From Methylovorus menthalis (GTDB taxonomy: Bacteria > Pseudomonadota > Gammaproteobacteria > Burkholderiales > Methylophilaceae), in assembly GCF_020523625.1 (NCBI RefSeq), contig NZ_JAJAQH010000001.1, forward strand, positions 136,930-200,929: 64,000 bases of DNA, in the 5' to 3' direction. This document shows positions 1 to 64,000 of this stretch, in pieces. Both the position numbers and the translations under genes were made by a program. Below the pieces are notes generated by a model that ran no database searches, was not told where the DNA came from, and worked only from the letters and a program-made list of their open reading frames with translations. Position 1 is the first letter of the stretch; each line of letters begins with the position of its first letter.

Positions 1-292
1 CAAACACCTCACGCAACTCGCGATTGCAGGCATTGGGGCTGATCTGGCGTTTATGCAGCCCGCGGTAACCACGCTCGTACACTTTTTCGTTGCTGGTCGC
101 CTCGCGCGGAAACTGATCAAGAATGGACTGAGCCAGGGCTTCCGGCAAAAAATTGTCGATAACGATATGCGGAAAAGGCTCGGCCGCCTGGTACTGGCTC
201 GCCAGTGTTTCCCCACAAGCCATGGCTAGAGACTCTTCAAGATAAGGCCCATCCTGCGTTTCAATCGGAAGGGTCAGGCTGACTGTTTGCAT
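1..292 (-). CDS. 2OG-Fe(II) oxygenase-like protein, N-terminal part (partial)
   Basis: The reading frame starts at an ATG at 292 and runs off the left edge, so about 97 N-terminal residues are visible. An AAGGAG ribosome binding site lies five bases upstream of the ATG. The segment PFPHIVIDNFLPEALAQSI at about residues 40-58 is the typical lead-in of prolyl-4-hydroxylase-like 2OG-Fe(II) oxygenases. The iron-binding HxD...H motif would lie beyond the edge, so activity cannot be judged. The family assignment rests on this N-terminal pattern only. Confidence 0.6.
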   Translation of the reverse strand, partial: MQTVSLTLPIETQDGPYLEESLAMACGETLASQYQAAEPFPHIVIDNFLPEALAQSILDQFPREATSNEKVYERGYRGLHKRQISPNACNRELREVF

Positions 293-650
293 CAATGCTC
301 CTTGCGTCTTTCGTGGTGCAAGCACACCTCATGATGTGCGATAGACGATGATTATAAGCGGGCTTGCGCCCTGTCGATAAAGCAAAGCCCCTTCCAAGGG
401 TGGCAAGGGGCAAAACCGTTACCCATCGGATAAACGGCCATAACTACTGCAAATTTAACGCCATGCCAGCGCATGCCTGCCAGCAAGGTAAATGGCCGCT
501 GCCGACGGAATACAGGCTCAAATTATCCCATCAACCCACGCGTCTTAGAACAGAAATTACATCTTCAGGCTTTAAAAATGTCAGCGATGGATGGAGGGGA
601 TGCCTGCGCCAGGATAAGCCTCCTCTGATACTGTACCCCATACCATGCAT
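293..650. other. Intergenic region without recognised gene
   Basis: This stretch separates two minus-strand genes. The open frames in it have no ribosome binding site and no recognisable family. A GCCCCTT/AAGGGGC hairpin at 387-411 is followed on the minus strand by a T-rich stretch interrupted by GC. It could be a weak terminator for the upstream 98-aa gene, but the loop is long and the call is uncertain. Confidence 0.4.
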
Positions 651-947
651 TCAGCCGCCCTTGCACTCAAGGCCGGGATTCAGCATTTTGAGTTGCTCAA
701 TTGCCGCTTGTATGGCGCCATCAGTCCCACCCGGCGCTTGGACTTCATCCGGCACCAGCGCCGGGGCATCATCAGACAGGGGGGCCACCTTGGCCACACC
801 ATATCCACTCGGGGCTTCATTCGGCAGGGCCGCACGACCGCTGATCTGATAACTGCGGTAAATGGAGGGAATCCCTTCTTCGTCCAGGGTGTCACTGGTA
901 AAAAAGATGCGGATTGATACGGCGGGCAATGAATTCTCGGCTGTCAT
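651..947 (-). CDS. Small protein of unknown function (98 aa)
   Basis: I do not recognise this family. The ATG at 947 is chosen over the longer frame because GGAGG lies six bases upstream; the extra N-terminus would be a spurious hydrophobic stretch. The protein is soluble-looking and acidic, with a Ser/Thr-rich beta-like beginning, a Pro/Ala-rich middle and a short amphipathic helix near the end (AIQAAIEQLKML). It has one Cys, four residues from the C-terminus. There are no membrane segments and no signal peptide. Neighbours give no functional hint. Confidence 0.5.
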   Translation of the reverse strand: MTAENSLPAVSIRIFFTSDTLDEEGIPSIYRSYQISGRAALPNEAPSGYGVAKVAPLSDDAPALVPDEVQAPGGTDGAIQAAIEQLKMLNPGLECKGG

Positions 948-1236
948 GTCATACCTCCATAAAATGATGATCAGTGCTGGGCCAACTATGCAGGCTGAAT
1001 AAAGCATCATACTACTGATTGAAGAAGAGGCGTTTTACTCCACCTCTCCCTTCGCCTGGCTGCTCAGGAAGCTGCTGTGGCGGCTCACCTTCATGTGAGT
1101 ACAGGCTGGCGCTTGCGTTCCCTGCCTGTAGCGGCACACGAGGTCAACCTGCCATTTGCAGGCTCCTCATGTAACGGCAAATGGGGTTAGAATGCCTGTC
1201 CAGTCGCTTAACCGTTGGTTTTTTTGGGGGGTGAAC

Positions 1237-1893
1237 ATGAGTGATCTTTATGGCGCGCAGCACCGCGTGTTGCAGCAGCAGTTTGATACCGTCAGCATGG
1301 CTGACCGGGTGAGCGAATTTATCGTCGTTCCCGACATTAGCGATGAGCATCGTGGTTTCATCGAGAGCCGTGACATGTTTTTTCTTTCCACCGTGGATCA
1401 CCGCGGCTTTCCTACCTGCTCTTATAAAGGGGGCAGCACAGGCTTCGTAAAGGTGCTGGACAGCAAGACCCTGGCCTTCCCTAGCCTGGACGGCAATGGC
1501 ATGTATCTGTCCATGGGCAACATGACCCTAAACCCGAAAATCGGCATGCTGTTTATCGACTTTGAGCACCCACACCGAGTGCGCGTGCACGGCACAGCGC
1601 AGATTGTGCCCAATGACCCCTTGTTGCAGGAATACAAGGAGGCAGAACTGGTGGTGCGCGTGACGATAGAGGAAATATTCATCAACTGTCCGCGCTACAT
1701 CCACCCTCACCAGCGCGTGGCGACATCGCGTTATGTGCCGCAAGCAGATTGCCCAACGCCCCTGCCGCAATGGAAGCGTATTGACGGCCTGCAGGATGCC
1801 TTGCCAGCCCGCGACCAGCATGTGGCGGAATCGCTGGGAGGGACGATCAGCTTTGAACAATATGCCGAGCTGGTCATGAAAGGCGAGGGTTAG
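1237..1893 (+). CDS. Pyridoxamine 5'-phosphate oxidase-fold (PPOX) family protein
   Basis: The 218-aa product has the split-barrel flavin-binding fold of PPOX-like proteins. Residues about 40-60 (FIESRDMFFLSTVDHRG) match the conserved FMN-contacting strand pair, and HRVRVHGTAQIV is the typical core strand. The set resembles uncharacterised PPOX proteins that reduce small molecules or bind FMN or haem; the substrate is unknown. The ATG at 1237 was preferred over an upstream in-frame ATG at 1156 because similarity to the fold only starts here and a G-rich stretch precedes it. Confidence 0.75.
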   Translation: MSDLYGAQHRVLQQQFDTVSMADRVSEFIVVPDISDEHRGFIESRDMFFLSTVDHRGFPTCSYKGGSTGFVKVLDSKTLAFPSLDGNGMYLSMGNMTLNPKIGMLFIDFEHPHRVRVHGTAQIVPNDPLLQEYKEAELVVRVTIEEIFINCPRYIHPHQRVATSRYVPQADCPTPLPQWKRIDGLQDALPARDQHVAESLGGTISFEQYAELVMKGEG

Positions 1894-2006
1894 AAGATCG
1901 CTGCCGCGCATTCGGGACCCAATCCGGAGCCGGCATCTGCCAGCGGGCGCTATAATGCCAGCTGGCAGATCGGGCGCGTCAGGCGCCAGAAATAACAGGG
2001 ATAACA

Positions 2007-2420
2007 ATGGCAAGTTGTGAATTATGTGCAGTGCCAGGGGGCGAGCTGCAATGGCAGGACGAATTCTGCCGGGTAGTACGGGTGGAAGATCAGGATTACC
2101 CAGGCTTTTGCCGGGTGATACTTAACCGTCATGTAAAAGAGATGACGGACCTGGCTAGCGAAGATCAATTACGCCTGATGCAAGTGGTCTTCAAGGTGGA
2201 ACAGGCCGTGCGCAAGGTCATGCGGCCAGACAAGATCAACCTCGCCAGCTTGGGCAACATGACGCCGCATGTGCACTGGCATGTTATCCCGCGCTATAAA
2301 CGTGACCGGCATTTTCCTGCCGCCATATGGGCTCCCGCCCGCCGCGAAACCATGGCGCATACCCTGGATGCCGCCACGGCCAGTGCGCTGAAACAGGAAA
2401 TCCAGCAGATGCTTGGCTAG
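2007..2420 (+). CDS. HIT family protein (histidine-triad nucleotide hydrolase)
   Basis: The 137-aa protein carries the histidine triad HVHWHVIPR at about residues 90-98, the catalytic loop of HIT hydrolases and transferases acting on nucleoside phosphate esters. The N-terminal CELC pair resembles the zinc-binding Cys pair of some HIT proteins. The length fits a single-domain HIT protein. The exact substrate cannot be read from sequence. It lies about 110 bp after the PPOX gene and may be co-transcribed with it. Confidence 0.85.
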   Translation: MASCELCAVPGGELQWQDEFCRVVRVEDQDYPGFCRVILNRHVKEMTDLASEDQLRLMQVVFKVEQAVRKVMRPDKINLASLGNMTPHVHWHVIPRYKRDRHFPAAIWAPARRETMAHTLDAATASALKQEIQQMLG

Positions 2421-2450
2421 CCACCCGCAGGGCCTGCCCGCTGAAAAGGG

Positions 2451-2783
2451 CTAGCCCTGCAAAATCAGCCGCTCAACCGGCTTGCCATTGATGAGATGCG
2501 ATTCAATGATCTCATCAATGTCTTCGTTGTCCACAAAGCCGTACCAGACAGCCTCCGGGTAAATCACCAGCAGCGGGCCTTCACTGCAGCGATCCAGGCA
2601 GCCTGCCCGGTTGATACGAACATTGCCCTTGCCGCTCAGCTTGAGCTTTTTGATGCGCGATTTCATGTAATCAAAGGCCGCCTCAGCGCCGTGATTGGCG
2701 CAGCAGTCCGAACCATCCTCGCGCTTGTTAAGGCAGAAAAACACGTGATGCTGAAAATAGGGTGTCATGGCGTTCATTTTCAT
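2451..2783 (-). CDS. (2Fe-2S) ferredoxin, thioredoxin-like fold
   Basis: The protein of about 110 aa matches the thioredoxin-like [2Fe-2S] ferredoxin family: HHVFFCLNKR near the N-terminus, Cys residues at DCCANHG, and CLDRCSEGPLLVIYPEAVWY in the second half. The four cluster ligands are likely the Cys in FFC, one in DCC, and CLDRC. The start is ambiguous among three in-frame ATGs within six codons. It probably acts as a cytosolic electron carrier; the partner is unknown. Confidence 0.85.
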   Translation of the reverse strand: MKMNAMTPYFQHHVFFCLNKREDGSDCCANHGAEAAFDYMKSRIKKLKLSGKGNVRINRAGCLDRCSEGPLLVIYPEAVWYGFVDNEDIDEIIESHLINGKPVERLILQG

Positions 2784-2824
2784 GAGGCAAGTTTATGAAG
2801 AGCATGGCCGCACAATGAAGGCGG

Positions 2825-3781
2825 CTATTCCGTGGTCAGACTGTCCTGACGGGTAAAGTTCCAGGTGCGGGTCACACTCAGGATATCCGTATCGGCGCGT
2901 ACGTTTTCCGGGAACGGGGCAAAAGGCGCAGCCAGCTCCACAATGCGGCGCGCACCGTCATCCAGCTCTTTATGGCCTGAACTCTGGTTGATCTCAATCT
3001 TGTCCAGGGTGCCATCCGCACGGATGGAGACGGTCATGGTCAGCTTGCCGTACAGTTTTTTATCCTTGGCAGCTTCGGGATAGTTAAGGCTGCCGACCTT
3101 CTCGACCTTCTGCCGCCAGTTATCCACGTAGGCGGCAAAGCGATACTCCTGCGCGCGGGCTCCGATAAACTTGCGCTTGGGACGCTTCTGGTACTCATCC
3201 TGTTGCTTGGCAATCTGCGCTTCCAGTCTCGCCATATCCAGGCTGCTGGCCAGCAGATCGGCGGCTTTGAGCGACTTGCTGCTGGCTGCCTGCTCGCCGG
3301 TTTCCGGTTTCACGGCGGCCGCTTCCTGCATGGGGCGGGTATCCACCTTGTTGGTCGATTGCATCTGATGCATCAGCTCCTGCACCTGTTTCTCCAGCTC
3401 CGCCACTTTTTGTTGGCGACGCTCCGCTTCAGAGGTAGCAGAAGACGCCTGCATCGCACTTTGGCGGGACTGCGCTTCCGGCTTGGGGGTGGTTTGCTTG
3501 GGTGGCTGGTCAGGCGGTGGCAATGCCGATTTCATGCGGCGGTCAGCATCGGTATTACCGCCGCGATTCAGGTTGGCCTGGGCCAGTGCATCGGCTTTCT
3601 CTGGCCTGCTTTCCGTTTTGGTGTTGACCAGAACAATATCCATGGACGACATTTTGTCCTTGAGCACCTGCAAATCAGGCGCCTTGAAATCCAGGCTGGC
3701 AATGATCGCAATATGCAGCATGGCCGACACCAGCAAGGTGACGCCCAGCGCATCCAGTCGGCTTAACATGCGCAAGTTCAA
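2825..3781 (-). CDS. TonB-like energy-transducing protein
   Basis: The 318-aa protein has an N-terminal membrane segment (about residues 12-30), a long periplasmic linker rich in Pro, Gln, Lys and Ala, partly coiled-coil (about 120-150), and a C-terminal TonB domain of about 90 residues (GKLTMTVSIRADGTLDKIEI). Such proteins couple the proton motive force to outer-membrane receptors, usually with ExbB/ExbD, which are not in this window. It overlaps the end of mpl by four bases, so the two are translationally coupled. A stand-alone TonB-C protein of other function is possible. Confidence 0.8.
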   Translation of the reverse strand: MNLRMLSRLDALGVTLLVSAMLHIAIIASLDFKAPDLQVLKDKMSSMDIVLVNTKTESRPEKADALAQANLNRGGNTDADRRMKSALPPPDQPPKQTTPKPEAQSRQSAMQASSATSEAERRQQKVAELEKQVQELMHQMQSTNKVDTRPMQEAAAVKPETGEQAASSKSLKAADLLASSLDMARLEAQIAKQQDEYQKRPKRKFIGARAQEYRFAAYVDNWRQKVEKVGSLNYPEAAKDKKLYGKLTMTVSIRADGTLDKIEINQSSGHKELDDGARRIVELAAPFAPFPENVRADTDILSVTRTWNFTRQDSLTTE

Positions 3782-5151
3782 GCAGCCAGCCTTTCCAGCA
3801 GTTTTTGATGGATACCGCCAAAACCACCATTGCTCATGACCAGAATATGGTCACCGCTGCGTGCTTCGCTGGCTATCGCTTCGACCAGCTTCGTCATGTC
3901 GGTTTCCACTTGGGCAATATCGCCCATGCCGTGCAGGGCTTCGGCTGCATCCCAGCCCAGATTGGCGCCATAGCAGTAAACACGATCGGCCGCGGTGAGG
4001 CTGGCGGGCAAAGCAGCTTTCATCACCCCCAGCTTCATGGTGTTGGAGCGCGGCTCCAGCACGGCCAGAATACGCGCCGCACCGACCTTGGCACGCAAGC
4101 CTTCCAGCGTGGTGGTAATAGCGGTGGGGTGGTGTGCAAAATCATCGTAAACCGTAATGCCATTGACTTCGCCGCGCACTTCCATGCGGCGCTTCACATT
4201 CTGGAATTCGGCAAGCGCAGCAATGCCCACCTCGACCGGCACGCCCACATGGCGTGCAGCGGCTAGCGCCGCCAGGGCATTCATGCGGTTATGCTCGCCC
4301 AGCAGGCTCCAATGCACACGTCCCAACACCTGCTCACCTAGCACGACATCAAAGCTGCCCTCGGCATCGGCTGCGCCTGCATGCCAGCCGTGAGCGTCGC
4401 CAAAGGTTTCCACCGGGGTCCAGCAGCCGCGGTCAATCACGCACTGCAAGCTCTCCTCGCGCCCATTGGCCACCACCAGGCCCTGCTGCGGCACCGTGCG
4501 CACCAGATGGTGAAACTGGGTTTCAATAGCGGTCAGGTCGGCAAAGATATCGGCATGGTCAAATTCAAGATTGTTGAGCACCGCCGTGCGTGGACGATAG
4601 TGTACAAACTTGGAACGCTTGTCGAAAAACGCCGTGTCGTACTCATCGGCCTCAATCACGAAAAAGGGCGAGCAACCCTGTGGTTCCTGACGCGGCGCAC
4701 CCGGCAAGCGGGCTGATATACCAAAATTCTGTGGCACGCCGCCAATCAAAAAGCCAGGAGCCAGACCAGCGTACTCCAGTATCCAGGCCAGCATGGAGCT
4801 GGTGGTGGTTTTGCCATGCGTGCCCGCTACCGCCAGCACCCATTTATCCCGCAACACATTTTCGGCCAGCCACTGTGGGCCGGAAACATACGGCAAGCCA
4901 CGATTGAGGATTTCCTCCATCAAGGGGTTACCGCGGGTCACCACATTGCCAATGACGTAAATATCAGGATTAAGCGCGGTTTGCTCGGGAGAGAAACCTT
5001 CGGTCAAGGCGATGCCTTGCGCCTCCAGTTGCGTGCTCATCGGCGGGTAGACGTTGGCATCGCAACCTGTCACGCGATGACCTGCTGCCTTGGCCAGCAC
5101 TGCAATGCCGCCCATGAATGTGCCGCAAATGCCGAGGATGTGAATATGCAT
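3778..5151 (-). CDS. mpl: UDP-N-acetylmuramate:L-Ala-gamma-D-Glu-meso-DAP ligase
   Basis: The 457-aa Mur-ligase family enzyme recycles the murein tripeptide by joining it to UDP-MurNAc. It has the N-terminal GICGTFMGGIA nucleotide-binding loop of Mpl, the ATP-binding P-loop GTHGKTTTSSM (about residues 110-120), the central domain with FFVIEADEYD, and the C-terminal NGFGGIHQKLL segment. Length is normal for Mpl. It begins the two-gene operon with the TonB-like gene. Confidence 0.93.
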   Translation of the reverse strand: MHIHILGICGTFMGGIAVLAKAAGHRVTGCDANVYPPMSTQLEAQGIALTEGFSPEQTALNPDIYVIGNVVTRGNPLMEEILNRGLPYVSGPQWLAENVLRDKWVLAVAGTHGKTTTSSMLAWILEYAGLAPGFLIGGVPQNFGISARLPGAPRQEPQGCSPFFVIEADEYDTAFFDKRSKFVHYRPRTAVLNNLEFDHADIFADLTAIETQFHHLVRTVPQQGLVVANGREESLQCVIDRGCWTPVETFGDAHGWHAGAADAEGSFDVVLGEQVLGRVHWSLLGEHNRMNALAALAAARHVGVPVEVGIAALAEFQNVKRRMEVRGEVNGITVYDDFAHHPTAITTTLEGLRAKVGAARILAVLEPRSNTMKLGVMKAALPASLTAADRVYCYGANLGWDAAEALHGMGDIAQVETDMTKLVEAIASEARSGDHILVMSNGGFGGIHQKLLERLAA

Positions 5152-5335
5152 GATGTGTTCTTAACGAGTGATGACGGGAAAGGAATGTATCCGAGTTGTA
5201 AAAACTATTGCTTAATGATCCCGTTAGCTTTTAAAGTATTTAAACAATAGTGTCCTGCACCATTTTATGCATAATGATAAGCGATAGCAGGACTAAAAGG
5301 CAGTCAGTATCAGTTGAATATGGGGAGCATCGTTG

Positions 5336-6604
5336 ATGAGTAGCGCAGTAATCGAGCCTTTCGGCTCAGGAGGGGCCGATGTCTTTCTCGGACGCCAGCC
5401 CATATTGACTGCGAATCGGAAAATCATCGCCTACGAGCTGTTGTTCCGATCGGAAGCCAGCCTCTCGGCGGACGTAGTAGACGATGTGCTTGCCACCTCC
5501 ACCGTCATCGTCAACATGCTGAGTGAATTCGGCCTTGAGCTGGTGCTTGGTAATGAAGACGCCTTTCTGAATGTCTCTGCCAGCTTGCTGATGAGCGAGA
5601 CGCTGGAATTGTTGCCGCCCGAGCGCGTGATCCTCGAAATTCTGGAAGATGTTCCCATCAATGCGCAAATTGTCGAACGCTGCGCAGCATTAAAAGAGAT
5701 GGGCTTCCGCATCGCGCTGGATGACTTTCTTTACCGCCCGGAATACGACCATATCCTGCCGCTGGTCGATATCGTCAAAGTCGATCTGACGCTAACGCCC
5801 CTCAAGCACATGGCCCCCTCACTGACCGTGTTGCGCAAGCATGGTCACATTCAACTCCTCGCTGAAAAAGTCCAGAACGAAGATGAATTTGAAGCCTTCA
5901 AGAAACTCGGCTTCGAGCTGTTTCAAGGCTATTTTTTCGCCCAGCCCGTGATCCTGCAAGGCAAAAAACCCCAGCCCAACCAGATGACGCTGATGCGCAT
6001 CATGGGCATGCTGATCAGTGATGCCAATCTGCAAGCGCTGGAAGAGCCCTTCAAGCAAAGCCCTGATCTGTCGGTCAGCCTGCTGCGCCTGGTCAACTCG
6101 GTTGGTATCAGTGGTGGCCGTCAGCAGGAAATCGGCTCCATTCGCCAGGCCATTGCCGTGCTGGGCCAGCGCCAGCTTCTGCGCTGGGTACAGCTCTTGA
6201 TGTATGTTTCGCCCGAAGCCGGTAACGCCAGCAACCTGATGCAGCAAGTGGCCAGCCGCGCCCGCCTGATGGAGCTCATCGCGCTCAAGCTGCAATCGCC
6301 CGAACCGCGCTTCAGTGACCAGGCATTCATGGTCGGCATGCTGTCCTTGGTCGATGCCGTGCTGCAGGTGCCTATTGAGAAAATCCTGAATGAAATTGGC
6401 CTGATGGAGCACCTGAAACAGGCGATCCTTGCGCATGAAGGCCCGCTAGGCCAATTATTGCAACTGGCCCAGGAAATAGAACGCACCGACTTTGAAGCCG
6501 TGCGCGCTGACCTGCATGCGCTTGGCATCAGTGTCGGTGACTTTACCGCCATCCAGCTGCAAGCCATGCAATGGGCCGCAGAGCTTAACAAGCAGGCAGT
6601 CTGA
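5336..6604 (+). CDS. EAL-HDOD signalling protein (c-di-GMP phosphodiesterase-like)
   Basis: The 422-aa cytosolic protein joins an N-terminal EAL domain (residues about 15-210) to a C-terminal HDOD domain (about 215-400). In the EAL part most catalytic positions appear kept: YELLFR for the EAL motif, LNVSAS, ILEIL, ALDDF, VKVDL, LAEKV and FQGYFF. The enzyme could therefore be active, unlike several degenerate EAL-HDOD proteins. The ATG at 5336 is preferred over the overlapping TTG because GGGGAG lies at a proper distance. It is monocistronic, ending at a strong terminator. Confidence 0.85.
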   Translation: MSSAVIEPFGSGGADVFLGRQPILTANRKIIAYELLFRSEASLSADVVDDVLATSTVIVNMLSEFGLELVLGNEDAFLNVSASLLMSETLELLPPERVILEILEDVPINAQIVERCAALKEMGFRIALDDFLYRPEYDHILPLVDIVKVDLTLTPLKHMAPSLTVLRKHGHIQLLAEKVQNEDEFEAFKKLGFELFQGYFFAQPVILQGKKPQPNQMTLMRIMGMLISDANLQALEEPFKQSPDLSVSLLRLVNSVGISGGRQQEIGSIRQAIAVLGQRQLLRWVQLLMYVSPEAGNASNLMQQVASRARLMELIALKLQSPEPRFSDQAFMVGMLSLVDAVLQVPIEKILNEIGLMEHLKQAILAHEGPLGQLLQLAQEIERTDFEAVRADLHALGISVGDFTAIQLQAMQWAAELNKQAV

Positions 6605-6643
6605 AACCCTGATGTTCGCGGGTGATTAAGGGGTTGATTAAAG

Positions 6644-6670
6644 AAAAAGCCGGAGTGATTCCGGCTTTTT
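6644..6670. terminator. Bidirectional Rho-independent terminator
   Basis: The stem GCCGGA/TCCGGC is flanked by A5 and T5 and lies between the convergent EAL-HDOD and siderophore receptor genes. It can terminate transcription from both sides. Confidence 0.9.
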
Positions 6671-6707
6671 CATTTCGATGGTGCAGATTAACTGGTTAAA
6701 TACAAAA

Positions 6708-8906
6708 TCAGAACTTGAGCCGCAAACTCAGTAGCGCACTACGTGGCGCTCCTGGCGTATTGTATAAATCAGCGCCGCCATGGGCAGAGATGTAATACTC
6801 CTTATCTAACAAGTTGTTCAACGTCAGGCGCAAATCATAGCGTTTGGTCTCATAAAAAGCGCTGGCGTCAAAGCGGGTATAGCCGGGCAGTTTAACGACA
6901 TTGCTGGCCGAGGCATACTGATCACCGACTAACACCACGCCCCCCGCCAGGCCAAAACCATTACCAAATCGGTGCGATACCCAGAGATTGGCGCTATGCC
7001 GCGGAGTGAGACTGGCTCGATTACCTTCCAGCGCCACACGCGTAGGTTCCCCGACGATATTGACGGCCATGGTCGAAGGCGAGTCGGTAATCTTGGCATC
7101 CATATAGGCATAACCAGCATTCACGTCCCAGCCTTCGGCCAGGCGCCCCATGGCGGATAACTCCAGCCCATCGGTGCGTTGCTCGCCGATGGGTATCTGT
7201 CGATTGCTGTTGGCAGGGTCTGCGCTCTTGATGTTGGTGCGCTCAAGCCGGAACAGCGAAACCATGGTCGACAGATTGCCATTCAGCCAGTCCAGCTTGG
7301 CGCCCACCTCATAATTGGTGGTTTCTTCAGGAGCCAGCTGGGCAGCATTGTTGGTGAACGACAAGTTGAAGGTTTCCTGCGATGGCTGGAATGACTTGGT
7401 AAAAGAGCCATACAAGCTGACATTATCCGCTGGCTGATAAACCAGGCCGGCACGCGGGCTCCATTCTTTGTCCACACGATCAAGCTTGGCCGGGCTCAGA
7501 TTGTCTTTTGTCTCCTGATTGAAGCGGTCATAGCGGGCGCCCACCAGAGCTTTCCAGCGCTCGGACAAGCTCACCAAATCCTGCACGTAAAACGCAGCCG
7601 TCGTACTGGTGCCGGTAGAATCTGAAGGACTTAGGCCCACACGTACAGAAGGGGTCAACACTGGGTTGTACAGGCTCACGGATGCAGGGTTCTGGTAATT
7701 TCCAGACATAGCATCTTTCTTCTGTTCGCCAAACTCCATGCCAAACAGCAAAGCATGCTCAAGGCCAAATGCGCGCGTTTTGATACTGAGATCGGTCTGG
7801 TTGAAATAGCCATCCTCCTCGCGCTGAACGGTGCTGTAGCGCCGGTTGGCTATTGGGTTGCTGATGGTGCCAGTAATGCTGCTAACCACCGTGTTGTTGC
7901 GGTCAAGATCATAGTGATACATGCGGAAAGCATTGCGCAGCTTCACATCCTCGCTGAATTTGTGTTCCAGCACAAAAGAGCCAGCACTGACGCGGCTTTG
8001 CACATAGTCATCGCGCCGCGCATTGGCCGATCCATAATACGTATCTATATTGACCTTGACCGGACGACCATTGATGGCAGGCACGCCAAAGTCATTCAGT
8101 CGGCGATCGTCAAGATATTCAGCCTGCAACAAAAGGCGTGTTTTTTCGGAAATATCAAACTGGATGGATGGCGCAATAAATTCACGATCAGTAAAGGATT
8201 GATCGCGGAAACCATCGCTCTTCTGGCGAGCACCCGTGATACGCAAAGCCACATTGTCCCCTAGCGGCTGGTTGATATCTGCCTCGTAGCGTTGGAAATC
8301 ATAGCTGCCAATGGTCGTGGTGAGATTAATCATCGGCTTGTCAAACGGCTTCTTGGTAATGCGATTGATCAGACCGCCAGATGAGCCGCGCCCATACAGC
8401 ACCGCAGCAGGCCCTTTCAATACCTCAATCTGCTCCACATTAGCAAGATCACGGAAATAAAGCGCATCATCGCGGATGCCATCCACGAACTGATCGGCAA
8501 TCGCGCTGAATCCGCGGATATTCACCTGGTCGCGCTGACCATCGCCATTGCTGAAGCCAATGCCGGGCACATTGCGCAGTGCATCTTGCAACGATATGGC
8601 ACCCTGATCTTCCATCAATGCCTTGGGGATAACATTCACTGTCTGCGGAATATCACGCAAAGGCGCCTCGATTTTTGCTGCCGTGGTGCTGACAACAGCC
8701 TGATAAGGAGAAGAAACTTCTTTTTGCGCCTTTACCTTCACCTCCTCCAGCTCGCTGGGGTTGTCTTCGGAGTTTGGCATGGCGCCGAATGAAGCTGTGG
8801 AAATACTGCTGAATACAAACATTAATGCTAAATGCAATGCGGAATAGCGATACATGGCCCCCTGAGCCTTTCTAGTTTTTTTACTAACTGATGAGATGAA
8901 TTGCAT
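6708..8906 (-). CDS. TonB-dependent siderophore receptor
   Basis: The 732-aa outer-membrane receptor has a signal peptide (cleavage near AFGA/SFGA, about residue 42), a plug domain with DIPQTVNVIPKALMEDQG and LKGPAAVLYGRGSSGG, and a 22-strand-type barrel ending in the aromatic residue Phe (LRLKF). The pattern is that of catecholate/ferrichrome-type siderophore receptors (FhuE/Fiu group). Iron control is supported by the Fur-like site upstream. The substrate cannot be read from the sequence. The start may be at an internal ATG (MYRYSALHL), which gives a more standard signal peptide. Confidence 0.9.
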   Translation of the reverse strand: MQFISSVSKKTRKAQGAMYRYSALHLALMFVFSSISTASFGAMPNSEDNPSELEEVKVKAQKEVSSPYQAVVSTTAAKIEAPLRDIPQTVNVIPKALMEDQGAISLQDALRNVPGIGFSNGDGQRDQVNIRGFSAIADQFVDGIRDDALYFRDLANVEQIEVLKGPAAVLYGRGSSGGLINRITKKPFDKPMINLTTTIGSYDFQRYEADINQPLGDNVALRITGARQKSDGFRDQSFTDREFIAPSIQFDISEKTRLLLQAEYLDDRRLNDFGVPAINGRPVKVNIDTYYGSANARRDDYVQSRVSAGSFVLEHKFSEDVKLRNAFRMYHYDLDRNNTVVSSITGTISNPIANRRYSTVQREEDGYFNQTDLSIKTRAFGLEHALLFGMEFGEQKKDAMSGNYQNPASVSLYNPVLTPSVRVGLSPSDSTGTSTTAAFYVQDLVSLSERWKALVGARYDRFNQETKDNLSPAKLDRVDKEWSPRAGLVYQPADNVSLYGSFTKSFQPSQETFNLSFTNNAAQLAPEETTNYEVGAKLDWLNGNLSTMVSLFRLERTNIKSADPANSNRQIPIGEQRTDGLELSAMGRLAEGWDVNAGYAYMDAKITDSPSTMAVNIVGEPTRVALEGNRASLTPRHSANLWVSHRFGNGFGLAGGVVLVGDQYASASNVVKLPGYTRFDASAFYETKRYDLRLTLNNLLDKEYYISAHGGADLYNTPGAPRSALLSLRLKF

Positions 8907-9268
8907 TGGGCAGATGTGATCTGCTGGGTGGGGACCGCTGAACTACGTCGGTGGGTGGTGACTTGCCTATCCAATGATGTTAATTATTGTAAATGACAAT
9001 TGTTCTCAATTGCAACAGAAGTATTTTTATGCTGCCGCCTGGTCAGCAACCAGAGCTGCTACACATGTGTAGCAGTAACATCTTGAGGGACAATGGCAGG
9101 GCGCGATGCAAAACGAAAGCAAGGCAGAAAGAAAGATAGGGGAAACAAGGCCGCAGGGGAAGGACGCGCAGCAAAGGGAAGTTGAAGAAAGCAGCAATAT
9201 CCAGCCAGAGACAAGACATTACCATGTGGAGAGCATGGCCCTCCCCACATGGCGGCATCAAGTCATTG
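8907..9268. other. Intergenic region between metH and the siderophore receptor
   Basis: Both neighbours are on the minus strand. The half next to the receptor holds its promoter region and the Fur-like site. Near the metH stop, 9222-9252 forms a long hairpin (CCATGTGGAGA pairing with TCCCCACATGG, one mismatch). It is a possible 3' end structure for metH but lacks a U-run. Small frames here look like chance. Confidence 0.5.
8990..9011. promoter_or_regulatory. Putative Fur box
   Basis: The stretch AAATGACAATTGTTCTCAATT closely follows the bacterial Fur consensus, with inverted AATGA-AA and TT-CTCA-T halves. It sits about 85 bases upstream of the siderophore receptor start, the right place for iron repression. 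This is a visual match, not tested. Confidence 0.7.
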
Positions 9269-12200
9269 CTATAAATTAGGCGCGAGCCAGCGTTCCAGAT
9301 AGTCTTCTGTCAGGCCACGTCTTGCCGCCATATCCTTCAGTTGATCCTGGCCTATCTTGTCCACGCTGAAGTACTTGGCGTCAGCATGCGCCAGATAAAA
9401 CCCGGACACGGCAGCGGCAGGCATCATCGCCAGCGACTCGGTCAGCGTCATGCCGATTTCCTCGCACTGCATGACCTGGAACATATCGGGCTTCACGGTA
9501 TGATCTGGACAGGCCGGATAACCGGGCGCCGGGCGAATACCGTGGTATTGCTCCTTGATCAGCGCGTCATTATCCAGCTTTTCGTCAGCGGCATACCCCC
9601 ACAGATCGGTACGCACACGGGCGTGCAGGTACTCGGCAAAGGCCTCCGCCAGTCTATCGGCCAGCGACTTCAGCATGATGCTGCTGTAATCGTCGTGATC
9701 GTTCTCAAAGCGTTGCAGGTATTTATCGATGCCCAGCCCGCCGGTCACCGCAAACATGCCAATGTAATCGGCCACACCCGATGCCTTGGGTGCAATGTAA
9801 TCCGCCAGGCACTGATTGGGGCGTGCCACGCCATCAATCACTGGCTTGGCAGTCTGCTGGCGCATGCCATACCAGGTAAAGGCGACCTGGCTGCGGGTAT
9901 CGTCCGTGTAGATTTCAATGTCATCATCATTGACAGTGTTGGCAGGCAATAGCGCCACAATGCCGTTAGCCGTCAGCCAGCGGCCTTCAATGATTTTTTT
10001 CAGCATGGCCTGGCCCTCTGCCAGCAGCTTGGTGGCTGCTTCGCCAACCACGCTATCGGTCAGGATGGCAGGATAAAAGCCCGCCAGATCCCATGTCTGG
10101 AAAAACGGACCCCAGTCGATGTATTCGGCAATGGTGGCCAGATCAATATTCTTGAATACGCGCCGACCAATAAACTTGGGCTTCACCGGGGCATGCTTAC
10201 CATCAAATGCGACTCTCACTTTGTTGGCACGGGCCTGCGCCAGCGTCAGCATGGTGGGGCCTTTTTTATTGGCATGCTGGGTACGGGCACGGTCATAATC
10301 CGCCGCGACTTCGCTGATATAGCTCTCACGCTGCTCAGGCGTCAGCAGCGACTGCATGACGGATACCGAGCGCGAGGCATCCGGCACGTAGATCACGGGC
10401 CCTTCATAATTGGGCGCAATCTTGACGGCCGTGTGCGCACGCGAAGTCGTCGCACCGCCAATCAACAGCGGTATCTTCAGCATGCGGAAGTGCGGGTCGC
10501 GCTGCATCTCTTTGGCGACATAGGCCATTTCTTCCAGCGAAGGTGTAATCAGGCCCGACAAGCCGATGATGTCCGCATTCTCGACCTTGGCGGTGGCCAG
10601 GATTTCCGAGCACGGCACCATCACCCCCATATTGACCACCTCGAAATTGTTGCACTGCAACACCACCGACACGATGTTTTTGCCAATATCGTGCACATCG
10701 CCTTTTACCGTGGCGATCACCACCTTGCCCTTGGGTTTGGCAGCCACGCCGGTGCGTTTTTCTTCCGCGGCTTTTTCTTCCTCAATAAAGGGAATCAGGT
10801 GAGCCACTGCCTGCTTCATCACACGCGCAGACTTCACCACCTGCGGCAGGAACATCTTGCCCTGGCCAAACAGGTCGCCCACCACATTCATGCCGTCCAT
10901 CAGCGGGCCTTCGATCACATTGATCGGGCGGCCGCCTGCAGCCATCACTTGCTGGCGGGCTTCTTCGGTGTCTTCCACAATAAATTCAGTGATGCCATGC
11001 ACCATGGCATGCTCCAGCCGCTTGCCAACTGACACCGGCTGTTCGGGCGTGCCGCGCCATTCCAGCGTGGGCGCTTCCTTCTTGCCTCCCGCTGTCAGGG
11101 TGGCGGCAATTTCGATCATGCGTTCCGTGGCATCTTCGCGGCGATTCAGCACCACGTCTTCCACACGCTCACGCAACTCGGCTGGCAGATCATCATAAAC
11201 ACCGACCATGCCTGCATTAACGATACCCATGGTCATGCCCGCTTTGATGGCGTGATAGAGGAACACGGTATGGATGGCTTCGCGTGCCGGATCATTGCCG
11301 CGGAAGCTGAAGCTCACATTGGAAACCCCACCGGAAATCTTGGCGTAAGGCAGGTTTTCCTTGATCCAGCGCGTGGCATTGATGAAGTCCACCGCGTAGT
11401 TGTTGTGCTCTTCAATCCCCGTGGCAACGGCGAAGATATTGGGGTCAAAGATGATGTCTTCGGGCGGAAAATCCGCCTCCGTCACTAGCAGGTCATAGGC
11501 ACGCTGGCAGATCTCGATCTTGCGCTCGTAGGTGTCCGCCTGGCCTTTTTCATCAAAGGCCATGACAATCACCGCCGCGCCATAACGCCGGCACAAGCGC
11601 GCCTGCCGCAGGAACTCCGCTTCGCCTTCCTTCATGGAGATGGAGTTGACGATGGACTTGCCCTGCACACATTTCAAGCCCGCCTCAATGACTTCCCATT
11701 TGGAAGAGTCGATCATGATGGGCACGCGGGCGATATCGGGCTCTGAGGCAACCAGATTCAAGAAATGCGTCATCGCCTTCACGGCGTCCAGCATGCCTTC
11801 ATCCATATTGATATCGATCACCTGGGCGCCGTTTTCCACCTGCTGGCGCGCCACCTGCAAAGCTTCTTCATATTGCTCGTTCAGGATCATGCGGGCAAAG
11901 GCCTTGGAGCCGGTGACATTGGTACGCTCACCCACATTCACAAACAGGGAGCTGTCATCAATGATAAATGGCTCCAGACCGGCCAGCAGGGTGGCATGGC
12001 GAGGCGCAGGCACTTGGCGTGGGGCGATACTTTTCACCGTCTCGGCAATGGCCTGGATATGCGCAGGCGTGGTGCCGCAGCAGCCGCCTGCCACATTCAC
12101 AAAACCACTCTCGGCAAACTCCTTGAGCAGGCTGGAAGTATCTTGCGGCTCTTCATCAAAGCCGGTGTCCGACATCGGGTTGGGCAAACCGGCATTGGGA

Positions 12201-13138
12201 TAGATACAGACAAAGGTATCGGCGATCTTGGACAACTCTTCCGCATAAGGCCGCATCAACGCTGCACCCAGCGCACAGTTAAGGCCTATGGTCAGTGGCC
12301 GGGCATGGCGCACGGAATGCCAGAAGGCCGGTACGGTCTGGCCAGAGAGTATGCGTCCGGACGCATCTGTTACCGTGCCCGAAATCATGATGGGCAAGCG
12401 TTTTCCACTTTGCTCAAAATAGGCATCAATCGCAAACAGCGCCGCCTTGCAATTCAGCGTATCAAAAATGGTTTCCACCAGCAGGATATCGGCACCGCCT
12501 TCCACCAGCGCGATGGTCTGCTCCAGGTACGCCTTTACCAGCTGATCGAACGTGATATTGCGGGCAGCCGGGTCGTTAACGTCGGGGGAAATGGACGCGG
12601 TTTTTGGCGTAGGGCCGAGAGCACCTGCCACGAAGCGAGGCTTGTCCGGCGTGCTGTATTTGTCGCAAGCGGCACGCGCAAGCTTGGCGGCTTCCAAGTT
12701 CATCTCAAACGCGAGGTGCGCCATGTGGTAATCGTCCTGCGCGACCGTGGTCGCCCCGAAGGTATTGGTCTCGATAATATCGGCGCCTGCGGCCAGATAT
12801 TGCTCGTGGATTTCCTGAATGATGTGCGGCTGGGTCAGGGTCAGCAGCTCATTATTGCCTTTGACGAACAGTTCACGCACCTCGCCTTCGGCAGGGGCCG
12901 CATGTGGCTGACCACACCCACAGCCATCACCATTGGGGCAGAACGCCACCCCTGGCTTGAAATCGGCAAACCGGCCCTGAGGCCCACCGCGGTAATCTTC
13001 TTCCGTCAGCTTGTAGCGCTGAATCATGGTCCCCATGGCGCCATCCAGAATCAGGATGCGCTTCGCCAGCAACTCGCGCAAGCGAACCTCGGTGGCAGAG
13101 ATGGAGACGGCAGAGGATAAAGTAGACGGCTGGTTCAT
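9269..13138 (-). CDS. metH: Cobalamin-dependent methionine synthase
   Basis: The 1289-aa enzyme transfers the methyl group of 5-methyl-THF to homocysteine. Domains in order: homocysteine-binding barrel with zinc cysteines (GLNCALG and GGCCGTTP), pterin-binding domain ([15 protein letters not shown]), cobalamin-binding region with the B12 motif [11 protein letters not shown], and the C-terminal AdoMet-activation domain ([14 protein letters not shown]). It is about 60 residues longer than the E. coli enzyme. Part of this is an N-terminal insertion rich in Cys and Gly ([11 protein letters not shown], about residue 67) just before the conserved KGNNELL segment. It is monocistronic; I saw no riboswitch upstream. 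Confidence 0.96.
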
Positions 13139-13392
13139 GGGGCGCTCATATATAGATGGCTAGTCAGCATGACTACCATGCGCAGACCTCGCGGTCGGCG
13201 GGTGTTAAGACAAAGGCGTCATTATAAAACAGGCACTGCTTTCAGGCACAGGCGATTGTTTATGCGCAGCTTTCCCTAGCTCATATGCAACGAGGGTTAT
13301 AGGACTGCAATTGTGATATCGGGTTCAGATCAAGGCATTTTCAGAGATGATTTGCCTGCCACCACCTATCAGTGCCAGACATCGTTCCCGAT

Positions 13393-14436
13393 TCAAACCA
13401 CCGATGTGCCGAGCAAGCTGCCTATCCAGTAGGTCATGGCACCCGCAGCACCACCAATCAAGAGCATGCGCAGGCCACCCTGCAAGGCATTTCGCCCGGT
13501 AAACAAGGATAAGGCAGCGCCTATGCCAAACAAGGCAAGCGCAGTCAGCACAATCGCGCCCGTCAGTGCATGCGCGCCACCACCCAGCAGATATGGCAGC
13601 AAAGGCACCAGCCCACCCAGCGTAAACGCGAGGAATGAGGAAAGGGCCGCTGTCCATGGCGAACCCAGCTCGTCAGGATTCAAGCCTAATTCTTCACGTG
13701 CCAGGGCATCCAGACCTTTCTCCGGGTCAGCCACCATGCGTTGCGCCAATGCCTGCGCTTCGCTTTCATTCAAGCCTCTAGCCTGATAAATCAGCTGCAG
13801 CTCGCGCGCCTCTTGTTCGGGGTATTGCGCCAACTCATCGCGCTCAAGCCCAATCTGATATTCAAACATTTCGCGTTGCGAGCGCATGGAAATATATTCG
13901 CCTGCCGCCATGGAAAATGCCCCGGCCAGCAAGCCAGCCACGCCGGTCATGAGGATGGTCGACACATTGGCCGCCGCCCCGGCGACGCCCATCACCAGAC
14001 AGGCAATCGATACAAGGCCGTCATTGACACCAAACACGGCAGCGCGCAAACCACCACTGGTACCCGCATTGCGATGGCTGAGCCCGACGTCATCAATCGA
14101 AAGCGGCGTAGGGTGTTCATTCTGCTGGCGCGGCTGCCGGTAAACCGATAAGCCGCGTATCTTGATAGCGGCCAGCAATGGCTTCAATCGCCTTACCCCC
14201 AGTTTACGTAGCAGCAGCAAAACCAAGCGAGTACGTAAATCCGGCTGATACGTATCCGGCATCGCCAAGCCTTTGGCAGCGCCTTGCTTATGCCATATCC
14301 CGGCTTGAAACTCCGCCTCGGCAGCCAGCTGCTTGAACAGAGCGCGATGCGCCTCGACGGGCTCCTGCACTGACATTTGCTTGTAAATGCAGGCAGATCG
14401 CATTTCTTCAAGCCAGGCCGAATGGTATTTTTCCAT
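13393..14436 (-). CDS. VIT1/CCC1-family transporter with ferritin-like N-terminal region
   Basis: The 347-aa membrane protein has an N-terminal ferritin/rubrerythrin-like helical region (residues about 1-100) and a C-terminal VIT1/CCC1 domain with five membrane helices, including GGLRAAVFGVNDGLVSIACL and SMAAGEYISMRSQ. The family moves Fe2+ or Mn2+ across membranes. The N-terminal part lacks an obvious ExxH ligand pair (AEAEFQAG in its place), so diiron binding is doubtful. It lies 10 bp after the comM 3' remnant and formerly may have been read from the ubiK-comM transcript. Confidence 0.85.
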   Translation of the reverse strand: MEKYHSAWLEEMRSACIYKQMSVQEPVEAHRALFKQLAAEAEFQAGIWHKQGAAKGLAMPDTYQPDLRTRLVLLLLRKLGVRRLKPLLAAIKIRGLSVYRQPRQQNEHPTPLSIDDVGLSHRNAGTSGGLRAAVFGVNDGLVSIACLVMGVAGAAANVSTILMTGVAGLLAGAFSMAAGEYISMRSQREMFEYQIGLERDELAQYPEQEARELQLIYQARGLNESEAQALAQRMVADPEKGLDALAREELGLNPDELGSPWTAALSSFLAFTLGGLVPLLPYLLGGGAHALTGAIVLTALALFGIGAALSLFTGRNALQGGLRMLLIGGAAGAMTYWIGSLLGTSVV

Positions 14437-14446
14437 GAGTTAAGCC

Positions 14447-15713
14447 TTATATTTCGTGCTTGCGGTACTGAATGGCCTCAGCCACATGCGGGGTAGCGAT
14501 ATCATTGGCGCCTGCCAGGTCAGCAATGGTGCGCGCCAGCTTCAATATCCGATGATACGCCCTTGCTGAGAGATTCAGCCGGTTGATGGCCTGCTTGAGC
14601 AGGACTTGCCCGCTTGCATCCAGCTCGCACCAGGCATCTATCTCATGACTTTCCAGCAAGGCATTGGCTTTACCCTGACGCTGCATTTGCAAGCCGCGCG
14701 CCACCTCAACCCGGTGGCGGACTACCTCACTGCTTTCGCTACTTTCGCGCGCCAGCAACTCGTCATCGCGCAAAGCAGGTACTTCTATATGCATGTCAAT
14801 GCGATCCATTAAAGGGCCGGAAAGGCGATGCCGATAGCGCGACACCTGGTCAGGCGTACAGCGGCATTTGTTGTTGTAATGTCCGAGGTAGCCGCAGGGG
14901 CAAGGATTCATGGCCGCCACCAGCTGAAAGCGCGCCGGGAAGTCTGCCTGCCGTGCAGCGCGCGAAATGGTAATGCGGCCGGACTCCAGCGGCTCGCGCA
15001 GCACCTCAAGGACCTTGCGATCAAACTCCGGCACTTCATCCAGAAACAGAATGCCATGATGCGCCAGGGATATTTCTCCGGGACGCGGCACACTGCCACC
15101 GCCCACCAGCGCCACCGCCGACGCCGTATGGTGCGGAGCGCGGTAAGGTCGCTGCCGCCATGCACTGGCCCGAAACGCACCATTGAGTGACTGAATGGCA
15201 GCGGATTCCAGGGCCTCCTCTTCGGTCATGGCAGGCAAAATACCGGGCAATCTGGCCGCCAGCATGGACTTCCCCGTACCCGGTGGCCCCTGCATCAGGA
15301 TGCTGTGTCCGCCTGCTGCGGCCACTTCCAATGCGCGCTTGGCATGCGCCTGACCTTTCACCTCGGCGAAGTCAGCATAGGCTAGCGTAGATGAGAGCAA
15401 TTCGGGCTGCTGCAATGCCAGCGAGGACTGCCCGAGCAGGTGGGCACATACTGCGAGCAAACTGCTGGCAGGCAGTATTTGCGCATCCGTCACCAGCGAG
15501 GCCTCAGCCGCACTGGCCTCGGGCAAAATAAAAGCCCGGCCATCGCGCCAGGCTTTGTAGGTCATGGCCAATGCCCCTTTTACTGGGCGTAGCTCCCCGG
15601 TGAGGGCAAGCTCTCCAGCCATTTCGTATTGCGCCAAGCCCTCTATGGGCAATTGGCCAGAAGCAGCCAGAATCCCGATAGCGATCGGCAAATCATAGCG
15701 TCCACTTTCCTTG
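14447..15713 (-). pseudogene. comM: comM, 3' part, separated by transposon insertion
   Basis: This encodes ComM (YifB, Mg-chelatase-like AAA+ protein) from residue about 76 on. ComM is the hexameric branch-migration helicase that helps integrate DNA in natural transformation. The remnant begins at KESGRYDLPIAIGILAASG and holds the Walker A GPPGTGKSMLAARL, Walker B ILFLDEVPEF and the C-terminal domain. The first 76 codons lie 12.6 kb away. The frame continues upstream into transposon DNA, so a fused, N-terminally altered product is conceivable but has no evident start signal. Confidence 0.92.
15709..15713. repeat. Target site duplication of the Tn7-like element, copy 1
   Basis: CCTTG occurs here and again at 28293-28297, directly abutting the two ends. 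Collapsing the two copies restores comM in frame (229 + 1262 = 1491 bases, 497 codons including stop), reading LPKESGR as in other ComM proteins. Confidence 0.88.
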
Positions 15714-15757
15714 TCTGAAAAATCTTGATAAATGAAAGCGGGTATGATGATATTTGA
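15714..15757 (+). repeat. TnsA-side transposon end with putative TnsB-binding repeats
   Basis: The tip reads TCTGAAAAATCTTGATAAATG. GATAAATG begins 13 bp in, and GATATTTGA 35 bp in. The same two words stand at 13 and 33 bp from the other tip in inverted orientation, which supports these borders. The usual 5'-TGT tip is not at the border fixed by the duplication. Confidence 0.7.
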
Positions 15758-15759
15758 TA

Positions 15760-16539
15760 ATGGAAGAATTTCTAAAGCAGCTAGACCACAACGTTTACGA
15801 CGAATCATGGCTTCGCCAATTCGTTGGGGACGCTGATATGCCCGCGCGGAAGATTGGCGTAAGCCGCTTTTACATGCGCGGTTACGTAGCGTCCCGCAAA
15901 GGGCTACCTTCGCAACAAGCTGAGTCTTTGCTTGAGCATGATTTTTTAACGCTGCTTGAATATGACCCCCGTGTAGAGAGATTTGTAGCTCAACCTTTTA
16001 CCATTGAGTGGAATGACAAGAATGGAAAGCGGCGAAAATATACTCCGGACGTTATTGTAAAGTATTCCTGTTTGGCTCAGTTTCATGAACCATGGCTCAA
16101 GACTACTATTTTTGAAGTCAAGCCACGTAACAAGCTAAAGGAAGACTGGGATGAATTACGTCCAAAATTTCGCGCCGCCATTGGCTGGGCCAAGGAGTTT
16201 GGATGCACCTTTCATTTAGTCACCGACCAGGAAATCAGAACACCATTTCTAAAAAATGCTCGGCACCTTCTTGGCTATGGGCATCCCAGTCAGTTTGAAA
16301 GCAATGAAGCCCTGTGGCCTGATCGTTTCTTTCTCGTTCAAAATGCTATGGTTTATCTGAAACAATCCACTCCCAGCGAACTCATCCGTGCAATTACTGA
16401 CAATACAGATCATCAAGCGGAATTGATCCCTTATCTGTGGAGCTGCATCAAAAAAGGCATTATTGGTGCCAATCTTGAATTACCTCTTTCTATGAACTCT
16501 CCCATTTGGTGGAACCGAAATGATGAAAACAGGCAATGA
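15760..16539 (+). CDS. tnsA: TnsA-like transposon endonuclease
   Basis: The 259-aa protein cuts the 5' ends of the element in concert with TnsB, giving cut-and-paste movement. The PD-(D/E)xK nuclease core is present: Glu59 (SLLEHDF), Asp97 (YTPDVIV) and Lys121 (FEVKPR), matching Glu63, Asp114 and Lys132 of Tn7 TnsA. The C-terminal part contains the TnsC/TnsB-contact region of the family. The ATG at 15760 is used; a TTG six bases upstream is possible. It overlaps tnsB by 20 bases. Confidence 0.9.
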   Translation: MEEFLKQLDHNVYDESWLRQFVGDADMPARKIGVSRFYMRGYVASRKGLPSQQAESLLEHDFLTLLEYDPRVERFVAQPFTIEWNDKNGKRRKYTPDVIVKYSCLAQFHEPWLKTTIFEVKPRNKLKEDWDELRPKFRAAIGWAKEFGCTFHLVTDQEIRTPFLKNARHLLGYGHPSQFESNEALWPDRFFLVQNAMVYLKQSTPSELIRAITDNTDHQAELIPYLWSCIKKGIIGANLELPLSMNSPIWWNRNDENRQ

Positions 16540-18409
16540 ACTATTACTCGGCCCAGGTTCTATTATTGATGTGGACAACGAGCGTTTCATTGTTCTGGCA
16601 TTCGATGGACTTGATGGTGTTAAAGCAAGAAATATAGCCACACATGTTGATAAACGGATTCAATTCTCAGCCATCACCAAATTTTATGGTGGTAAGCAAG
16701 ATAGTCGAAGAGTGGATATCGAAGATATTCCGAAGCATGAATGGGATCGAATCTCGCATATCTACAAAACTATCAAGCCTTTATTAGAAAACCTTTCCCG
16801 AACAGAAAAGGATGTGAGGTCGATAGCCGATGTTCTTGAGTTATCCACTATTACAATTTATCGCTACATAAAGAAAATTCAACAAGAGGGCACCATTTCC
16901 TGTTTACTCCGCAAGCCACGAACTGATAAAAACACAAAAAGAATACTTGATGAGTCTGAAGTTGTCATTAAGCAGGTATTGGTGGAAGAGTTCCTTAAAG
17001 ATAAAAAGATCAGCCCAACTGCTGCATTCGATGAAATTCGGAGAAGATGTAGGAACTCAAAATTACCTGTTCCTTCAAAGCAAACCGTGGTCAGAAGGAT
17101 CAATGACATCAGCTTGTTGGAAAAAGCTGAAAAACGTGATGGCTATAATAAATCTCTAGATTTTCTGCCGAAGGAGGGATCTGTTCCTGATGCAGAAATT
17201 CTCAATTCATTATGGCAAATTGATCATACGATGATAGATGTCATGCTGGTTGATACAGAGCATCGCATCACTATCGGCAGACCATGGATTACTATCATTA
17301 TTGATGTTTTCTCACGGATGGTGATGGGTTGGTATGTTTCTTTTGACCCTCCTGGAGCACTAGGCACAGGGGTCTGCATAACCCGGGCAATACTTAGCAA
17401 AGATGAATTTCTAACCCGGTTGGGTATTGATTACCCATGGCCGAGTCAAGGCTTCCCGAAAATAATTCAATGTGATAACGCTAAGGAGTTTCGGGGCAAT
17501 ATGCTAAATGCGGCGGCCTCCCGCCATCTGTTCGACCTGCGGTTCCGTCCGGTCAAGAAACCTCACTATGGTGCTCATATTGAGCGCCTTCAGGGCACGT
17601 TATTAAAACGAATGCATAGATTGGACGGTACTACATTCTCCCGGTCTCATGAGCGCGGCGAATATAACTCGGAAAAAAATGCCACGATGACATTGGAAGA
17701 TTTTGAAAAGTGGCTAGCCAATCTAATTCTCGGCCAGTACCACCATGAGGTACATGGTGCCTTAGGTTGCTCACCCTTACAAAAATTCAAAGAAGGCCTA
17801 TTTGGGACTGACACCACACCAGGCATCGGGAAAATCAGGATTAATACTGATCCACAACTTCTCACGTATGACTTTCTTCCGTTGGTGACGCGCACCATCC
17901 AGCCATACGGAATTGTCGTTGATGGTATCGAATACCATGACCCTGTGCTTGATAAGTGGATAGGTTCACATACTCCAGGAAAAACACGAGAAAAGCGCAA
18001 GTTCAATTTCAGACGCGATCCCCGGGATATTAGTGCTTTGCTATTCCTTGATCCTGATGTTCAGCAGATTTACCGTATCCCATATCGTGAAGCCACGCAT
18101 CCCGCCATCAGCCTTTGGGAATTACGTGAGGTGAAACGCCACTTAAAGAAAACCACAGGACAAGACGAGGCTAGCGAGGAGATTATTTTTAGAGCCTTTA
18201 ACGAAATGCGGAGTATTGAAGATAATGCTCGCAATCTCACGAAAGCGGCCAGACGTGGTAACGAGCGCCGTAGGCAGCATAAAGTGAATGCTGTCTCCAA
18301 CCGAGTTTCTACAGTCGCGAAACCGACAATAGCCTCGCCTGAGAAAGTATTGAATTCGGATGTCGATTTCAACAACCTTCAACCCTTTGATGAAATCGAG
18401 TCTATGTAA
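16520..18409 (+). CDS. tnsB: TnsB-like DDE transposase
   Basis: The 629-aa retroviral-integrase-type transposase joins the 3' ends of the element to the target. N-terminal helix-turn-helix segments (about residues 75-200) would bind the end repeats. The catalytic core has Asp235 (WQIDHTMID), Asp319 (IIQCDNAKEF) and Glu355 (HIERLQGTL), a DD(35)E spacing typical of the family. The C-terminus is basic and is where TnsB of Tn7 contacts TnsC. The gene overlaps tnsA by 20 bases and shares one base with the tnsC start, so tnsABC form one operon. Confidence 0.93.
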   Translation: MMKTGNELLLGPGSIIDVDNERFIVLAFDGLDGVKARNIATHVDKRIQFSAITKFYGGKQDSRRVDIEDIPKHEWDRISHIYKTIKPLLENLSRTEKDVRSIADVLELSTITIYRYIKKIQQEGTISCLLRKPRTDKNTKRILDESEVVIKQVLVEEFLKDKKISPTAAFDEIRRRCRNSKLPVPSKQTVVRRINDISLLEKAEKRDGYNKSLDFLPKEGSVPDAEILNSLWQIDHTMIDVMLVDTEHRITIGRPWITIIIDVFSRMVMGWYVSFDPPGALGTGVCITRAILSKDEFLTRLGIDYPWPSQGFPKIIQCDNAKEFRGNMLNAAASRHLFDLRFRPVKKPHYGAHIERLQGTLLKRMHRLDGTTFSRSHERGEYNSEKNATMTLEDFEKWLANLILGQYHHEVHGALGCSPLQKFKEGLFGTDTTPGIGKIRINTDPQLLTYDFLPLVTRTIQPYGIVVDGIEYHDPVLDKWIGSHTPGKTREKRKFNFRRDPRDISALLFLDPDVQQIYRIPYREATHPAISLWELREVKRHLKKTTGQDEASEEIIFRAFNEMRSIEDNARNLTKAARRGNERRRQHKVNAVSNRVSTVAKPTIASPEKVLNSDVDFNNLQPFDEIESM

Positions 18410-19311
18410 TGAAAGTTCGGACGGATAGCCTTCTGAGCCCTGAAGATCTAGGGCGCATTGGTAGCATGAAGCAAACGCCATGGGTTGGCTATGATCGGGC
18501 AGTCATGATACGTCAAGAAATGGACGCGTTGGTGCGACAGCCACGACTTCCTCGTCCATCTAATCTGGTATTGGTCGGAGATAGTAATAATGGCAAAAGT
18601 ACAATTCTTCGGAATTTTTGCAAAAAACACTTTCCACAGAATCAACTCAACTCGCCAAATACAAAACTCCCCGTGGTAATGGTGCAAACCCCACCTCATG
18701 CAAATGAGGGACGCTTATATTACGAAATCCTGACCGAGCTTGGCGCTGCATCTTCCCCCAATGAATCAGAGACCTCAAAGCTAGCAAGAATTAAACTGAT
18801 ATTCGAACACTTAGATACTAAGGTACTCATATTAGATGACTTATTTAACATAGGCAGCAGTACGATCGCTCTCCGAAGACGTTTTCTAAATGCCTTGCGT
18901 AACTTGGGAAATGAATGCGGAGTTTCAATTATTGGCGCGGGAACTCCTGAAATTTTAAACATTCTTGCCAGCGACCCCTCCATACAAAATCGCTTCAAAC
19001 CTTTATTTCTACCTAGGTGGAATAAAGACGAATCTATAGGGGAGTTTGCAAGAATCATGAGTTCATTACAGGAGAGCTTGATGCTCAAGGAACAAAAACC
19101 TTTTAAGGGTAGGGAATTTTTCGAGCGCTTACTGGTATTCAGTGAAGGCTTGCTTGGTGAAGCTATTGCTTTACTACATTTATTAGCAGAAAACGCTATC
19201 CGTACAGGGAAGGAGTGTATTGAAGCGGAAGATATAACACGCGAACATTTGAAAAAAATTAATTGGGTCTCCCCAAAAGATCGTTCCAGACATACCGGTG
19301 ATCTCTACTAG
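18409..19311 (+). CDS. tnsC: TnsC-like AAA+ ATPase (transposition regulator)
   Basis: The 300-aa ATPase links target selection to the transposase. It shows Walker A GDSNNGKS (residues 57-64) and Walker B VLILDDL (about 139-145), followed by a sensor-like IIGAGTPE. At 300 residues it is much shorter than Tn7 TnsC (about 555) and matches the compact TniB/Tn6022-type group. It starts at an ATG overlapping the tnsB stop (TAATG) and overlaps the tniQ start by 14 bases. Confidence 0.92.
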   Translation: MKVRTDSLLSPEDLGRIGSMKQTPWVGYDRAVMIRQEMDALVRQPRLPRPSNLVLVGDSNNGKSTILRNFCKKHFPQNQLNSPNTKLPVVMVQTPPHANEGRLYYEILTELGAASSPNESETSKLARIKLIFEHLDTKVLILDDLFNIGSSTIALRRRFLNALRNLGNECGVSIIGAGTPEILNILASDPSIQNRFKPLFLPRWNKDESIGEFARIMSSLQESLMLKEQKPFKGREFFERLLVFSEGLLGEAIALLHLLAENAIRTGKECIEAEDITREHLKKINWVSPKDRSRHTGDLY

Positions 19312-19570
19312 AAATCGAGAATTCAAATGGCACTTTCGAACGCAGCCATTGCCAGATGAGCTGCTGTCGTCCTGGCTCGTAAGATACAGCACTGGCATGA
19401 TCATGAAGCTGCAGGCCTTCACGACGCATAACCTGGGTCAGCAACCACAATTCTGGACTAATGACGTAGATCGCACCATTAATACTTCCTTATGTTCCAC
19501 TCTTGGGAACGCAAGTGACATCGCGCCTGACGAATGCAAAAACACAACTCTTGAGGCATTCTCTACCGAA
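19298..19570 (+). pseudogene. tniQ: tniQ N-terminal fragment, truncated by IS256-family insertion
   Basis: A GTG start overlaps the end of tnsC. About 90 residues remain, with the family signature PLPDELLSSWLVRYS at about residues 17-31. TniQ/TnsD proteins are normally about 350-500 aa and pick the attachment site, here presumably comM. The frame meets the left end of the IS element, and no continuation was found after the right end, so the zinc-finger and DNA-binding parts are lost. The fragment probably cannot direct transposition. Confidence 0.82.
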
Positions 19571-20903
19571 GAGGTGTAAGAATTTTTGTGTAAACAGTCA
19601 TTTTGGCAGGAATCTGCCGCTACCTTAGTTAGGAGTAAAAATGACCGACTCAACTAAAGCAATACCCATGGAAATCGTCGACGGGGTGTTCTCAAAATAT
19701 CAGAGGCCCGAAGATCTCACCGGTGAAAACGGCCTGATCAAGCAACTGACCAAAGCGCTGGTCGAGCGTGTTTTGGAGACGGAGATGGCTGAACATCTAG
19801 GCCACGCCAAAAACGAAACTGTCAGCAATGCCACGGGGAATACGCGTAATGGCAAATCCAAGAAAACGCTCAAAGGTGACTTTGGTGAAATGGACATTTA
19901 CGTTCCACGCGACCGGGAAGGCAGCTTCGAGCCTCAGCTCATCCCCAAATACAAAACCAGGTTCACCAATTTTGATGAGCAGATTATTGCACTCTACTCC
20001 CGAGGAATGACCACCCGTCAAATCCAAAGCTACCTGGAAGAAATGTATGGTGCCGACGTCTCGCCTACGCTTATTTCAAACGTAACAGATGCCGTCAACG
20101 ATGAAGTGAAAGCCTGGCAGCAGCGCCCACTGGACGAGGTTTACCCTATCGTTTACCTGGATTGCATTCATGTAAAAATCCGTGATGCTGGCAGTGTTCG
20201 AGCTAAGGCAGTCTACCTAGCTGTCGGCATTAATATGGAGGGCGAAAAAGAAATGCTGGGTATCTGGATCGCGCAGACTGAGGGAGCCAAGTTCTGGCTG
20301 CAGGTGGTGACGGAGCTAAAGAACCGAGGGGTTCAGGATATTTTCATTGCTTGTGTTGATGGGCTGAAGGGTTTCCCCGAGGCCATTGAAACCGTATTCC
20401 CTCAGACAGCTGTCCAGCTATGCATCGTCCATATGGTTCGCTACAGCATGAATTACGTCCATTGGAAGCTACGCAAAGAGGTCGCCACGGACCTAAAGCA
20501 CATTTATCAGTCGGCGACCTTAGCGGAGGCCGAAGAATGCCTAACCGCGTTCGAAAAGAAATGGGATGCCACCTACCCTCCGATAGCGCAATCATGGCGG
20601 CGTAACTGGTATCGCATTACCCCATTCTTTGATTACCCTCCAGAGATTCGTCGCGCCATATATACGACCAATGCCATCGAATCCGTTAACATGAGTCTAC
20701 GAAGAATCATTAAGCACCGTGGGTCGTTTCCGAATGATGAGTCCTTGATAAAGCTGTTCTATTTGGCATTGAACAACATCAGCCAAAACTGGGATATGCC
20801 GATACGGGACTGGAAGAGTGCATTGAACCGGTTTAGCATTCAGTTCGAGAGCCGAATGCGAACCTGTAAAGTCTGGCCGTTTACACAAAATTATACCCAG
20901 TCT
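19571..20903. mobile_element. IS256-family insertion sequence inside the Tn7-like element
   Basis: Imperfect inverted repeats lie at 19571-19597 (GAGGTGTAAG...TGTAAACAG) and 20878-20903 (read inward GACTGGGTAT...TGTAAACGG). The roughly 1.33 kb length fits IS256 elements. The expected 8-9-bp direct repeat is not seen, which suggests that a deletion starting at the IS removed the rest of tniQ. Confidence 0.78.
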
Positions 20904-21017
20904 CGGTGTAGCCTCTTAATTTTTTTAGAGATTAGATCGCGGCGTGATGTCCGATACAAATCCAATCGCATGCGGAGGCAGTATCCGGCGGATAGCATGG
21001 CTGTGGCAGGGCCCTGA
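19641..21017 (+). CDS. IS256-family (mutator-type) transposase with altered C-terminus
   Basis: The transposase has the IS256 core: Asp in PIVYLDCIHVKI, Asp in FIACVDGLKGFPEA, and Glu in AIYTTNAIESVNMSLR. An ATG with GGAG upstream starts the frame. Normal IS256 transposases are about 400 aa; this frame is 458 aa and reads through the right inverted repeat into flanking DNA. One extra base near 20859 would give an ending RMPNL and a stop at 20867-20869, so a one-base deletion is likely. Activity is uncertain. Confidence 0.88.
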   Translation: MTDSTKAIPMEIVDGVFSKYQRPEDLTGENGLIKQLTKALVERVLETEMAEHLGHAKNETVSNATGNTRNGKSKKTLKGDFGEMDIYVPRDREGSFEPQLIPKYKTRFTNFDEQIIALYSRGMTTRQIQSYLEEMYGADVSPTLISNVTDAVNDEVKAWQQRPLDEVYPIVYLDCIHVKIRDAGSVRAKAVYLAVGINMEGEKEMLGIWIAQTEGAKFWLQVVTELKNRGVQDIFIACVDGLKGFPEAIETVFPQTAVQLCIVHMVRYSMNYVHWKLRKEVATDLKHIYQSATLAEAEECLTAFEKKWDATYPPIAQSWRRNWYRITPFFDYPPEIRRAIYTTNAIESVNMSLRRIIKHRGSFPNDESLIKLFYLALNNISQNWDMPIRDWKSALNRFSIQFESRMRTCKVWPFTQNYTQSRCSLLIFLEIRSRRDVRYKSNRMRRQYPADSMAVAGP

Positions 21018-21137
21018 GTAATTAAAAAACTTCACTCGGCTGAGCTCTCGATATTATTAGGGTGAGATTTGGGGCTATTGCTCACGCCAGCCTGAGTTTA
21101 GAAATCAACTTTAATCTGAGTTCACGGAGGCATGACC

Positions 21138-22073
21138 ATGGACTACCCCCGCCATTCTGCACTGTCCGGCTTATCCATTGAGCAGCTTGAATCGCTACTA
21201 AACTCTCTGCCAGTTCCTTTATCGTGGGCACTTCTCGAAACCGGTGAAATTATGTTCATGAATGCAAAGTTTACTGAAACATTCGGTTATGTGAAGGGAG
21301 ACTTTTCAACTATACCAGACTGGATTGCTACAGCTTATCCAACTGAAGAGCAACGCCAATTAACTACCTCAGAGTGGATGAAGTATATACATGCCCCTCC
21401 TGAAATGGCATATGAAATTCCTGTTCTAGAGGTAGTGGTGATTTGCAAAGATGGATCTCAAAAAGTAGCAGAACACTCTGGTGTCATTTTGCCTAAAGCA
21501 GGTTTAGCTCTTGCCACTTTTATTGATATCACTGAGCGGAAGGCGGCGGAACAAGAGAGCAAAGTACTTGCAGAAACTTGTCCACTAACAGGTTTGCTTA
21601 ATCGACGGGCCTTTGATGCTCATCTAGAGCATGAGATATGGATGGCAAACCGCGAAAGTAAACATCTGGCGTTAGTTTTGGCTGATCTGGATCATTTCAA
21701 ATCTATAAATGATACTTACGGGCATCAGACTGGGGATGCTGTATTGAAGGAGTTCGCTGGCAGGCTTAAGCAGTCGCTAAGAGCCACTGACAACGTGGCC
21801 CGGCTTGGAGGGGATGAGTTTTCGCTGATATTGAGTAATGTAAAAGATAAAGACGCAATCCTCGTCTGTGAAAAAATTCTAAAATTCATGGATGAGCCTA
21901 TTCATGTCAATGGCATAGCCATTAACATTGGATGCAGTCTAGGTATTGCGGAGTTTCCCATTGATGCTCCCAATGCTTATAAACTCTTTATGGCGGCGGA
22001 TGAAGCGCTATATGAATCAAAAGGTAAAGGCAGAGGATGTTGGACGGCTTTCAGCCAAACTGTTCCGCGATAA
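21138..22073 (+). CDS. PAS-GGDEF diguanylate cyclase
   Basis: The cargo protein of about 311 aa has an N-terminal PAS domain (residues about 10-130) and a C-terminal GGDEF domain. The active site is ARLGGDEF, and an RxxD product-inhibition site (RATD) stands five residues before it, so it should make c-di-GMP and be feedback-inhibited. No membrane segments are seen. The second ATG (21138) is preferred because GGAGG is seven bases upstream of it but almost touches the first ATG at 21132. It lies just after the IS element and may sense a small ligand or redox state. Confidence 0.88.
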   Translation: MDYPRHSALSGLSIEQLESLLNSLPVPLSWALLETGEIMFMNAKFTETFGYVKGDFSTIPDWIATAYPTEEQRQLTTSEWMKYIHAPPEMAYEIPVLEVVVICKDGSQKVAEHSGVILPKAGLALATFIDITERKAAEQESKVLAETCPLTGLLNRRAFDAHLEHEIWMANRESKHLALVLADLDHFKSINDTYGHQTGDAVLKEFAGRLKQSLRATDNVARLGGDEFSLILSNVKDKDAILVCEKILKFMDEPIHVNGIAINIGCSLGIAEFPIDAPNAYKLFMAADEALYESKGKGRGCWTAFSQTVPR

Positions 22074-22105
22074 ACTCGTCCAGCGCGCTACGCGCCTCCC
22101 ACTCT

Positions 22106-22285
22106 TTAGTTGCGATAATCCATCATTGTTTCGCGCAGGGCCCGGCTTGGAGCTGGCCCACCATTTTCCAATGCCATGCGAGCTTCTGCATCGATTTCGT
22201 CTTCGGCAGTAATCATCGCAAGCTTTGCGGCTTGCCATCTCTTAGTCAGCAGATCTAGTTCAATAAGTACCTCTGGATGGGTCAT
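22106..22285 (-). CDS. Small protein of unknown function (59 aa)
   Basis: I do not recognise the family. The frame begins MTHPEVLIELDLLTKRW, with AAGGA six bases upstream of the chosen ATG, better spaced than the preceding in-frame ATG at 22291. The product is acidic and largely helical, with an Ala/Glu-rich centre (AEDEIDAEARMALENGG), and lacks signal or membrane segments. It is convergent with the diguanylate cyclase and divergent from the exporter gene. A good start signal and coding-like composition support a real gene. Confidence 0.5.
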   Translation of the reverse strand: MTHPEVLIELDLLTKRWQAAKLAMITAEDEIDAEARMALENGGPAPSRALRETMMDYRN

Positions 22286-22378
22286 TGTCATTCCTTAAAA
22301 CACACCCTGGTCCGCCCTAATAATCTATATAAAATGACAGTAGTGCCTGATTGTTGTCAGATGAATATCGTTTGATTC

Positions 22379-23224
22379 ATGCGCCTAGCTCCCTCCATGC
22401 CAACTCACGTCGTTCTACTATTACTCTTCGCAGCCCTTCTACATGCAGCTTGGAACGCACTCCTACGTAGCGGAGTCGACAGACTTTGGTCAATGACGGT
22501 CATGTGCCTCTCAATCGTGATAGCCAGTGCTCCAGCCGCTGTCTTTTTAAATCCACCCGCCAAAGCTAGTTGGATCTATGCAGCACTTTCAGCAGGACTG
22601 CATGTGGGTTACAACCTTTTTCTTATTAGGAGTTATCAAGTAGGCGAGCTCGTGCAAACTTATCCGATTGCACGTGGTTCCTCACCCATCATTATCACCC
22701 TCGCAGCTTCATTTTTTGCGAGTGAGAGTATCGGCCCAAGCGCTCTTCTTGGAATTGCCTTGGTATCAGGTGGCATTATTTCCTTGAGCTTTATTGGAAA
22801 AAAACTGGGAACTACTGGTGTCGCCCATTCCTTGGGGACTGGATGTTTCATTGCCGCTTACAGTGTGATTGACGGTATAGGTGTGCGATTATCTGGCGCT
22901 CCGATGGCATACACAATGTGGATGTGTGCCTTATGGGGCATCCTAATGCTATCGATGTATATAGGCATGCGCGACGCGAAAAGCTTATTTACTATTCGTG
23001 CAGGATTCATTCCTGCCTTTATCGGCGGACTGGTCTCCCTTCTGGCTTATGGCATTGTCATCTATGCAATGTCCGTTGCTCCCATGGGTGCCGTATCGGC
23101 ATTACGCGAAACCAGTGTCCTATTTGTCGCATTCATTGGTTATTTTTTTCTTGGCGAGACGCTTAGTGTCCGAAAGGTATTGGCGTGCACAGCAATCGCC
23201 TTAGGCATAATAATCATTGGCTGA
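22379..23224 (+). CDS. EamA/DMT-family transporter
   Basis: The protein of 275-281 aa is almost entirely membrane-embedded, with about ten hydrophobic helices in two EamA repeats. Typical segments are AALLHAAWNALLR near the start and VAPMGAVSALRETSVLFVAFIGYFFLGET near the end. The family exports amino acids, purines or other metabolites; the substrate is unknown. The start may be ATG 22379 or the in-frame ATG six codons later. It is followed 121 bp later by the reductase gene. Confidence 0.85.
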   Translation: MRLAPSMPTHVVLLLLFAALLHAAWNALLRSGVDRLWSMTVMCLSIVIASAPAAVFLNPPAKASWIYAALSAGLHVGYNLFLIRSYQVGELVQTYPIARGSSPIIITLAASFFASESIGPSALLGIALVSGGIISLSFIGKKLGTTGVAHSLGTGCFIAAYSVIDGIGVRLSGAPMAYTMWMCALWGILMLSMYIGMRDAKSLFTIRAGFIPAFIGGLVSLLAYGIVIYAMSVAPMGAVSALRETSVLFVAFIGYFFLGETLSVRKVLACTAIALGIIIIG

Positions 23225-23345
23225 TGGCTGCCTGATTTACAGCTCATCTCAAAAGAGTGATGAAAATATTTTATATATTTAGCGAGATGTGACCAATGGT
23301 CACGGATGACTGTTAGGACGCGATGACTTTTATGAAAGGATAAGT

Positions 23346-24236
23346 ATGCTTGAATATCCAACCGTCGCACTTGTTGGTCCAGGTGCGATCGGCACGACCA
23401 TAGCGGCGGCTCTTCATGAGGTTGGACGTACGCCAACCATTTGCGGACGCACGGCGCATGAGTTTTTAGAGCTAGTTTCCGATGGCGGCCGTATCGTTGT
23501 TCCTGGGCCCGTGCTGACTAATCCGGCCAGCATCACAAATACATGCGATCTAGTTTTTGTCGCGGTCAAAACAACACAGACTGAGGCCATCGGACCATGG
23601 CTTTCTGCCTTGTGTGGCCCTCGGACAGTAATTTGCGCCCTGCAAAACGGCATCGAGCAGAAAACCCTCTTCGCGCCATATTTATCCGGCAGCTCATTAC
23701 TACCATCAGTGGTGTGGTTTCCTGCTGAACGAAAAGCAGATGCCTTGGTGCGGCTACGTGGCAAAGCCCGCCTTACCTTACCGGACACACCAGCAGCCAA
23801 CGTGGTGCTCTCCGCATTAAGTGGCACATGGTGCTCGGTTGAAGTTGCGGGAAATTTCACATCAATCGCTTGGCAAAAGCTGTTACAAAATGCGGTGGCG
23901 GGTTTAATGGTTTTAACGGGCCGCCGTGCTGGCATGTTTTCCAGAGCGGACATTAATAGTTTATCGCTAGCCTATCTATGGGAGTGCCTTGAAGTTGCTC
24001 GCGCGGAAGGAGCAATATTAGGCGATGAAGTGCCGCAACAAATCGTGGAGAAATTCCGTCACTCTCCGGCAGACCTAGGCACTTCCATTCTTGCCGACCG
24101 CCAAGCTGGTCGCACTCTCGAATGGGACTGCCGGAACGGAGTAATTCAGCGACTCGGCCGACTGCATGGAGTTCCTACACCTATTAGTGATTTGATTGTG
24201 CCCCTTTTGGTAGCGGCAAGTGAAGGCCCTGGTTAA
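23346..24236 (+). CDS. 2-dehydropantoate 2-reductase family oxidoreductase
   Basis: The 296-aa NADPH-dependent enzyme has the N-terminal Rossmann loop GPGAIGTTIAAAL (residues about 11-23), the catalytic Lys-Asn region WQKLLQNAVAG (about 178-188) and a C-terminal helical domain with DRQAGRTLEWDCRNG, where the family carries a conserved Glu. PanE reduces ketopantoate to pantoate, but transposon-borne paralogues often act on other 2-oxoacids, so I leave the symbol blank. AAGGATAAG precedes the ATG. A clear terminator follows. Confidence 0.8.
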   Translation: MLEYPTVALVGPGAIGTTIAAALHEVGRTPTICGRTAHEFLELVSDGGRIVVPGPVLTNPASITNTCDLVFVAVKTTQTEAIGPWLSALCGPRTVICALQNGIEQKTLFAPYLSGSSLLPSVVWFPAERKADALVRLRGKARLTLPDTPAANVVLSALSGTWCSVEVAGNFTSIAWQKLLQNAVAGLMVLTGRRAGMFSRADINSLSLAYLWECLEVARAEGAILGDEVPQQIVEKFRHSPADLGTSILADRQAGRTLEWDCRNGVIQRLGRLHGVPTPISDLIVPLLVAASEGPG

Positions 24237-24250
24237 TGCTTATTAAAGTG

Positions 24251-24284
24251 CAACCACCTCCTTTAAGGTGGTTGCTGTTTTTTT
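24251..24284 (+). terminator. Rho-independent terminator after the reductase gene
   Basis: A nine-base-pair stem CAACCACCT/AGGTGGTTG is followed by CTG and seven T residues, 14 bp past the stop codon. Confidence 0.9.
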
Positions 24285-24464
24285 CTAGTCATCCAAAAAA
24301 TAAGTAGCAACCCAGAAAAATAAATGAGGAGTAGAAGCCCGCTAGGACAACGATAAAGATTTATGATCCAAGAAATAGCCATGAGGAGGCCCGCACTGGG
24401 AAATGCTTGGATTGCCATTTTCAATGTGAAGAATTTTCATTTTGCTCTAATCGATCATTGAAAA

Positions 24465-25238
24465 TTAACGAGTGGTATAGCCGCCGTTAGCAAAAATGGT
24501 TTGCCCGGTAATCCACCACCCCTCAGTTACTAAAAAACGCACAATCGGTGCAATGTCTTCGATATCAGTAAGTCCTTTTCGTGACCACCCACTCAAAGCT
24601 GCTGCTGAAGCATGATAGGCCGCCGCTTCTTTACTTTCTTGCCCATAGAAAAATGGAGTATCCATTGGGCCTGGCCCAATTGCGTTGACACTTATCCCTC
24701 TTGAACCAAATTCTTTTGATGCCGCGCGCGTAAAGTGCTCCACAGCGGCTTTACTGCCTGGGTAAATAGCATAGCTATCAGTGTAGGCGGCCAGCAGGGA
24801 AGTTACGATGGTAACAAGACTGCCGCCATTGCTAAGTGTGCGGCCGGCTTGCTGAATAAAAAAGAAAGCAGCTTTCGCGTTGGCATCAAATGACTGATCG
24901 AAATCAACCTCTGTCACATCCAATATTGGCTTCTTGATTACCACTCCCACCGTATTGATCGCAATGTCTATCTGCCCAAACCGTTTCAATGCTTCATCAA
25001 AAAGTTTTGCATTATTTTCCGCAATTGACAGGTCAGCTTGAAAGGCGAAAGCATCGACGCCTTCTGCTTTAAGTATGGACACTGTTTTGTCGGCATCTGA
25101 TTTTGATGATGCGCTGTGATAATGAATGGCCGCGCCACGCAACCCTGATTCTGCAAATTGCTGCGCAATCAATGCGCCCAAGTTCTTACCCCCGCCTGCG
25201 ATTACAGCAACCTTGTTTTTGAGTGTTCGTGATGCCAT
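24465..25238 (-). CDS. Short-chain dehydrogenase/reductase
   Basis: The 257-aa classical SDR has a glycine-rich cofactor loop near the N-terminus (AGGGKNLGALIA), an altered NAG-like motif (INTVGVV), the catalytic Tyr-x3-Lys (YPGSKAAVEHF) with preceding Ser residues, and PGPMDTPFF after it. The glycine motif GGGKNLG departs from the usual TGxxxGxG. The substrate is unknown. It is transcribed divergently from the LysR gene 130 bp away, the classical arrangement of a LysR regulator and its target. Confidence 0.85.
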   Translation of the reverse strand: MASRTLKNKVAVIAGGGKNLGALIAQQFAESGLRGAAIHYHSASSKSDADKTVSILKAEGVDAFAFQADLSIAENNAKLFDEALKRFGQIDIAINTVGVVIKKPILDVTEVDFDQSFDANAKAAFFFIQQAGRTLSNGGSLVTIVTSLLAAYTDSYAIYPGSKAAVEHFTRAASKEFGSRGISVNAIGPGPMDTPFFYGQESKEAAAYHASAAALSGWSRKGLTDIEDIAPIVRFLVTEGWWITGQTIFANGGYTTR

Positions 25239-25368
25239 TGTTAAATCTCCATTGTTAAGATAAAGGTATACCTACAACTTTTTTTCAATATTCACCTGAA
25301 CGATTGGTGATTACAATTCTTAAGTTTTGGATAGATAATCTATAAATCGCTAACAATGCAGGTGGCCT

Positions 25369-26286
25369 ATGGATAGGATGGATACACTGAAAATTTTCAT
25401 CCGAGTTACTGAGTTGAAAAGTTTCAGTAGGGCAGCTGAGGATTTGGCCTTGCCACGAGCGACTGTATCTGCGGCAGTTGCCCAGCTAGAGGCAGCGGTT
25501 GGGACTCGCTTATTGCAACGTACAACCCGAAAGCTCAGCCTGACTCAAGATGGATTCTCTATTTTAGAGCGTGCTCATATGCTGCTTGACGAATTCGAGG
25601 CCCTGCATCATCAGTTTCGGGCGAACTCAGCCCCTTTAATTGGGAAGTTGAATGTTGATTTGCCGAGCCGCATTGCCAGAAGAGTGGTAATACCTGCTTT
25701 GCCAGATTTTTTGGCCCGCCATCCAGAGCTTCATATCACTGTGGGAGCGGACGACAGAATTATTGATTTAATTGAAGAAGGGGTCGACTGTGCCATTCGG
25801 TTAGGGCCATTATCGGAAAATAGCCTCGTAGCCAAATATCTTGGGACGGTCGAAATGATTAACTGCGCTAGCCCCAGTTATGTGAAAGCGAACAGCAAAC
25901 TAGAAACTATCGATGATTTAGTTTTCCACACTGCCGTCCATTACGGTAGTAAACGTAATGGCAACTTAAATGCAACGGAAACCGATTGGCTGTATTTAGA
26001 TAGCGATGGGTTGCAAAAGTCCGTACCAATCCCCTGCCGCATCAGCGTGCACACGGCTGAAACTTATATAGCGTCTGCAGTCGCAGGCTTAGGTTTAATC
26101 CAAGTACCAGCTTTCGATGTTAGAAACCTGCTTGAAGAAAAACAATTGATTGAAGTGATGCCCCTCTTCCGCCCAGCCCCACTTCCTGTGAATGCACTAT
26201 ATCCGCATCGTAAGCATCTTTCGCCCAGAGTTAGAATATTTATTGAATGGGTGGGAAGCCTAATAGAGCGAAAAATAAATTTCTGA
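25369..26286 (+). CDS. LysR-family transcriptional regulator
   Basis: The 305-aa regulator has an N-terminal winged helix-turn-helix (MDTLKIFIRVTELKSFSRAA) and a C-terminal periplasmic-binding-protein-like effector domain (residues about 90-295). It is of the CrgA/DsdC-like group with the LLQRTTRKLSLTQDG segment. It probably controls the divergent SDR gene through the shared 130-bp intergenic region. An alternative start lies two codons downstream. Confidence 0.88.
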   Translation: MDRMDTLKIFIRVTELKSFSRAAEDLALPRATVSAAVAQLEAAVGTRLLQRTTRKLSLTQDGFSILERAHMLLDEFEALHHQFRANSAPLIGKLNVDLPSRIARRVVIPALPDFLARHPELHITVGADDRIIDLIEEGVDCAIRLGPLSENSLVAKYLGTVEMINCASPSYVKANSKLETIDDLVFHTAVHYGSKRNGNLNATETDWLYLDSDGLQKSVPIPCRISVHTAETYIASAVAGLGLIQVPAFDVRNLLEEKQLIEVMPLFRPAPLPVNALYPHRKHLSPRVRIFIEWVGSLIERKINF

Positions 26287-26474
26287 CTAGTCATTTAGAT
26301 AGCAATCTCATATCTTGAGTTAGTACAGAGATAGGAAGCTGCCTCGGCTCATGGAATTTCTCCCAGAGCTAACTTTTCTTAACCTGAGAATATTTAATTA
26401 CGGTTGGCTACGTCAAGTAATGTGGCTGGCAAAGGAAAGTTTGCATCGTAATTCGAGTCGGATGGAGGGAAAAA

Positions 26475-28241
26475 TCAGTTGAAAACAGCCGCAAGGAACC
26501 TCTCATGTTCGTTCTTTTGAAAAGTATGCTTAACCCTCTTTTCCTGTAATCCACTAGGCAACGGCACATCGGTCGACTTTAACTGTGCCATTTTATTTAG
26601 AATAAATTTTAACGCATCACTCGAAATCTCGCCTTGATTCTCATCCCAAATTATTATGGTCGCTGATTCCTTCGCTCGCTTATGCTGAACCTCAATTACA
26701 TAGCGCGTCCTCTGATTATGATTGGTGATTTTTGCTATTAAGACAGTGCGCCTAATTCTTCTCGGTGGGTTATCAAGGAAAATCCAATTGTTGATGATAT
26801 TTCCACCTCCCAAAACGTTGTAGTCGACCTCATCAATGAGCGCTTTCTCCGGCTGAGTCACAAGCATGTAATCGACGCTGGCCAAGCTAAGTGTTTTTAT
26901 TCGTTTTAAATGATGCAAAACTTCCAAATTTTCCCGGAAGCTAACTTGAGTTTCAGTTTCTATTGTTTCAACAGTATTTGTCACATGAGGTATTAAACCC
27001 TTGATATGCGCTGTACCTACTGTCGACTTTGAGGTGCTTCTCGGCAATACCGAAGCAGTGACGACCTTTTTTACAAATCTCTTAGGTTTTTCACGTTTTT
27101 GATTTTCAAGACTTTTTTCTTTGAATATTTTGCTTGTCTGGATTTTAACGAGCTCCGGGAATCGCTCAGCTATTTCATTTTCCTCGATTTGGAAATTCCC
27201 AAAGATAGAGTTTGGGTTGTCAGGAACCAACTCTTCGAGCTCATCCAAGCGCCCTGGGTATGCTCTTGGCCAGGTGCTCGCTTTCAAAGTCTCTGAATTA
27301 ATATTGATTTTTTCAGTTCGATCCCGGCTGTGACCATTATCCCGCCCCCATTTCAACTCGGTGTATTCACTTGGTATCCAGTTACATTTCAGCAACCGTG
27401 TAATTAAAAGGCTTCCATTCCCTAAGGAACGAGACCTAAAAGTAAACTCTACTTGACCATCAATGGGCGGCCTTGCATACAACATCCGAGAGTACCGCTC
27501 GTTTTTATGATAAACGGCACCTTTAATAAATATCTCCTTCGCTCGCTTCAGAGCAAACTCATTCCATACAAATCGTGCAAGGAAATGTGCATCTGCATCC
27601 AACATCCCCTTTCGCAACCATATTAATGCCTTTTTATCATTCAGCTTTGAGGCCTCAGCATCCCATAAATCAATATTGGGATTTAAGAACGCTCCCGATA
27701 AAAAAGCATTGGCCATAACGCTTGAGGTCGCGTAGAAAAAGCGAAATATCTCCGTACAAGGAACGATATAGCGAAATTTGTTATCCGGCTCACCTACAGT
27801 TAGAAAAAATTGGTTTGCCTGATAATCAGACTTCTCCAAGCCAGATTTATTCGGAATTATTAGTTTTTTCTCATGATCAAAAGTATATCGATCGATGATT
27901 TCGATATTGTTTTCAGCAAAATTCAGCTTTTCCTTTAACTCCTTCTCAAAGAAAGGCAGAGGTGCTGATTGAGGGATACCATTTTTAATCACCGTTCCGA
28001 TAGGTATTCTTGCAAGTTCGCCAATGGGCATATCTACAATTTGATATTCGCCACTAACGCTAGCTCGGGAAAGGCCGCTTGATCCTTTATCAGTAAGTTT
28101 TTGTAAATACGCTTTTATGATCTTCGCATTTCCCTCATAAGGACCCAACTGATCTAATTTCCCATACCAAACTAATCGCCAAAATCCTTGTTGCGCAAGG
28201 CTTTGATGACGAATGCCCGAAATATCACTATCAGATACCAC
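26475..28241 (-). CDS. TnsE-like transposon protein
   Basis: The 588-aa protein is encoded opposite to tnsABC at the far tip, starting with GTG 51 bp from the border. Similarity to Tn7 TnsE is by eye: an N-terminal WRLVWYG strand, a mid-segment [18 protein letters not shown] comparable to RYHIPQLELARSLFLINS, a variable charged middle, and a C-terminal domain (about residues 420-588) with repeated strands ([22 protein letters not shown]). TnsE steers Tn7 to replicating DNA on mobile plasmids through DNA 3' ends and the sliding clamp. If this is its counterpart, the element once had a second targeting route. Alternative: an unrelated accessory protein. Confidence 0.5.
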
Positions 28242-28250
28242 GGCATACTT

Positions 28251-28292
28251 TCAAATATCGTGGAACATTTACATTTATCGAGGTTTTTTGGG
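28251..28292 (-). repeat. TnsE-side transposon end with putative TnsB-binding repeats
   Basis: Read inward, the tip is CCCAAAAAACCTCGATAAATG. CATTTATC (28272-28279) and TCAAATATC (28251-28259) are the inverted counterparts of the repeats at the other end, 13 and 33 bp from the tip. A third weak copy CGAAATATC lies at 28218-28226 inside the TnsE-like gene. Confidence 0.68.
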
Positions 28293-28297
28293 CCTTG
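28293..28297. repeat. Target site duplication of the Tn7-like element, copy 2
   Basis: This is the second CCTTG copy, adjoining comM codons for LAPADLPK. It pairs with the copy at 15709-15713. Confidence 0.88.
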
Positions 28298-28521
28298 GGC
28301 AGATCAGCGGGCGCCAGGTTGACCGTAATGCGGCGAGCAGGAAACTCGAACTGCGCCGTCTGCAAGGCAGCCCGCACTCTGTCCTTGCTCTCCTTCACCT
28401 CAGCTTCGGGTAAACCGACGATCGTAAAGCTGGGTAATCCATTTGCCAGGTGTACTTCCACCTCCACAGGTGGTGCATCCATGCCACACAATGCACGACT
28501 TTTGATGACCGCAAGTGACAT
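28293..28521 (-). pseudogene. comM: comM, 5' part, separated by transposon insertion
   Basis: The first 76 codons of ComM, from [18 protein letters not shown] to NLAPADLPK, closely match the YifB N-terminal domain. The frame then runs into transposon DNA and stops at 28231, giving a product without the AAA+ ATPase. It starts ten bases after the ubiK stop, so it remains in the ubiK transcript. Confidence 0.93.
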
Positions 28522-28530
28522 ATTCGGGAC

Positions 28531-28797
28531 CTACCTGTTGGTTTTTTGCAACAAAACTTCAAGTTCTGTCAGTTTTTGTTCCATTTTTTCCAACTTCTGC
28601 TGCGCCTCACCTAGCTGTTGCCTTGCAACCCGCAACAAATCGGCCTGTACGTCAAATTCCTCGCGAGAAACCAGCTCCAACTTGGTGAATGCGCCCTGTA
28701 ATAGTGCATTCAAATTCTTTTCCAGATCACCCAATGGGGATGATTTTGAAATTTCCTTTATTTTCAACGACAAGTCATTCAAAAAATCAGTGTTCAT
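28531..28797 (-). CDS. ubiK: Ubiquinone biosynthesis accessory factor UbiK (BMFP/YqiC family)
   Basis: The 88-aa protein has the family's amphipathic N-terminal part and a C-terminal coiled coil (residues about 50-85, QLGEAQQKLEKMEQKLTELE) for trimerisation. The signature REEFDVQADLLRVARQQL is clear. UbiK assists assembly of the aerobic Ubi complex with UbiJ. It begins the ubiK-comM operon and is divergent from torF. Confidence 0.9.
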   Translation of the reverse strand: MNTDFLNDLSLKIKEISKSSPLGDLEKNLNALLQGAFTKLELVSREEFDVQADLLRVARQQLGEAQQKLEKMEQKLTELEVLLQKTNR

Positions 28798-28863
28798 GTT
28801 TCATTTACCTCCATCCATTACGCCATATCGGCTGTTATTCAGTGCGCGCATACAACTGTAAAC

Positions 28864-28878
28864 GCACCATAGGGGTGC
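28864..28878. promoter_or_regulatory. Putative NtrC-binding site upstream of torF-glnK-amtB
   Basis: GCACCATAGGGGTGC is a 15-base dyad with perfect GCACC/GGTGC arms, matching the NtrC enhancer core GCACC-N5-GGTGC. Its centre lies about 128 bp upstream of the predicted start of the sigma-54 promoter, a normal enhancer distance. Confidence 0.75.
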
Positions 28879-28972
28879 CGCAAATTATTGTAAACAAGGA
28901 AATACTCTCATTGTTTCACCCAGCTCATTACTTTAGCATTGTAACTCAATGTTTTTCCGTGCTTTGTCTTTT

Positions 28973-28988
28973 TGGCACGAGTGTTGCT
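28973..28988 (+). promoter_or_regulatory. Sigma-54 (RpoN) promoter of torF-glnK-amtB
   Basis: TGGCACGAGTGTTGCT matches the -24/-12 consensus TGGCACG-N4-TTGCW exactly. Transcription would start near 28999, giving a leader of about 42 bases before the torF ATG. Confidence 0.85.
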
Positions 28989-29040
28989 TTATGTTTGTTG
29001 CTCGTTTTATGTTGTTTTTTTACTCTGAAAGGAAATTCAA

Positions 29041-29864
29041 TGCGTAAATCGCTTTTACTGGTAGCCGTTCTTGGCACCTTCGCAGCACCTGCTGCCGTTT
29101 TGGCCGCCGACGCTGCCGCTGAAGAAGCTACTTCGCCACACACTTTCTCTTACAACATTGGCCTCTATAGCCAATACATCTTCCGTGGCTTGACCCAAAC
29201 TGGTCGCGAGCCAGCTCTGCAAGGCGGCGTTGACTACTCCCACTCCAGCGGTTTCTACCTGGGTTCCTGGGGTTCTAACGTTAGCTGGGTAAAGGATGGC
29301 GGCTACAAGCAAGATTCCAGCCTTGAAGTTGACGTTTACGGTGGCTACAAGAATACCATTGGCGACACTGGCATTACTTATGACATCGGTGCCCTGCAAT
29401 ACCTCTATCCAGGTTCCAAGGAAAGTGGCTTGGGCGCTGCTGGCCTGACCGATCCAAACACCACTGAAATCTACGGTGCTCTGGGCTGGAATTGGATCAC
29501 TGTAAAGAACTCTTATGTTGTTTCCAAGGGTGCTTTCGGTGTTGAAGATGGTCGCGGTTCCAACTATGTTGAAGCTAACGTTCTGTACCCATTCGCTGAC
29601 ACTGGCTACTCGCTGATCGCTCACGTTGGTTATCAGTACTTTGACGGCACATCCACTGCCGGTGCAACTCGCCTCGACAACGACAAGGTATATACCTACA
29701 CCGATTGGAAACTGGGTGCAGTTAAGACCTGGGCTAACGGCGTTAACGTTGGTGGTTACTACACCGGCACCGATGCTGGTGACGACGGCTGGAAAAATGC
29801 TGGTACCAACAACCGCAACCTGGGCCGTGATGCATTCACGTTCTTCGTTCAAAAAACCTTCTAA
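29041..29864 (+). CDS. TorF-family putative outer-membrane porin
   Basis: The 274-aa protein has a signal peptide (MRKSLLLVAVLGTFAAPAAVLAADA, cleavage after about residue 22) followed by alternating beta strands rich in Tyr, Gly and Trp and ending in Phe (FFVQKTF), as in outer-membrane barrels of the TIGR02001/TorF type. AAAGGA precedes the ATG at 29041; a longer upstream frame has no support. It is the first gene behind an NtrC/sigma-54 promoter and precedes glnK-amtB, which suggests a role in letting small nitrogen compounds cross the outer membrane when nitrogen is scarce. That role is inference. Confidence 0.85.
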
Positions 29865-29905
29865 ATTCATTTAACCCTCAAGGTTAAATTGTTTAGTTAA
29901 ACTGG

Positions 29906-30300
<395 letters not shown>

Positions 30301-30312
30301 TAGGGGACAGCC

Positions 30313-31752
30313 ATGAAACGATTTTTATCTCTGATTACATTAGTTGGTATGTTGGGCCTGGGCACACTGGGCGCCAGCACCATTGGTTTTGCCGAAGATG
30401 AAGCTCCGGCAGCCACCACCACCGAGGCGGCACCTGCTGCTGCCCCAGCTGAAGCAGCGCCAGCCGCTGAAGCAGCTGCTCCCGCAGAAGCAGCACCGGC
30501 TGCTGCTGCTGAAGAACCAAAAATGGATACCGGCAGCACTGCCTGGATGATCACAGCTACCGTACTGGTCGTGATGATGGCCGTACCTGGCCTGGCACTG
30601 TTCTACGGCGGCCTGGTTCGCACCAAGAACATGCTGTCCGTTGGCATGCAGGTATTCGTTGCTTTCTCCCTGATTTCCGTCCTGTGGGCCGTGTATGGCT
30701 ACAGCATGGCCTTCTCGGAAGGGAATGCGATTGTCGGCGGATTAAGCAAAGCTTTCCTGGCAGGTGTGACGCCTGACAGCCTCAGCGGTGTTATCCCTGA
30801 GTATGTCTTCATCACCTTCCAGCTGACCTTTGCTGCCATTACGCCAGCCCTGATCATTGGTGGTTTCTCCGAGCGTACCAAGTTCCCAGCTGTACTGCTG
30901 TTCCTGGCACTGTGGGTGACCTTCGTTTACATCCCTATCGCCCACATGGTTTGGGGCGGTGGTCTGCTGAGCGATGCTGGCCCATTGTTTAACGGTCACG
31001 GCGCTAAGGACTTTGCTGGTGGTACTGTTGTTCACATCAACGCTGGTATTGCAGCGCTGGTGGGTGCACTGGTTATCGGCAAGCGCATTGGTTACGGCAA
31101 AGAAGCCATGCCTCCACACAACCTGGTGATGACGCTGATTGGCGCCTCCCTGCTGTGGGTGGGTTGGTTCGGTTTCAACGTAGGTAGCGAACTGGCTGTT
31201 GACGGTGTTGCTGGTCTGGTTCTGATCAATACACAACTGGCTACTGGCGCTGCTGTTGTTGGCTGGGTATTTGCTGAATGGCTGTTCAAGGGCAAACCAA
31301 GCATGTTGGGTGCTGCTTCTGGCGCGATTGCTGGTCTGGTTGCCATCACTCCTGCTTGCGGCTTCATCGGCCCAATGGGTTCCATCATCCTCGGCTTCCT
31401 GGCCAGCTTCATCAGCCTCTGGGCCGTTACCAAGCTGAAAAATGCTCTGGGTTATGATGACTCTCTGGATGTATTCGGCGTACACGGTATTGCTGGTATC
31501 CTGGGTGCTATTGCAACGGGTGCACTGATGTCTGCAGACTTCGGCGGCGTTGGTTATGCTGAAGGCGTGACCATGAGCCAGCAAGTGACAACCCAAGCCA
31601 TCGCAGTAGGTATCACTGTGGTATGGACTGGCGTGATCAGCTACATCCTGTTCAAGATTGTTGACATCGTCATCGGCCTGCGCGCAAGCGAAGAGTCCGA
31701 GCGCGAAGGTCTGGACACCACTGAACATGGTGAACGTGCTTACCACTACTAA
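30313..31752 (+). CDS. amtB: Ammonium transporter AmtB
   Basis: The 479-aa channel moves ammonium across the inner membrane. A signal-peptide-like segment is followed by a low-complexity Ala/Pro/Glu region (about residues 28-72), then eleven membrane helices. Key features are GGLVRTKNM, the Phe gate region, and paired His positions in VVHINAG and VFGVHGIAG. The C-terminal cytosolic tail (RASEESEREGLDTTEHGERAYHY) is the GlnK-docking tail. Length is greater than E. coli AmtB (428) mainly because of the Ala-rich spacer. Confidence 0.95.
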   Translation: MKRFLSLITLVGMLGLGTLGASTIGFAEDEAPAATTTEAAPAAAPAEAAPAAEAAAPAEAAPAAAAEEPKMDTGSTAWMITATVLVVMMAVPGLALFYGGLVRTKNMLSVGMQVFVAFSLISVLWAVYGYSMAFSEGNAIVGGLSKAFLAGVTPDSLSGVIPEYVFITFQLTFAAITPALIIGGFSERTKFPAVLLFLALWVTFVYIPIAHMVWGGGLLSDAGPLFNGHGAKDFAGGTVVHINAGIAALVGALVIGKRIGYGKEAMPPHNLVMTLIGASLLWVGWFGFNVGSELAVDGVAGLVLINTQLATGAAVVGWVFAEWLFKGKPSMLGAASGAIAGLVAITPACGFIGPMGSIILGFLASFISLWAVTKLKNALGYDDSLDVFGVHGIAGILGAIATGALMSADFGGVGYAEGVTMSQQVTTQAIAVGITVVWTGVISYILFKIVDIVIGLRASEESEREGLDTTEHGERAYHY

Positions 31753-31782
31753 GCCTTAACGCTTAAGTAGCAGTTAGTCAAA

Positions 31783-31810
31783 ACGGGCGCAGCAATGCGC
31801 CCGTTTTTTT
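31783..31810 (+). terminator. Rho-independent terminator of amtB
   Basis: The stem ACGGGCGC/GCGCCCGT with a six-base loop is followed by seven T residues, 31 bp after the amtB stop. Its stem is nearly the same as that of the terminator at 32088-32114. Confidence 0.92.
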
Positions 31811-31898
31811 ATTGTCTAGACTCCATCAAAAGCCAACTCCTCTTACAGCCCAGCATCTAATCTCGTTCCGGTTGGCATGATAGGCAGCTGCTTGGTTT

Positions 31899-31915
31899 TG
31901 CACATCAATGGTGCA
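31899..31915. promoter_or_regulatory. Putative NtrC-binding site upstream of the candidate sRNA
   Basis: TGCACATCAATGGTGCA is a dyad (TGCAC-N7-GTGCA) matching the NtrC consensus TGCACCA-N3-TGGTGCA well. A further TGCAC half-site follows at 31919-31923. The centre is about 106 bp before the predicted start of the sigma-54 promoter below. Confidence 0.75.
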
Positions 31916-31986
31916 CAAATGCACATTTTTAGCTTTGAGAAGCTATTCATACTCAGAGAATGGCCCCAAAATGGAGGCAGAAAAGC

Positions 31987-32002
31987 TGGCACAGCGTTTG
32001 CT
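31987..32002 (+). promoter_or_regulatory. Sigma-54 (RpoN) promoter in the amtB-gshA interval
   Basis: TGGCACAGCGTTTGCT matches TGGCAC-N5-TTGCW without a mismatch. GC of the -12 element falls at 32000-32001, so transcription should start around 32012. No gene follows before a terminator at 32088. Confidence 0.82.
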
Positions 32003-32011
32003 TATGTATGA

Positions 32012-32114
32012 CTAGGCATAAATTGCTCCACACCTCGGTGTTAAGAACATTTTATTGCTCGGTTTCCATGCATTATCTCCTCCTCTTCGGGCGCAATCTG
32101 CGCCCGTTTTTTTT
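32012..32114 (+). ncRNA. Candidate NtrC/sigma-54-dependent small RNA (about 100 nt)
   Basis: The unit is defined by a sigma-54 promoter with an upstream NtrC-type site and a Rho-independent terminator. Within it are a small hairpin (ACAC-CUCG-GUGU, 32025-32036 region), an A/U-rich single-stranded middle, and a CU-rich stretch (AUCUCCUCCUCUU, about 32075-32087) just before the terminator stem. The CU-rich stretch is complementary to strong Shine-Dalgarno sequences. I see no ORF with a ribosome binding site. Nitrogen-controlled sRNAs with such promoters (for example NrsZ of Pseudomonas) are known in principle; I do not recognise this one. Alternative: an attenuated leader of gshA. Confidence 0.65.
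32088..32114 (+). terminator. Rho-independent terminator of the candidate sRNA
   Basis: The stem CGGGCGCA/TGCGCCCG with a three-base loop is followed by eight T residues, 56 bp before the gshA start. Confidence 0.92.
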
Positions 32115-32170
32115 AGGCAGATGGATGCAACTAAGCTAAAATCCTACGGACTCATACAATTTGATTGAAT

Positions 32171-33448
32171 ATGGTCCCTCATCTCACAACGGCCTTGACT
32201 GGCCCCCTGTTATCCCTTGAGCAACGCATGCTGGCAGCCATGCCGCAAATCGAACATTGGTTCCGTAGCCAATGGGCGGAATACAGCGTTCCCTTTTATG
32301 CGTCGGTTGATTTGCGCAATGCGGGTTTCAAACTGGCCCCGGTAGATACCAACCTCTATCCCGGCGGATTCAATAACCTTAATCCAGAATTTTTATCCCT
32401 CTGCGTGCAGGCCGCCATGAGCGCCGTAGAGAAGATCTGTCCGGATGCCAGGCGTCTGCTGGTCATTCCTGAAAACCATACGCGCAATACCTTTTATCTG
32501 CGCAATGTGGCAGCACTGACCAATATCCTGCGGCATGCTGGCCTGGAGGTACGGATAGGCAGCATTTCCCCCGAGATTACCGAACCCACCCATCTGGAAA
32601 CTCACGATGGCGGCAGCATCCTGCTCGAGCCAGTACAACGCAAAGGCAACCGCCTGGTGCTGGATGATTTCGACAGCTGCGCCATTCTGCTCAATAACGA
32701 TTTATCCGGTGGCGTGCCGGAGATCCTGCAGGGTCTGGAACAGACCCTGATCCCCCCCTTGCATGCTGGCTGGGCCACCCGCCGCAAATCGCAGCACTTC
32801 AGTGCCTACAACCGCGTTGCCAAAGACTTCGCCAACCTGCTTGGCATTGATGAGTGGCTGCTGAACCCATACTTTGATACCTGCAGCGGCCTGGATTTTC
32901 ATGCGCGCGTGGGAGAAGCCGAGCTTGCGGAAAAAGTGGATCAGTTACTGGCCAAAATTCGGATCAAGTACGCCGAGTATGGGGTTGAGCAAGATCCTTT
33001 TGTCATCGTAAAAGCCGATGCAGGCACCTACGGCATGGGTATCATGACCGTGAAAAGCCCCGACGATGTCAAAGACCTCAACCGCAAGCAGCGCAATAAA
33101 ATGGCTGTGGTCAAAGAAGGCATGCAAGTATCAGAGGTGATCCTGCAAGAGGGGGTATACACCTTTGAATGTATCCATGATGCGGTTGCTGAGCCTGTGG
33201 TCTACATGATGGATCATTTTGTGGTGGGCGGTTTTTACCGCGTACATACTGGCCGTGGCATCGACGAAAACCTCAATGCGCCGGGCATGCACTTCGAACC
33301 GCTGGCCTTCGAGAAACCATGCTCTCTTCCCGACTGTGCGGGTGCGCCTGATGCACCACCCAATCGCTTCTATGCCTATGGCGTGGTCGCGCGACTCGCC
33401 TTGCTGGCAGCGGCAATTGAGCTGCAAGAACACGACCCAGACCAATAA
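32171..33448 (+). CDS. gshA: Glutamate-cysteine ligase, proteobacterial type 3
   Basis: The protein of about 425 aa catalyses the first step of glutathione synthesis. It belongs to the type found in betaproteobacteria, Thiobacillus and relatives, unrelated in sequence to E. coli GshA. Recognisable segments are PFYASVDLRNAGFKLAPVD, PGGFNNL, KADAGTYGMG and GGFYRVHTGR. The ATG at 32171 is used; a TTG two codons upstream is also in frame. Only two bases separate its stop from gshB, so the two are co-translated. Confidence 0.92.
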   Translation: MVPHLTTALTGPLLSLEQRMLAAMPQIEHWFRSQWAEYSVPFYASVDLRNAGFKLAPVDTNLYPGGFNNLNPEFLSLCVQAAMSAVEKICPDARRLLVIPENHTRNTFYLRNVAALTNILRHAGLEVRIGSISPEITEPTHLETHDGGSILLEPVQRKGNRLVLDDFDSCAILLNNDLSGGVPEILQGLEQTLIPPLHAGWATRRKSQHFSAYNRVAKDFANLLGIDEWLLNPYFDTCSGLDFHARVGEAELAEKVDQLLAKIRIKYAEYGVEQDPFVIVKADAGTYGMGIMTVKSPDDVKDLNRKQRNKMAVVKEGMQVSEVILQEGVYTFECIHDAVAEPVVYMMDHFVVGGFYRVHTGRGIDENLNAPGMHFEPLAFEKPCSLPDCAGAPDAPPNRFYAYGVVARLALLAAAIELQEHDPDQ

Positions 33449-33450
33449 TT

Positions 33451-34386
33451 ATGCGGCTACTCTTCATCCTGGACCCGCTGGACAAGCTGGTCAGTTACAA
33501 GGACACCAGCCTCGCCATCATGCGCGAGGCAGCACGTCGCGGCCACGCCCTGGCTGTATGTGAGCAACAGCAAGTGCTACTGCGCCATGACAAAGTCACC
33601 GTGCAGTATCGCGACTTTGCCTTTGGCGAGCATGGCTATGTGCTGGGAGAGTTGCAGGAAACAGCGCCCGAGCAGTTTGAGGCGGTGCTGATGCGTAAAG
33701 ACCCGCCGTTTGATAATGAATTTCTCTATAGCACATACCTGCTGGAAATGGCCGAGCGGCAAGGCGCACGCATATTGAACGCGCCACAGGCTCTACGCGG
33801 CTGGAACGAAAAACTCTCCATCACCCGCTTCCCACAATTTGCGCCGCCATTTCTGGTAACACGCCAGCGGGCGCTGATTCGTGAGTTTTTGGCCACCCAC
33901 GGCGATATCGTGGTCAAGCCGCTGGATGGCATGGGCGGCAGTAGCGTGTTCCGCTTAACGCAGCAAGACCCTAACATCGGCGTCATCCTGGAAACCATCA
34001 CCGATTTTGAGCGCCGCACCATCATGGCCCAGCGCTACCTGCCGGAGATCGTCAAAGGCGATAAACGTATCCTGATCATCAATGGTGAACCCGTGCCGTA
34101 TGCCTTGGCACGCATCCCGCAAAATGGGGAAACACGTGGCAACCTGGCAGCGGGTGGCAAAGGCGTAGCGCAACTGTTAACCGAACGCGATCGCGAAATT
34201 GCCACGACGGTAGGCAAGGTATTAAAAGCGAATGGTCTCTTCCTGGTGGGATTGGATGTGATTGGCGACAGCCTGACAGAAGTGAATGTCACCAGCCCGA
34301 CGGGCATGGTGGAAATAGCCGCGCAGACTGACTGCAATCCGGCAGTACTCATGGTGGATGCCCTGGAAATATTGCATCAGGCATAA
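33451..34386 (+). CDS. gshB: Glutathione synthetase
   Basis: The 311-aa ATP-grasp enzyme joins gamma-glutamylcysteine and glycine. Typical segments are LVSYKDTSLAIMREA near the start, VMRKDPPFD, VVKPLDGMGGSSVF (ATP-grasp loop) and EVNVTSPTGM near the end. Length matches E. coli GshB (315). Glutathione is also the cofactor for formaldehyde handling in many methylotrophs. Confidence 0.95.
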   Translation: MRLLFILDPLDKLVSYKDTSLAIMREAARRGHALAVCEQQQVLLRHDKVTVQYRDFAFGEHGYVLGELQETAPEQFEAVLMRKDPPFDNEFLYSTYLLEMAERQGARILNAPQALRGWNEKLSITRFPQFAPPFLVTRQRALIREFLATHGDIVVKPLDGMGGSSVFRLTQQDPNIGVILETITDFERRTIMAQRYLPEIVKGDKRILIINGEPVPYALARIPQNGETRGNLAAGGKGVAQLLTERDREIATTVGKVLKANGLFLVGLDVIGDSLTEVNVTSPTGMVEIAAQTDCNPAVLMVDALEILHQA

Positions 34387-34416
34387 AAAAGCGGCTATTT
34401 CTCGCGAAATAGCCGC
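34385..34416. terminator. Rho-independent terminator between gshB and pilY1
   Basis: The stem GCGGCTATTTC/GAAATAGCCGC has a TCGC loop. The A-run at 34385-34390 gives a U-run on the minus strand, so it ends the pilin operon transcript; the stem may also stop gshB transcription. Confidence 0.85.
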
Positions 34417-34439
34417 TGCCTGTCCACCGTAACTTTCAA

Positions 34440-37400
34440 CTATTCTGTCGTAATCTCGCGCCAGCTTGATCGAGTTGGCGTTTGAGAGGTTCCCGGCAAT
34501 GGTGGTGGAGTACTGGAGGCTAAGGGGGCATTCGTATCCCCACCCACAGTAGATGTGGTATAGCGCAGACTCCCATTGGGCAGGGTATACAACGACAACC
34601 CTGTTACCAAACCACCCGACGAGTTATAGCTGCCCTGCGCGCTACTGCCCGCCGTAGTAAATCGTCCGGTTTTGTAATCAAAGAAATATATCCAGCTATC
34701 CCCGCCCGGACTGCAGGCATCCCCACTGGGAATCCCACTTGCCACCACCAGTGTCCCCAGTCCCAGCTGGGGATTGACGAATACGCGCTCGCCGGTAGTA
34801 GGAAGATCCGCATACCAGCTGCCATTGACACCCGTGCCACTTACGGTAGCCGAGTTCCCCGATTTAGTGATTGTGATGGGATTGGCTCTTGGATTACTAA
34901 TTGCCGAGCCAGTATCGCGCAGAGCATAAATGCTCTGAACACCAGTCGTTGCCAAGTCGGTCAGTCCGAGATAAGCACCGGTGGCCACATACACGATATG
35001 CGCAGTGCTGCCTGAAATCGCACCTAGCTGAGGTTTGGTCGTGATGGGCTGCGCGGTGTTGCCATATTTCAGCTGTGCCAGTGTGGTGACATTGTAATCA
35101 CTCATGTTAAAGCGCCAGACATTCCCTAACAGATCGCCGCCATATACCTGGGTGATGGTGGCATCCGCATTCGGGTTATCCGCCCAGCCAGCGATGCGGG
35201 ATAATCCACTCGGTGTCGTCGTATCGCCCACGCCAGTTGACACCTTCTTGATCAGTGCGCCGGTGAGCGCATTGAGCACATACAAGTAGCCTTTGCCATC
35301 GCCTGGCGTAACATTGTTATACCCCGATGTAACCATCACCACCCAGGTACCATTGGGCAATTTACCGATCACCGCATTGCCAAAGCTGTAACCCAGGTTG
35401 TCATCAGCGACGTCGCAATAGGTACTGTCACTGCAAAACTCCCACAAACCTTTCGGTGCAGTAGGGTCAGTGACGTCAAGTGCGTAGTAGCCACGACCGC
35501 CCCCATTCAAGCCACCGACCAGGATGGTTTTCCAACCACCACCAGCAAAGATATCCATGACAATAGGCGAACCATCCACATAGTATTTATGTTTGGAAGA
35601 ATAATTTTTATCAGCCAGCGCATACATATTCTGCATGACCACCCGCGGCACAAACGCCCAGCGCTCGGCGCCGGTGTCCGTATTGAATGCATGCAACATC
35701 CCGTCGTTGCCCCCCACATACAGCGTGCCTGGACGATTGCTATTGGCTGACTTGAATGTCCCATAGCTAGGCGAGACATAATCGCCAAAATTGTAGCGAG
35801 GCGCTTTCACATAAGCCGGAATGGAGTTGGCCAAGTCGCCCAGCACGTGATCGCGATCCCGGAAAGCCTTGCCGGCTTGTGGATTGCTTCCCACATTTTC
35901 ATGCTGGCTTTGGCCGCGCAAGAAATTAATAAGATTGGTAGCGTTATTGGCAATGGTCTGGGTCGTCGAGTTAAGTACCGGGCACTGCGATAGCTTGCTG
36001 CACTGGTTGGTAAACAGTAGCACCTCGGTAGAGCTGAGGTTAGCGGTATTAAATGGCACCAAGGCTCGGCTGGTATTCATTTTGTAGATAGTACGCGTAT
36101 CCGTATCAATACCGCCCTTGGCGTCGAGCTGGCTTTGGGCGGACCAAAGGTTGGCCGAGGTGGCCAAGCCAGTGGTCAAGTCGACGGTGCCCGCGACTAT
36201 TTCACCATCCCACTTCACCGTGCGATAGGTGGCATTAAAAGCATAGTTATCCCCTGAAGTCAGATTCGGGCTACTGGTGGTCGCGGCAGATGCATCAGTT
36301 GACTTGGTATTCACCGCTGCCAAGGCAGTTTGTAACCCGGAAGTTACGGCAGAGGGATCGGATGCGCTGAAATAACGACCTCGGCCATTGACGGCGGCAT
36401 GCCAGAGATCGTCCACAGCAGTCAGCGTGTCGGCAACCGGCAGGGGCCAATTCTTGACGCCATCGATAATGTCCTTGAAGTCGCCCTGTGGCGTCTGGTA
36501 ATAAGGATCGTATTCCAGCTCACCATTCAGACCCAGACCCAAGGTAAAGGTCACCATATGCTGCTGGTTGTTATTGTCGGTAGGCGACTTCAACAGATCA
36601 CTGGCTGGCATGGAAGGCCGCAGGTCGGTCTGGTAATAATACAGGGCCACATCCGCCAAAGTGTTGGTAGCGTTGGCGACGCCGCCATCGTATACACCAT
36701 CGGCACGCTTGGCGTAGCCGGTGTTGGTGTTGTCCTGATTGCCGATGGCGCTTGTACCATCCAGCTGCACGCCAGCATTCCCATTCCAGTAGCCGTCCGT
36801 AGTCAGAATGGTGAAATTCTGCTGGCAGGAATACTGCATCGGGTCATCCGTCGTCATGGAGTTGATACCATTGGTCTTGCCACCATAGTAGCGTCCCACG
36901 CGCGAGAGCGCCTCGCGCAAGGGCGTACCACCACTCGGGTCCATGCCATACAGGCGCTGATACCATGTTTTCTTGTTGGTGGCGTTAAAGGTATCCAGCT
37001 TGAGGAATTTGCTGGCAGCGGTGTTCAGTGTAATAAACCCCACCCGGTAAGCATCATCCAGCGAGCTGAAAGCCCGACCTGCGGAGCTTTTCATGTTCAT
37101 CATGCGCGTGCGGTAATAGGCATACCAGTTGGCAAAATTGTTCATTTCCTCGGTATAACTGCAAGTACTGCCACTGCAGTCTGTGCGATTTTCACCCTTG
37201 GTAAAAGTAGCCCCGGAAACAATATTCACACGCTTGAATTTTCCATACCGCGCATACCGAAACCCAGTGTTCAGGTTAAATGCAGCCTGGCAACTACCGG
37301 TAGCCGGGTTGGTAGTCGTTCCGGCATTGGCATTGCTGGAGCAATACCGCACATACGCCGGAACACTGTAGGTCGTAGTAGCCGCAGCCTGCACATTGCA

Positions 37401-38135
37401 GGTTTTCAAATCTGTTCTTGTGCAGTATTCGGTAGGGGTAATCAGGTAATAATGCGGAGAGGAATTAATCGTGGCGGGATACCGATAGGTTCCGGTCGTC
37501 GAAGTATAAGGCGTGGTTCTGTCATTATCAGGGAAGTCGTAATCGTCATAGGAACCGCTACTGCGATAGTCGACCCCATTACGCTTGCAAGTGGTACCGT
37601 TTGAATTGCAGTAAACCCGCTCAGGGAACGCCGTTTGAATATTCACGGTACCCGAAGTCTGCCCACAGCTGGTATTCATCGTATGCCCATTGGTACGCAC
37701 CGCAGTCCAAGTGGTTTGACTTGGCAGATTGGAAGTCGGGTCACAAGGGTTAACTGGCGGTGTGTACGTAATATTCGGGTTGTAATAGGTACCGTTATGG
37801 TAAAAACTGTAAAACGGAGGGTCACCCCCATCCGTCATGGCCGCCCCATCGTCCCGGCCACCTGAGCACTCGGTTGAGCCACTGCTCATGCGGCGGCAGT
37901 TGTAGATAGTCCCCGCCGAGTTACTATTGCTTACGTTATCTGGCAAATAGTTGAAATCCATACTGCCCGAATCATCGAGAACGAACATGACATTCGGCTT
38001 TACCACGGTGCCTGAATTGTTGGAGATAGGCGCACTGGCGATATCGGTAAGGGCAGCCTCAGTGGGCAAGGCCATAGCCAAGCCCAGCGCAGCCAGAAAA
38101 ACCGACAACCACTTTCCATGTTTTCTGTTTAGCAT
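34440..38135 (-). CDS. pilY1: Type IV pilus tip/assembly protein PilY1
   Basis: The 1231-aa secreted protein has a signal peptide (cleavage near TEAA, residue about 28), an N-terminal von Willebrand-A-like part with the metal-site motif DDSGSMD (about residues 55-61) and the segment DPSGGTPLREALSRVG, and a C-terminal PilY1 beta-propeller (residues about 780-1150) with YVGGNDGMLHAFNTDTGAERW and GYYALDVTDP. PilY1 sits at the pilus tip and controls retraction, adhesion and surface sensing. It is the last gene of the minor-pilin operon. Confidence 0.93.
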   Translation of the reverse strand: MLNRKHGKWLSVFLAALGLAMALPTEAALTDIASAPISNNSGTVVKPNVMFVLDDSGSMDFNYLPDNVSNSNSAGTIYNCRRMSSGSTECSGGRDDGAAMTDGGDPPFYSFYHNGTYYNPNITYTPPVNPCDPTSNLPSQTTWTAVRTNGHTMNTSCGQTSGTVNIQTAFPERVYCNSNGTTCKRNGVDYRSSGSYDDYDFPDNDRTTPYTSTTGTYRYPATINSSPHYYLITPTEYCTRTDLKTCNVQAAATTTYSVPAYVRYCSSNANAGTTTNPATGSCQAAFNLNTGFRYARYGKFKRVNIVSGATFTKGENRTDCSGSTCSYTEEMNNFANWYAYYRTRMMNMKSSAGRAFSSLDDAYRVGFITLNTAASKFLKLDTFNATNKKTWYQRLYGMDPSGGTPLREALSRVGRYYGGKTNGINSMTTDDPMQYSCQQNFTILTTDGYWNGNAGVQLDGTSAIGNQDNTNTGYAKRADGVYDGGVANATNTLADVALYYYQTDLRPSMPASDLLKSPTDNNNQQHMVTFTLGLGLNGELEYDPYYQTPQGDFKDIIDGVKNWPLPVADTLTAVDDLWHAAVNGRGRYFSASDPSAVTSGLQTALAAVNTKSTDASAATTSSPNLTSGDNYAFNATYRTVKWDGEIVAGTVDLTTGLATSANLWSAQSQLDAKGGIDTDTRTIYKMNTSRALVPFNTANLSSTEVLLFTNQCSKLSQCPVLNSTTQTIANNATNLINFLRGQSQHENVGSNPQAGKAFRDRDHVLGDLANSIPAYVKAPRYNFGDYVSPSYGTFKSANSNRPGTLYVGGNDGMLHAFNTDTGAERWAFVPRVVMQNMYALADKNYSSKHKYYVDGSPIVMDIFAGGGWKTILVGGLNGGGRGYYALDVTDPTAPKGLWEFCSDSTYCDVADDNLGYSFGNAVIGKLPNGTWVVMVTSGYNNVTPGDGKGYLYVLNALTGALIKKVSTGVGDTTTPSGLSRIAGWADNPNADATITQVYGGDLLGNVWRFNMSDYNVTTLAQLKYGNTAQPITTKPQLGAISGSTAHIVYVATGAYLGLTDLATTGVQSIYALRDTGSAISNPRANPITITKSGNSATVSGTGVNGSWYADLPTTGERVFVNPQLGLGTLVVASGIPSGDACSPGGDSWIYFFDYKTGRFTTAGSSAQGSYNSSGGLVTGLSLYTLPNGSLRYTTSTVGGDTNAPLASSTPPPLPGTSQTPTRSSWREITTE

Positions 38136-38146
38136 TTTCCTGACTC

Positions 38147-38767
38147 CTAAGGCTTCACTGTAACTGTGCTCTGGGTAATGCTCACCGCATTACGAGGGCC
38201 TTTTACACGGGTGGTTACGCGGTAATACACCATGTATGCGCCTGTATAGCCCCCCCCGCCACCGCCTTCCGAGCCTCCGGCGTTCTGCGGGTTGCCATCG
38301 GCGATCGTGCGCTTGATGCAGATTTGTCCATTCCCCCCCGTCGGATCAAAGGCGACACTTGCCAGCTTGCACATGCGCTGGATGACATATTGCGTAGTAT
38401 TGCCCGCACCATCGCTCGACAGCGTGACGGCCTGGGTCCAGGCCGACTCTGCTATCCAATTGCGGTCATTCCATACGGCGAGGGTCGAGCCTGGCGAGCC
38501 ACCGTTATCAGGCACCGATGAGAAATAACCATTGCCAGGACTATCCGAAGTGAGCGATGGCTGATTGGCAGACAGCCATTGGTAAGCCGTCTGAACTCCG
38601 CGGTCCGAGGACATCAATGCTGACTTTTTGAAAGCCACATTGCCCGCAATGATATTGCCGGTATCCACGGAACGCACCAACGCCACTCCTGCCAGCGTCA
38701 TTGCCACCAGGAAGATTAGGGCTAGGAACAGCACCACACCGCGTTGTGAGTTGGGTAATGAGCGCAT
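38147..38767 (-). CDS. pilX: Minor pilin assembly protein PilX
   Basis: The 206-aa protein has an N-terminal PilX-type membrane helix (GVVLFLALIFLVAMTLAGVAL) without the classical GFTLIE motif and a periplasmic C-terminal part. A Gly/Pro-rich insert (SEGGGGGGYTG) precedes the last strands. The start is uncertain: the ATG at 38767 follows the pilW stop closely, while an ATG at 38782 overlaps pilW. It lies between pilW and pilY1 as in Pseudomonas. Confidence 0.85.
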   Translation of the reverse strand: MRSLPNSQRGVVLFLALIFLVAMTLAGVALVRSVDTGNIIAGNVAFKKSALMSSDRGVQTAYQWLSANQPSLTSDSPGNGYFSSVPDNGGSPGSTLAVWNDRNWIAESAWTQAVTLSSDGAGNTTQYVIQRMCKLASVAFDPTGGNGQICIKRTIADGNPQNAGGSEGGGGGGYTGAYMVYYRVTTRVKGPRNAVSITQSTVTVKP

Positions 38768-38769
38768 GA

Positions 38770-39900
38770 TCAGGGAGTCCATATCAGGTTACGCAAGACA
38801 TTGGTGGTCTCGAACACCCGATAGCGATAACACTGCCAATCGGCATTGGTGCCCACATTGCTGAAGGTCTTGGTGGTTGTGCCATCCGGCCGCCAGACTG
38901 GTAAGGTCGTGGTGACATTGCAGGCGGGTTCGCGCTTGATGCTACGCGCCACCAGACCATAACGTACCGCCTTGACCTGCTCCCAAGCGCTGTTGAGGGC
39001 AGCGAAGTTGGCTCCGGTAGGCGTCACCGTATCCCACGTTTCAATCACGTCATCGTTATCGGTATCCTTGCCATACTCGGCCTGCAGGTCGACGATATCA
39101 GCGGCAATAATGCTTTGCGACCCCGTCATATTATTGGTTTGCACCAGATTTCTACGCCCGGCGCTATCCTGCACGATGCTGTAACTATTATTAACTGGAG
39201 CTGGCCCCAGGTTGAACAACAAGCTACCTCCACCATACACCGGCAGAACGCCATCGTTATAGCGAAATGCCTGTGTTACAGGCCCCAGCTGGTAACTCCC
39301 CGTCTCATGTTTCACCCGATCGTCGGTGTTATCTGCACCGCTGTACTGGATCACATCTCCCGTTCCGGTGGTAGCATCCGCCAGCACTAGCACATCCCCC
39401 AAGCTGTAGCCATAAACGCTATAGGTTTCCATATTGTTGGAATTGACGTTAATGCTATCTGTACCGCTTCTCATGTCTCCTCGCGTATATTCGGGCACAC
39501 TGGTAGTGGCGGCATTGCCATAGCTCACAACAATGGTATCGGGTGCATTGGCAGCGCCCTGCATAATCAGGATGGGCGCAAAGACAAAGGGTGTTGCAGC
39601 CACCGTGCGTGGACCAGAGTCGTTGATATTAACCGTTCCGCCCATGAAGCCTGAGCCTGCGCAAGGGCCCGTGCAGGCTGTAACGTTCATGCCATAGCCT
39701 GCCTGCCGCATATCCTTGTCCATCAGCAGCATCGCCAGGGCCCCATTTTGCTGGGCGTCGCTGCCACTGGTCGTGGTCTGCTTGCTCTGCTCGGTAATGG
39801 AAAACACTTGCAAAATGACCAGACTCCCAAGCAGAGCGATGATGATGCCCACCATCAACTCGACCAGACTGAATCCACTGGAAAAACGCTTGATTGTCAT
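38770..39900 (-). CDS. pilW: Minor pilin PilW
   Basis: The 376-aa prepilin has a short leader with the cleavage site GFSLVE (residue about 9) and a long hydrophobic helix, then a large periplasmic domain with two close Cys (CTGPC) and others. PilW primes pilus assembly in the PilVWX-FimU complex. Its start shares one base with the pilV stop, indicating coupling. Confidence 0.9.
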   Translation of the reverse strand: MTIKRFSSGFSLVELMVGIIIALLGSLVILQVFSITEQSKQTTTSGSDAQQNGALAMLLMDKDMRQAGYGMNVTACTGPCAGSGFMGGTVNINDSGPRTVAATPFVFAPILIMQGAANAPDTIVVSYGNAATTSVPEYTRGDMRSGTDSINVNSNNMETYSVYGYSLGDVLVLADATTGTGDVIQYSGADNTDDRVKHETGSYQLGPVTQAFRYNDGVLPVYGGGSLLFNLGPAPVNNSYSIVQDSAGRRNLVQTNNMTGSQSIIAADIVDLQAEYGKDTDNDDVIETWDTVTPTGANFAALNSAWEQVKAVRYGLVARSIKREPACNVTTTLPVWRPDGTTTKTFSNVGTNADWQCYRYRVFETTNVLRNLIWTP

Positions 39901-40358
39901 TATGTCTTTCCGCTGATATAGGAGACCGAACGGAAATTGTGCCGGCCTTCATTGGCCGTCGCCCCAGGCGCCTGCCAGAAAATACTCACTGTTACGGTCC
40001 AGCCATTGGCGGCACTGCCAGCGACGGTTATGGTAGGCGGGTTCAAGTTGCCTTGCACATTGACCCCCGGCAAGGTGTTGATATTGGAAAGCCAAGGTGC
40101 GAGTGCTGTTGCCGTCCCACCGGGGTAGGCATAGGTCGAAATATTGGGCACGTCGGCCCACATGAGAGAGACAATGCGCTCGGCATACAGGCTGGCCTCC
40201 AGGCGATATTGGGCGTCGGCCACGGTTTTGATCGCCGAGGCATGCAAGCCCACAATCGCCAGAATTCCTATCGAAAAAATCAGGATGGCAATCAGGCCCT
40301 CCAGCAAAATAGAGCCTTGCTGGGCAGACCGCTGTTGATGTGGCACAGGAATCAGCAT
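39900..40358 (-). CDS. pilV: Minor pilin PilV
   Basis: The 152-aa prepilin has an atypical but recognisable cleavage region QQGSILLEGLIAILIFSIGILAIVG, with Glu5 retained, followed by a short periplasmic domain. This matches PilV/type IV pilus modification proteins. It overlaps fimT by seven bases and pilW by one. Confidence 0.87.
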   Translation of the reverse strand: MLIPVPHQQRSAQQGSILLEGLIAILIFSIGILAIVGLHASAIKTVADAQYRLEASLYAERIVSLMWADVPNISTYAYPGGTATALAPWLSNINTLPGVNVQGNLNPPTITVAGSAANGWTVTVSIFWQAPGATANEGRHNFRSVSYISGKT

Positions 40359-40918
40359 TTACGGCCATCTCCACTCAAGGTGACATTCGGATCACAGCTG
40401 CGCACTGTGGAGCCGCGGATTTGAATACGCAAATCCTTGCTTTGCTCAGTAGTAATGCTGTCGTTATCAATCGTGATGTCGCTGATGGAACTCGCCAATG
40501 ACACACCACCAACATCCGGATCCGGTATACGACCCAGACCATTAAAGGTAATAGTGGCAGCGCCGCCGGGGATCACCGTGGTTTTCACCGAGCTCGCGCT
40601 TTCTGAAGCTTCGCGGCTCTGGATAATGGCCGGGCAATCCTGCAGGCCGTCGCCATCGTTATCCCCCACCGCAGTCAAGCAGCCCACGCGCCATCCAGTC
40701 TGGTCTACCAGGGTAAAACGCACTTGGGCATTCCGCCGCACCGCCTCAGCCCGCGCAAGCTGCAGGCCATTCAGAATAGCCTCGGATGCCGACCGGATTT
40801 GCACATTCGCCATGAAAATACGAAAGCTGGGAATCGCCACTGCTGCCAAAATGCCGACGATACTGATCACAATCAGTATTTCAATCAGCGTGAACCCTGA
40901 CGCACGAGCGGTTGGCAT
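40352..40918 (-). CDS. fimT: Minor pseudopilin FimT/GspH family (FimU-like)
   Basis: The 188-aa prepilin has the cleavage motif SGFTLIEILIVISIVGILAAVAIP and the conserved ARAEAVRRN helix of the GspH/FimT group. The ATG at 40918 overlaps the stop of the upstream pilin (TAATG), preferred over a start 30 bases earlier. FimT proteins in some bacteria bind DNA for uptake in natural transformation; FimU proteins prime pili. Which role applies here is open. Confidence 0.85.
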   Translation of the reverse strand: MPTARASGFTLIEILIVISIVGILAAVAIPSFRIFMANVQIRSASEAILNGLQLARAEAVRRNAQVRFTLVDQTGWRVGCLTAVGDNDGDGLQDCPAIIQSREASESASSVKTTVIPGGAATITFNGLGRIPDPDVGGVSLASSISDITIDNDSITTEQSKDLRIQIRGSTVRSCDPNVTLSGDGRKC

Positions 40919-41358
40919 TAGCAGCTGCCCCCTGCCTTGGTGAGCCAACAGGTCGCCGAAGTCTGGGTCGTACTCCCAAACTTGGTCTGTGAGGTTTTCG
41001 CATTGTTCTGATCTATGGTGTAGATAAAGTTGAGCATAGGGCCAGTACCTCTGGCAGTGATCGTGTAGCTCTGCCCGCCATTATTGGTTACGCACGCCAC
41101 ATCAAAATGATCAACTGGTGAGGGCATCGCACCGCAAGCCCCTCCATTCACATATGTACGGTTATCCTGATAATAGCGTTCCATGCGGTTACGCATTTGC
41201 GACAACTCCGCCGTTGCCTGGGGAATCTGAGCCCGCTTCACGTAATCGGTGTAACTGGGATAGGCGATGGCAGCCAGGATGCCAACGATGGCAACTGTAA
41301 TCATCAACTCGATCAATGTAAAACCAGCTTGCTGGCAATCTCGGAATACTTGGCGCAT
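40918..41358 (-). CDS. pilE: Type IV pilin-like protein PilE
   Basis: The 146-aa prepilin has a leader ending [26 protein letters not shown], followed by a pilin domain with Cys residues forming the C-terminal disulfide region ([10 protein letters not shown]). It matches minor pilin PilE of the Pseudomonas operon, though in pseudomonads that gene is last, here first. It could also serve as a major pilin; size and Cys spacing leave both open. Confidence 0.87.
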
Positions 41359-41528
41359 GGCATAACCTTTCTGGGTAGCTTGATCATGCTTATCTTAGCG
41401 TGCAAACGCCAGTCCCGCCCGACGTATGGTCAATTTTGGGCGATAAGCGGCATGGAAGGCTTACGCAATGCGATAAAAAGGCTTTGTGCTAAAATGAAGC
41501 GGCTTTCACTCGTACAGGCATACCCTTC

Positions 41529-41687
41529 ATGCGCGCAGTTCTCATCGGCCTTTTATTCTCTATCAGCTTGGCTGCCTGTGGCACCAAGGGGCCGCTCTAC
41601 ATCCCCGAAAAGCAATACCCGCTCGACCCTGCCGAGCGGAAAGCGGTACCAAAATCTCCCAAACAAAATAACGATCAGGTGCCTTAA
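41529..41687 (+). CDS. lptM: Small lipoprotein LptM (YifL-like)
   Basis: The 52-aa frame MRAVLIGLLFSISLAACGTK has a lipobox LAAC with lipidated Cys17, then GPLYIPEKQYPLD, the LptM/YifL signature (GLKGPLYxP in E. coli). LptM helps the LptD translocon mature. It lies just before lysA as is common in beta- and gammaproteobacteria. Confidence 0.88.
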   Translation: MRAVLIGLLFSISLAACGTKGPLYIPEKQYPLDPAERKAVPKSPKQNNDQVP

Positions 41688-41750
41688 TTCAGTGTTAATC
41701 CTGAATACCTGCACCCGCCCATACACCCATATTTCATAGACCAATATCAC

Positions 41751-42998
41751 GTGAACGCATTTCAACTCAAGAACGGCCAGCTGCACGCCGAACAAGTGCC
41801 TCTTAAGCAGTTGGCAGAGGAATTCTCCACCCCTTGCTACGTTTATTCCCGACAAGCGCTGGAAACGGCCTATCGCGATTTTCAGCAAGGTTTTGCTGGC
41901 GTAGATCATCTGGTGTGCTTTGCCGTCAAGGCCAACCCCAGCCTGGGCGTATTGAGTGTATTTGCCAAGCTGGGCGCCGGGTTTGATATTGTGTCTGGCG
42001 GCGAGCTGGCGCGAGTGCTGGCAGCTGGTGGCGATGCATCCAAAGTGGTGTTTTCCGGCGTGGGTAAAACCGCTGATGAAATGCGGGCGGCCCTGGCAGC
42101 AGGGATTTTCTGCTTTAACGTGGAGTCGGCTGCCGAGCTGGGGCGACTGAATGATGTGGCAGGCAGCATGGGCAAGGTTGCCCCGGTATCTCTGCGTGTG
42201 AATCCGAACGTGGACGCCAAAACCCACCCCTATATTTCCACCGGCCTCAAGAACAACAAGTTTGGCGTTGCCTACGAGCAATCGCTGGCGCTTTACCAGC
42301 AAGCGGCTGCCATGCCCAATATTGATGTGCATGGCGTTGATTGCCATATCGGCTCGCAGCTGACCGAGCTGTCTCCATTTCTGGATGCGTTTGACCGCGT
42401 GTTGGCGTTGGTCGACCAACTGGAGGCAGCTGGCATTGCTATCCGCCATATCGATGCAGGCGGCGGTATTGGTATTTGCTACAACGAAGAAACGCCACCG
42501 GATTTTGGTGCCTATGCCGCTGCCATGCTGAAGAAGCTGGGAGATCGTAAGGTCAAGCTGGTGTTTGAACCTGGCCGCGCGTTGGTAGGTAATGCCGGTA
42601 CATTGCTGACACGTGTTGAATATCTCAAACACACGGAAGCAAAGAATTTTGCCATTGTAGATGCCGCCATGAATGACCTCATGCGGCCCGCGCTTTACGA
42701 TGCCTACCACCAGATTGCCGAAGTCAGCCCGGATGCCACGCCCAAGCAGGTGTATGAAATCGTGGGCCCGGTATGTGAAAGCGGCGACTTTCTCGGACAT
42801 GACCGTGAGCTGGGCCTGAAGCAAGGTGATCTGCTGGCGATCCTGTCAGCGGGCGCCTATGGCATGAGCATGAGCTCCAATTACAACACTCGCCCCCGAG
42901 CAGCGGAAGTCATGGTCGATGGCACAAGCTATCAACTCATCCGCAAGCGAGAAACCATTGCCGAGCTGTTTGCGCTGGAAAATGTAGTCAAAGACTGA
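41751..42998 (+). CDS. lysA: Diaminopimelate decarboxylase
   Basis: The 415-aa PLP enzyme makes L-lysine from meso-DAP. The PLP lysine is in FAVKANPS (about residue 61), with HIDAGGGIGI, EPGRALVGNAG and GPVCESGDFLG as further active-site segments. It starts with GTG; no strong ribosome binding site is seen. It is followed by a strong terminator shared with convergent purU. Confidence 0.95.
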   Translation: MNAFQLKNGQLHAEQVPLKQLAEEFSTPCYVYSRQALETAYRDFQQGFAGVDHLVCFAVKANPSLGVLSVFAKLGAGFDIVSGGELARVLAAGGDASKVVFSGVGKTADEMRAALAAGIFCFNVESAAELGRLNDVAGSMGKVAPVSLRVNPNVDAKTHPYISTGLKNNKFGVAYEQSLALYQQAAAMPNIDVHGVDCHIGSQLTELSPFLDAFDRVLALVDQLEAAGIAIRHIDAGGGIGICYNEETPPDFGAYAAAMLKKLGDRKVKLVFEPGRALVGNAGTLLTRVEYLKHTEAKNFAIVDAAMNDLMRPALYDAYHQIAEVSPDATPKQVYEIVGPVCESGDFLGHDRELGLKQGDLLAILSAGAYGMSMSSNYNTRPRAAEVMVDGTSYQLIRKRETIAELFALENVVKD

Positions 42999-43018
42999 TC
43001 TCATCCATCTGCAAACAA

Positions 43019-43051
43019 CAAAAAAGCGAACGGTTGCACGTTCGCTTTTTT
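43019..43051. terminator. Bidirectional Rho-independent terminator lysA/purU
   Basis: The stem GCGAACG/CGTTCGC is flanked by A6 and T6 between convergent genes. Confidence 0.92.
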
Positions 43052-43091
43052 ATTTGGCTCGACTACTGCCAGGCCGCTTTACTCCACCAGC

Positions 43092-43949
43092 TTAATCAAA
43101 AATCACTGTCTTGTTGGCGTAGAGCAAAATACGGTTTTCAATATGCCAGCGTACCGCACGCGACAGCACCACGCGCTCCAGGTCACGCCCCTTCTGGATC
43201 AAGTCCTCCACCTGGTCGCGATGGGAAATACGCGCAATGTCCTGCTCGATAATCGGGCCTTCATCCAGCACTTCGGTCACATAATGACTGGTCGCTCCGA
43301 TCAGCTTCACGCCGCGTTCAAACGCCCGGTGATAGGGGCGAGCGCCAATAAAGGCAGGCAGGAATGAATGGTGAATATTGATGATGCGCTGCGGGTAACG
43401 CTGCACAAAAGCGGGCGACAATATCTGCATGTAGCGCGCCAGTACGATCAGGTCCACGCCGTATTGATCAAACAGCGCAAACTGCTGGGCTTCGGCTTCC
43501 GCCTTGTTGTCACGGTTCACCTCTACATAATGGAACGGGATGCCATGGTACTCGGCCAGCCGCTCGGTATGTCGGTGATTGCTGACAATCAGCGGAATCT
43601 CGCAGGCCAGCTCACCGCTTTGATGCCGGTGCAGCAAATCCACCAGGCAATGATCGTATTGCGACACCATGATCGCCATGCGGGTACTCTTCTGACCCAG
43701 CTTGAGCTGCCAGGTCATGCTGAAACGCTCGGCTATCGGCGTGAAATGCTCGGCAAAATTATCGGCATTGATGGCGGAATCACTCAGATCCCACTCAACC
43801 CGCATCAAAAACAGGCCGTTTTCCGCATCCTGATGCTGATCAGCATGCAGGATATTGGCATTGTGGCGGTATAAAAAATCCGCAATTCCTGCAACGATCC
43901 CTTTCTGGTCCGGGCAGGTCACCAGCAATGTGGCGGTATTCTTCATCAT
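43092..43949 (-). CDS. purU: Formyltetrahydrofolate deformylase
   Basis: The protein of about 285 aa hydrolyses 10-formyl-THF to THF and formate, providing formate for purine synthesis or balancing one-carbon pools, relevant in a methylotroph. An N-terminal ACT domain (LVTCPDQKGIVAGIADFL) is followed by the formyltransferase-fold domain with NIHHSFLPAF and GATSHYVTEVLDEGPII. The ATG at 43949 or the next codon is the likely start; the longer frame adds 26 unrelated residues. Confidence 0.93.
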   Translation of the reverse strand: MMKNTATLLVTCPDQKGIVAGIADFLYRHNANILHADQHQDAENGLFLMRVEWDLSDSAINADNFAEHFTPIAERFSMTWQLKLGQKSTRMAIMVSQYDHCLVDLLHRHQSGELACEIPLIVSNHRHTERLAEYHGIPFHYVEVNRDNKAEAEAQQFALFDQYGVDLIVLARYMQILSPAFVQRYPQRIINIHHSFLPAFIGARPYHRAFERGVKLIGATSHYVTEVLDEGPIIEQDIARISHRDQVEDLIQKGRDLERVVLSRAVRWHIENRILLYANKTVIFD

Positions 43950-44116
43950 GGTCAGGTCGGCAATGCCGTCTTTTTTCGAAAAAACAGGATTATAGCAACT
44001 AAGGCCAGCACAAACGAATAGGCGCATCCTGAATCAGTGCAAGCCGGGCAGGGTTGTGGTATCTTTTACCTTGATAACTGCTTCCAAGCCGCCACCCGCC
44101 TCAAGCACCGATACCC

Positions 44117-44650
44117 GTGAAAAAACAACTACCCATTATCTTTATCGCCTTCATCCTGCCCATTACCGCCATGCTCTGGTGGTGGGGGCTTTTCAGCACA
44201 CCCAAGCTGCAAATCGAGCAGGCAGGCGATTATCACTATGCCTACCTTGAAGCACAGGGTGTTTACTCCAAACTTGGAGAAACGCTGGCCGAGGTCAAGC
44301 AGGAGCTGGACAGGCAAGGCATCAGCCACGGCGCCGAGGTCACGCTGGTCATGACCGACCCTCGCAAAACCAAGCCTGCCGACCTGCTGGCGCGTACCGG
44401 CTACATGATTCCAGCAGATGCAAAACTGCAATCTCCGCTCAAAAGCGCGACCATCCCCAAGCGCGAAGTCGTCGCCGTCAGCATCAAGGCGCATCCTTTG
44501 CTGGCCTACGGCAAAACCTACGGTGCCCTATTGGACTATACGAATCAGCACCACTCTTCATTACAATTACCTACGCTGGAAATTTTCGACAACAGCGTAT
44601 TACGGGTAGAAATGCCGTTATCGCATGAACCGCAGGATGCATCTCCATGA
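44117..44650 (+). CDS. Membrane-anchored GyrI-like domain protein
   Basis: The 177-aa protein has one N-terminal membrane helix (residues about 5-25) and a periplasmic GyrI-like small-molecule-binding domain (GDYHYAYLEAQGVYSKLGETLAEV). The start is GTG at 44117. No catalytic motif is evident. The stop overlaps the next gene by four bases, so it is likely functionally tied to the CobD-like membrane protein. The function is unknown. Confidence 0.65.
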   Translation: MKKQLPIIFIAFILPITAMLWWWGLFSTPKLQIEQAGDYHYAYLEAQGVYSKLGETLAEVKQELDRQGISHGAEVTLVMTDPRKTKPADLLARTGYMIPADAKLQSPLKSATIPKREVVAVSIKAHPLLAYGKTYGALLDYTNQHHSSLQLPTLEIFDNSVLRVEMPLSHEPQDASP

Positions 44651-45564
44651 ATTTCATTGTTCTGGTCAGCGCTCTCGCTCTCAGTTACTACCGGCCGCAT
44701 AAAAGCCTGGATTGGCTTTTTCACGCCTGCACTCCTTATGCGCAACTGCTGGAGCGCAACTTTAATGGCGGCAAAAATCGGCACGGCGTCGTGGCCTGGA
44801 CACTGGGCGCAATGCTGCCCTCCATCGTGATCGGATTTCTTTATTACGGGCTGATGGAGCTTAACGTCATCATTGGCATGCTGTTCGGCATTGCAGTGCT
44901 GTATCTCATCCTGCGCTTCAGCCGGTTCAGCCAGCGCGCCGAGCGCATTGCCACCGCCCTTGCCGACAAAAACATAGACGAAGCCCGCATGCTACTCAGT
45001 CAGTGGGAACCCCCGCTGGAAACCAGCCACTACAATGCCGCCGAAGTCGCGCGCGTCAGCATCGAAACCACGCTGCGCCGCGCCCACCAGGGGCTTTTCG
45101 GCCCTATTTTCTGGTTTGTGCTGCTGGGCCCGGGCGGCGCTCTGCTGTATCGGCTCTCGCATCTCCTCATGCAAAGCTGGGAACCCCATCTGGATAACCA
45201 TTTCCATCGCTTTGCCCATCGTGCATTCGAGTGGCTGGACTGGCTGCCTATCCGCATTTCGGGCGCATGCTTTGCGATTGTTGGCGACTTTGAAGATGCC
45301 GTCTATTGCTGGCGCACGCAGGCTGCGGGCTGGCCTGAGCAGTCCTTGGGTATCATCTTGGCGAGTGGCGCTGGAGCCTTGGGCGTCAGACTAGGCGAGC
45401 CTCTGCCGTATCGCGGCGTGTTGCAGTTCCGCCCCGAGCTGGGCCTAGGCGATGAAGCCGATGCTGACTATCTCAAAAGCGCTGTCGGCCTAGTCTGGCG
45501 TGTACTGGTTTTACTGGTCGGCCTGTTGCTGCTGTTAACCTTTGCCCACTGGTTGGGCAACTAG
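44647..45564 (+). CDS. CobD/CbiB-family membrane protein
   Basis: The 305-aa protein has four to five membrane helices and resembles adenosylcobinamide-phosphate synthase CobD/CbiB (GPGGALLYRLSHLL, DWLPIRISGACFAIVGDFEDA). It lies outside any cobalamin operon and is coupled to the GyrI-like gene. The betaproteobacterial 'CobD/CbiB family' or AmpE-like role is a better label than a firm enzyme call. If it were genuine CobD it would serve metH, but the context does not demand this. Confidence 0.75.
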   Translation: MNFIVLVSALALSYYRPHKSLDWLFHACTPYAQLLERNFNGGKNRHGVVAWTLGAMLPSIVIGFLYYGLMELNVIIGMLFGIAVLYLILRFSRFSQRAERIATALADKNIDEARMLLSQWEPPLETSHYNAAEVARVSIETTLRRAHQGLFGPIFWFVLLGPGGALLYRLSHLLMQSWEPHLDNHFHRFAHRAFEWLDWLPIRISGACFAIVGDFEDAVYCWRTQAAGWPEQSLGIILASGAGALGVRLGEPLPYRGVLQFRPELGLGDEADADYLKSAVGLVWRVLVLLVGLLLLLTFAHWLGN

Positions 45565-45612
45565 GGCAGCCTCGCGCTACCCCTCATCGTTAAGCTGAAT
45601 CGAAGACATTTT

Positions 45613-46539
45613 ATGGATATCGTACTTGCCAACCCCCGCGGCTTCTGTGCTGGCGTAGATCGCGCCATCATCATTGTGGAACAGGCGCTTGAGAAATTTG
45701 GTGCGCCTATCTACGTGCGCCACGAAGTCGTGCACAACAAATTTGTCGTGGACGAACTCAAGCGCAAGGGCGCCGTGTTTATTGAGGAGCTGGAAGAAGT
45801 CCCGCCAGGCAACACCGTGATTTTCAGTGCGCATGGTGTATCGCGCGAAGTCCGTACCGATGCCGAGGCACGCGGCCTGCGCGTGTTTGATGCCACCTGC
45901 CCCTTAGTCACCAAGGTCCATAATGAAGTCGCCAAAATGCGCCAGGATGGCAAGGAGATCGTGATGATCGGCCATAAGGGGCATCCTGAAGTAGAAGGCA
46001 CCATGGGACAGTCCGATGGCGGTATGCACCTGGTAGAAAAGCCGGAAGACGTAGACAATCTTCAGGTCAAAGATCCTGCCAAACTCGCCTATGTAACGCA
46101 GACGACGCTCTCCATCGATGATGCCGCGTCCATCGTCACTGCTCTCAAGGATAAATTTCCGCTCATCAGCGCGCCAAAAAGCGACTCCATCTGCTATGCC
46201 ACGCAAAACCGGCAAGATGCCGTCAAAGCCATGGCCAAAGATTGCGATTTGGTGATCGTGGTGGGTTCGCCGAATAGCTCCAACTCAAACCGCTTGCGTG
46301 AAGTAGCGCAGAATCAGGGCATTGAGTCCTATATGGTCGACAACGCCAGCTATCTGAATGCCGAATGGCTCACTGGCAAAAAACGCATAGGTGTTTCGGC
46401 GGGCGCGTCAGCTCCTGAGGTACTGGTAAAAGAAGTCATCCAGCGCCTGCAGGAAATGGGCGCCGCCGAGGTCACCGAGTTGCAGGGTGTCGTTGAGAAC
46501 GTGGTGTTTCAACTTCCCAAGAATCTCAAATCCGCCTGA
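45613..46539 (+). CDS. ispH: 4-hydroxy-3-methylbut-2-enyl diphosphate reductase
   Basis: The 308-aa iron-sulfur enzyme performs the last step of the MEP pathway to IPP and DMAPP. The three cluster cysteines are in [12 protein letters not shown] (residue about 12), [12 protein letters not shown] (about 96) and [10 protein letters not shown] (about 197). It is intact, with normal length, and ends at a strong terminator. Confidence 0.96.
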
Positions 46540-46551
46540 AACAGACTCAAT

Positions 46552-46580
46552 AAAAAAGCCCCGCAGTGCGGGGCTTTTTT
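46552..46580. terminator. Rho-independent terminator of ispH
   Basis: A GCCCCGCA/TGCGGGGC stem flanked by A6 and T6 lies between the convergent ispH and DoxX genes. Confidence 0.93.
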
Positions 46581-46607
46581 ATTGATGCATGAGCGCTTAA
46601 TGGCCAA

Positions 46608-46988
46608 TCACTTTTTGAGATTATCAAGACTGAAAGCCGTTTTAGGGTTAACCGCCAGAATGATCATGCCGCCCGCAATCGCCATATACTGCATAAAGAC
46701 GATAGGCTCATTAAGCTTGAGAATGACCGCGACGAATACCGAATAGATCGCCAGAGCAATCGCCGCACCCCGGGTTTTGAAGCCCAGGAACAGCAAACTG
46801 CCAGCCACCAGCTGCACCAGTATCATGATAGGGGCGAACACGGTGCCCAGACCATGTTGTGCCAGAAAATCCTGATAGGCAGAATAACCGTCTGGATTCT
46901 TGAAAATCAGCATCAATTGGATAATGATGGAAACCAGATAAATTTGCGCCAGCAGCAGACGACCGATCAGACTGAAAAATTTGTTCAT
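46608..46988 (-). CDS. DoxX family membrane protein
   Basis: The 126-aa protein has four membrane helices typical of DoxX (LLLAQIYLVSIIIQL, GLGTVFAPIMILVQLVAGSLLFLG). The ATG at 46988 has GGAAAG upstream; the longer frame adds 52 non-hydrophobic residues. DoxX-like proteins take part in redox or thiol stress functions; the exact role is unknown. It is divergent from the small lipoprotein gene. Confidence 0.85.
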   Translation of the reverse strand: MNKFFSLIGRLLLAQIYLVSIIIQLMLIFKNPDGYSAYQDFLAQHGLGTVFAPIMILVQLVAGSLLFLGFKTRGAAIALAIYSVFVAVILKLNEPIVFMQYMAIAGGMIILAVNPKTAFSLDNLKK

Positions 46989-47076
46989 ACACACTTTCCT
47001 GAGTTGGTAACATGGCAAAACGGCATGATGCCTGCAAGCATGACTGGCCGCAAGCCCGCAACACGGAGGAGCAAGC

Positions 47077-47259
47077 ATGAGAATCGTCATTATCGTTGGA
47101 GCTTTATTGCTTGTCGCATGCAGCCCCGAGCCCGACCACAGCACCCCAAAAGTCGCCGAAGAGGCACGTGCGGCGCTGGATCAGGCCAAGCAGGTAGAAA
47201 ATACCCTGCAGCAATCGGAGCAGTCACAGCGCGAGCAGATTGAGCATGCCTCCGAGTAA
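47077..47259 (+). CDS. Small lipoprotein of unknown function (60 aa)
   Basis: The signal peptide MRIVIIVGALLLVAC ends at a lipobox with Cys15. The mature part of 45 residues is charged and helical (KVAEEARAALDQAKQVENTL), likely coiled-coil. GGAGG is ideally placed upstream. It overlaps the GNAT gene by 14 bases. I cannot assign a function; such short lipoproteins often sit in the outer-membrane inner leaflet. Confidence 0.75.
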   Translation: MRIVIIVGALLLVACSPEPDHSTPKVAEEARAALDQAKQVENTLQQSEQSQREQIEHASE

Positions 47260-47689
47260 TACCTGCCCAGGTTACGTCATCAAGCCAGTGTGCTGGCAGC
47301 AGGCAGGGGCATCCCTGATGTATGTGCGCCGCGCGGTGTTCATGCAGGAGCAACAGGTACCGGATTCTCTGGAGTGGGATGGGCTGGACGAAGATGCGCA
47401 TCATCTGCTGGCCTGCACCTTTGGACAGGAGGTGATCGGTTGCGCGCGCATACTGCCAGACGGACATATTGGCCGCATGGCGGTGATGCCGACATGGCGC
47501 GGCCATGGCGTCGGCCGGGCATTGCTGGATAAAGCCGTGCTGCATTGCAGCCAGCAAGGACTGCACGCAGTCAAACTATCTGCGCAAACCCATGCCATTG
47601 CCTTTTACCAGAAGGCCGGTTTTGTGGTGTGCAGCGCAGTCTATATGGATGCGGGCATACCGCATTGCGACATGATCCTCACGCTTTAA
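47246..47689 (+). CDS. GNAT family N-acetyltransferase
   Basis: The 147-aa protein has the GNAT acetyl-CoA loop (GRMAVMPTWRGHGVGRALL, Q/RxxGxG/A type) in its middle and the ElaA-like segment VRRAVFMQEQQVPDSLEWDGLD near the N-terminus. The ATG at 47246 is used; the upstream TTG is also in frame. The substrate is unknown; an ElaA/YjcF-like acetyltransferase is the best guess. Confidence 0.85.
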   Translation: MPPSNTCPGYVIKPVCWQQAGASLMYVRRAVFMQEQQVPDSLEWDGLDEDAHHLLACTFGQEVIGCARILPDGHIGRMAVMPTWRGHGVGRALLDKAVLHCSQQGLHAVKLSAQTHAIAFYQKAGFVVCSAVYMDAGIPHCDMILTL

Positions 47690-47793
47690 CCACCGCAACG
47701 ACTGTTTGCCCCACCCTGCCCGCTTGGGTAAAATGCAGGGTCAAGATTTTCTTCAAACTCTCTCTTTTTCTTATCCCACAAAAGGAATTCCGC

Positions 47794-48345
47794 ATGTCAA
47801 AAATTATCATGAAAGCCGGTGAAGCTACCGTATTCAGCGAAGGCAAAGACGTTACCGCAGCGATGCCCGAAATCGTCATTGGCGCTGTAGACGGCCCGGT
47901 TGGTACCGCATTTGCCAACATGATGGCGCAGAGCAAGGGCCACACGGCCATGTTCGCCGTACGCGATATCAACCAGCTGGTGCGCCCTGCCAGCATGATG
48001 GTACCTAAAGTCACGCTGAAGGATTCCACCAACATCGAACTGTTCGGTGGCCTGGTACAAGCTGCTACCGCTGACGCGATTCTGGACTGTGTGATCGAAG
48101 GCATCATCCCCAAGGATCAGGTCAACGACCTGTGCATTATCAGTCTGGTATGGATTGATCCGGGCTGTGCTGCATTGGCCAAGGAAGGCACGCTGGACAA
48201 GGCTGACATGTACAAGAACAACTACGATGCCACCAAGCTCGCCATCAAGCGCGCGCTGAACGATGAGCCGACCATCGATGAGCTGATCGCCAATCGTCAC
48301 AAGATCAAGCATTGCATGTGGGAAGACAGCTGGGATCAGAAGTAA
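47794..48345 (+). CDS. Formaldehyde-activating enzyme (Fae) homologue
   Basis: The 183-aa protein is of the Fae family, which condenses formaldehyde with tetrahydromethanopterin in methylotrophs. Conserved segments are GPVGTAFANMMAQSKGHTAMFAV, MMVPKVTLKD and NNYDATKLAIKRALNDEP. The position aligned with His17 of Methylobacterium Fae, thought to be the catalytic acid (AHIDLIIG), is Met here (AMPEIVIG). It also has a short C-terminal extension. It is therefore more like the Fae2-type paralogues than the main enzyme. AAAGGA precedes the ATG; a strong terminator follows. Confidence 0.88.
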   Translation: MSKIIMKAGEATVFSEGKDVTAAMPEIVIGAVDGPVGTAFANMMAQSKGHTAMFAVRDINQLVRPASMMVPKVTLKDSTNIELFGGLVQAATADAILDCVIEGIIPKDQVNDLCIISLVWIDPGCAALAKEGTLDKADMYKNNYDATKLAIKRALNDEPTIDELIANRHKIKHCMWEDSWDQK

Positions 48346-48405
48346 TCAGCCCCGCTGAGCGCTGATATGGATAGTCTCGGCATCGTTAGCTGAGATCACC
48401 ATCAT

Positions 48406-48442
48406 AAAAAACCCCGGAAGGTTAACCTTTCCGGGGTTTTTT
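48406..48442. terminator. Rho-independent terminator after the Fae homologue
   Basis: The stem CCCCGGAAAGG/CCTTTCCGGGG (allowing one bulge) is flanked by A6 and T6, between convergent genes. Confidence 0.9.
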
Positions 48443-48497
48443 ATTGGCTTGCAGCCTGAATTCAGCAGTGACGGATTCAGGTCTTACCTGTCAGTGC

Positions 48498-48863
48498 TTA
48501 ATACTTCTTCACCAGCTCGGGGGAGAATGGCTCCAGCACGCAACGCAACTCCAGCACTTTTGCCTTGTTAGGGGCTTTGTCTGTCGTGGCGTCAAATTCA
48601 ATCACGCTCTGGTCACGATTGGTCCAGATAAAACCACCGGCCTTGTTCACATTGCCTGCCATGTATTGCACGGCTTCGGAGCATGCACTCACATCATCAT
48701 AAACCCCTGTTTTAATGAGGTAGTGATTATCCAGATGATCAAGTATTGCGACCATACTGCTCCATTGGCCCGCACGTGGTTGGGGAACACTCACATCGGC
48801 GGCCATGGCATTGCCAGCCAACATCAGAATAGCGGCGGCAGTCAGGGTTTTCATAGCTTGCAT
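48498..48863 (-). CDS. Secreted protein of unknown function (121 aa)
   Basis: A signal peptide (MQAMKTLTAAAILMLAGNAMAADV) is followed by a mature domain of about 98 residues with two Cys (SACSEAV, ELRCVLEP) that may form a disulfide. An AAAGGAG site favours the ATG at 48863 over the longer frame. I do not recognise a family. It is monocistronic and shares its terminator region with the convergent Fae homologue. Confidence 0.7.
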   Translation of the reverse strand: MQAMKTLTAAAILMLAGNAMAADVSVPQPRAGQWSSMVAILDHLDNHYLIKTGVYDDVSACSEAVQYMAGNVNKAGGFIWTNRDQSVIEFDATTDKAPNKAKVLELRCVLEPFSPELVKKY

Positions 48864-48986
48864 CGTCTTCTCCTTTTTTATATCAACATTATCAATCAAG
48901 CATAGGTACGACCATGCATGGCTTGAAAAGTTGAGATATTTATAGCGAGAACCGCCTGATGCGCCTCTGGAAAGCCTTGCGCAGGC

Positions 48987-50603
48987 TCATTTCAGTTGCG
49001 CCAGATCATCAATGACATTGACAGGACCAAGCTGCCCCAGCAGCCCGGCACGTTGCAGTTTGTACCGCACATTGGCACGCATTCCACACAGTACTAGGCG
49101 CGTATCGTGTTTATTGCAGGTATCACGCAGATCCCACAAGGCCTGCATGCCCGTCGCATCCACAAACGGCACGTGCTCCAGGCGCAATACCAGCACGCGC
49201 GCATGAGCATGCACATGCTCAAGCGTCGTTTCCAGCCGCTCGGCCGCCGCAAAGAAAAAAGGCCCTTCAATATCGAACACCACGGTTTGCGGTGGCAAGA
49301 CATAGCCATGATGAGCGGCGTGCTGCTGCACCTGCTCATCCGGCTGCTGAGTGAGCACCACGGCATCGGACATCCGCTTCATGAACAGAAGGGCAGCCAG
49401 CAATACGCCGATATTGACGGCGATCACCAGATCGCCAAACACAGTCAGCAAAAAGGTAATCAGCAGCACCGCCACATCCGCACGCGGTGCTGTGGTAAGC
49501 ATATGGCGGAAGCGGTCGATTTCACTCATGTTCCACGCCACCACAAACAGTATGGCCGACAGGGCGCACAAGGGAATATGCGCAGCCAGCGGCGCCAGTA
49601 TCAACACAATCAACACCAGGGTGAATGCATGCACCAGTCCTGAAATCGGACTGGTGGCCCCATTCCGAATATTGGTCGCCGTACGCGCAATCGCTCCAGT
49701 GGAGGCAAAACCACCAAACAGCGGCGAGAAGATATTGGCAATACCTTGGCCCACCAGCTCCTGATTGGAATTATGGCGGGTGCCCGCCATGCCATCTGCC
49801 ACCACGGCGGATAGCAGAGATTCAATCGCCCCCAGCAAGGCAATGGTAAACGCGGGGCCAATCAGATGCAGCACTTCTGACAGGCTGGTCTCAGGCCAGG
49901 CAAATTGCGGCAATTGTTGCGGAATACCGCCAAACGCACTGCCTATGGTCGCCACACCATCTAACCCCAGGCCGGCATGCAGCAAGGTTGCCGCCAGCAT
50001 GGCCACCAAGGGCGCGGGAATACGCTTCAGCACGCGCGGGGAATACAGGAGGATTACCAGAGTAAATGCGGCCAACAGCAAAGTAGGAACATGGGCATGC
50101 GGAACGGACTGCAACAGATGCCATAGTTTCTGGTGAAAATGCTCGGCACCTGGCTGTATGGGCAAGCCGAGAAAATCCTTCCACTGCCCTACGAAAATGA
50201 TGACGGCGATGCCACTAGTGAACCCAATGATGACCGGATCCGGGATATAGCGGATAACGCCCCCCATGCGCGCGAGCCCCATGCCGATAAGCATGAATCC
50301 GGCCATCAGCGTGGCAATCTGCAAGCCTGATATGCCGTACTGTGCGGTAATTCCCGAAAGGATGACGATAAAGGCGCCGGTGGGACCGGCAATCTGCAAG
50401 CGGCTACCACCAAAGAGCGAGGTCAGGGCGCCAGCGACGATAGCGGTGTACAAACCCTGCTCGGGTTTGGCACCGGAAGCAATGGCAAACGCCATGGCCA
50501 GCGGCAAGGCCACCACGCCCACAATCACACCAGACACAATATTCGCTACCCAATGCTCCCGGGTAAGCAATCCTGTGCGTTTGGCTTCAAGTATGGCAAT
50601 CAT
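48987..50603 (-). CDS. SulP-family anion transporter with STAS domain
   Basis: The 538-aa inner-membrane protein has a SulP domain (about 11-14 helices, residues 20-400; IAGPTGAFIVILSGI, GFTSGIAVIIF, GIANIFSPLFGG) and a C-terminal STAS domain (residues about 430-535; VFDIEGPFFFAAAERLE, VPFVDATGMQAL). SulP proteins carry sulfate, bicarbonate or C4-dicarboxylates; the substrate is not evident. The ATG at 50603 begins the SulP-like part; the frame extends eight codons upstream. Confidence 0.9.
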   Translation of the reverse strand: MIAILEAKRTGLLTREHWVANIVSGVIVGVVALPLAMAFAIASGAKPEQGLYTAIVAGALTSLFGGSRLQIAGPTGAFIVILSGITAQYGISGLQIATLMAGFMLIGMGLARMGGVIRYIPDPVIIGFTSGIAVIIFVGQWKDFLGLPIQPGAEHFHQKLWHLLQSVPHAHVPTLLLAAFTLVILLYSPRVLKRIPAPLVAMLAATLLHAGLGLDGVATIGSAFGGIPQQLPQFAWPETSLSEVLHLIGPAFTIALLGAIESLLSAVVADGMAGTRHNSNQELVGQGIANIFSPLFGGFASTGAIARTATNIRNGATSPISGLVHAFTLVLIVLILAPLAAHIPLCALSAILFVVAWNMSEIDRFRHMLTTAPRADVAVLLITFLLTVFGDLVIAVNIGVLLAALLFMKRMSDAVVLTQQPDEQVQQHAAHHGYVLPPQTVVFDIEGPFFFAAAERLETTLEHVHAHARVLVLRLEHVPFVDATGMQALWDLRDTCNKHDTRLVLCGMRANVRYKLQRAGLLGQLGPVNVIDDLAQLK

Positions 50604-50731
50604 GGTGGTGCAACCATTCTTGCACACAATACCCGCTCACTTCAAACGGGTATTACGCTACGTGGAAAATGTTGGTCATTCGGGAGGCAAAGTTGCGCAA
50701 GGCCACTCGAGCATTGCGCGAAGATGATGGC

Positions 50732-51838
50732 TTAAATCAGCGCTGTTTGCTGCCAGCGCAATTGCTCCAGCAGCACGCGCACCGGCGCTGGTATGCCAGC
50801 CTGCACTGCGGCTTCCAGCGTCAGCCATTGGGTATTGGGGGTTTGATTTGCCATCAGCGCCGTTTCGACCGCCAGAGGCTGCGGCAATATATGCAGCTTG
50901 AAATGGCTGAACACATGGGTCAGCGTGCCAAACGGCGGCAATTTCTGCGTCTGGACACCATAGCGCTCGGCGGCGGCCTGCTGCGCATCCAGTGCACTAT
51001 CGACTTCCGGCAGACTCCATAAGCCGCCCCAGATGCCGGAGGCGGGGCGCTTTTCCAGCATAACCTGATTGTCATGCAGCAATATCAGCATGGTGGTGGA
51101 TTTTTCCGGGATTACCTTGCGGGGTTTTGATGCGGGCAGTTCGCGCGTGCGCCCTTCCCGATAAGCCAGACAGCTCGTCTGCAAGGGACAGGCATCGCAC
51201 CGTGGACGGCTGCGCGTGCACAAGGTCGCGCCCATATCCATCAGCGCCTGGGCATAGGGGCCGTGTTCGCTTGTGGGTTGCAAGCGCTCAGCCAGCGCCC
51301 ACATCGTCTGCTCTACGCGCGGCAATCCAGGCCAGCCCTCAATGGCGAAATGGCGCGCGAACACGCGCTTTACATTACCATCCAGTATCGGGTGTGGCGC
51401 CTCGAATGCGAAGGAAGCGATGGCGGAAGCCGTCGAGCGGCCTATGCCCGGCAAGGCCTGTATCGCTTCCAGCGTTTGCGGGAACACACCACCATGCTCC
51501 TGCATTACCTGCTGGGCCGCCTTGTGTAGATTGCGCGCCCGGGAGTAATAACCCAGGCCGCTCCAGTGCTGCATGACATCATCCTGTGTCGCTGTCGCCA
51601 GACTGGCAATGGTAGGAAAGCGCTGCATGAAACGCTGGTAATAACCGATGACCGCCGCAACTTGGGTTTGCTGCAACATAATTTCGGACACCCAGATGGC
51701 ATAAGGGTCACGCGTTTGCTGCCAGGGTAAATCATGGCGGCCATAGCGCTTCTGCCAAGCAATCAGCCTGCTGGCGAACTCGGCACCCAAGTCTTCTCCT
51801 GCAGGCTTTTGCGCAAGAGTATGTACCAACTCAGCCAT
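50732..51838 (-). CDS. mutY: A/G-specific adenine glycosylase MutY
   Basis: The 368-aa repair enzyme removes A mispaired with 8-oxoG. Signature segments are MLQQTQVAAVIGYYQRF, the helix-hairpin-helix LPGIGRSTASAI, the catalytic Asp in PILDGNVKRV and the 4Fe-4S ligands CTRSRPRCDACPLQTSC. The C-terminal NUDIX-like domain for 8-oxoG recognition is present (VMLEKRPASGIWGGLWSLPE). It overlaps the peroxiredoxin gene by eight bases, grouping oxidative damage functions. Confidence 0.95.
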   Translation of the reverse strand: MAELVHTLAQKPAGEDLGAEFASRLIAWQKRYGRHDLPWQQTRDPYAIWVSEIMLQQTQVAAVIGYYQRFMQRFPTIASLATATQDDVMQHWSGLGYYSRARNLHKAAQQVMQEHGGVFPQTLEAIQALPGIGRSTASAIASFAFEAPHPILDGNVKRVFARHFAIEGWPGLPRVEQTMWALAERLQPTSEHGPYAQALMDMGATLCTRSRPRCDACPLQTSCLAYREGRTRELPASKPRKVIPEKSTTMLILLHDNQVMLEKRPASGIWGGLWSLPEVDSALDAQQAAAERYGVQTQKLPPFGTLTHVFSHFKLHILPQPLAVETALMANQTPNTQWLTLEAAVQAGIPAPVRVLLEQLRWQQTALI

Positions 51839-52406
51839 GAGCAACTCCGTGACTGTTTTTCAACCAGGCCATGACGTGCAAGGCATCCTGATCTGGCGGG
51901 AATACGGGGTAAAAACAGGTGGCGATCACTCCATCGCGCAAGATCATCGTGAGCCGCTTGTTAAGCCGCTGCCCCGCGACCTCAAAGGTCGGCAGACGCA
52001 GGGCATCGGTAAAGTAGGCACTGGCATCACTCAACAGCGCGAAAGGTAAATGCAGGCGGTTCGCCGCTTCTTGCTGGTACGCCGTGGATTGCTGACTCAA
52101 GCCGAAAACCTGTGCGCCAAGGGCGTTTAGTTGGGCATGATGATCAGCATAAGCGCAGGCCTGCGGCGTGCAGCCACGGGCACCGGGTATCAAATCCCAC
52201 CCATCAGGCAGCGCTGTATCCGGCCGCCCAGTCATGGGATAGCAATACAGCACCACCCAACCGGGGATTTGCCTGAGATTCACTTCCGCGCCATCGGTCG
52301 CCATCAAGGTTATGTTAGGCAAGGCAAGGCCCGGCAGGTGATCACAAGCACCGTCATCCAGCGGGACAGGCAAGTTGGCAGGCAGTTGCGTCAGCACAGG
52401 CCCCAA
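51831..52406 (-). CDS. Peroxiredoxin (AhpC/TSA-like, redoxin)
   Basis: The 191-aa protein has a thioredoxin fold with YCYPMTGRPD and the following GARGCTPQACAY, the likely peroxidatic Cys region of this Prx subgroup, in which the usual PxxxTxxC motif is stretched by an insertion. The second Cys five residues on may serve as the resolving thiol. It lies in one transcription unit with mutY (eight-base overlap) and four bases after asmA. Confidence 0.8.
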   Translation of the reverse strand: MGPVLTQLPANLPVPLDDGACDHLPGLALPNITLMATDGAEVNLRQIPGWVVLYCYPMTGRPDTALPDGWDLIPGARGCTPQACAYADHHAQLNALGAQVFGLSQQSTAYQQEAANRLHLPFALLSDASAYFTDALRLPTFEVAGQRLNKRLTMILRDGVIATCFYPVFPPDQDALHVMAWLKNSHGVAHG

Positions 52407-52409
52407 GAA

Positions 52410-55106
52410 TTAAAACCCCAGCAACTTGTTGAGTTTTTTCTTGGCCTTGTCTTCTGTCGTCTCTTTGGGCGTAGCATCCGTACCGGATGACTTCTCGTCC
52501 GCAGGTGGCGTAGTGGTGGTGGCGTCTTTCTTGCCACCGAGGAGGGATTTCAATGCATCTTCCTTGTTGCCACCCATTAGATTCTTGACGGCCTCGCCCT
52601 TGGTGCCGCCCACGCCATCCAGCAGCTTGTTCTTGGCAATGGCAGCGCCCAGGCCAGCAAAGTCGATGGCGTAAGCTGGCTGGGAAAAGGTACCGCTGAG
52701 CTTGATGGGAATCGTCAGGCCATTCATCTCAGACAAGTCCGAGCCGCCTTGACCCTTGAGCGTATTCACCACCGTCGGCTTGGCTACGTAATCCAGGGTT
52801 TCATTGGCAATATCGATATCGCCACTGCCGGTAATGCGGAACAGGGGCGCCTTCATGCTGAGGTCTTCGTTATGCGCCACGCCATTTTTGATCGTAAAGC
52901 TGGCCGACATTTCACTGAAATCGGTCTTCTTGCTTTTATCCCCAGTCACATTGCTCTGGCCCTTCAGCACATTCAGCTTGTCCTTCACGCCGCGCAGCGT
53001 GCCTGCGATATCAATCCCCTTCACGGCACCATCGGCAAGGTTAAGTGCTGCCTTGCCGTTCAGGGCTTTTTTTAGGGCGCTGACGGTCCCTCCCTGCGTC
53101 GTGATATCGAGATTGAGCGTGCCCTTGCCGCTCAGCATGTCGTTGTTGATGGCATCGGTAAGCAAGGGGCCAATGGCGATGCCTTTCATGTCCTGCCTGA
53201 CGGCGATGCTGGGCGTGCTGCGGGCATCCACCTTCAGGCTGCCATTCATACTGCCCTCATACAGATTGGCCGACAGCGGCGCCAACTCGGCCACGCCATC
53301 CTCCGCTTTCAGCTTGAGGCGCACGTTGGTAGACTTGATATTGGCGACCTTGAGCCACCCTATGCGCAGCTCACCATTGGCATTGAATTGCTTGAGCGCA
53401 CTCAGATCAATGGGCGCATCGGTCTGCGGCTTTTTGCCCGCATCGCCAGGCTTGGCCGGAGGCGCATCGGACTTGGTGATGTATTTGTCGGCATCCAGCT
53501 TGTCGATATCAATATCAAAGCGGTAAATGGGATTGGCAAAGCGGCTGATACCGAGGCTACCGGCAATCTGGCTGTCATCCAGCTTCACGCTCAGCGGCTT
53601 GATATCCAGCGCCTGCCCGTCGGCTTTGACGCCAAGCTTGAGATTACTCAGCTGGTATTTGTCATACACAATGCGGCCCATCTGCACATTGCCTTGCAAG
53701 CGTAACTTGGCAAGAGCAGAGAGATCAGCGGGTTTGGCTGGCGTGGCTTTATCCGTGCTGACTGGCTTGCTGGTGTCCTTGCTGGCTGGTGCTCCCAGCA
53801 GGGCGTTCAGGTCCAGTGCATCGCCGGTCAGGTTAAAGCGGATGTCCGGCTGATCAAACTTGCTGAGAGCCACATCGCCCTTGAGTCGGGTGGCATCCAG
53901 ATTCAGCGTGAAGTCACTATTCACCAGCTGCTGTTTGGCATCGGCATGCAGCTTGAAGGCAAAATCGCCCTGCAACTCGCGCTTGGGCAAGGTCGGATCA
54001 TTCACCTTGATCTTGCCCACCAGCTTGGGCAGATCAAATACTTGGGTTTCAAGATTGCCTGTGAAGGGCGAATTGAAGGTGCTTTGCAGCTGATGCTGCC
54101 CCTGCTTCACATTCACCTCACCGCTAATACCACTACTCTGCACGGCCTTGGGCGAGCCTTTGAGATCGGCCAGCACCAGCTTGGCAGTAAGGGTGTCGCT
54201 GCCTTTTTCCTGGCTGACATCGATGCTGGCCTGCTTGCCGCTGACAGTATCCTGCTGCACGCGGATTTGCGGCGCATCCAGCGCCACTTTCAGCTTGGCG
54301 CCATCCTGCGTTGCCGCCAGAGCGAGCTTGAGGCTGTCCAACAGCAATTCCATATGCTCCAGACGCGCATCCACATCGCCACTGAGTGTCAGATCAGCGT
54401 CTTTCAGAGTGGCGATATCACCCTTGATGCCTGTATCCAGTCCCTTGACGGCAAAATGCTGTTGCTCGGGATCGGCCAACACATTGCCCTTGATGCTGAC
54501 GCTTGCCTTAATGGCAGGATTATTCGCCTCCAGCTCAAAATCGCTCGCCAAGTCAAACGGGGTGCCAAGCGCCACATGCCCGGTCTTCAGGTTGAATTTG
54601 CGCAGCGCCAGCTGCTTGTCCGTCATCTCGTCGCGCAGGTTCAAGGCGGCATTGGTGACGTTGATGCCATCAATATCAAACTTGATCTGCTCGGACTCTT
54701 CCTCATCCTTGCTCATCAGATCGTCAAAGTTGGTGGTGCCATCCTTGTAGCGCACGATATTGGCACGCACGCCGTCCACATACACCGTATCCACCACCAG
54801 CTGCTTTTTCAGCAACGGCAGCAAGGCCAGTGAGACCTTGAGGCCATCGACGGCGGCAAACTCTTTGTCACTGCTGTGTTCGGATATGGAAATGCGGCCG
54901 AGATCAGCCCCGATGCTGGGCCAGAAGGCGAGCTTGATATCGCCATCGAGGTGTAGCGTGCGCTGCTTTTTTTCTTTCACCAGATTGATGACGGTCTGCT
55001 TGTAATCGTTGGGGTTGAATGTGGCGGCCACAATGCCGACCACCACCAGCAAGATGACAACAACACCTGCCAGGCCAATCAGGCCGAATTTGAGTAGTTT
55101 ATTCAT
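52410..55106 (-). CDS. AsmA family protein
   Basis: The 898-aa envelope protein has an N-terminal membrane helix (LIGLAGVVVILLVVVGIVAA), an AsmA N-terminal domain (FNPNDYKQTVINLVKEKKQRTLHLDGDIKLAFWPSIG) and a C-terminal AsmA_2 region (GTLNLDITTQGGTVSALKKALNGKAALNLADGAV, GLTIPIKLSGTFSQP). Such proteins form long beta-grooves that move phospholipids between membranes. The last 100 residues are Lys/Asp/Thr-rich and probably disordered. The ATG at 55106 has GAGGGG upstream. Confidence 0.88.
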   Translation of the reverse strand: MNKLLKFGLIGLAGVVVILLVVVGIVAATFNPNDYKQTVINLVKEKKQRTLHLDGDIKLAFWPSIGADLGRISISEHSSDKEFAAVDGLKVSLALLPLLKKQLVVDTVYVDGVRANIVRYKDGTTNFDDLMSKDEEESEQIKFDIDGINVTNAALNLRDEMTDKQLALRKFNLKTGHVALGTPFDLASDFELEANNPAIKASVSIKGNVLADPEQQHFAVKGLDTGIKGDIATLKDADLTLSGDVDARLEHMELLLDSLKLALAATQDGAKLKVALDAPQIRVQQDTVSGKQASIDVSQEKGSDTLTAKLVLADLKGSPKAVQSSGISGEVNVKQGQHQLQSTFNSPFTGNLETQVFDLPKLVGKIKVNDPTLPKRELQGDFAFKLHADAKQQLVNSDFTLNLDATRLKGDVALSKFDQPDIRFNLTGDALDLNALLGAPASKDTSKPVSTDKATPAKPADLSALAKLRLQGNVQMGRIVYDKYQLSNLKLGVKADGQALDIKPLSVKLDDSQIAGSLGISRFANPIYRFDIDIDKLDADKYITKSDAPPAKPGDAGKKPQTDAPIDLSALKQFNANGELRIGWLKVANIKSTNVRLKLKAEDGVAELAPLSANLYEGSMNGSLKVDARSTPSIAVRQDMKGIAIGPLLTDAINNDMLSGKGTLNLDITTQGGTVSALKKALNGKAALNLADGAVKGIDIAGTLRGVKDKLNVLKGQSNVTGDKSKKTDFSEMSASFTIKNGVAHNEDLSMKAPLFRITGSGDIDIANETLDYVAKPTVVNTLKGQGGSDLSEMNGLTIPIKLSGTFSQPAYAIDFAGLGAAIAKNKLLDGVGGTKGEAVKNLMGGNKEDALKSLLGGKKDATTTTPPADEKSSGTDATPKETTEDKAKKKLNKLLGF

Positions 55107-55200
55107 GCACAACGCCCCTCGTATTTGCAGCCTGCCTGGCACGGCGGCTACTTATTAGTGATTCAACGCACCCTGACAATCTGACGCATCAATGGCTGGG

Positions 55201-55836
55201 TCAGCCACCCCAACCAAATCTGGACATGGCCTCCGCCCCCAGATAGTAAATGCCAAAGAAGAAAAATCCAAAATAGACCGTGGTGAAGATCAACCAGAAA
55301 AAGGCAATCATCACCATCAGGCCATCGCGCTCCAGCTGGCCTATGCAATAAAACAGCACCGCCAGCCCCGGCAGCACATTATTAAGCGGCAACACGCCAA
55401 AGGGAATCGCCATCAAGAGACCAGAGGCGATGAGGATGAAACCGCCTATCTTGCGACCGCGCTCCCCTTCCACCAACCGTGGATAGCGTTGTGGTCGGCT
55501 GAAACGACGGCAGAACCCGACCACCTTGATGCTGATTTTTGCCAGCATACGCCAGCTTTTTTCGCTCATGGTCACGCCGCGGATTTTTTGTGGCAGTACC
55601 GGTGATTCTGCCCCGCGCCACAGTTGCCAACCCAGTGCGGCAAAGGTGAAGCCACCCAGCACAGTGAGAGGCCCCAGCGGAATTGGCTGCAACAAGGGCA
55701 ATACCAGTATCAGCGCGATCAAGCCGAAGGCGGCATGATCCAGGCTATCCAGCGCCTCGCCCAGGGCGAGCGGACGCTGACGGGCTGTATCGGCAAAGCC
55801 ACTCAGTATTTCGACAACCCGCTCGTAACTATGCAT
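55201..55836 (-). CDS. exoD: ExoD-family membrane protein
   Basis: The 211-aa protein with about four membrane helices fits the exopolysaccharide synthesis ExoD family (LDHAAFGLIALILVLPLLQPIPLGP, GLLMAIPFGVLPLNNVLPGLAVLF). Its role is known only loosely, from rhizobia. It lies three bases after uppP, so they share a transcript. Confidence 0.85.
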   Translation of the reverse strand: MHSYERVVEILSGFADTARQRPLALGEALDSLDHAAFGLIALILVLPLLQPIPLGPLTVLGGFTFAALGWQLWRGAESPVLPQKIRGVTMSEKSWRMLAKISIKVVGFCRRFSRPQRYPRLVEGERGRKIGGFILIASGLLMAIPFGVLPLNNVLPGLAVLFYCIGQLERDGLMVMIAFFWLIFTTVYFGFFFFGIYYLGAEAMSRFGWGG

Positions 55837-55839
55837 GCC

Positions 55840-56658
55840 TTAAGCAAACTTGAGGAAGTAGATCAACACCAGCGTGCCAAACACAATGCGGTAGTAGGCA
55901 AATGCACGGAAATCGTGGTTAGCCACATAGCGAATCAGGGTTTTCACCGCAATCAACGCGGCAATGAAGGCCATGATGAACCCCACGGCAAACATGGGAA
56001 TATCGTCCGCGCTGAACAGGGCGCGGTTTTTGAACACGTCGTAACCACTGGCCGCCAGCATGACCGGGATCGCCAGAAAGAACGAAAACTCGGTAGCCGC
56101 CTTGCGCGACAAGCCAAACAGCATGCCACCCAGGATGGTGGCACCCGAACGCGAGGTACCTGGAATCATTGCCAGCGATTGGGCAAACCCGACCTTGAGA
56201 GCCTGCAAGGGCGTAATGTCATCCAACGTGGCCGCTTTGTGCACGACATCCTTGCCATCAAAATGGCGTTCAATCCACAGGATCAGAAAACCACCCACGA
56301 TCAGCGCAACCGCCACATTAATGGGCGAAAACAGATGGGTCTTGATAAAGCTGTGAAAGATCAGCCCCAGCACTGCCGCTGGCAGAAATCCGATAAATAC
56401 ATTCAGCACAAAGCGTTGTGATTTCGGGTTGCTGGTCAGCCCCTGGGCGATCCCGGTAAGGCGCGTGCGGTATTCCCAGCATACCGCCAGAATGGCACCC
56501 AGCTGGATGACGATCTCGAATACCTTGCCTTTGTCGTCGTTAAAATTGAGCAGATCACCTGCCACGATCAAGTGGCCGGTACTGCTGATGGGGAGGAACT
56601 CGGTGGCGCCTTCAAGGATGCCGAGAATAGCGGCTTTGAGGAGTAACAGCAAATCCAT
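55840..56658 (-). CDS. uppP: Undecaprenyl-diphosphate phosphatase
   Basis: The 272-aa membrane enzyme recycles the lipid carrier of cell-wall and polysaccharide synthesis. Both active-site signatures are present: [17 protein letters not shown] (residues about 13-29) and the [10 protein letters not shown] segment (about 165). Eight membrane helices are visible. The length is normal. Confidence 0.95.
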
Positions 56659-56777
56659 GGATATTATTTCTCTTGTTCAGTGTGTAGTAAAAGGCTGAGC
56701 TTAAGCCAGCAACATGACCCCCATATTGCTATCCAGACCCAAGCAACTTATGGGCCTGAAAATCCCTTTGCTCGCCC

Positions 56778-57173
56778 TTAGAGACGACGCCAGGCTGACA
56801 TGGCCTGCGCCATCAGCTCGGATTGGGTTTGCGGCACCTTGCCGTCGGGGCTGAGACGATCTACAACCTTGGGCAGGTAATTCGCCAAGGTTTGCGCGAC
56901 GTCAGCAAGCGACATATGAAACTTTTGCGCGATATCGGTCAGTGTTTGTGTGCCCAATGCGCCCTCGACCTGTTCAGGTGCTAGGGGGAGATTTTCCCCA
57001 TTGGCCAGCCAGGAGTCGACCTCTTCTGCCATGCCGGCATCCCTGAATTTTTTCAGTACGCCAGGCGCACCACCATTACGTTCGATAATCTCAAGGGCGA
57101 CCTGAAACATGCGGCCTTGCTCGCCCCCCATTTTTGCGGCCACTGAGCCTGCAATGCTACTGAATAAACCCAT
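56778..57173 (-). CDS. YidB family protein (DUF937)
   Basis: The 131-aa soluble protein matches YidB: GLFSSIAGSVAAKMG near the start and WLANGENLPLAPEQVEGALGTQTLTDIAQKF in the middle. The function is unknown; helices with a repeated Asp/Gln-rich pattern dominate. A hairpin (CCTGG/CCAGG) lies just upstream in its leader. Confidence 0.85.
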   Translation of the reverse strand: MGLFSSIAGSVAAKMGGEQGRMFQVALEIIERNGGAPGVLKKFRDAGMAEEVDSWLANGENLPLAPEQVEGALGTQTLTDIAQKFHMSLADVAQTLANYLPKVVDRLSPDGKVPQTQSELMAQAMSAWRRL

Positions 57174-57256
57174 GATTCAGCTCCTTTCAGTACTGCCTGG
57201 TATCTTCCCAGGCAATGTGATTCCCCCTGGGGCTTATAGAAATAAACCGCGTTGCA

Positions 57257-58723
57257 TTAAAACCGTTCGCCGGGGCGCAGATAACGCCATTGGCCGGGTG
57301 GCAGCTTGCCCAACGCCACACTGCCAATACGCACGCGCTTCAGGCCCACCACGTTGAGGCCAACCTGCTCGCACATGCGACGAATCTGGCGCTTGCGCCC
57401 TTCGCGCAATACAAAGCGCAACTGGTCTTCATTCTGCCAGGACACCTTGGCCGGTTTCAGCTGCACGCCATCCAGCGTGAGGCCGAAATTAAGCTTGCGC
57501 AGCCCCTCATCCGACAGGGTGCCTTCCACCCGCACCAGGTATTCTTTTTCGGTCTGAGAATCCTCGCCGATCAATTGCCGGGCAACGCGGCCATCCTGCG
57601 TCAGCACCAGTAGCCCGGTGGAATCAATATCCAGCCGTCCGGCCGGGGCCAGTCCTTTGAGGAATCCACGTCTGAACTCTTTTTGTACCGGGTCTTCCGC
57701 CCAGTGATTATCGGGATGCACCAGCACCACAGCTGGCTCGTAGCCATCTTCCGCCTGGCCGGATACATAGCCCACCGGCTTGTGCAGCAGAATAGTAACG
57801 ATCTCGGATTGATGCTTCTCCGCTTCTTTACTGACTTCGATGTTCGCGTCGGGTTCCACGCGGGAGCCCAATTCATCCACCACCTTGCCATTCACCCGCA
57901 CCCAGCCATTCACAATCCACTCATCTGCTTCGCGCCGTGAGCACAAGCCCAGCTCGGCCATGCGCTTTGAAAGGCGCGGCAAATCGGGCTGCGATGCGAC
58001 AGGTTTGGGTGTGAACATGGGATTCTGGGTACGATCCCGATTGAAATCACCAGCGACAAACCCATCCCGTGCCTTGCCACCCCGGCGCGGGGTATCGCGG
58101 TCACTGGCCAACCGATCAGCGCGGTCTGCTGCAGGGCGGCGTGGCCGCTCGCTACGTTCGGCCGGACGCTCGTCGCGGCTCCGGCTATCTGGTCGTGCGG
58201 TTTCCGTACGGGGGCGTGATTCGCTGCTACGTGCAGGCCGATCAGCAGCAGAGCGCTCTGGTCTTGTGCCATCAGGCCTTGCACCAGCAGACCGTGAACT
58301 ATCCGGTCTGGCAGAGTCTGATCTTGCATTCTCTGATCTGGCACGGTCTGACGGGGAGCGATCTGCTGCTGGTCGCCGTGCGGGCTGGCGCTCACTTACA
58401 TCCCGGGCTGCCACTACCCGGCGCGGGCGATCACTATCAGCGGGGCTTTCGGCCGCCTGATGTTCATGCAGGGTGCCATCATGACGATGATTACGCTGAC
58501 GCTTGGGTGCAGCGCGATCAGCAGAAGGGCGGGCACTGACTGCACGTGCTGGCTTGTTGGCAGGAGCGCGCACTTCAGCATCCTGGACGGACACATTGGC
58601 AGCAGGCTTTGAGGCAGCATCACGTGGACGCTTGGCCGGGTCTGCGCGCCGCACCGGTTTACGGCCAGAGGGAGCATTGGAATCAGCGGGCGTTGCTTTG
58701 GGGGGGAGTTTTAAAGTGGTCAC
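57257..58723 (-). CDS. rluB: 23S rRNA pseudouridine synthase RluB with long disordered N-terminus
   Basis: The C-terminal half (residues about 240-488) is a full RluB-type enzyme: S4 domain (RLSKRMAELGLCSRREADEWI), catalytic Asp in AGRLDIDSTGLLVLTQDG, and REGRKRQIRRMCEQVGL. The N-terminal 230 residues are of low complexity, almost only Arg, Asp, Ser, Ala and Pro (RPRRPAADRADRLASDRD). RluB of E. coli has its extension at the C-terminus. The start is uncertain: GTG at 58723 is preferred to a TTG seven codons earlier. Confidence 0.87.
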   Translation of the reverse strand: MTTLKLPPKATPADSNAPSGRKPVRRADPAKRPRDAASKPAANVSVQDAEVRAPANKPARAVSARPSADRAAPKRQRNHRHDGTLHEHQAAESPADSDRPRRVVAARDVSERQPARRPAADRSPSDRARSENARSDSARPDSSRSAGARPDGTRPERSAADRPARSSESRPRTETARPDSRSRDERPAERSERPRRPAADRADRLASDRDTPRRGGKARDGFVAGDFNRDRTQNPMFTPKPVASQPDLPRLSKRMAELGLCSRREADEWIVNGWVRVNGKVVDELGSRVEPDANIEVSKEAEKHQSEIVTILLHKPVGYVSGQAEDGYEPAVVLVHPDNHWAEDPVQKEFRRGFLKGLAPAGRLDIDSTGLLVLTQDGRVARQLIGEDSQTEKEYLVRVEGTLSDEGLRKLNFGLTLDGVQLKPAKVSWQNEDQLRFVLREGRKRQIRRMCEQVGLNVVGLKRVRIGSVALGKLPPGQWRYLRPGERF

Positions 58724-58797
58724 AGCTAGGGTCTCGTAAGACAAGGCTAGATTTTACCTTGATCGTGGGATGCATGCGCAGCGGAATCGCAAGAAAT

Positions 58798-58826
58798 AAA
58801 AAAGCAGGCGCGAACGCCTGCTTTTC
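58798..58826. terminator. Rho-independent terminator of thiC
   Basis: The stem AAGCAGGCG/CGCCTGCTT with a CGAA loop (TTCG on the minus strand) is followed on the minus strand by a run of T residues, 30 bp after the thiC stop. Confidence 0.9.
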
Positions 58827-58857
58827 CAATTCAAGGGCTTAAGGTATCGGAAAAGGA

Positions 58858-60910
<2,053 letters not shown>

Positions 60911-60986
60911 CAATAGGCGAAAGTTACGCGAAACCAGCAATAAAAGCAAGTTTGAAGGACTTGTGGTTGAAGCAGGCAAGCACCAT

Positions 60987-61025
60987 AAAAAAAGGCACGG
61001 GCATGCGAAATTGCATACCCGTGCC
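60987..61025 (-). terminator. Rho-independent terminator of the acyl ligase-HDO-SDR-TPR operon
   Basis: On the minus strand GGCACGGGTATGC pairs with GCATGCCCGTGCC (one mismatch) and is followed by seven T residues, 30 bp after the TPR gene stop. Confidence 0.92.
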
Positions 61026-61054
61026 CAAAGACGCAAGGCGCTAAGGGGCCAGCG

Positions 61055-61702
61055 CTAGCGTTTCTTTTCTGCGACTTTCAACCCCTCTTCCACATCCTGT
61101 CGGCGACCGGTATCGGCATCTTCACGACCGGGGCGGGCAGGCGCAGCCAGGGCCTTTTTGTAGTACTCCACCGCCTTGGCATAGTCGCCCTGTCCACTCA
61201 GGAAATCGGCATAGAAGTAGTTGGGATCTATGCCCGTAGGGTTGAGTTGCAGCGCTTTTTCCAGATACTCGCGGGCTTTTTTCTTGTCACCAAAACCAAT
61301 GGGCCAGCCCGGTACCTTGTAATAGAGTGAACCCAGCGAGGTATAAATCGAACCATTCAGCGCATTCGGATTGATTTTCTCGGCGGCAAGCAACAGGTCG
61401 CGTGACTTTTCGGCGAGCTTGAGCGCACCCAGACCACCCTTGGCCTTGGCGTAGGTGCTGAGAATAATGGCTTCCCAGATCATGGATTCAGGCGCACCCG
61501 GGTTGGCTGCGCTTACCTGATGCGCTTCCTCCGACAGGGTTTTCAACGCGGCTTCCTGCTGAGCATCGGGTATCTGGTAATTGGCATGAGCCCAGTCATG
61601 CTGCAGCTTGACGATGGCAGGGTCTACCTTGTCATCGGCGTATACCGGGACGGCAAGCAGCGCTGTGCCGAGCAGGCAAAGGGCAATAAAAGTACGTTTC
61701 AT
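61055..61702 (-). CDS. Secreted TPR-like protein
   Basis: The 215-aa protein has a signal peptide (MKRTFIALCLLGTALLAVPVYADD) and several TPR-like helical repeats (AREYLEKALQLNPTGIDPNYFYADFL, DYAKAVEYYKKALA at about residues 130-190). It probably acts as a periplasmic scaffold. It overlaps the SDR gene by four bases and is the last gene of the operon with the acyl-activating enzyme and the HDO protein. A catalytic role is not indicated. Confidence 0.78.
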   Translation of the reverse strand: MKRTFIALCLLGTALLAVPVYADDKVDPAIVKLQHDWAHANYQIPDAQQEAALKTLSEEAHQVSAANPGAPESMIWEAIILSTYAKAKGGLGALKLAEKSRDLLLAAEKINPNALNGSIYTSLGSLYYKVPGWPIGFGDKKKAREYLEKALQLNPTGIDPNYFYADFLSGQGDYAKAVEYYKKALAAPARPGREDADTGRRQDVEEGLKVAEKKR

Positions 61703-62523
61703 CGAATTTCTCCTAAGGGATGTTGTTTGCGATTCACAAAGGGGGCAGCGAGGCGCGCCTGTTTTTTCATGCCGAAATTGACCAGTTTGGGCAGGGTGCT
61801 ATTCAGCCAGGCAAAAAAGGATTCTGGCTGGCCGATGTAGTACTCCTCGCATTCGCGGGCAATGGCGCACACAATCTGGCGCGCCACGTCTTGCGGTGCA
61901 TCCAGCGAAATATTGGCAGCACGCAACATATGAGTGGTGGTGGCATCGTTCAAAGGTGTATCTACAGCTCGAGGGGCAATATACGTTACCTGCACTGGCG
62001 TATCGACCAGCTCGCGACGTAGCGATTGCGAAAATCCGCGTATGGCAAACTTGCTGGCGCAATAGCTGGCGTAATGCGGAAAGCCAATACTGCCGAAAAT
62101 GGAACCGATGTTGACCAGCTGCCCTTGCTGCCTGGTCAAAAAGTGCGGTAGTGCCGCCCGCGCTAGCAAGATTGGTGCGGTGACATTGGTCTGAATAATC
62201 TGCGCAATGCGCTCCGGGCTCTGCTCTTCAAACTGGATGAAATCCATGACCCCGGCATTGTTGATCAGGATATCCAGCCCGCCCAGCTGCTGAACGGCGG
62301 CGTCCACTACTCCCTGCGCAGCATTGGGATGCTCCAGATCCGCCACGATGGAAATACGCTCGCCGGGCATGCCACTCAAGGTATGCAGCAGTTCCTGCAA
62401 TTTACCAGGGTGGCGGCCCACCAGCGCGAGATGGGCGCCTTGCGACGCCAGTTCGATGGCCAACGCCTGACCGATACCACCGGTGGCACCCGTCAGCAGG
62501 ATACGGGCATTCTGGATATTCAT
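61699..62523 (-). CDS. Short-chain dehydrogenase/reductase
   Basis: The 274-aa SDR has TGATGGIGQALA (NAD(P) loop), NNAGVMDF, catalytic Ser in NIGSIFGS and YCASKFAIRGF (Tyr-x3-Lys). The long C-terminal tail with FFAWLNSTLPKLVNFGMKKQ resembles membrane-associated or lipid-acting SDRs. It overlaps both neighbours by four bases, so it acts with them, perhaps on a carrier- or CoA-bound acyl or aldehyde. Confidence 0.88.
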   Translation of the reverse strand: MNIQNARILLTGATGGIGQALAIELASQGAHLALVGRHPGKLQELLHTLSGMPGERISIVADLEHPNAAQGVVDAAVQQLGGLDILINNAGVMDFIQFEEQSPERIAQIIQTNVTAPILLARAALPHFLTRQQGQLVNIGSIFGSIGFPHYASYCASKFAIRGFSQSLRRELVDTPVQVTYIAPRAVDTPLNDATTTHMLRAANISLDAPQDVARQIVCAIARECEEYYIGQPESFFAWLNSTLPKLVNFGMKKQARLAAPFVNRKQHPLGEIR

Positions 62524-63200
62524 GCGGCCTCCTGAAATGCGGCGGGCAGAAAGCGCTCACCCAGCTCGCGGAAAATATTGCCATACAACTGGTAAAACAC
62601 GCGGGCACTGTGGATCAGCTGTGCCCTGTCATCCGTATCTTCAAGGCGATTGACCAGACCTTCGTAAAAAGCGGTATGCCCGACATCCAGCGCACCGTGG
62701 GAGGTGAGGTAAGTAAAGCTCCCATTGCCCAAGCCCAAGCTGGTTCGGATGGCTTCGCCGGCCTGTGTTGCCAGTGCGGTGCTGGTACCTTCAAGCACCA
62801 GCACCATGCCGAAGAATCCAATCGGATTGACGCGCTGTATGGTGTCGTGGGCATAGGCCACCATGATCTCGGTGGCAAGCCCGGGCTTGCCATGGCGCAC
62901 GGCTTCGGCATCGCCACCACTGGCCTTGATGTCATTCAGAATCCACTCCTGATGCCCCAGCTCTTCTTCAATATATTCGGCCACCGCCTCACGCAACCAT
63001 TCATAACGCTCAGGCAGGCGGGCACCGCAGGCCATCAATAGCGGCACGGTATGTTTGACATGGTGATAAGCCTCGGTCAAAAACGCGATATAGGCATCCA
63101 GGCTCACCTGACCGCTGGCACCCGCACGAATCAGGGGCAGGCTGAACAGGGCATTTCGTTGCGACTCGGTCGCAGCAAGCAATTCATCATAAAACGGCAT
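62520..63200 (-). CDS. Haem-oxygenase-like diiron protein (TenA/HDO superfamily)
   Basis: The 226-aa, all-helical protein fits the TenA/PqqC/HDO group labelled 'iron-containing redox enzyme'. Candidate iron ligands follow the HDO pattern: Glu80-x2-His83 (EELGHQ), Glu137 (LVLEGTS), His168 and Asp172-x2-His175 (SHGALDVGH); Glu43 and His46/47 lie in the first helix. HDO enzymes such as UndA and SznF oxidise fatty acids or amines. The ATG at 63200 starts the conserved part. It overlaps the upstream ligase by 14 bases and the SDR by four. Confidence 0.72.
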   Translation of the reverse strand: MPFYDELLAATESQRNALFSLPLIRAGASGQVSLDAYIAFLTEAYHHVKHTVPLLMACGARLPERYEWLREAVAEYIEEELGHQEWILNDIKASGGDAEAVRHGKPGLATEIMVAYAHDTIQRVNPIGFFGMVLVLEGTSTALATQAGEAIRTSLGLGNGSFTYLTSHGALDVGHTAFYEGLVNRLEDTDDRAQLIHSARVFYQLYGNIFRELGERFLPAAFQEAA

Positions 63201-64000
63201 GTTGGTCTCTTTCATACAAAGGATTTATACGCGCAGCATATTGCTGCCAGATGGCATCGCGCCGCAGCCTGCCATTCGGGGTGAGCTGCTGGTTTTGCGG
63301 GGTAAAGGGATGTTCGGCCAACATCCACTGCTGCACGCGGGCATAGTCCGGCAGCGTCTGGTTGGCCTGTTGCACGGCGGCTTCAATCTGCGCGTGTATA
63401 TCGCCGGAAACGCGCGGCACAATCACAGCCACATTCCATGGACGCGCCTCACCGAACACGGCGACCTGGGCGATCACCGGCGACAAGGCGAGCTCGCTTT
63501 CTACCCATTCCGGCGATACATTGCGTCCATACGATGTGATGAAGATATTCTTTTTACGGCCCGTGATATGCAGATAGCCATCGCCATCCAGATAGCCAAT
63601 ATCGCCAGTCGGCCAATAAGTCACATGCATGGCAGGCTGGGCGGCGTAGCCCAGCAGGGTGCTGCCCGCCACCAGCAACTCACCATCACTGGCAAACGCC
63701 AGTTGCACATGCGGCAAGAGCTTGCCCACGCTGCCAGGGCGCTGCTGACCGGGCGAATTAAAAGCCACCACCGAAGCGCACTCCGACAATCCATAACCCT
63801 CGCATACCGGCAAGCCCAGCTCTTCTGCGCGCTGCAGCAAACGGGGCGCCACGCGGGCGCCACCCACGGCAATCAGGCGCAGGCTCGTGGGAGGAGCCCA
63901 GCCAGACTCGGCGGCCATGACCAGCGCACGCAAAAGTTCAGGAATCAGCAACAGAGTGGTCGGATTGGTTTCCTGTATGGTTTGCAGTAACTGCGGCACA
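63187..64000 (-). CDS. AMP-dependent acyl-CoA synthetase/ligase, C-terminal part (partial)
   Basis: The gene enters from the right edge; 270 residues are visible. The ANL superfamily core is clear: YGLSECASVVAFN (A5-like), TGDIGYLDGDGYLHITGRKKNIFITSYGRNVSPEWVE (A7/A8) and the C-terminal LTPNGRLRRDAI with its catalytic Lys position replaced by Arg (GRLRRD). It resembles long-chain fatty-acid ligases. It heads the operon in this window and presumably supplies an activated acyl group to the HDO and SDR proteins. Confidence 0.85.
   Translation of the reverse strand, partial: VPQLLQTIQETNPTTLLLIPELLRALVMAAESGWAPPTSLRLIAVGGARVAPRLLQRAEELGLPVCEGYGLSECASVVAFNSPGQQRPGSVGKLLPHVQLAFASDGELLVAGSTLLGYAAQPAMHVTYWPTGDIGYLDGDGYLHITGRKKNIFITSYGRNVSPEWVESELALSPVIAQVAVFGEARPWNVAVIVPRVSGDIHAQIEAAVQQANQTLPDYARVQQWMLAEHPFTPQNQQLTPNGRLRRDAIWQQYAARINPLYERDQHAVL

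Follow-up and report, generated by a model that had tools for sequence, protein, structure and literature searches.

The gap between the ammonium transporter gene amtB and the glutamate-cysteine ligase gene gshA of Methylovorus menthalis raises the question of what kind of gene, if any, it holds. An initial annotation of the window, that is, the whole 64,000-nt stretch of DNA analyzed here, had proposed a nitrogen-controlled small RNA (sRNA) at this place. The best reading in our view, and a likely one, is a stand-alone trans-acting sRNA that would be made by NtrC~P-activated sigma-54 RNA polymerase and would block Shine-Dalgarno (SD) sites with its seed. A promoter present in 21 of 21 homologs, enrichment of NtrC-type dyads, a terminator, covariation in an apical stem, and a seed predicted to be unpaired all support this interpretation.

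Organization of the amtB-gshA gap

All features of the locus lie on the plus strand. The gene of the P-II nitrogen regulator, glnK (29962-30300; NCBIfam NF007946 above cut-off), is followed by amtB (30313-31752; TIGR00836 above cut-off) and by an intrinsic terminator with a 12-pair stem and a T-rich tail (31780-31807), which sets amtB apart from the RNA gene. Sequence inspection then revealed a pair of overlapping NtrC-type dyads, after which come a perfect -24/-12 element, the CU run, and finally a strong terminator; the dyad, the element, the CU stretch, and the terminator all lie where the initial annotation had placed them. The transcript of about 102 nt (32013-32114) is predicted from its homologs and a fold z of -3.7. 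Its start was placed 12 nt past the C of the -12 element and its 3' end at the T run of the intrinsic terminator (32088-32114), which consists of an 8-pair GC stem (32088-32106) and T8. The downstream neighbor is gshA (32171-33448; TIGR02049 above cut-off). Elsewhere in the window, a TPP riboswitch on the minus strand (60807-60918) scored above its Rfam cut-off.

Conservation of the predicted RNA and its putative sigma-54 promoter

BLASTN with the region recovered whole copies in two congeners and, in other genera, mostly the 3' half of the RNA. With a covariance model built from 18 RNAs, from which the promoter was excluded, strong homologs (E<1e-7) were detected in 21 of 187 Methylophilaceae genomes, representing eight genera; 18 of the 21 had built the model, and those of G184, G186, and G039 stood outside it. 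Model matches with E values from 7.6e-6 to 0.1 in 53 more genomes were left uncounted, some of them being the sibling RNA described below. AmtB was encoded upstream in 20 and GshA downstream in 20 of the 21 loci, and both in 19, as counted within 3-kb loci, so that an absent neighbor may be farther away. When the region following amtB was inspected in 25 selected genomes (over 499 nt in G146), the RNA appeared only in G039, which is already among the 21; the RNA is thus far from universal in Methylophilaceae.

The -24/-12 element TGGCACAGCGTTTGCT (TGGCAC-N5-TTGCT; 31987-32002) is an exact match. The pattern TGGCACNNNNNTTGCW has 11 matches in the 2.92-Mb genome versus 3 for a backward-read control, and about 2e-4 matches would be expected in the amtB-gshA gap on the sRNA strand, as calculated from the genome counts. 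Conservation in relatives, to which the initial annotation had tied its proposal, was found: all 21 strong homologs retain at least nine of the eleven fixed bases (11/11 in 17, 10/11 in two, and 9/11 in two; the element of G184 was scored by eye). Judging by the sequence, the predicted non-coding transcript is preceded by a putative -24/-12 promoter whose GG and GC keep a fixed distance. The -12 element and the CU run are separated by 72 to 77 nt in the 18 loci measured, save for 64 nt in G178 and G179, and RpoN is present in 177 of the 187 Methylophilaceae genomes.

Identity to the congeners G176 and G175 amounts to 97 and 93% in the NtrC dyads, 100 and 100% in the -24/-12 element, and 94-100% in the parts of the RNA. 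The corresponding values are 54 and 59% for the spacer between dyads and promoter and 74 and 63% for the stretch upstream of the dyad. Conservation continues past the terminator, with 95 and 100% identity over the 56 nt to gshA.

Among the 10 other exact -24/-12 sites in the genome, two have an NtrC-type dyad. One of them (28864-28988, plus strand), with the dyad at 28864-28878 and a perfect element at 28973-28988, lies upstream of a TorF-family porin gene, glnK, and amtB, and the porin preceding glnK and amtB seems, from this arrangement, to be a member of the nitrogen regulon. The other is located 297 nt ahead of a gene judged by eye to encode a nitrate-type ABC binding protein; NCBIfam gave no name for a fragment of this candidate. 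At a further locus (L033, G000:C1:494033), a perfect -24/-12 element was found 113 nt before a gene resembling those of PQQ-dependent methanol/ethanol dehydrogenases (a TIGR03075 match below cut-off on a 150-residue piece), with no NtrC-type dyad in the scan.

NtrC-type sites upstream of the promoter

The first NtrC-type dyad, TGCACATCAATGGTGCA (31899-31915), matches 12 of 14 consensus positions and has its center some 106 nt ahead of the predicted start; the second, GTGCACAAATGCAC (31911-31924), overlaps the first and lies within the conserved island. NtrC itself was detected above cut-off in this genome, where an rpoN gene is present as well. We scored an NtrC consensus in the 120 nt that precede each of 19 promoters, comprising those of 18 of the 21 strong homologs and L012. 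The summed score was 203 versus 165.8 +/- 3.6 in shuffles (maximum 176). The best site was centered at -104 to -108 from the start in 12 of the 19 loci and scored at least 10/14 in 16 of them, including L019 and L020, whose scores were also attained in 47 and 54 shuffles, respectively, out of 200. Scores fell below 10/14 in L012, L015, and L018, and the dyads were displaced or near shuffle level in L008, L017, L019, and L020. At the sequence level, NtrC-type dyads are enriched upstream of the putative sRNA promoters, and we regard the locus as a conserved RNA gene that is probably turned on by nitrogen shortage.

Predicted fold and CU-rich seed

The window RNA is predicted to fold into an irregular 5' hairpin (32015-32059 in the MFE fold), a single-stranded stretch, and the terminator. 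It folds better than shuffled sequences (z -3.7), and the terminator gives part of this effect. A tetraloop hairpin had been annotated at the start of the transcript; the tetraloop (CUCG) is indeed predicted, and its position needs correction, since it caps the apical stem ACAC-CUCG-GUGU (32030-32041) at the tip of the longer hairpin. All four pairs of the apical stem change on both sides in some relative among 16 RNAs, the loops of which are CUCG, UUCG, GCAA, GAAA, and similar, and the outermost pair does not form in 6 of the 14 distinct rows. Covariation of this stem was 0.503 versus 0.185, was reached by none of 500 shuffles, and stayed at or below 0.220 in slid controls, as counted on hand-picked 14-nt segments of 16 of the 21 RNAs, the same sequences from which the structure was named; L005, L019, and L020, which offered no fitting segment, as well as L014 and L062 are omitted from this count. 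RNAalifold applied to the full alignment recovered only the terminator.

Directly before the terminator lies the CU-rich anti-SD seed UCUCCUCCUCUU (run TCTCCTCCTCTT; 32076-32087), predicted to be unpaired with a mean probability of 0.92. Across 23 folded RNAs, including three short forms, the mean unpaired probability of the CU 9-mer ranged from 0.79 to 1.00. By sequence and predicted fold, this RNA has the anti-SD trait, a conserved, predicted-unpaired CU seed complementary to SD sites. Overall, the comparison across Methylophilaceae agreed with the initial annotation: the promoter occurs in all 21 homologs, the seed core CUCCUCCUC is invariant in the 18 aligned homologs (with the preceding U in 16 of the 18), and two stem pairs of the terminator show compensatory changes in relatives.

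A sibling RNA after glgA

A pattern with shorter spacing had matches in 13 of the 187 family genomes, and its backward control matched nowhere; not all of these 13 are the sibling RNA described next. In the order, the short form of the pattern was found in 2 of 399 genomes. Examination of 33 loci identified in 20 of them a sibling RNA of about 58 nt. Each of these 20 loci shows a -24/-12-like element and a short hairpin whose loop contains UCUC (GAGCUUUCUCCAAAGCU or a variant), together with a second UCUCCUCC and a terminator. This sibling with a second CU seed is new here, as are the look-alikes with NtrC-type sites described below. Seven of the 20 were found by patterns that contain the -24/-12 element. 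Of the 13 found without it in the pattern, 12 score 9 or 10/11 and one 8/11, and windows of 8-9/11 are weak, because unrelated CU-plus-T places score 6-9 in a similar scan.

GlgA matches accompany the sibling in 18 of the 20 loci (L118, L119, L120, L123, L127, L251, L253, L254, L271, L279, L281, L282, L283, L285, L288, L289, L292, and L293; the match in L118 was named by NCBIfam) and are absent from L124 and L125. G035 has one copy after glgA and another beside gshA. NtrC-type sites upstream of the sibling are not enriched (145 versus 152.6 in 18 loci), which implies that the seed is not bound to nitrogen control alone; judging from these upstream regions, another activator may drive the sibling. 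In Methylovorus, the sibling was not seen in searches with exact TCTCCTCC plus T6 and with the long-form model.

Look-alikes beyond Methylophilaceae

A scan of 84,980 species, each represented by a single genome, for the element, a CU run, and a T run at long spacing yielded 43 stretches, which we sort as 14 from Methylophilaceae, 11 of Gallionellaceae type, seven Rhodocyclaceae/Burkholderiales-like, two gammaproteobacterial, one from Desulfocapsa, and eight chance-like ones that were not counted (L072, L078, L079, L084, L089, L094, L107, and L109). Within the Gallionellaceae-type group, L095 and L103 are less alike than the other loci, and the taxon named is broader for four of the 11 ("Gammaproteobacteria" for L093 and L100, "Proteobacteria" for L102, and "Betaproteobacteria" for L095). 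The 11 loci reached an NtrC score of 114 versus 94.1 +/- 2.5 in shuffles (maximum 102); sites in nine of them score at least 10, and eight of these nine are centered 97-107 nt before the start. In the other look-alike groups, NtrC scores match those of shuffles (57 versus 58.3 and 25 versus 25.5).

Matches to an ABC-transporter-like gene were found in nine of the 11 Gallionellaceae-type loci and a GGDEF-type gene in six. Among the look-alikes with NtrC-type dyads (L075, L081, L083, L086, L093, L096, L100, L102, and L108), all but L075 have the ABC-transporter-like gene, which lies downstream in L083, where this was read; it also occurs at L115, a short-pattern locus in another family. No NCBIfam ABC model scored above cut-off on 400 residues of this gene. 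Five further loci (L077, L098, L106, L112, and L114) hold RNAs of three hairpins that share the CU seed. By eye, these have a dyad of the TGTCG...CGACA type and no NtrC sites upstream, and this dyad may point to a different enhancer-binding protein.

A CUCCUCC core recurs in the long form, in the sibling, and in the distant look-alikes, with flanks that differ. It is tempting to speculate, albeit with considerable doubt, that sigma-54-driven anti-SD RNAs form an unrecognized modular layer of regulation, comprising the long form at amtB, the sibling after glgA, a Gallionellaceae-type version with NtrC-type sites upstream of the ABC-transporter-like gene, and NtrC-site-free versions in Rhodocyclaceae/Burkholderiales, gammaproteobacteria, and Desulfocapsa. 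Under different enhancer-binding proteins, such RNAs would mimic the anti-SD tail of the ribosome and lower initiation on messages with GA-rich SD sequences.

Targets and alternative readings

The initial annotation expected partners of the CU stretch among SD regions; the genome-wide search for complementarity produced no convincing conserved target. The pattern GGAGGAGAN{1,8}ATG occurs at eight places in this genome, two of which are one spot, the complement of the RNA itself, and among the six remaining exact GGAGGAGA places before ATG, dhaK is the sole evident gene start. Over eight genomes, the same pattern was found at 81 places versus 23 for the backward control, an excess for which general SD use accounts. 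A dhaK match exists in 18 of the 21 RNA-bearing genomes, of which 17 were compared (the match in G183 is partial). The duplex of the seed with the dhaK ribosome-binding site is at or below -13 kcal/mol in 15 of these 17, -7.3 in G181, and -11.9 in G182; it ranges from -6.1 to -11.3 in six genomes without the long RNA, which were scored with the Methylovorus seed and one of which, G065, has the sibling RNA (G034, G038, and G140 were omitted from this comparison). Since the duplex energies vary in step with phylogeny and base composition, and since dhaK was singled out only after it had been seen, we consider dhaK an improbable target.

The 3' tail of 16S rRNA resembles the CU run. By mimicking this tail, the RNA could compete for many strong SD sites and broadly damp translation in nitrogen shortage, rather than silence a set of specific mRNAs. 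The shared CUCCUCC core with its differing flanks would fit such an action, as would the single evident gene start among the six exact places, and the similar-looking ncS27 is described, in the part of the report available, to slow growth on overexpression (PMC5688073). However, the flanks of the core are also conserved within genera, which suggests specific pairing, and we judge broad action to be unlikely.

The RNA might instead serve gshA as a leader or attenuator and never exist as a free molecule. This could be supposed because in 20 of 21 loci gshA is the next gene, in the same orientation, and because the 56 nt separating it from the terminator are nearly identical in the two congeners. 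Yet a strong terminator precedes gshA, a weak sigma-70-like site lies between the two, one copy (G107) has no gshA in its 3-kb locus, and the sibling RNA occurs elsewhere, after glgA. Because of the terminator, the G107 copy, and the sibling, this explanation is very unlikely.

Even less probable is a small protein encoded on either strand. On the plus strand, 10 of the 18 RNAs contain a frame that starts with M[HL]YLLL and overlaps the seed, and frames of the type LIFTSQD.EHLTA occur in Methylobacillus RNAs; on the reverse strand, the seed complement GGAGGAGATAATG resembles a ribosome-binding site and start. However, no frame of at least 8 codons is common to all 18 RNAs; the M[HL]YLLL frame usually reads on through the terminator with no stop codon and is frameshifted, shortened, or without a start in the other eight; and the frames on the reverse strand, which in three genera span 5, 10, and 15 codons, differ in sequence. 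Least probable is that the region is non-functional and its promoter a chance match: the terminator alone could be kept as a terminator, but promoter, dyad, hairpin, and seed are conserved jointly.

Proposed mechanism and its meaning

For the stand-alone sRNA, we envisage that in nitrogen shortage NtrC~P would bind the dyads at 31899-31924 and activate sigma-54 RNA polymerase at 31987-32002. The resulting transcript of about 102 nt would run from around 32013 to the terminator at 32088-32114. Its 5' hairpin would fold away and leave UCUCCUCCUC single-stranded directly before the terminator stem; UCUCCUCCUC would then pair with GA-rich SD sites of the GAGGAGA type and keep ribosomes off a set of mRNAs. 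The RNA ends in a U8 tail and an hfq gene is present in the genome; Hfq would probably act on this tail.

Obligate methylotrophs need carbon assimilation matched to nitrogen. Among the matches listed from the open-licence literature, we found no sRNA controlling carbon-nitrogen balance in methylotrophs and no sRNA from Methylophilaceae. The RNA adjoining amtB provides a compact, conserved candidate for a nitrogen sRNA that is easy to delete. The sibling after glgA could connect control of this kind with carbon storage, just as MmgR is connected with storage granules in Sinorhizobium, and if the look-alikes in iron-oxidizing betaproteobacteria act alike, placing anti-SD RNAs under sigma-54 would prove a general device.

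Comparison with known systems

No Rfam family reached its cut-off for this RNA or its searched relatives. The lowest E value below cut-off for the window RNA was that of RF00519 suhB/MmgR (18.8 of 41 bits, E 0.058, 151 bases), which gave 22.5 bits (E 0.74) with the sibling in L119, again below the cut-off of 41. The values for the window RNA were 24.2 of 50 bits (E 0.091) with ncr982 and 16.4 of 50 bits with RF02278, and RF02278 had no match in 20 loci at the gathering cut-off and none in six loci at E<=3, nor did it match any sibling locus searched.

A nitrogen-limitation sRNA of enterobacteria is known as GlnZ. It resembles the proposed RNA in responding to nitrogen limitation and differs from it, according to the portion of the source available, in being derived from the 3' UTR of the glutamine synthetase mRNA with no promoter of its own (PMC9731577). 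NmsRA and NmsRB of Neisseria likewise have two anti-SD motifs, one of them between stem-loops, and repress several metabolic mRNAs; as far as the available text describes them, they differ in their putative -35/-10 promoter and TCA-cycle targets (PMC5362039), and also in their tandem copies. The RF02278 toxic sRNA and ncS03, ncS05, ncS27, and ncS62 are, by the accessible descriptions, similarly short betaproteobacterial RNAs with unpaired CU-rich stretches aimed at the ribosome-binding site, and the layout of these four double-hairpin RNAs is similar to that of the sibling RNA; "sigma54" is absent from the main text on them in the form available (PMC5688073, PMC4603805). NcS25 of Burkholderia was dropped as an analog, as the available part of its description finds neither an upstream sigma-54 motif nor a response to nitrogen (PMC10117139).

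NfeR1/alpha-r14 of Sinorhizobium comes closer in that its anti-SD seeds, CCUCCUCCC, are unpaired, that it is linked to NtrBC and nitrogen stress, and that it silences by covering ribosome-binding sites. In the available sections of the source, it differs in having three seeds in three hairpins and no sigma-54 signature, and in being repressed by NtrC, not activated (PMC10746234). NrsZ of Pseudomonas, which the initial annotation had named as a kindred nitrogen sRNA, is a functional analog: compared by description, and within the text available, it is likewise an intergenic sRNA made under nitrogen limitation via NtrB/C and RpoN, whereas it is about 226 nt long, processed, encoded in the ntrC-PA5126 gap, and an activator of rhlA (PMC8395346).

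By analogy, the nearest precedent, closer than NrsZ, is MmgR (alpha-r8) of Sinorhizobium. The available portion of its description presents a 77-nt trans-sRNA with an anti-SD motif that is induced by NtrC, depends on Hfq, is tabled with both RpoD and RpoN, and limits carbon storage granules (PMC7143759). NtrC induction, the RpoN listing, and the anti-SD motif parallel traits that are predicted for the RNA proposed here, and the role in storage granules may be set beside the position of the sibling after the glycogen synthase gene. Unlike the window RNA, MmgR has its anti-SD motif in the first loop, forms three stem-loops, and is alphaproteobacterial (PMC7143759), and we take it for a functional analog. 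The precedent of MmgR makes the mechanism proposed for the Methylovorus RNA less novel and, at the same time, more likely to work.
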